Shown here one piece after another: positions 1 to 22,351 of a stretch of DNA of 22,351 nucleotides. Positions within the stretch are counted from its first letter, which is position 1; the number at the start of each line of letters is the position of its first letter. The translations under genes and the position numbers were made by a program. The stretch spans positions 1 through 22,351 of the IMG/VR virus record IMGVR_UViG_3300008267_000434; one strand, written 5' to 3'. This DNA is from a virus. The notes below the pieces were generated by a model. The model saw nothing but the letters and a program-made list of their open reading frames with translations. It ran no database searches and was not told the origin of the DNA.

Positions 1-368
1 TCTTCTAAGAATTCTGCAAAATTATCCAATCCTAATTGCTCATTCAATAGTGAATATGCTTCAGCATGGATAGTTTCAAAAGCTCCAAAGGTAACTGCCA
101 TCATAATAACTTCAGGCTTTCTAAACCATTTAGTAACAAGATTGGTCCAGTAATCGTTCACAACCGTTTCTGTTTGTGCAAATCCTTTTAGGATTCCACC
201 TATAACATTTTTTTCATGCGGTTTAAGATTCGAATTCCAATCTGTTACGTCTTGTGACATTGGAACTTCTGTATGTAACCAGTGAGCCTGATGTGCTTTA
301 AGCCAGTATTCGTGTGCTTGTGGGTATTCAAAGGGCTTGTAAACTATGCGTTCGTCTTTTAGACTCAT
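1..368 (-). CDS. nrdB: Ribonucleoside-diphosphate reductase small subunit (NrdB), 3' part outside window
   Basis: Class I ribonucleotide reductase beta subunit, which houses the metal cofactor that starts radical chemistry for making dNTPs. Only the first 122 codons are in the window; the rest lies beyond position 1. Reading the minus strand from ATG at 368 gives a protein with the expected spacing of metal ligands: E67, then E98 31 residues later, then H101 and the radical tyrosine Y105 in ETIHAEAY. This matches E. coli D84/E115/H118/Y122 in spacing, with Glu in place of the first Asp. The start is preceded by an A-rich leader without Shine-Dalgarno. The gene follows the helicase after 53 nt and probably precedes nrdA or other nucleotide genes outside the window. 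The family call is solid. The subclass and metal (Fe or Mn) cannot be read from this fragment. Confidence 0.93.
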   Translation of the reverse strand, partial: MSLKDERIVYKPFEYPQAHEYWLKAHQAHWLHTEVPMSQDVTDWNSNLKPHEKNVIGGILKGFAQTETVVNDYWTNLVTKWFRKPEVIMMAVTFGAFETIHAEAYSLLNEQLGLDNFAEFLE

Positions 369-406
369 AATTGTTTTTTTAAAATTTGTTATAGATTATG
401 ACTGTA

Positions 407-417
407 GAAATAAATAG
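407..417 (-). promoter_or_regulatory. Weak copy of the CTATTTAT promoter-like motif upstream of nrdB
   Basis: The coding strand reads CTATTTATTTC in the 53-nt gap, about 39 nt upstream of the nrdB start. It matches the first eight bases of the motif found before several tail genes but lacks the TATAAT-like second half. In so AT-rich a genome this may be chance. Confidence 0.25.
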
Positions 418-421
418 GCTT

Positions 422-1774
422 CTAGAATGGAACTTCACTCTGTAATTCGAAGAACTTATTAGCTATTTCTTTATACCCTCCTCTTGGTTTATCGTTATTT
501 TCATCTAGAATTGCATTACCTAGAATTTCAATATGACCATTATTTGTATCCACTTTTGCATCGTAAGTCATTCCATCCATTCCGTATCTATTCTTCATAA
601 CGTGAATTCTTCCTGTACCTAATACTTTATCTTCTTTCTTTCTTGATAAAGATAAACAAATATCTGCTACCATCATCTTATCATAGGAACCTGCTGCCTT
701 GTCTCCCTCAATAACATCATCCTTTGCTCCCATTCTATTTACTTGAGAGGGTGTTAGAATAGGAATTTTTAATTCCTTAGCTAGTCCTTTTGTTGCAATG
801 AATACATCATCAATTTCATCTTTTCTCTCTGTGAAACGAGATTTTGAAGGTGCTTTTAAATAATCAACGTAATCGATAATAACTAGATCTGGTTTGTGAT
901 CCATATCAATACATTTTTGAATATGTGATTTAATTGTATTTACTGAAGCACCTTTTGGTGGATATTCCTTTACAATTAGTTTTCCTTTTAAATTGCTAAC
1001 AATTTTTTCTACTTCTGGTCTATGTTTGTTTACATCCTCAATTGAGTAGCCTGTGAAGTAACAGTCAAATCGTTTACCTACATAATCTTCTCCTAATTCT
1101 AGAGTATAGTAATTTACATTAAATCCTAATTGAACTGCATGTGCTGCAGCTGCAACCATTGTCCAAGATTTACCTCCTCCTGGATTTCCAAATACAATAA
1201 TTAAATCTCCTGGTCCCCAGCCTCCTTGAATACCTTCATTTAGTACAGGCCATGGAGTAGGGATAGTTGGTCTGTAATCTTGTCTGTATCGTGATTCAAC
1301 ATCCTTATTATATTCATGACCTATGTTCTTATCCATACCAGCTCTCATTGCTCTCTCAATCATATTTCTGATTCCATCGAAATCTCCTTGATTAAGTAAG
1401 TCTGCTGAGTTTAGTAATGCTGATTTTAGTTCTTGGTTTTTACAGAAGGTTATAAATTCTTCTTGTACATAAGCTAGATCTTCTTGAGTTGATTCATAAC
1501 ATCCTCTTAATTCAGATTTAACTGCTGTTTGTAAAATATCGTTATCTACTTTTTGTAATTCTACTTTTAAAATATCCATTGTAATTGTAGTATGGTATTT
1601 ATCAAAGTATTTTATAAGTGTTTCTATAATCCATTTATGTGCATCTGAATCGAAATATTCAGATCGTATTAAGTCTCTTGCATTAAGAATAAACTTTTTA
1701 TCGGTAAGGAATGCTCCTAATACCTTTAACTGAAATCCTTTTCCGTACTGCGATAATTTTGATAGGCTTGTCAT
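422..1774 (-). CDS. Replicative DNA helicase, gp41/DnaB family
   Basis: Hexameric 5'-3' helicase that unwinds the phage replication fork and normally works with a primase. At 450 residues it has the family's usual length. Residues 1-150 form the helical N-terminal domain. The RecA-like ATPase domain follows, with Walker A GNPGGGKS at 196-203, Walker B PDLVIIDYVD at 295-304, the H3/Q-type motif TPSQVNR around 341-347, and an arginine-finger candidate R396 in KNRYG. All catalytic motifs are intact. It lies 20 nt after the nuclease gene, in the same unit as gp32-, UvsX- and FEN-like genes. The ATG at 1774 is the first start in the open frame and has no Shine-Dalgarno. No separate primase gene is seen in the window. 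Confidence 0.93.
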   Translation of the reverse strand: MTSLSKLSQYGKGFQLKVLGAFLTDKKFILNARDLIRSEYFDSDAHKWIIETLIKYFDKYHTTITMDILKVELQKVDNDILQTAVKSELRGCYESTQEDLAYVQEEFITFCKNQELKSALLNSADLLNQGDFDGIRNMIERAMRAGMDKNIGHEYNKDVESRYRQDYRPTIPTPWPVLNEGIQGGWGPGDLIIVFGNPGGGKSWTMVAAAAHAVQLGFNVNYYTLELGEDYVGKRFDCYFTGYSIEDVNKHRPEVEKIVSNLKGKLIVKEYPPKGASVNTIKSHIQKCIDMDHKPDLVIIDYVDYLKAPSKSRFTERKDEIDDVFIATKGLAKELKIPILTPSQVNRMGAKDDVIEGDKAAGSYDKMMVADICLSLSRKKEDKVLGTGRIHVMKNRYGMDGMTYDAKVDTNNGHIEILGNAILDENNDKPRGGYKEIANKFFELQSEVPF

Positions 1775-1794
1775 ATAACTAATTTATTTAAAAC

Positions 1795-2817
1795 TTATTT
1801 TTGGTATGTTGATAATGGTCTGAATAATTCAAGCCATCCTTCAACGTTTTTGTTTAGAGCTTCGATTTGATCTGACTCTAACATGTTTAAAAAAGTAACA
1901 ACCTGTAGAGAAGGTATTGGCTCTTTTATCTTATCTAATATATGAACTATTTCGTAATCTCCCAACCTTGGCTCGGATAAATTCATTAATTCCCAATTAG
2001 TTTTTACTTTATCCCAATCGTATAGTATTTGTGCAAATATTTTTTTAGTTTGTAATTTTTGTTCACAACTGCTATAAATATCCTTTAGTGTAACTCCTGG
2101 TTTATTAATCAAGTCTGGGAATTCTTTTAATAATGTTTTTGGACCTAATCCCTTTATCCCTGTAAGGTTATCTGAATTATCACCTAAGAGTGCTTTCATT
2201 ATTAGATAATTCTCAGGAATCATACCTATTTCTTCCTGTACCTCTTTTTTTCCATAGGTTTTTTTCTTGATAGGGGAATAAACTTCTATATTTTCATCTA
2301 CTATCTGTAAAAAATCCTTATCAGAAGAAACAATTGTTACCTTTTTATTGTTAGCTCCAAATTTTTGAGCTAGATATGAAATTGTATCATCTGCTTCTAT
2401 CTTATCAATAGAGATTAGGGTAAGGGGTAGGCACTGTAGGTATTCAACCAATCGTCCCATTTGCATTGTCATGCTCTGGAACTCATCATCTTTATCATCG
2501 AATATTTCCCAATTGGTAATCCTCTTGATATTTCTATTTGCTTTGTATTCCGGATCAATATTCTTTCTACTTGAAGAAGAAGCTTGTCCATCAAATACAC
2601 AAATGATTCTAGTAGGTTCAATTGTTCTAGTTAAAAATCCTAATGATCTTAAGAAACCAACTAAACCCCCAGTGTGATGGCCTTGGGGGTTCATTGATTG
2701 TAGCATTGCAAATGATCGTATGAAGGTATTCATACTATCCACAATTAGTACATGGTCATTGAGTTTTCTATCTGGTTTTTGTTCGATTTTATTTAGAATA
2801 TCTAAATAATTATTCAT
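1795..2817 (-). CDS. 5'-3' exonuclease / flap endonuclease (FEN/PIN family, T4 RNase H-like role)
   Basis: Structure-specific nuclease expected to remove RNA primers and 5' flaps from Okazaki fragments. The acidic metal-binding residues of the FEN fold are all present: D27 in LIVDSMN, D76 in VFDGQ, E141-D143-D144 in IEADDT, D166 and D168 in SSDKD, and D213 and D216 in GDNSDN. The helix-3-turn-helix DNA-binding motif GIKGLGPKT follows at about 220-228. The 340-residue length suits T4 RNase H or an isolated PolA 5'-nuclease domain. The start overlaps the end of the uvsX-like gene by 8 nt (ATGAATAA arrangement), so translation is probably coupled. Because the family A polymerase of this phage lacks a 5'-nuclease domain, this stand-alone protein plausibly supplies that activity. 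Confidence 0.9.
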   Translation of the reverse strand: MNNYLDILNKIEQKPDRKLNDHVLIVDSMNTFIRSFAMLQSMNPQGHHTGGLVGFLRSLGFLTRTIEPTRIICVFDGQASSSSRKNIDPEYKANRNIKRITNWEIFDDKDDEFQSMTMQMGRLVEYLQCLPLTLISIDKIEADDTISYLAQKFGANNKKVTIVSSDKDFLQIVDENIEVYSPIKKKTYGKKEVQEEIGMIPENYLIMKALLGDNSDNLTGIKGLGPKTLLKEFPDLINKPGVTLKDIYSSCEQKLQTKKIFAQILYDWDKVKTNWELMNLSEPRLGDYEIVHILDKIKEPIPSLQVVTFLNMLESDQIEALNKNVEGWLELFRPLSTYQK

Positions 2818-3889
2818 CAGACAATTCCATTTCAGTTCTCACATCTTCTCCTACTTCTGCCTCTACCATTACTGTAAAGTCTGTAGAACCTAATGTACTA
2901 GCCCAGGATCCTTTGTGAGCATCTTTGTAGTTATCGATTGCTCTCTTATCGTCAGCAATAAATCCATGGCTTGTCATAATGATTGCTCCTCTAGACTGAA
3001 TTCCATCGATATGGTTCTTCTCTATCTGAACTTTGGTTCTTTTAGCAAATTCAAACTCTTTACCTTTATTTACAGCTTTAATTTTAGAAGTACCTGAGTT
3101 TGTAATATTTCCAAAGGTAATAATAACTGTAGCATCATACCACATAGTTTTTCCTCCTTTATTCTCCAATCGAGGTTGCCCCATGGGATGTTCAGGTTTT
3201 GCAGTCCAGACTTTATTAATAGCTACTAAGGTATTTGTATACTTACTTGCTTCTTTTCTTGATAACATAATTTTTTGATTTACGTTATTTCCAAATTGAG
3301 TAGACATTGCTCCGGCATTCCATTCGTTATTATTTTTATTTGATCTTACTGACAAGTCACTTGGTACTGATCCAACTGAATCCCATAAGAATAATAAATC
3401 GTAAGGAAGGTTTCCTTTCTTTTGTTCGTCGATTAAGTCTAGGATATAAACTGCTACGTCTTCTATGGTATTTAGAGTTCCTCTATCTGCATATAAGAAA
3501 AATCCTTTGTAGTCGGTTATTTCTCCTGTATCTTCATCAACTACTTCTTCAACTTCAAGTCCCATCATCTGGGCATGTGGCCAGGACCATTTCATCTCAG
3601 TAATAATGAATACCGGAAGTACTTGTCTTTTTTGAGCATTAACTGCTGCTTCTAATAGAAGAGTAGTTTTACCTGTATCTGAATGTCCTCTTAAGAGAGT
3701 AATATGCCCCATAGGTATTCCTTTGAGTGAGGTTACTTCTGAGAAAGCATCTGATACTTTAATCCAATCTTGTTCTTTAAATTTAACAGAGGAATTACTA
3801 AAACCTTTATTTTTTTTAAAATTATCAAGACTAAAACCGCCTTTGATTATCTCGCTAGCGGTTTTTGGTGCTGTTTTCTTAACTGCCAT
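2810..3889 (-). CDS. uvsX: UvsX/RecA-like recombinase
   Basis: ATP-dependent strand-exchange protein for recombination-dependent replication and repair. The 359 residues carry Walker A GHSDTGKT at 68-75, a candidate catalytic glutamate E98 in IITEMKW, and Walker B LLFLWDS at about 165-171 followed by SVPSD. A loop region around EWNAGAMSTQFG comes next, then a GKTMWYDATV strand typical of UvsX-type proteins. The C-terminus is acidic (EVGEDVRTEMELSDE), a trait shared with RecA. The gene begins 2 nt after the gp32-like stop codon and overlaps the nuclease gene by 8 nt, so single-strand binding protein and recombinase are made together, as their T4 counterparts act together. The gene symbol is by analogy to T4. 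Confidence 0.9.
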   Translation of the reverse strand: MAVKKTAPKTASEIIKGGFSLDNFKKNKGFSNSSVKFKEQDWIKVSDAFSEVTSLKGIPMGHITLLRGHSDTGKTTLLLEAAVNAQKRQVLPVFIITEMKWSWPHAQMMGLEVEEVVDEDTGEITDYKGFFLYADRGTLNTIEDVAVYILDLIDEQKKGNLPYDLLFLWDSVGSVPSDLSVRSNKNNNEWNAGAMSTQFGNNVNQKIMLSRKEASKYTNTLVAINKVWTAKPEHPMGQPRLENKGGKTMWYDATVIITFGNITNSGTSKIKAVNKGKEFEFAKRTKVQIEKNHIDGIQSRGAIIMTSHGFIADDKRAIDNYKDAHKGSWASTLGSTDFTVMVEAEVGEDVRTEMELSDE

Positions 3890-3891
3890 TC

Positions 3892-4722
3892 TTAGTTGAA
3901 TAAGTCGTCAAATTTACTTACTGTGTCTTTTTTCCCAGCAGCTGCAGTCTCTAAAGTAAAGTCTGTTTTTTGACTTCCTAAAGCTTTATCTAGATCAGTT
4001 TCTTCAGCAACTGGTGGAGCTACTGGTTCGATTGCTTCTGTAGGTTCAGCCGGTGTTGCTTCTGCTTCTCCTGGATTCAAATATCCTTGTAATTGTTTTT
4101 TGATATACTCGTAATCAAATTGTGTGAATGTATCAACTGGGTTTGGTTGTTCTTTTAACCAAAGATCTACTTTTGCATTATCTGCTGATAGGGGAGAGGT
4201 TTTAGGTTTAATACGAACAGTTGTTGTTGGATAAGGATTTCCTGGTGTTTGTTCAACTACCATATCATATCCATTCATTACGTCTGTGTAATCTCCAATA
4301 TCCTCATCTTCTGCTAAAGCAAGTAATGCTTTATAGATGTTAGTACCGAATGACCAAAGACGAACTCCTTTATCTTCTTCTCCTCTTACAATAACAGGAG
4401 CAAAGATTCTAGTTTTAGGAGATAGTTTTCCTGATAGTGACCAGTTTTCTTTGTCAGATGTTTTTCTTAATTCTTTTACAAATTCTTCGATTGGATCTTG
4501 CTTACCGAAATTCGATAAAGCGATCATTGGAAATTTACCAATGTTGTAGTGGAATTTTAATTCCTTAAAAGGAAAGGATGGATCGTAAACGGAAGGTACA
4601 ATTCTTACGATATGTTTTCCATTTGTTGGTCTCCAGAAGATTTTCTCATAATCTACTTTCTCTCTTTCTTGACCGTTGTTGTTCAGTCCTGCCAATTTGG
4701 CTTTGATTGCTTCTAAATTCAT
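3892..4722 (-). CDS. gp32-like single-stranded DNA-binding protein
   Basis: Coats single-stranded DNA at forks and during recombination. The 276 residues have the T4 gp32 layout. A basic N-terminal stretch (KAKLAGLNNNGQEREKV) is followed by an OB-fold core of about 25-205 that begins with KIFWRPTNGKHIVRIVPS. A Pro/Glu/Ala-rich linker comes next, and an acidic tail ends in SKFDDLFN, the kind of tip that recruits partner proteins. It contains no cysteines, so the zinc site of T4 gp32 is absent. Its leader is unusual (see the repeat entry) and may allow autoregulation. It heads the gp32-uvsX-nuclease-helicase unit. The start ATG at 4722 follows an A-rich stretch without Shine-Dalgarno. The identification rests on the protein layout and gene context. 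Confidence 0.85.
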   Translation of the reverse strand: MNLEAIKAKLAGLNNNGQEREKVDYEKIFWRPTNGKHIVRIVPSVYDPSFPFKELKFHYNIGKFPMIALSNFGKQDPIEEFVKELRKTSDKENWSLSGKLSPKTRIFAPVIVRGEEDKGVRLWSFGTNIYKALLALAEDEDIGDYTDVMNGYDMVVEQTPGNPYPTTTVRIKPKTSPLSADNAKVDLWLKEQPNPVDTFTQFDYEYIKKQLQGYLNPGEAEATPAEPTEAIEPVAPPVAEETDLDKALGSQKTDFTLETAAAGKKDTVSKFDDLFN

Positions 4723-4800
4723 TTTTTTACTTTTTTTAATTTAACTTGCTTTTAACTTGCTTAATTTGTTCTTGCTTTTACTTGCTCTTACTTTTTTAAT
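4723..4800 (-). promoter_or_regulatory. Repeat-rich, unstructured A-rich leader of the gp32-like gene; candidate translational operator
   Basis: On the coding strand the 78 nt before the start codon consist mostly of A with spaced copies of AGCAAG. The plus-strand cttgct copies lie at 4745-4750, 4756-4761, 4771-4776 and 4781-4786. They are interleaved with TTAAA and GTAAA words and end in a run of A just before ATG. The stretch is almost free of self-complementarity. T4 gene 32 is known to be repressed by its own protein binding cooperatively to an unstructured leader containing UUAAA/UAAA words. The resemblance in position and composition suggests the same kind of control here, but that is inference. 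Part of this stretch could equally be a promoter. Confidence 0.5.
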
Positions 4801-4883
4801 ATATGAATTCTTTTCTTATTCTACAACTTTATTTCCTTTCTTTTTTAAAATTAATACTCCGTTACTTGATTATATAAGGCAAG

Positions 4884-4910
4884 GATAGCTACCTATGTGG
4901 TAGCTTCTCC
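4884..4910 (-). terminator. Stem-loop between the tagged paralogues and the gp32-like gene; possible terminator
   Basis: The plus strand holds AGCTACC, a TATGT loop and GGTAGCT (4887-4905), a perfect 7-bp stem. It is extended by GGA/TCC beyond a small internal loop. It lies about 50 nt after the stop codon of the 169-residue gene and 165 nt before the gp32-like start, so it could end the paralogue transcript. No T-run follows it on the coding strand, so Rho-independent termination is not certain. It could instead be a leader structure or an operator. Confidence 0.4.
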
Positions 4911-4953
4911 TATATTCTCTTTATGTTTTTTTGTGTTTAATCTATATAATAAA

Positions 4954-5463
4954 TTAAGGAATAGATACTATTTCAAAGTATCCTCTATGGTCTATTGCAC
5001 CTGGAGTTATACCTTCTTCAAATTTACAATACCAGTTATGAGTTATATTTTTTAAAGAATTAAAGTAATTTGATATATTGACACCTTGGTCTGAATGTTC
5101 TGTAGATTGCATTATATTGATTTCATCATCACTATATACAATATAGTACCAGATAGAGTTTTTAGTATTTTCTTTATCAAATACTTTAAATAGTGGATAA
5201 TAATAACCTTTTCTCATTCTAAGCCCACCATTTCCATAATTAGGATGACCTTGTCCTTCAAGATTTCGTAAGTTGGAAGCGAATCCATGTGCTTGATAAA
5301 CTTTATCACCTTGAGTTCCCCTCCAATATTGGTTCTTAAAACCATCACCATTAAATTTAACAGTAATTACATTTGGTGATTGTTCATCATTTTCTCTTAG
5401 TATTCTTGAATTAGTAGTTAATTTATTTTCTACTAAGAATTTTTTTAAATTAAAGTTTTCCAT
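4954..5463 (-). CDS. Tagged paralogue 1: unknown protein with conserved N-terminal tag and C-terminal DHRGxFEIV motif
   Basis: Not recognised as a known family. The 169 residues start with MENFNLKKFLVENKLT, continuing to ILRE at 21-24. This tag is shared almost unchanged with the next two genes upstream. The remainder is a beta-rich, aromatic domain ending in YCKFEEG and DHRGYFEIV, which is also the ending of the neighbouring 169-residue protein. The tag contains two L-x-E sites (LVE at 10-12, LRE at 22-24), the cleavage signature of T4-type prohead proteases. Its FLVE at 9-12 parallels FIAE in the T4 internal-protein leader MKTYQEFIAE. I infer a packaged or matured virion protein, unproven. 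It has no transmembrane segment or secretion signal. The A/T-rich leader is duplicated from the gene upstream. Confidence 0.75.
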   Translation of the reverse strand: MENFNLKKFLVENKLTTNSRILRENDEQSPNVITVKFNGDGFKNQYWRGTQGDKVYQAHGFASNLRNLEGQGHPNYGNGGLRMRKGYYYPLFKVFDKENTKNSIWYYIVYSDDEINIMQSTEHSDQGVNISNYFNSLKNITHNWYCKFEEGITPGAIDHRGYFEIVSIP

Positions 5464-5467
5464 TTTG
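5406..5467 (-). repeat. Direct repeat copy 1, encoding the shared N-terminal tag
   Basis: These 62 nt, covering the start codon and the first ~20 codons of paralogue 1, match the corresponding stretches at 5948-6009 and 6316-6377 almost base for base, including synonymous positions. Similarity to copy 2 continues upstream of the start codon through the TGTGTTTT and TATACAGTAAATTA segments to about 5498. The intergenic leader was therefore duplicated together with the tag. Confidence 0.9.
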
Positions 5468-5495
5468 TTTTTTTGTGTTTTTTATATACAGTAAA

Positions 5496-6005
5496 TTAAT
5501 TAACCGCTACTATTTCAAAGAATCCTCTGTGGTCCACTTCCCCAACTTTAAATCCATTTTCAAACTTACAATAGTAACCTGGTTCTAGTTCTGAAGCTAC
5601 AAGGGAGGTACTTGGTATACTATCATCTTTTAACATAGAGTTTTGAAGCTCTTTAGCTGTAGAGTTAGATACAGAAACATATATCTCACTAGCTTTTGGG
5701 TTATAAGATGCCCAAAAGTCAAATTGTAAATCTCTTTTAATATCATATGGTATTGTACCAACTTTAACTAAGTTATATCTATTACCATTATTCCACAATT
5801 CAGGTAGTGTAAATCTGTTAGCATATCCCCTATTTCCGCTAGTAGTTTCACTAGATTCCTTCATGTGCTCTCTGAACTTATCAGTCAGTTTTATCGTAAT
5901 TGACATTGGTAATTGTTCGTCACCTTCCATTGATTCATTCAACATTTTTGAATTAGTAGTTAATTTATTTTCTACTAAGAATTTTTTTAAATTAAAGTTT
6001 TCCAT
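5496..6005 (-). CDS. Tagged paralogue 2: unknown protein with the same tag and C-terminal DHRGxFEIV motif
   Basis: Not recognised. The 169 residues begin with the same MENFNLKKFLVENKLT tag, continuing to MLNE at 21-24, and end with YCKFENG and DHRGFFEIV as in paralogue 1. The middle (about 30-140) differs strongly from that neighbour, so ends are conserved and the centre has diverged. Both L-x-E sites of the tag are present. It sits between the other two paralogues with 32-nt gaps on each side, clearly one tandem series. A shared role such as targeting to the prohead with a variable payload would explain this pattern. That remains inference. Confidence 0.75.
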   Translation of the reverse strand: MENFNLKKFLVENKLTTNSKMLNESMEGDEQLPMSITIKLTDKFREHMKESSETTSGNRGYANRFTLPELWNNGNRYNLVKVGTIPYDIKRDLQFDFWASYNPKASEIYVSVSNSTAKELQNSMLKDDSIPSTSLVASELEPGYYCKFENGFKVGEVDHRGFFEIVAVN

Positions 6006-6009
6006 TTTG
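5948..6009 (-). repeat. Direct repeat copy 2, encoding the shared N-terminal tag
   Basis: This is the middle copy of the near-identical 62-nt tag-coding repeat. Identity with copy 3 reaches further into the gene (plus-strand ttcattcaacat from 5934) and 8 nt into the leader (ggctttat). Identity with copy 1 runs further into the upstream leader. Such mosaic similarity is what stepwise tandem duplication or gene conversion would leave. Confidence 0.9.
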
Positions 6010-6037
6010 GCTTTATGTGTTTTCTGTATACAGTAAA

Positions 6038-6373
6038 TTATAGTTTGAATCCTTTAGGTAGTATACCTCCATATTCCCCGCTTAAGAAATTTAATCTACT
6101 CTCAATTTCTTGTATTTCTTTAATAAATTCTTCTTTAGTTCTTTGAACTTCAATTCCTTTTTTTGGATCATGAATCCCGGGAGTGAACTCTTTGTTTTCT
6201 AAAGAAGATTTTAGTTTTTTGATAGCTTGTGAAGCGTTTTCAAAATCCTCCATTACTTCCTTAGTGATTGGATTTACTGGGGGAGTAAGTGGAGCTTTAT
6301 CTTCATTCAACATTTTTGAATTAGTAGTTAATTTATTTACTACTAAGAATTTTTTTAAATTAAAGTTTTCCAT
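6038..6373 (-). CDS. Tagged paralogue 3: short helical protein with the shared N-terminal tag
   Basis: Not recognised. The 111 residues begin with the same tag but have V at position 12 (FLVV instead of FLVE), so the first L-x-E site is lost. The second site, MLNE at 21-24, is kept. The rest is unlike the other two: a proline-rich joint (APLTPPVNP) and then charged helical, coiled-coil-like segments (about 40-60 and 80-100). It lacks the DHRGxFEIV ending. It is the first gene of the series, and a good copy of the promoter-like motif CTATTTATAATAAA lies 23 nt upstream of its start. The tag joined to a different body argues that the tag is a separable targeting or processing signal. Confidence 0.75.
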   Translation of the reverse strand: MENFNLKKFLVVNKLTTNSKMLNEDKAPLTPPVNPITKEVMEDFENASQAIKKLKSSLENKEFTPGIHDPKKGIEVQRTKEEFIKEIQEIESRLNFLSGEYGGILPKGFKL

Positions 6374-6377
6374 TTTG
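6316..6377 (-). repeat. Direct repeat copy 3, encoding the shared N-terminal tag
   Basis: This is the upstream copy of the 62-nt tag-coding repeat. Its notable difference is a single base that changes tag residue 12 from Glu to Val. Outside the tag, the gene body is unrelated in sequence to the bodies of the other two copies. Confidence 0.9.
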
Positions 6378-6396
6378 GCTTTATTAACGTTTTAGT

Positions 6397-6410
6397 TTTA
6401 TTATAAATAG
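6397..6410 (-). promoter_or_regulatory. Promoter-like motif CTATTTATAATAAA before the tagged paralogues
   Basis: The coding strand reads CTATTTATAATAAA in the 55-nt gap after the 151-residue gene, with 23 nt between it and the start codon. The identical 14-mer precedes the 69-residue tail gene and the tape-measure gene, and a one-base variant precedes the tail tube. It contains TATAAT. Its TATTTATA part is the exact reverse complement of the T4 late promoter box TATAAATA. Its recurrence at gene starts supports a regulatory role; promoter identity is inferred. Confidence 0.6.
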
Positions 6411-6428
6411 TTGTTTTTTTCTAAAATA

Positions 6429-6884
6429 TTACAAATCTACTATTTTATATAGTTTTGTATTTACTCTTTTTAGTTCTGGACCTTTTGTTAATAGTATGCA
6501 GTTTGCATAATCAGGCCAGTTGATTTTAAAATTCTTATCTAATATTCCTCCATTAAGTGATTCAATTAATCTATTTAATGAATTAATTGTATAAAGAGTA
6601 TTTGACTCTTTCTTTCTATGAACTAATACTGTATTTGGAATAAAATTAGATACATTATCTAAATCAACATTATATGTAATTACAAATTCCTCTTGGCTTT
6701 TAGCATATAATATAAATATCTTGTTATATATAATTTTATATCTATCTTGAATTGTACTTAGAGTTCCTTCCAAGGTATCTTCGGTAGAAAAAGTACAAAC
6801 TAGTTTATTTGACATGTCTAGGTAGTTGCTTAGTTGTTCGATATCATAATCGAAACTATTGGGGCTTATAGTGCTTGTTATCAT
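6429..6884 (-). CDS. Hypothetical 151-residue protein downstream of the polymerase
   Basis: I do not recognise the family. The protein is soluble-looking, with alternating strands and helices, no membrane segment and no signal peptide. The conserved-looking C-terminal half has the stretch NTLYTINSLNRLIES, then GGILDKNF and INWPDYANCILL, and ends in LYKIVDL. It starts 19 nt after the polymerase stop codon, so it is probably co-transcribed with it and may serve replication or its control. A TATTTATA sequence lies directly against the start codon, too close to act as a usual promoter. It could be a translational regulator or a polymerase accessory protein, but nothing in the sequence decides this. 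Confidence 0.6.
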   Translation of the reverse strand: MITSTISPNSFDYDIEQLSNYLDMSNKLVCTFSTEDTLEGTLSTIQDRYKIIYNKIFILYAKSQEEFVITYNVDLDNVSNFIPNTVLVHRKKESNTLYTINSLNRLIESLNGGILDKNFKINWPDYANCILLTKGPELKRVNTKLYKIVDL

Positions 6885-6903
6885 TTATAAATATGATTTT
6901 ATT

Positions 6904-8229
6904 TTATAAAACTAGATTGTTACTGTGTTTAAATTTAACTGGATAGTTTCCTTCCTGATTCATTATTGCTTCAATACCTTCTAATACTTCTTTTCCTTCT
7001 TTTTTATCAAAATCAAAAACAATAGCATCATAGGTATAAAGAGCTATTTTTGTTTTTTTATCTTGTAAATACACTACTAGATCTTTTAATATAAGAATAT
7101 TTCTACTTGTTTCCAACGACTGCATCATGTAGTTCATTAGCTTCTGCGGATGCATATCCTTTAAGTCACTGGTGAATCTCTTTCCTGATATTGGATCTTC
7201 TACATATCCTTTTTCTTGAAAATGCTGCCAGAGTCTATTTATAAAATTCTGTATTCTTTCAAAGATAGGTAGGAAAGCAAATTCAGGTGGAATCTTTCCA
7301 TAAATTGCATGGAAATTAATTTGCTTGGCTTTTGCATAATCCTCTTCTACTATTTCATCCTTTCCAAAATATAATTTTGCCAATTGCATGTGAGCTGATT
7401 CATCAGTTAATTCATAACCGATTTGCTGGCATAATAATCTTAAATGGTATCCATCAAAGTCAAATTCTACAAATAAGTCATTCTGAGGAATAATTGCTTT
7501 TCTAAATTCAGGTGCTTTAGGAATAGCTGCATAATTCACTGAATTAAAAGCATTTGTTGGTCTTGAGGTTGTATTATATAAATTATAGGAAGTATAAGCA
7601 ATATTATCTTCCATATTAAATACAGGATTATTTGGTTTGAATAATTCCAGGTATGGCTGGTATATTGTTCTTAGTCCGGTATGTTCTATTGCAAAGAATA
7701 CCGAAGTAGCTGTTTTATTATAGAAATCAAATCCATTTGGTATTGCAATATGCAATATAAACTCTATAGCTTTATAATCCTCTTCACATTTCTCATACAA
7801 TTTTGTGATTGGAATTAATGCATTTACTTCTTTAAAATCATGCAATCGATTATAGAACCAGTTATAAGTTAGGTTATTTTTACCTAATTCTAGTCTTTCA
7901 TAATTTGTCATTGAATAAACCAATGATAGATCTATAACATCCTTTAATATAAAGTGATACAGCAATTCTTTCTTATCAATGGTATAAAGTATTTTATATT
8001 GCTTAAGAATGTCGTAGACACGATCTTTATCTACATTAAGTCCTTCATCATGATTTATAGGAATAATATATCCTTCCTCATGATCCAATGGCTTGAGGTA
8101 AACTGCTATGGTTTTTGTTAGGAGCGGATGGTAGTTATCGTTTGAGGAGATTACTTTTATGTATCCTCCTTTTTCACTATAACTTTTAAGTATCTCTAAT
8201 TGCTGATCTGATTCAACGATGTAAAACAT
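6904..8229 (-). CDS. Divergent family A DNA polymerase with degenerate N-terminal exonuclease-like domain
   Basis: Template-directed DNA synthesis is the expected role. The 441 residues are short for the family. Residues 1-110 recall the RNase H-like 3'-5' exonuclease fold in layout, but its DxE and NxxxFD motifs are missing. The polymerase half keeps TSRPT (R223, before motif A) and motif A with D257 in FDFDGYHLR. Motif B keeps K302, F306 and Y310 in KQINFHAIYG, the N366/Q370 helix is present, and motif C keeps D401 in TYDAIVFD. Unusual replacements against E. coli Pol I are H262 for E710, Y298 for R754, and YDA for HDE in motif C. The gene begins just after the terminator of the tail module and is followed by the 151-residue gene. 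I am fairly sure of the family. Whether it is the main replicase is open. Confidence 0.82.
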   Translation of the reverse strand: MFYIVESDQQLEILKSYSEKGGYIKVISSNDNYHPLLTKTIAVYLKPLDHEEGYIIPINHDEGLNVDKDRVYDILKQYKILYTIDKKELLYHFILKDVIDLSLVYSMTNYERLELGKNNLTYNWFYNRLHDFKEVNALIPITKLYEKCEEDYKAIEFILHIAIPNGFDFYNKTATSVFFAIEHTGLRTIYQPYLELFKPNNPVFNMEDNIAYTSYNLYNTTSRPTNAFNSVNYAAIPKAPEFRKAIIPQNDLFVEFDFDGYHLRLLCQQIGYELTDESAHMQLAKLYFGKDEIVEEDYAKAKQINFHAIYGKIPPEFAFLPIFERIQNFINRLWQHFQEKGYVEDPISGKRFTSDLKDMHPQKLMNYMMQSLETSRNILILKDLVVYLQDKKTKIALYTYDAIVFDFDKKEGKEVLEGIEAIMNQEGNYPVKFKHSNNLVL

Positions 8230-8253
8230 TTATATAACCTTTTCTTTAATATA

Positions 8254-8281
8254 AGAAAAAAGGCCTGCAAAAGCAAGCCTT
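8254..8281 (-). terminator. Rho-independent terminator ending the tail/baseplate unit
   Basis: On the coding strand a stem of AAGGC/GCCTT continues past one mismatch into TGC/GCA, closes on a TTTT loop, and is followed by a run of six T. It starts 4 nt after the stop codon of the 225-residue gene and precedes the polymerase start by about 25 nt. It separates the virion genes from the replication genes. Confidence 0.85.
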
Positions 8282-8285
8282 ATTG

Positions 8286-8963
8286 TTATTTTCTTAAATC
8301 GAAATTTGCTTTTCTAGAATTCTCTAAATCTACAAGTGGATCTTTTTCTACTTCTGTAGTAGATGATAATACCGGTTGCTGATTTGTAACTGGCTCTTCT
8401 ACAAGGAATGAATAATCTGTTACAAAAGCTGATATTCCTGGCATCTGAGGTTCTAAAGCATTAATTGCTTTTTTATTCTTTGATGCTGCTCCTTCGAAAG
8501 GATATCCATTGAAGTTTTTATCTTCGGCTGGTCCTTTTATAATCCAGTCTGTTTGTGTTAAATTATATCCAGGGAGTGCTTTTACTCTTATGTAGGTATC
8601 TTTATCTACCTCTGTTATTTTTTGTGAGGTTTTTAGTTGAATAAAGTACCTTTTTGTCTTACCTTTTTCTTTATCTCCTTTTTTTAATTTTAATTTGAAA
8701 AATCCTTTTAAAAGTCCTAGTATATTTGGTACCAGTGGCATTAGATCTTCTAAATAATTTGGTGTAATTTTCTCTAACTCTAGTCCATTATCTTCTGGTT
8801 TAGCTCCTGAATAATATTTTTTTTCGGCAGTTTCTATATACTGCCCTTTATATTCATCTCCTGTTTTCTTAATAACAAATTCACCTCCTGATGTTGATTT
8901 AGGTTTTTTGTAATTAAACTCAGGCATGTACCTAGGTTGTTTTAATTTTGGATCTTTTGCCAT
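8286..8963 (-). CDS. Putative baseplate-associated protein of unknown function
   Basis: Not assigned to a named family. I choose the ATG at 8963 (225 residues, start MAKDPKLKQPRY) over the upstream ATG at 9005. It lies one base after the hub gene's stop codon and gives the MA- start seen in the neighbouring structural genes; the longer form would overlap the hub gene by 41 nt. The protein has a Gly/Tyr-rich N-terminal part (YKGQYIETAEKKYYSG), a lysine-rich middle (about 90-110), and a compact beta-rich domain with YFIQLKTS and TYIRVKALPGY. It ends in a Pro/Thr-rich tail. It is the last gene of the tail unit, so a structural or assembly role at the baseplate is likely. The identity of its partner is unknown. 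Confidence 0.7.
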   Translation of the reverse strand: MAKDPKLKQPRYMPEFNYKKPKSTSGGEFVIKKTGDEYKGQYIETAEKKYYSGAKPEDNGLELEKITPNYLEDLMPLVPNILGLLKGFFKLKLKKGDKEKGKTKRYFIQLKTSQKITEVDKDTYIRVKALPGYNLTQTDWIIKGPAEDKNFNGYPFEGAASKNKKAINALEPQMPGISAFVTDYSFLVEEPVTNQQPVLSSTTEVEKDPLVDLENSRKANFDLRK

Positions 8964-8964
8964 A

Positions 8965-11787
8965 TTACGAATTTTGATATTCCCAATGCCATGCTTCACT
9001 TGCAATTCTCCTAAAACCGTATTTCTCTCCGTTAGCAGCTAACCACTTATATTCAGGGAAACTTTCTTTCATTTTTTGCGATGATTTATTTGCAAAATCG
9101 ACTGCTATTCCAAATCCGTGATTAGACCTACCTGGAGTGGCTGTTGGTGGCTTACAAACCCCACTAGAACAGTTCTCATTATATACTCTTTGCTGATCTT
9201 GTAACGTCCTGTAGGCGGAGTTTATTTTAAATACTATACCGGCTGCTGTAGCAGCTGCTAACAGTCTATCTAAATCTTTTGAAGCTGTTATATATAAACG
9301 TATTCTACCTCCATCACTAGCAACAGCTCCTTTATAAGATTTCCAATTATTTATGTACCTTAATTTACTATCAGGTACTTCTCCATTTTTATAAGTTGTT
9401 CCTTCAATTGTTCTAAAAGCTCCTCCTACTTTCTTAGCTATTGCAGGTTTATTTGCATTTGGAACATTTATACTAGGTGTATTTGCTGGTGCGGTTCTTC
9501 CTCCTTGTGCTTGGGTTTTTTCTAAAACATAAAATAATGCTTTAACTGATGTTACCCATCTGTTATTACCTTCTATTGAATGTTCAATTCCTGTAATAGT
9601 AAACCCGAACTTACCTTCGTAATGAGCAGGGAGTATTCCTGGTGCTATTTTAAATGTTTGTCCTATTATAAATCCTCCTATTCCATCTAAGGATATTGAT
9701 AATTCTACAGGGATTAGGCCTGGTATTGGTTCTCCTTTAGTTGCTTTGTTTTTTTCTACGACATTTTCAACAGTCCATTCTGCATGCATTGTTTTTGCTG
9801 CTTCTAAATCTTCCTGATCATACCCATCTATACTTCCATTAAAATCATCAAAGAATGTTTCTACATCATCAAACCAATCCTCTACTCTATCTCGCTTTTC
9901 TTGCTGTTGTGTTATATCTTCTGGGCTTTTTGCAGGTTGTTTAGTTGAAGTATCTTTTGTGACTCTAATCCTGTCTATAATACTTGGATTCCATTTTATT
10001 AAATTTCCAACATTATCTGTATAGTTATATGTAGATCCTTGTGCAGCAATACTAATTTGTGATCCCATTTCATTGGAGATCTTACTACTGATGCTTACAT
10101 CTGTAAATATACTATCTAATCCTGTTAGAGTTAGTGTTGGATGATTATCTGCGTTTGTTGGTGTGGCACTTCTATCTACTAAGTAGTAAGTACTGTTATT
10201 ATCATCATATACAAAATCAAAGTCATTTATACCTCCTAAGGCAGTTTGCATTCCTTCCAATATTGATTGAAAAATATCATGCACACTTTTAGTTCTTTTA
10301 CCATCCTCGTCAAGTGATTCATCAATCTTACCAATTACGTATGGTACTGATACCATAATATTCAATATATCTTCTTTATCAAAATTTTCCGATGGAATAT
10401 TATCATGTATAGCATCAACCCTAATTGTGTATTCTTCTGTATCTTCAGGTTGATTATAGTTGTACAGGTAGTAACTAATAGCAGGACTAATTAAGGCTGG
10501 GGCTAGTGTTTTAAACCAGTCTATACTTGGTATTTGTACTTTCGCTTCCCAAGGAAGCACACATACAGTTGGATCTATTGAAAAATGCTCATCACTTGTT
10601 AAGTACTTTGAAGACTGGCTGTAATCTGTATTAAATTTTAAATACACATAATCTTCACTACCAAGAGACTTACTTACATCTATCCATGAAACATGTTTGT
10701 TAAATATGTCAAAAATTACTCTAATAGGTACCCAATGTGTTGGTGTATCTTCGTCTAATATACCTGTATCATCATGCTGAACTTTGTGATAGTATCCTCT
10801 GAAATCTTCCAAAGCTTTACTGAAGGTAGGCATACCTTCTTCTAGATCAACTCTATCAAAGTAATCATCTGTAACATCTTGTAGCTTTTGATGAAAATAG
10901 TGATACATACTTTTTTTCTGTATCTTTCCTGTTGTAGAATTTCCATTATCTATTTCATCTTGAGGTAGTCTCTGCCCTGGGTGAAATCGTAATGCTAATG
11001 ATTCTAGTATTTCTCCTGTCGATATAATTGAAACACTACATTCGTATCCTCCGCTTTTTGTATAACTCCAGTTAAAGTTCTTAACATAGCCAATCATCCC
11101 TTCATAGTTGTAACTATTTTTTTCTCTCAACGACTTTATCTCATTAAGAATTTCCTGCATTGTTATACCGCTACGGAAAAAATCCTGTGATACTGGTTCT
11201 ACTAAAGTTTGTACCTCTCCTGAGTTATCTAAAAAAATACTGTGGCCCCATTCTAGTAATACTGTGAATCCTGGTCTTAGGTATAGTTTTTCCATGAATT
11301 CAAAATCTTCTAGAGTCCAGCATGAAAATTTTACTTCTGCCTCTCTTAAGGTTCCGTAAGTATTCTTAGATTGAACAGTCATTCCTGTTATACCTGGCAT
11401 TGGTCTGATACCGGCTGTTTTTTGTCTATTACTGTATGCATTGTATAATGATCCTACATCCTGATCTGCAATAGAAAATCCCTCTCCGAACCCTATTCCT
11501 TCTCTCAAAGATCCATTCGGATCTAATAAACCTCCTGCAAGTACATTAGTTGCTGCTAAAGTAGAATCTCCTTTTATGTCTCCTCTACCTGCTTTATTTA
11601 GTAACAGTCTATTTTCTTCATCTGTTAATGTATTTACAGCAGAAGACATTTTTATCCAGCCTGTTTTAGATGTTAAGAACATTAACTCATTATTTGTTCT
11701 TTGAGTAGTTTTTCCGTGTAAGGCTTGTCTTCTACTTATCTGTTCTGCAACACCTTCTGTAAGTGGACTATATATACCTCCTGCCAT
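8965..11787 (-). CDS. Baseplate hub protein fused to a C-terminal M15/VanY-type peptidase (tail lysin)
   Basis: A large hub component that also carries a peptidoglycan-cutting enzyme, for local wall digestion when the tail contracts. Residues 1-756 form the structural part. The segment FTITGIEHSIEGNNRWVT (about 729-746) is typical of gp27/VgrG/gpD-like hub proteins. After a Pro/Asn-rich linker the last ~140 residues form a D-Ala-D-Ala carboxypeptidase/endopeptidase domain. Its signatures are SAYRT (857-861), NHGFGIAVD with zinc ligands H890 and D897, and EAWHWEY with E931 and ligand H934. C873 and C878 could form a disulfide. T4 achieves the same with a lysozyme domain in gp5. Its start overlaps the LysM gene stop by one base (TAATG). 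The exact bond cleaved cannot be read from sequence. Confidence 0.88.
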   Translation of the reverse strand: MAGGIYSPLTEGVAEQISRRQALHGKTTQRTNNELMFLTSKTGWIKMSSAVNTLTDEENRLLLNKAGRGDIKGDSTLAATNVLAGGLLDPNGSLREGIGFGEGFSIADQDVGSLYNAYSNRQKTAGIRPMPGITGMTVQSKNTYGTLREAEVKFSCWTLEDFEFMEKLYLRPGFTVLLEWGHSIFLDNSGEVQTLVEPVSQDFFRSGITMQEILNEIKSLREKNSYNYEGMIGYVKNFNWSYTKSGGYECSVSIISTGEILESLALRFHPGQRLPQDEIDNGNSTTGKIQKKSMYHYFHQKLQDVTDDYFDRVDLEEGMPTFSKALEDFRGYYHKVQHDDTGILDEDTPTHWVPIRVIFDIFNKHVSWIDVSKSLGSEDYVYLKFNTDYSQSSKYLTSDEHFSIDPTVCVLPWEAKVQIPSIDWFKTLAPALISPAISYYLYNYNQPEDTEEYTIRVDAIHDNIPSENFDKEDILNIMVSVPYVIGKIDESLDEDGKRTKSVHDIFQSILEGMQTALGGINDFDFVYDDNNSTYYLVDRSATPTNADNHPTLTLTGLDSIFTDVSISSKISNEMGSQISIAAQGSTYNYTDNVGNLIKWNPSIIDRIRVTKDTSTKQPAKSPEDITQQQEKRDRVEDWFDDVETFFDDFNGSIDGYDQEDLEAAKTMHAEWTVENVVEKNKATKGEPIPGLIPVELSISLDGIGGFIIGQTFKIAPGILPAHYEGKFGFTITGIEHSIEGNNRWVTSVKALFYVLEKTQAQGGRTAPANTPSINVPNANKPAIAKKVGGAFRTIEGTTYKNGEVPDSKLRYINNWKSYKGAVASDGGRIRLYITASKDLDRLLAAATAAGIVFKINSAYRTLQDQQRVYNENCSSGVCKPPTATPGRSNHGFGIAVDFANKSSQKMKESFPEYKWLAANGEKYGFRRIASEAWHWEYQNS

Positions 11788-12092
11788 TATCTCTTACTGT
11801 TTACTCTATTATATAACTGAACTGCTTGTTCTTTATTTGAAGGAATTCTGATTTGAACTCCTGGATTAACTACTAATGATGCTTGTTGAGAATTATTTGC
11901 TGATGCAATGATCCACCATAGTGAAGCATCTCCGTAAAATTGATAAGCTAAAGTATCGTATCTATCTCCTGCTGTAGTTATTACGTAATAATCTTGACTA
12001 GATGGTGGAATTTCAGGATAAATTGGATTTATCTTATATCTTACGTTTGATTGAGTCTTTATTTCGTATATGTCTCTATATCTGTTAGCCAT
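11787..12092 (-). CDS. LysM-like baseplate protein (gp53 / gpX type)
   Basis: Small baseplate component. Most of its 101 residues form one LysM-like module: YYVITTAGDRYDTLAYQFYG, then SLWWIIASANN and a terminal LVVNPGVQIRIPS. This is the pattern of phage tail proteins such as P2 gpX and the LysM portion of T4 gp53, where the module serves protein-protein contact in the baseplate rather than only glycan binding. It lies directly between the 655-residue tail protein (4-nt gap) and the hub-lysin (one-base overlap TAATG), so the three are probably made together and meet in the baseplate. The assignment to gp53 in particular is tentative. Confidence 0.78.
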   Translation of the reverse strand: MANRYRDIYEIKTQSNVRYKINPIYPEIPPSSQDYYVITTAGDRYDTLAYQFYGDASLWWIIASANNSQQASLVVNPGVQIRIPSNKEQAVQLYNRVNSKR

Positions 12093-12096
12093 CTTT

Positions 12097-14064
12097 TTAT
12101 GTTAATACTGCATCATCTTCTGTAAAATATCGCGGATTTTGACTAGCATTAGTAAAATACGGATATAATCCTGTCTGTGGTGCAAAAGTATGAATTGGTC
12201 TAAATGTTACTGCACATTGCATTCCCATTGGTAATACTTGTGATTCTGGTTCAACACCCTCCGGCTGTCCCATTGCTATCTCCCAAGGCATTCCTTCAAT
12301 TAAGTTATACTTTACTGATGTGATTACTCCTGGTGTTTGATCAAGATACGAACCAACTGTCATTTTAGCAAATGTACCTCTCATATATTTTGTCATCATT
12401 CCTCCATAGGTTGGTGCTGTAGCTGATGCTAGGTACACCATTTTTTTATACAAAGGTTTCATTTCTACTCTTGTAGCAGCAGCTACTTTAAATGATAGTG
12501 TTATATCTCTTTCAAATCCTCCGTATGTATAAAAGTTCTCTGCTCTACCTACGTACTTATGTGCTTGCCAATCTGCAGTATATCCGTCATCAAAATTATC
12601 TATAAATGCTCTGAAGTATAAGAATCTTGGTTGTGCATCTGGTGTGATTATCTCAAAATAAAGCTTAGCTAAATCTCTTCCTGCTCCAACACCATCCGGC
12701 TTATCTGTTGTTACATCTATATTATTTATCTGATCTATTTCATAATCTTCCGGATTCGTCCAATATGTTTTAGATGTCTTAGCTTTACTATTTTTACCTT
12801 GATCTCCTAAAGCAACTCTTACCTCTCTAATGGCAGGCATAGTACTACTACCTATTTTTCTATTTTGCTGTCCTTGGTAGTATGTATTACCGTAACCATA
12901 TTCATTATTCGGTGTTGGAGTTTCATGACTCTTTTCATATTGAGGTGCTCCTTTAGCTTTGGCTATGGACATTCCTTTAACTAGGTCTGTTGGCTGTTCT
13001 CCTCCAGTTGGTATAACACTAGAACCTGTTAAAGCTTGTGATATATTATAAACAGAATCTTTTCCTGTATATGTACTAGTTGATGTATATAATTGCTTTC
13101 CATCGTTACCGTTATCTCCTAAATCATACTTAACATCTTTATTTGATGCACTACCTGTAATTAAGTTCTGTGATGTTTTTACACCAGGAGTGACAGTTGT
13201 CTGTATTCCTGGGATAGATAGTGGAGCTCCTCCAAACGGATTTGATAGAGTTATTGCAGAACTAACTACAGATCCGGAAGGTTTTATTCTAGATTTGTTC
13301 TGTACTGCTGGATCTATAAATTTACTTTGGCTAAGTATCTTGTTAGTATTTCTATCTACAAATTGTTCTTTAACTCCCGTATTTGTGTACGGTTTCCATC
13401 CATCTATACCTACATTATCTTCAATAATAGTTGTACCTTCTTTTGCATATACGTATGATGATATATTTGGAATAAGTGTATTTACCTTTTCATCGTAATC
13501 TAAATTACTTTCTGCAGTTACTTTAAACTCTACAGGAGATATTTTTTGTCCAAACTTAGATTCAACTATTCCTTCTATAGGCTTTCCTTGTAACGCAAGT
13601 GGTGCTCCTTCTATTCCTCCTGCTCCAAAGAATTGAGCAAAACCAGAAGCTTGATTTCCGTTTGTTGGCTGTAGATATGTATCAGTTCTAAATCCTTTTA
13701 AGAAATGAAGTCCTGTTCCATTTACTGGAACTTGTGCAAGAGTTGATCCTAATATCTTTGCTGTACCGACTAAGGTGTTTCCTAATTGACCTAATACTGC
13801 TCCTGCTACTGTTTTGTTACCTCTATTTTTTATTTTATTGGCAACATTTATCTGTTGTAGCTGGGCTTCGTGTAATAGGTACTTAATTCCAGGCTTATCA
13901 ATAAGCATTTGGGCAATACGGGAAGTATCGTCTATACGAGCTTGTACCTGCATTCCTATTTGACTTCCAGGTGCTTGACCTATGTTCTTAGTAACGTAAG
14001 GTTTATCGTTTCCATAACGAAGACTTTTTAAGTCTGTTTGGAGATCTATTAATCCGTTTGCCAT
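12097..14064 (-). CDS. Large tail/baseplate structural protein (possible tail-tube junction protein, gp48/gp54-like)
   Basis: A 655-residue protein of the tail cluster. The N-terminus (GLIDLQTDLKSLRYGND) and a long Gly/Ser/Thr/Asn-rich middle (about 130-400) precede a compact C-terminal domain. In that domain LAKLYFEIITPD, YFRAFIDNFDDGYTADWQ, GRAENFYTYGGFERDITLSF and MRGTFAKMTVGSYL resemble a beta-barrel tail-tube or hub-like fold. Its place between the tape measure and the LysM-like baseplate gene suits a protein that joins tube and baseplate, the role of T4 gp48/gp54. That equivalence is inference from context and general pattern. Start at 14064, with an A/T-rich leader. Confidence 0.65.
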   Translation of the reverse strand: MANGLIDLQTDLKSLRYGNDKPYVTKNIGQAPGSQIGMQVQARIDDTSRIAQMLIDKPGIKYLLHEAQLQQINVANKIKNRGNKTVAGAVLGQLGNTLVGTAKILGSTLAQVPVNGTGLHFLKGFRTDTYLQPTNGNQASGFAQFFGAGGIEGAPLALQGKPIEGIVESKFGQKISPVEFKVTAESNLDYDEKVNTLIPNISSYVYAKEGTTIIEDNVGIDGWKPYTNTGVKEQFVDRNTNKILSQSKFIDPAVQNKSRIKPSGSVVSSAITLSNPFGGAPLSIPGIQTTVTPGVKTSQNLITGSASNKDVKYDLGDNGNDGKQLYTSTSTYTGKDSVYNISQALTGSSVIPTGGEQPTDLVKGMSIAKAKGAPQYEKSHETPTPNNEYGYGNTYYQGQQNRKIGSSTMPAIREVRVALGDQGKNSKAKTSKTYWTNPEDYEIDQINNIDVTTDKPDGVGAGRDLAKLYFEIITPDAQPRFLYFRAFIDNFDDGYTADWQAHKYVGRAENFYTYGGFERDITLSFKVAAATRVEMKPLYKKMVYLASATAPTYGGMMTKYMRGTFAKMTVGSYLDQTPGVITSVKYNLIEGMPWEIAMGQPEGVEPESQVLPMGMQCAVTFRPIHTFAPQTGLYPYFTNASQNPRYFTEDDAVLT

Positions 14065-14073
14065 AATTATTTA

Positions 14074-14283
14074 CTATCCTGGTGGATTATCTAAATATCT
14101 TCCTGGTGTTTGCCCGTTTAAGTCTAACTCGGACGGAGCTGGATATCCATTTGGTAAAAGTGGATTATCGTTAATTGATGATTGGTAATGTAGGGTTGAG
14201 TTTGGATTAGCACTTGGAATTTGTCCTGGTGTTGTTCCTTGCAAACCTAAATCACTAGTTGGTAATAAGTCTAATAGTCCCAT
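14074..14283 (-). CDS. Small Pro/Asn-rich tail-cluster protein
   Basis: A 69-residue protein, not recognised. It is rich in Pro, Gly, Asn, Leu and Ser, with an internal near-repeat: DLGLQGTTPG at about 11-20 and LDLNGQTPG at about 53-61, flanking HYQSSIND. This suggests two matching binding segments in an extended chain. It has no membrane segment or charged helix. A perfect copy of the promoter-like motif lies 14 nt upstream. It follows the tape-measure gene and precedes the 655-residue protein by 9 nt. The coding potential is supported by its place in the tight tail cluster and its shared motif. A role as tail assembly or connector peptide is only a guess. Confidence 0.65.
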   Translation of the reverse strand: MGLLDLLPTSDLGLQGTTPGQIPSANPNSTLHYQSSINDNPLLPNGYPAPSELDLNGQTPGRYLDNPPG

Positions 14284-14297
14284 TTGTATTGTTTTAA

Positions 14298-14311
14298 TTT
14301 ATTATAAATAG
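14298..14311 (-). promoter_or_regulatory. Promoter-like motif CTATTTATAATAAA before the 69-residue gene
   Basis: A perfect copy of the 14-mer on the coding strand, in the 33-nt gap after the tape-measure gene, with 14 nt between it and the start codon. If it is a promoter, it lets the baseplate genes be expressed apart from the tape measure. Confidence 0.6.
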
Positions 14312-14316
14312 TTTGT

Positions 14317-17031
14317 TTAAGAAGATTTCTGTGATCCTAATACTAAGGATTTTCCTACTTTATTTGAATCCATATAAACATCTGATGATTTATGTAATAA
14401 TGCTGTTAATAGTGATTTATTTTCTTCTCTCATCTGTTTAATCTCACTACGTGTATTATCTGACTTTGCTGCTGCTTGAGATATTGAGGTTGATTTTTTA
14501 GATTTGTTTCCCATTAAATCTGTTCCTGCTACAATTTGATCATTTGGATTTAACTGTACTGTTCCAAATTCTCCTGATACTACAGGTCCTTTTTTAGGAT
14601 CAATTACACCATCTTTCATCATAAACTTTGCACCTAACCCAATAACAGCTCCTGCTGCTGCTAATCCTAATGCCCAACCTACAACTGGAATACTCGATAG
14701 TGATGATATTACTCCCATTGCGGCTTTACCTATACTTATAGCTAAGTCTTTTATATCGACTAATAACGATCTTTGTTTTATAGATAACATTACTGCTTCG
14801 TAACCTGATCTAATACCTGCCCAGATTGCTTTTCCTTTTTCATATGTCCAAGCTATACCGTCGTAGGTATTCATAATTATTTTTCTTGCTAAACTTTTCT
14901 CATCTAATGTTGCTGCAAAAGTTTTTATTCCTGCTGCTCTTTGTTCTTGCAGTAAGCTAAACAATAACTGTGCATTATATACTAACCTTGTTCCATAGCT
15001 CTGTTTATCCATGATACCCTGTACACCTTTTTCTCTGGTGATGAAGGCCTCTTGTCCCATCTGTAATGCTTTCAGTGCATAATTTGCTCTGTTAACTGCT
15101 AAGGTAGCAGTAGTAATTATCTGTATACTCTTATATAGTCCATATACAATTAATAACGGTTTTATCATAGCGCTTATTCCTGATGATATTAATCCAATCA
15201 TATATGATACTGGTTGTAATACGCTTGATAGTACCTCTATTACTGGTACGATTGCTTCTAGTATGGGTGCAAACGCTTGAGCTAATTTTTCTATAACAGC
15301 AGTCATTCTTTTCTGAATATCCATGCTTTGCATTTGCTCTTTAGTAACTCCCATTACTGCTGCTCTTTGTTCTAGTGTTGCATTCTTAGATGCTTCTTGA
15401 GCTAGAATAGATTTTCCTAACTGCTCTCTATTCATTCCTAAAGCTTTTGCTAATGCATCTTGCTCCAGTCTATTCATTTTACTGAACTCAGCTACTGTTG
15501 CTCCATTCTTAGCTAACTCTTTTGATAATCCTTCTAAATCATTTGTTAATGCAAGTTCTCTTGCTCTTTCTAGATTAAGATATCTCCCTGTCATTAATTC
15601 AGCTTCTAGTTCTGCTGAGATTGAATCTTCGAAGTTTAGTAAACCTCCTGCAATATCGCTAACTTCTTTTAAGCTCATTCCAAATGCTCTTGCAGCAACT
15701 TCGGCTCGTCCTAATGCAATTGGATCATTACCTAGAGACATTGTAATATCCTTTGATGTATTTAGAATGTCATTCATTGCAACACCTGGAGCTACTAAAG
15801 AGTTATTCAGTTGATTTCCTGCTGATACACCTTTTAGTAGATTGTCTTGAAAGCTGTCAATATCTTGATTAGCTAACTTACTTTGTATCCCTAAACTACC
15901 TGCTTGTTCTGCTGTTAGTCCTAAAAGGTTTTTAGCTTCAGCAATTGCTGCAATAGTATCGTTATTAAATATCGATGTAGCAGACATTCCTGATTGGTTT
16001 GTCAGTTCTGCTGCTGTTGTTAAATAATCTACTGATGTTGCTAATCTACTGTTTAAAGCTGCTTGATTAACTGCATTTTGGCCAGTTAGTCTATTGTACT
16101 CTACTGCTGCTGCATTTACTTTAAAAAACTCACCTACTATTTTTGTTATAATTGTAATAGGATCTGTTAATGTTTTTATAAGTCCTGCATAGATGGGCTT
16201 TAACCCTGCCATTAATACTGTAAGTTTTCCTCCTTTAACCAGTCCTAACTCTATATTTTTAGCAGTTTCTCGCATTGCCTCTTCAGCATCTTGAACTGCT
16301 TCACTAAATATTCCAGAATTTACTCCTAATCCTTGCATGAAAGAATTAATCCCTTGTACTAATCCTCCACTAACTCCTAATAGATCTATAATCCTAGCTT
16401 CTTGCTGTAATCTTTTCTCTAAATTACGTTGCATTTTATCAACTGCATCGTTTTGGTCAAAGTACAGTTTTAGTAAGTTTTTTTCGTAGCTCGTTATACC
16501 TTGTGCGGTTTTTAAGTAGTCTGATACATACTCATTAATAAAGTCTGCCTGTGCACCATGTGCTACTAAGTCGTCTACCTGGTCTCGTAACTCTTTACCA
16601 ATACTAGTATTGTTTGCTATAAATCTTGCTTCTTGTTTTAATATTTGCTCATTAAATTTAACCTTTTTTTCTAGTTTTTTTAATTGCGATATGTTTAAAT
16701 CAAGTACTCCTTGTTCATCAAATTTTAAGTCTTGGGCAGCATCTTCAATCTTTCTGAAGGCTCCCTCTACTTTTCTCATTACACTTACCTGCCCCTTATA
16801 TTCATTTACTATTGCTCGTATCTGTCCATAGATTCCTGACATGGAGTCTTCCATGCCTTCTAGTTGCTTTTTAGCTTGTTCTATGTATCTTGGAAGGTCT
16901 TTAAATTGTTTTTCTAGCTGATCGGCTCCAAAAGTAAACGGCTCTTCGTTTAGCTTAATTTTTAACCTATTAAGTTCTTGTAAAAGTTTTTTAGCTTCTT
17001 GTGGATCGTAATTTTGATTTGGTGTAGCCAT
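14317..17031 (-). CDS. Tail tape measure protein
   Basis: Sets tail length and is thought to help DNA cross the host membrane. The 904 residues have a charged helical, coiled-coil N-terminal part (about 10-215). A long Ala-rich helical middle follows, then two hydrophobic stretches, about 588-640 and 768-803 (VVGWALGLAAAGAVIGLGAK), suited to membrane contact. The C-terminus has the sequence DGVIDPKKGPVVSGEFGTVQ followed by NPNDQIVAG, which I recall from tape-measure proteins of related phages, and a final helix with MREENKSLLTALL. It is the longest helical protein of the tail module and lies downstream of sheath, tube and gp26-like genes, as expected. A perfect promoter-like motif lies 12 nt upstream. 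At about 0.15 nm per residue the tail would be roughly 130 nm, a rough rule only. Confidence 0.88.
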   Translation of the reverse strand: MATPNQNYDPQEAKKLLQELNRLKIKLNEEPFTFGADQLEKQFKDLPRYIEQAKKQLEGMEDSMSGIYGQIRAIVNEYKGQVSVMRKVEGAFRKIEDAAQDLKFDEQGVLDLNISQLKKLEKKVKFNEQILKQEARFIANNTSIGKELRDQVDDLVAHGAQADFINEYVSDYLKTAQGITSYEKNLLKLYFDQNDAVDKMQRNLEKRLQQEARIIDLLGVSGGLVQGINSFMQGLGVNSGIFSEAVQDAEEAMRETAKNIELGLVKGGKLTVLMAGLKPIYAGLIKTLTDPITIITKIVGEFFKVNAAAVEYNRLTGQNAVNQAALNSRLATSVDYLTTAAELTNQSGMSATSIFNNDTIAAIAEAKNLLGLTAEQAGSLGIQSKLANQDIDSFQDNLLKGVSAGNQLNNSLVAPGVAMNDILNTSKDITMSLGNDPIALGRAEVAARAFGMSLKEVSDIAGGLLNFEDSISAELEAELMTGRYLNLERARELALTNDLEGLSKELAKNGATVAEFSKMNRLEQDALAKALGMNREQLGKSILAQEASKNATLEQRAAVMGVTKEQMQSMDIQKRMTAVIEKLAQAFAPILEAIVPVIEVLSSVLQPVSYMIGLISSGISAMIKPLLIVYGLYKSIQIITTATLAVNRANYALKALQMGQEAFITREKGVQGIMDKQSYGTRLVYNAQLLFSLLQEQRAAGIKTFAATLDEKSLARKIIMNTYDGIAWTYEKGKAIWAGIRSGYEAVMLSIKQRSLLVDIKDLAISIGKAAMGVISSLSSIPVVGWALGLAAAGAVIGLGAKFMMKDGVIDPKKGPVVSGEFGTVQLNPNDQIVAGTDLMGNKSKKSTSISQAAAKSDNTRSEIKQMREENKSLLTALLHKSSDVYMDSNKVGKSLVLGSQKSS

Positions 17032-17043
17032 TTATTAAAATAG

Positions 17044-17057
17044 TTTATTATAAATAG
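17044..17057 (-). promoter_or_regulatory. Promoter-like motif CTATTTATAATAAA before the tape-measure gene
   Basis: A perfect copy of the 14-mer on the coding strand, 12 nt upstream of the tape-measure start. It begins 2 nt after the stem-loop at 17060-17084, a terminator-then-promoter arrangement. Confidence 0.6.
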
Positions 17058-17059
17058 TT

Positions 17060-17084
17060 AAAGCCCATATTATCTACGGGCTTT
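17060..17084 (-). terminator. Stem-loop over the end of the 95-residue gene; probable weak terminator
   Basis: AAAGCCC and GGGCTTT form a perfect 7-bp stem around an 11-nt loop. The stop codon of the 95-residue gene (17070-17072) lies inside the loop. Only three T follow the G/C part on the coding strand, so termination is probably partial. It may also block the ribosome or protect the mRNA end. Confidence 0.5.
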
Positions 17085-17357
17085 TGTACTATAGTCTGGT
17101 GCTTTTATTTTTCCATTCTGTAGGAGTGATGTATTTCCGTTTGCTTCTTCCTGATTCTTATTCTCTTTTTCATACCATTCCAGCATAGTTCTGTGTATAA
17201 ACTTTCTTAACCAGATTGGAAACTCATATACATCTGTAAGAGCATAACCTCCTTTACCGTGAAAACAGATATCGTGTATTTGATTAAAAAGTGCGGCTCT
17301 ATACTCCGGCGTCAGGCCAAAGAAAGGTAACTCCAATTGGAATATCAACCCCTCCAT
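17070..17357 (-). CDS. Small tail assembly protein (possible gp51-like or assembly chaperone), overlaps the gp26-like gene
   Basis: A 95-residue protein with the conserved-looking core FNQIHDICFHGKGGY followed by DVYEFPIWLRKFIH, a pattern I recall from short ORFs placed after gp26-like genes in T4-related phages. The charged, Gln/Asn-rich C-terminus looks flexible. The start ATG at 17357 lies 59 nt inside the gp26-like gene, in the +1 frame relative to it. The protein may be made by coupled re-initiation, or the two could be joined by frameshifting as in other tail chaperone pairs; the sequence does not decide. The role, baseplate hub assembly or tape-measure chaperone, is inferred from its position just before the tape measure. 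Confidence 0.65.
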   Translation of the reverse strand: MEGLIFQLELPFFGLTPEYRAALFNQIHDICFHGKGGYALTDVYEFPIWLRKFIHRTMLEWYEKENKNQEEANGNTSLLQNGKIKAPDYSTKARR

Positions 17358-18039
17358 CTGGTCCGTTCTCAGGATAGAACTTTAAGTTTACATCAGGTTG
17401 AACTTGTCTAACGTATTCTCTAAATGCTCTAGAATCTCTTACTAGGAAATAATTATCAACAAAATCTCTTATTGTTTTATTCTCAGCATCTCCATTTACT
17501 GATGTAATCATTCTCTTTAGTCTTGTAGATAATTCTGCTGAAGAATCTTTGTTTAATTTTTTTAAACCTTTTACTTCTTGATCTATTGCTTGCTCATCTG
17601 CATGGGTAAGTAATTTGAATGTAAGTAGAGTTCCTGTTGATGGTGTTGTAAATACAAATTTGTTTTCCCCTGATTTGTATATAGATTCATCAAGTTCTTT
17701 AGGTTCTAATGTAGATAGGTCAACTGATTGAAGTTCTCCTCCAAATTCAAATTGATAATCTTTTCCGTAACCTAATATTCTAGAAGCAATTAAAATTGCA
17801 TTCTTATCTCCTACAAGTAAATCGCTGTACTCGATAGGAGTTACAATAAGTGACTGTAGCAATTTATCAATAACTACTCCTGATTGTATATAATTCTGAT
17901 TTGTAAGGATATCTTCTTCTCTAGCAGTCATGTATTTCATTTCGATTTTACCTTCTGCTAGGGCAGATCCTTTTGGGTATAGTAAACCCTTTGAAGGAAG
18001 TTCTACCATTTCGGTAGGAAATTTTTGTTTTTGTTCCAT
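17299..18039 (-). CDS. Baseplate hub assembly protein, T4 gp26-like
   Basis: A 246-residue protein with the hallmark LPSKGLLYPKGS near the N-terminus (about 14-25), then MKYMTAREEDILTNQNYI and a helical region with KLLQSLI. The second half has TFKLLTHADEQAIDQE and a C-terminal strand IPIGVTFLWPDA. This order and length fit the T4 gp26 family of baseplate proteins (about 205-245 residues). It lies between the tail tube and the tape measure, as in related phages, and shares 59 nt with the next gene. It starts at 18039 after an A/T-rich leader without Shine-Dalgarno. A strong terminator separates it from the tail-tube gene, and a TATTTATA box lies 30 nt upstream, so it probably has its own promoter. 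Confidence 0.8.
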   Translation of the reverse strand: MEQKQKFPTEMVELPSKGLLYPKGSALAEGKIEMKYMTAREEDILTNQNYIQSGVVIDKLLQSLIVTPIEYSDLLVGDKNAILIASRILGYGKDYQFEFGGELQSVDLSTLEPKELDESIYKSGENKFVFTTPSTGTLLTFKLLTHADEQAIDQEVKGLKKLNKDSSAELSTRLKRMITSVNGDAENKTIRDFVDNYFLVRDSRAFREYVRQVQPDVNLKFYPENGPDGGVDIPIGVTFLWPDAGV

Positions 18040-18069
18040 AAATTTTATTTGTTAATAACTAGTTCTATA

Positions 18070-18077
18070 TATAAATA
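18070..18077 (-). promoter_or_regulatory. TATTTATA box before the gp26-like gene
   Basis: The coding strand reads TATTTATA, followed by TATAG, 30 nt upstream of the gp26-like start and just downstream of the terminator at 18095-18120. It shares the core of the recurring motif but not its TAATAAA end. Confidence 0.4.
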
Positions 18078-18094
18078 TATGAAAATAAATTTTA

Positions 18095-18120
18095 TAAAAA
18101 AAGCCTGGATAAACCAGGCT
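18095..18120 (-). terminator. Rho-independent terminator after the tail-tube gene
   Basis: The coding strand has AGCCTGG, a TTTAT loop and CCAGGCT, a perfect 7-bp GC-rich stem, followed by a run of seven T. It begins 23 nt after the tail-tube stop codon and is the clearest terminator in the window. Confidence 0.9.
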
Positions 18121-18143
18121 CTTACTATTTTATTTGTACTTGA

Positions 18144-18632
18144 TTAATAGTTGAGTACACAATAATCCATTGCTACTGAGATTGCAATCTCTACTACTCC
18201 GTCAGAATTAGTCCAGTCCAATTGACCAAAATCTCCTTTTGTTAAGAATGCTCCTTTAATAATCCATTCTCCTACGATATCTCCAACAGGACCTAAAATA
18301 TTTAAAGTTAAATCTTTTTTATAGAAATCTGAATAACCAGCTCTACCTGTTACTGATTCATATCCAAGACGTGCCCACTCCATTACTGCTTGAGCTCCAG
18401 AAGGTGTGATTGGTGAATATAAAGTCATATCCATATCCTGCCACTCTCTTTTACCTCTGATTTTTCTGTAGGTATTGATATGATCAAGTTTTATTACTGA
18501 ATCTTGAAAGTTTGGTACCTTCACATTCTTAATCATGAATGCTGGAATGTTATCTATATACATTACGAACCTGTGCTGAACCATTGGTTCAAAAGCTCTG
18601 AACATTATTTCGTTTGGATCTAATACTGCCAT
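18144..18632 (-). CDS. Tail tube protein, gp19-like
   Basis: The inner tube subunit that stacks in hexamers beneath the sheath. The 162 residues match the T4 gp19 length (about 163). Recognisable segments are VQHRFVMYIDNIPAFMIKNV (about 18-37), then VPNFQDSVIKLDHINTYRKI and GKREWQDMDMTLYSP, and the C-terminal IIKGAFLTKGDFGQLDW followed by VEIAISVAMDYC. It lies directly after the sheath gene (42-nt gap with a near-perfect promoter-like motif) and before a strong terminator. It can therefore be made as a short monocistronic message, fitting a protein needed in high copy number. Confidence 0.92.
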   Translation of the reverse strand: MAVLDPNEIMFRAFEPMVQHRFVMYIDNIPAFMIKNVKVPNFQDSVIKLDHINTYRKIRGKREWQDMDMTLYSPITPSGAQAVMEWARLGYESVTGRAGYSDFYKKDLTLNILGPVGDIVGEWIIKGAFLTKGDFGQLDWTNSDGVVEIAISVAMDYCVLNY

Positions 18633-18646
18633 TTTTGTTTATTTAT

Positions 18647-18660
18647 TTTATTATAAATAT
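18647..18660 (-). promoter_or_regulatory. Promoter-like motif ATATTTATAATAAA before the tail-tube gene
   Basis: One base differs from the perfect 14-mer (A for the first C). It lies in the 42-nt gap after the sheath gene, 14 nt upstream of the tail-tube start, and would give the tube its own transcript ending at 18095. Confidence 0.55.
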
Positions 18661-18674
18661 GTGTTGTTATTAAA

Positions 18675-20789
18675 TTATGCAAATGTAGCTCCAGTTGGCT
18701 CAACTATGAAGTCTAGTACTACGAATTCGATAGTTTTTGTTGGTTGGATAAAGATTTGTCCTACTAGTTGATTTCTATCTACAACATCTGCTGTGTTGTT
18801 TGTATCATCCATTACTACTCTATAGGCATAAAGACCTTGTCTTTGTACTACTGATTCTAAGTATGGATTTACTGTCGCTAAGAATTTATTTCTAGTTGCT
18901 ATAGTATTTTGTTCGAATACTAAGTTTTTAGCTTGGTCACCAATAAACTTCTTAAGTTCTATTAATAAACGTCTAACGTTTACTCTATCTAATGCTGATG
19001 CTTTAGTTTGTAGAGTTTTTTGTCCGAAAACTGATATACCTGTTCCTGGGAATGTAGCAATTGGGTTAACTTTAGATGCATAAAGAGTATCTCTATCACC
19101 TTTAGTTAATTTTCTTTCTGCTTGAATTACTCCTGGAAGTCCTCCTCTTACAAGTCCTGCTGGTGCAAACCATGGTGCTGTAGCTGCATCTGTAAATGCA
19201 TATACTCCTGGAATGATTGTTCCTGCTGGTACATATTCGTTTCTACCTGTAGCTGATTGTATTTGTACCCAAGGCCAGTAAGTTGCTGCGTATGATGAAT
19301 TAATTGTTACTGCTTGTGTTGTTACATCACTTAAGATTGATCCTGTTCTTACTAAATCAACTACTGCAATACAGTCTCCTCTATCTTCTGCTAATGATAT
19401 AATTGATGAAATTGTTGTATTAGCTCCAGCTGTTGAGTTTTGATTGATTAAACCTGGTGTGGAAATTATATTGAACTGGTAATCATCTTTATTTGATAAT
19501 AATGAGATTGCTGTAGTATAATTTGTTCCTGTTAATCCTTGAATATCTGTTGAATTATTTGAAATATCTGCAAAATACTTTGCTCCTGATTTTACTGTTC
19601 CTGATGCATTATAGAATGATCCTGAAGCAGCTCTTGGTAAATATGTTGAATATGAAACTCCAGATGAATCAGTGTTAATTGTTATTCCGTCATTTGCTAG
19701 ATAGTCAGGAGTTGTTCGTACATTGCCAGATACTCTTACGTAGTTTGATCTATTCGGGAATGTACCTTGGAAGTAGTTATATGATACTCCTGTTGATGAA
19801 TCTGTTGCTACAGTTACAAACTGGTTACCTACTACTTTCTCAATGTAGTTCTCTGATTTTGGATCTAATGATAAGTTTGTAAATGTTTCTAGAATTATCT
19901 GATTATTTGTATTATCATTACCTTGTCTTACAAGTAATGTAAATGTACCTAATGCTGTATTTACATTTGCAATTTGACATCTTACATTATCTGATGAACC
20001 TGATACTAATGATCCGTCTGAGGTTTGTGCTCCTGGATCGGCTGCTCCTGTTGCATTGTTATAGGTAATACCTTTTCCTAATGTTGTTAAGGTGAATGGA
20101 GCTTGATCTGTTCCACCTCCTAGGGTAAATAGAGTAAAGTTAGGTGCTGCAGTTCCTGATCCAGTTAAGAATGTTAATGTATTATAAGGTGTTCCTGCTA
20201 CTGAAGCTGTTAATGCCAATGTTGTAGCAGTTCCTGAAGCTGAAACTGGTACATAAGTTGATGCTCCGTTGATCTCTGCTACTAGGTTAGTTATAGTAGT
20301 TGCTAGTGACGACCCTGATGTAAAATACCAGGTATTACCTGATGGATTATCTGCTGGTACTGATCCTGTCGCAATAAATGTATATGTACTTCCTGCATAG
20401 GATATTGCATATTGTTGCCCGTCAGCTACTGGTACTGTAAGTGTCCCTGAACCTGTTGCTTTATTTAATCCTGTAAAAATATTTGTAGAAACTGCTCCAG
20501 TATATGATCCTGAAACAACTCTTGTAATTAATGCTGTTTGACCTCCTTGTGAGAAATAGTTCTTTACAGCAACTGAAGTAAGGAATTCATAAGTATTAGA
20601 CGCTGAAGTAAATGTCTCACCAAACTTCCTAGTATAATCATTATACGAAGTTACAATAGTTGGCTGATTGTCAGGCCCTTTTACTGTTGGTCCAATAAAT
20701 GCTGCTCCTGCTGCAACTGGTGCTGGTTGTACAAAAGATATGTCGTTTTCTCTTGTAAATACCCCTGGAGAGATAATTGATTCTGCCAT
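18675..20789 (-). CDS. Tail sheath protein, gp18-like, with an inserted Gly/Ser/Thr-rich domain
   Basis: The contractile sheath subunit. The 704 residues begin MAESIISPGVFTREND, a typical sheath start. The conserved C-terminal domain includes VNVRRLLIELKKFIGDQAK, FEQNTIATRNKFLATVNPYL and IQPTKTIEFVVLDFIVEPTG, which meshes with neighbouring subunits and the tube. Residues about 112-228 form a beta-rich insertion with TATTLALTASVAGTPYNTLT, probably a surface-exposed decoration. The start follows an A-rich stretch (TTTTAAAAAAC) without Shine-Dalgarno. The gene is preceded by a stem-loop and a weak CTATTTAT motif 82 nt upstream, and followed by the tail tube, the usual gp18-gp19 order. Confidence 0.94.
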   Translation of the reverse strand: MAESIISPGVFTRENDISFVQPAPVAAGAAFIGPTVKGPDNQPTIVTSYNDYTRKFGETFTSASNTYEFLTSVAVKNYFSQGGQTALITRVVSGSYTGAVSTNIFTGLNKATGSGTLTVPVADGQQYAISYAGSTYTFIATGSVPADNPSGNTWYFTSGSSLATTITNLVAEINGASTYVPVSASGTATTLALTASVAGTPYNTLTFLTGSGTAAPNFTLFTLGGGTDQAPFTLTTLGKGITYNNATGAADPGAQTSDGSLVSGSSDNVRCQIANVNTALGTFTLLVRQGNDNTNNQIILETFTNLSLDPKSENYIEKVVGNQFVTVATDSSTGVSYNYFQGTFPNRSNYVRVSGNVRTTPDYLANDGITINTDSSGVSYSTYLPRAASGSFYNASGTVKSGAKYFADISNNSTDIQGLTGTNYTTAISLLSNKDDYQFNIISTPGLINQNSTAGANTTISSIISLAEDRGDCIAVVDLVRTGSILSDVTTQAVTINSSYAATYWPWVQIQSATGRNEYVPAGTIIPGVYAFTDAATAPWFAPAGLVRGGLPGVIQAERKLTKGDRDTLYASKVNPIATFPGTGISVFGQKTLQTKASALDRVNVRRLLIELKKFIGDQAKNLVFEQNTIATRNKFLATVNPYLESVVQRQGLYAYRVVMDDTNNTADVVDRNQLVGQIFIQPTKTIEFVVLDFIVEPTGATFA

Positions 20790-20870
20790 GTTTTTTAAAA
20801 TTGTGTTAGTTATTTTTTAATAATCTATGTATTGAGAAAACCTAAACTAAATAAGAAGGTCTTTTATTCT

Positions 20871-20881
20871 CTAATAAATAG
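20871..20881 (-). promoter_or_regulatory. CTATTTATTAG motif before the tail-sheath gene
   Basis: It lies in the 137-nt gap upstream of the sheath gene, immediately after the stem-loop at 20884-20905 and 82 nt before the start codon. It shares CTATTTAT with the recurring motif. Apart from this and the stem-loop I see nothing else in the gap. Confidence 0.4.
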
Positions 20882-20883
20882 GA

Positions 20884-20905
20884 AAGGAGAGTCAAAACCC
20901 TCCTT
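20884..20905 (-). terminator. Stem-loop after the 87-residue gene; probable terminator
   Basis: AAGGAG and CTCCTT form a 6-bp stem, extended beyond an A-C mismatch by GT/AC around a short loop. It lies 22 nt after the stop codon of the coiled-coil gene. The T-run on the coding strand is short (TTTCC), so strength is uncertain. Confidence 0.55.
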
Positions 20906-20926
20906 AATTATTTTGTTACTATTATT

Positions 20927-21190
20927 CTACTCTTCCTGTGATTGATTAGGAATAAAAATTCCTTCTTCAATATTAATAGTTCCGTTTCCGTATTCTTCTT
21001 CTAGAAATTCTGCTAGAGTTTTTTCTTCGTCTTTTAACTCAGATAAAAACTGTTCTGCATTTAATCTTCTCTGTTTAATAGCCAGTTTTACTAGCTCAAT
21101 TTGACCTAGTTCAACTTCTATTGCTTGATTTTTTTGTTGTATCGATTTTATTTGATCAATAACTTCTTGTGATAATTTTGTTGGTTCCAT
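20927..21190 (-). CDS. Small coiled-coil protein
   Basis: An 87-residue protein whose residues 5-70 are almost entirely charged helix with regularly spaced Ile/Leu/Val (VIDQIKSIQQKNQAIEVELG, then FLSELKDEEKTLAEFLEEEY). This fits a parallel or hairpin coiled coil. It has a short tail, INIEEGIFIPNQ, and no Cys. I do not recognise a family. It lies between the membrane protein (49 nt after it) and the sheath gene (behind a stem-loop). Small coiled-coil proteins in virion clusters are often assembly factors, but this one could be anything that oligomerises. Confidence 0.65.
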   Translation of the reverse strand: MEPTKLSQEVIDQIKSIQQKNQAIEVELGQIELVKLAIKQRRLNAEQFLSELKDEEKTLAEFLEEEYGNGTINIEEGIFIPNQSQEE

Positions 21191-21239
21191 AAACTTTTTA
21201 TATTTCTACTAAGGTAGTATAAATTTTTTAATAAAACAA

Positions 21240-21605
21240 CTATGCCAGTATTAGCAGGTATAGAATTGCCCCTAATATACCTCCATAACTTCCCATATTA
21301 AGATCTGTATTATCCCAAGGTGCATCATGAAACTTACCGTAGTACCATTCTCTAACAAAGTTAGCACCATAAGCTCCAAATCCTCCTACAAAGACAGGAA
21401 AGAAATTTCCTGTATCTCCTAAATGGGCAAAGGCAAATAAGAACCAAATAGCAAAAAATGTTAATACTAAAGAATAACCAACATGTTTATGGTAGTTCTG
21501 CTTTATAAAGTCAGGTGTAAAGATCTTTTTTATATCTAAGATATAATTTGTAATACTTTTCCAAAGTATAGGAAAAATTGTTACTTCTAAATAAAATTTT
21601 TTCAT
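21240..21605 (-). CDS. Small integral membrane protein in the virion gene cluster
   Basis: A 121-residue protein with about three hydrophobic segments: residues 43-61 (VGYSLVLTFFAIWFLFAFA), about 68-84, and 104-121. Between the last two lies a polar loop with REWYYGKFHDAPWDNTDLNMG (R85, E86, D98, D101, N103). The pattern of Arg/Lys-Glu, then Asp residues, then Asn and Gly before a last helix recalls VanZ-like membrane proteins, but the likeness is weak. It probably acts in the host inner membrane. Holin, superinfection-exclusion factor or lysis regulator are all possible, and none is shown. Start 21605, A-rich leader, 20 nt after the glycine-rich gene. Confidence 0.65.
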   Translation of the reverse strand: MKKFYLEVTIFPILWKSITNYILDIKKIFTPDFIKQNYHKHVGYSLVLTFFAIWFLFAFAHLGDTGNFFPVFVGGFGAYGANFVREWYYGKFHDAPWDNTDLNMGSYGGILGAILYLLILA

Positions 21606-21625
21606 AATTGTTTTTGTTTTTATTA

Positions 21626-22351
21626 TTAAAATGATATTATTACTACTAATCCGTCTCCGCCTTTTCCTCCCTGTCCTGGGGTTCCAAATGCACTATTACA
21701 TGAACCACCTGCTCCACCTCCAGATCCTATTCCTCCATTACCACCTCTACCACCTGAACCGCTGACTGCAGATCCTCCTCCTGCTCCTCCTAAGGAGTAG
21801 AATGGTTTATATGATGTAATTCCATCTCCTCCATTAGTTCCATTTGACCCTGAACTTGATGTGTTAATCCCTCCAGAAATAAATGGAGATAAACTTGATG
21901 ATAGTATATTACCTGGCAGATCAACCCACCCACCTGATGCTCCAGCACAGGTTATTTGTGATGTTAGTGGTGTGACATTTGCTGTAGAATAAACAGGGGA
22001 TGATTGTCCAGCTGTTGATATAAAGTTTGATAAAGTAAGAAAAGTAGCTGTTGTTTGTGCTGCAGCAGTTTCTCCTTGTCTAGAAGTACCTGATCCGTCT
22101 GTAGTACCACCAAGTGCTGCGGCATTACCTGAAGCTGCTACTAAATTTTGTGTTACTATTACTCCTACTGGTTGTAAAGATACCCAACTTCTATTTCCTG
22201 CTGAACCAGCAGCTCCTCCAACTCCAACTTGTACATATAATGTATTGGGAAGTTGTTGTGCATTGTATAACGCTCTTGTTACTGCTCCTGATCCACCGCC
22301 ACTATTTACTGTATTAATTGAATTAGCCCCGTTACCGCCACCGCCACCGCC
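21626..22351 (-). CDS. Glycine-rich virion protein, C-terminal part (possible tail-fibre adhesin or surface protein)
   Basis: The frame is open from the window edge (22351) to a TAA at 21626-21628, giving at least 241 residues with the start outside the window. It opens with a run of six glycines, has a mixed beta-like middle with RALYNAQQLPNTLYVQVGVG, and a second glycine-rich block (GGAGGGSAVSGSGGRGGNGG). It ends in GQGGKGGDGLVVIISF. Glycine-rich blocks closed by a short hydrophobic strand are common at the C-terminus of phage surface proteins. In the adhesin gp38 of phage S16 such blocks form polyglycine II helices that bind the host receptor. The role here is inferred from this pattern and the neighbouring tail genes. 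It has one cysteine near GGSCNS. Confidence 0.8.
   Translation of the reverse strand, partial: GGGGGGNGANSINTVNSGGGSGAVTRALYNAQQLPNTLYVQVGVGGAAGSAGNRSWVSLQPVGVIVTQNLVAASGNAAALGGTTDGSGTSRQGETAAAQTTATFLTLSNFISTAGQSSPVYSTANVTPLTSQITCAGASGGWVDLPGNILSSSLSPFISGGINTSSSGSNGTNGGDGITSYKPFYSLGGAGGGSAVSGSGGRGGNGGIGSGGGAGGSCNSAFGTPGQGGKGGDGLVVIISF

Follow-up and report, generated by a model that had tools for sequence, protein, structure and literature searches.

Three consecutive genes in a viral DNA fragment of 22,351 nucleotides (the window) begin with a common 24-residue peptide. We consider this peptide very probably to be a lineage-specific capsid-targeting propeptide that works like the capsid targeting sequence (CTS) of phage T4, so that the payloads behind it would be packed into the head, cut free and ejected. 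Such a role had been proposed in an earlier note on this DNA, and it gains support from four observations: the payloads are exchangeable (54 clusters), the peptide ends at an [LIVM]-x-E boundary, relatives encode an S77 protease, and tagged genes occupy slots beside protease, scaffold and terminase genes. Capsid-targeting propeptides are already known. The assignment made here is by function and not by proven homology to the T4 peptide.

The tagged genes and their relatives

The three ORFs, termed A, B and C, all lie on the minus strand. Gene A (6038–6373) encodes a protein of 111 residues with payload family 1; gene B (5496–6005) and gene C (4954–5463) encode 169 residues each. The N-termini are MENFNLKKFLVVNKLTTNSKMLNE in A (6302–6373), MENFNLKKFLVENKLTTNSKMLNE in B (5934–6005) and MENFNLKKFLVENKLTTNSRILRE in C (5392–5463), with the consensus MENFNLKKFLV[EV]NKLTTNS[KR][MI]L[NR]E, and these are the only three copies of the tag in the record. 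The [LIVM]-x-E motif is encoded at 6302–6310 in A, 5934–5942 in B and 5392–5400 in C (ILRE), and FLVE at 5970–5981 in B. Residues 1–24 of A and B are identical at 23 of 24 positions, and the alignment ends there; with E=3e-12, this match is not due to chance. The nearly identical 24-residue start reported by the earlier note is therefore confirmed, and FLVE at residues 9–12, the change E12V in A and L-x-E at residues 22–24 in all three proteins are as it stated. Its further claim that the bodies differ is correct for A and B, but not for B and C. The latter two align over their whole length at 31% identity, have the C-terminal motif YCKFE..DHRG[FY]FEIV in common and, judged by this alignment, are diverged paralogues; two payload families thus stand behind the three tags, with B representing family 2. 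A near-identical copy of A is present in another contig (L008).

The paralogy of B and C and the near identity of the three tags in DNA could suggest that the three genes arose by recent tandem duplication and are still alike at their N-termini for that reason. As a full explanation this was rejected and is extremely improbable: A has no likeness to B past residue 24, and the tag is found on 54 unrelated bodies. Tandem duplication holds for B and C only.

A search of IMG/VR with a profile of the tag gave 415 candidate stretches, of which 317 were confirmed. In prokaryote genomes the same profile hit no more than two loci, both of them in metagenome-assembled genomes. Among annotated phage records the tag was seen only in Flavobacterium phage immuto, a cultured relative with four tagged proteins (gp003, gp076, gp077 and gp092), whose predicted boundaries are, in this order, INE-24, LKE-24, LKE-25 and LLE-24. 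The 116 tagged proteins from the loci that were read form 54 clusters, between which no similarity is detectable past the tag. These clusters, like A and B, display the same N-terminal peptide on unrelated mature bodies, which is the pattern of a T4-type capsid-targeting propeptide.

A sister tag, ME[NS]..FD[IM]..W[KRQ]..FL[KT]E, occurs on small proteins. It starts like the main tag, also ends in L-x-E, and shares slots with it (protease–scaffold and gp002–SSB). Its loci are L004:40242-40469 (immuto gp069) and, in contig G006, L127:6217-6501 and L128:15301-15588.

The boundary at residue 24 and known targeting peptides

Conservation and motif counts were made on one representative per cluster (n=54). 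Positions 4, 6, 10, 13 and 16 of the tag are invariant, and conservation is high up to residue 19 except at position 17. It collapses past E24, with an entropy of more than 3 bits from residue 25. An [LIVM]-x-E motif ends at residue 24 in 46 of the 54 representatives; in the remaining eight it is displaced by one to four residues and ends at 23, 27 or 28. All eight keep the shifted motif, compared to a chance expectation of 1.4, and this count was not attained in any of 5000 simulations. Every representative therefore carries a gp21-type cut motif (L/I-x-E, in the slightly wider class [LIVM]) at the end of the peptide. The constraint tracks the tripeptide and not the position, which matches what a protease site predicts, and the pattern of conservation makes this boundary a probable cut site. 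The earlier note had pointed to two L-x-E sites; the boundary at E24 behaves like a cut site and E12 does not. Cleavage at FLVE-12 alone as the main site was rejected, since A has V12 and every representative keeps a motif near 24. [LIVM]-x-E is a common tripeptide of which core proteins show a modest excess only, and genome-wide enrichment of L-x-E in core proteins was dropped as evidence for being too weak.

The tag could also be mainly a recombination handle, that is, conserved 5′ DNA that aids the swapping or duplication of payloads and has no role as a protein signal. The tag DNA is indeed related by descent: F9 is encoded by TTC in 88% of cases, compared to 32% in genome use, the same-codon rate is 0.72 against 0.48 expected, and the tags of A, B and C are about 98–100% identical in DNA. 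This common descent makes it likely that the tag has spread by recombination. However, selection on the peptide itself is visible, because several codons (GAA/GAG at E12, L15 and S19) vary only synonymously and so encode an invariant residue. Moreover, the [LIVM]-x-E motif is retained through shifts in register, and the tag also occurs inside gp077 fusions. A handle without a signal is thus quite improbable.

If the tag is a targeting propeptide, the following steps can be proposed. By analogy to T4, the tag, probably a short helix, would dock the payload onto the internal core of the phage during prohead assembly. A gp21-type protease would then cut after [LIVM]-x-E at residues 22–24, a site derived from conservation, and the freed payload would stay in the head beside the DNA and be ejected at the next infection. 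Exchange of payload genes would take place at a small number of slots in the genome, and also between groups of phages with different tags. An AlphaFold model of B fits the idea of a separable label: the block-mean pLDDT of the payload is 71–96 and that of the tag about 40–46, with a helix predicted at residues 6–23. The literature searches made returned no virion proteomics, and no paper dealing with the virions of immuto or with the tag.

In T4, the capsid targeting sequence is present on the internal proteins IPI–IPIII and on Alt and is cut by gp21 (PMC9026906, PMC5694885). Ten N-terminal residues of IPIII are enough for packaging, and the site at which gp21 cleaves follows L/I-x-E (PMC9026906). 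Comparison of the sequences showed that IPII and IPIII have MKTYQEFIAEA in common and differ in their bodies. The start of IPI is altered and I-T-E is found at residue 19, a parallel to E12V in A. As in T4, the lineage described here combines a short N-terminal peptide on differing bodies, ending in hydrophobic-x-E, with a gp21-type protease and gp23. FLVE resembles the FIAE of MKTYQEFIAE, ten residues being too few to show homology. Unlike the T4 peptide of 10 residues, the tag has 24 residues and two L-x-E motifs; 54 payload clusters stand behind it, and it is also used inside the modular core-like protein gp077.

The head propeptides of the giant phages SPN3US and phiKZ offer a second comparison. 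The SPN3US paralogues gp53 and gp54 have identical N-terminal 15 residues with a protease-motif site and are processed and packaged, which is similar to the arrangement proposed here (PMC5694885). The giant-phage propeptides differ in that they are mostly longer than 100 residues, have another cleavage motif and depend on a protease only distantly related to gp21 (PMC5694885). In phage P1, an N-terminal segment of DarB, of which 30 residues are sufficient, directs this antirestriction cargo into the head, from where it is delivered to the host (PMC9024508, in the parts on DarB). The likeness is in the N-terminal head-targeting segment, which has been shown for P1 and is predicted from sequence for the tag. 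The head proteins and protease of P1 are of another kind, and the same parts of that source describe no tag common to dozens of payloads (PMC9024508).

Head genes, gp077 and genomic slots

In immuto, gp070 is a prohead protease of the T4 gp21 type (Peptidase_S77, 8.9e-35), and the capsid protein matches Gp23 (6.3e-84). Peptidase_S77 is encoded in 10 of the 12 tagged records examined; the other two are fragments, one with gp23 pieces only and the other without gp23. The window contains no head module. Its gene order is that of immuto (DnaB, 5′-3′ exonuclease, RecA, SSB, the tagged genes, gp002 and polA), and this synteny suggests that the phage encodes an S77 protease outside the 22,351-base fragment. 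The earlier note had held that the absence of a gp21-type protease from the genome, along with the tag on clearly cytoplasmic enzymes, would refute targeting. Ten tagged relatives do encode this protease; in the present phage the gene would lie beyond the window. The note had also proposed looking for the tag on capsid, scaffold and core proteins: the capsid protein, protease and scaffold do not carry it, and the core-like gp077 of immuto does.

Gene 077 of immuto (L004:32632-33633) lies upstream of the terminase gene. Its product is annotated as a cob(I)alamin adenosyltransferase, has no Pfam match, and is probably annotated wrongly. It carries a variant of the tag, MADNFNLR.FL[TS]EN.LTKN..L[LV].E, followed by variable modules and a common charged C-terminal region. 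Within the gp077 family, the same module directly follows the tag in one phage and lies deeper in the protein in another, and the modules are joined each time soon after hydrophobic-x-E or TNE. Several members have a second tag inside the protein, mostly after L-[QAK]-E, and in some of these another payload follows. From this arrangement we infer that gp077 may be a cleavable string of cargo.

Two further proteins were observed in this context. The product of the gene at 8286–9005 (minus strand) of the window has the C-terminus ...SRKANFDLRK, similar to the truncated second tag (EGFDLRKFLAENRK) that ends some gp077 proteins; relatives carry tagged genes inserted right after this gene. The scaffold-like protein immuto gp067 (L004:40627-41868) and its counterpart in contig G006 (L127:6684-8156), encoded between the protease and capsid genes and annotated as DNA polymerase phi-like, contain near-identical repeats in tandem, two or three in number, with LEEG or VNE at the joints; these may be repeated cleavable peptides.

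A census of 87 distinct tagged payload genes showed that they are concentrated at few positions. Twenty-two follow gp093 (before primase, where the contig reaches primase) and 17 lie in the gp002–SSB interval, the same slot as in the window. The interval from gp077 to terminase holds 12, and 7 others are close to it. Protease or scaffold is adjoined by 15, and 5 lie between gp032 and polA; the remainder are scattered. In each slot the flanking genes are constant and the payload varies from phage to phage. The slot in the window is bounded upstream by a conserved homologue of immuto gp002 (6429–6884, minus strand), a synteny seen in about 17 tagged genes, and downstream by a conserved, syntenic gp32-like ssDNA-binding protein (3892–4722, minus strand; PF08804, 2.2e-11). 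The sequences upstream of the tagged genes, read by eye for a common late promoter, contain no clear shared motif.

Many tagged genes are thus found in replication-gene slots, near SSB, primase and polymerase genes, and not in the head module. Three adjoin the tail tube gene, and 4 of 53 payloads are TM-like. These features would fit a docking or localisation signal for some other structure or process (membrane, replication complex or tail), on proteins that are not virion cargo. On the other hand, further tagged genes adjoin terminase or are inserted between protease and scaffold, the conserved stretch ends at a gp21-type site, and the payload of B is also found behind a T4-CTS-like start. 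In T4, too, the ipI, ipII and ipIII genes are located away from the head gene cluster and have non-head genes as neighbours. We therefore regard a signal of this other kind as unlikely.

Payloads and their labels

Searches of Pfam and PHROG with A, B and C gave no convincing match. The 53 payload representatives gave scattered hits only against families, and their PADLOC hits were weak and scattered. The clearest payload family is an HD-domain phosphohydrolase in a relative (L092:4803-5393, plus strand; PF01966, 2.1e-6); no other payload has a clear assignment to an enzyme family. Despite the good model, searches with the fold of B gave no PDB or viral hit at E<=0.001. Most of the payloads are acidic (median net charge −9), unlike the basic internal proteins of T4. 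Basic charge in the mature protein is a trait of those proteins and not of the targeting peptide, and we did not take the mismatch as disqualifying. A role of the payloads in host takeover or counter-defence is a guess.

The payload of B is also found behind other labels: behind MTKETLRMQMLAGIITEGQYKVKLNE in L009, where a nearby gene has the same start, behind MKHIKLFEGYEFGEE in L010 (record G002) and behind MKYVIESFEAFTNE in L011–L013. The records of L009, L010 and L013 contain no copy of the tag of the window. No homologues of this payload were found beyond those in L009–L013 and the tagged set. Another payload, L113, has a homologue (1e-70) in immuto gp095, whose N-terminus is MKKSELVKLIKEELN. 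The occurrence of the same payload behind different N-termini indicates that the payload is the unit that changes labels.

Nineteen proteins of G002 begin with a T4-CTS-like peptide, compared to 4.1 expected and a maximum of 10 in 500 draws. No S77 protease or gp23 was found within its 100 kb, so that a targeting role for these starts is itself something we infer. Runs of such starts, for example MKNNVKNFSQFVNES or MIKSFDQFLTEA, were observed in G002 at about 0.7–11.4 kb and 46–60 kb (L117, L119 and L120).

A broader picture, which we hold to be evenly balanced between right and wrong, is that aquatic T4-like phages of Flavobacterium and relatives use cleavable labels specific to each lineage for a large and rapidly changing set of ejected proteins, that payloads are relabelled when they move, and that gp077 is a cleavable payload string. 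In a limited literature search, neither the tag and its lineage nor the extent of the payload set, the occurrence of the tag inside gp077 or the relabelling was found described. The targeting claim is directly testable in the cultured phage immuto. Provided that the tag is a capsid-targeting propeptide, sequence would be enough to list the packaged and injected proteins of a whole group of uncultured aquatic phages, and this list would be a source of candidates for host takeover or counter-defence, among them one HD-domain phosphohydrolase. Finding one payload behind several labels would then mean that cargo genes move between phage lineages and take on the address in use there.
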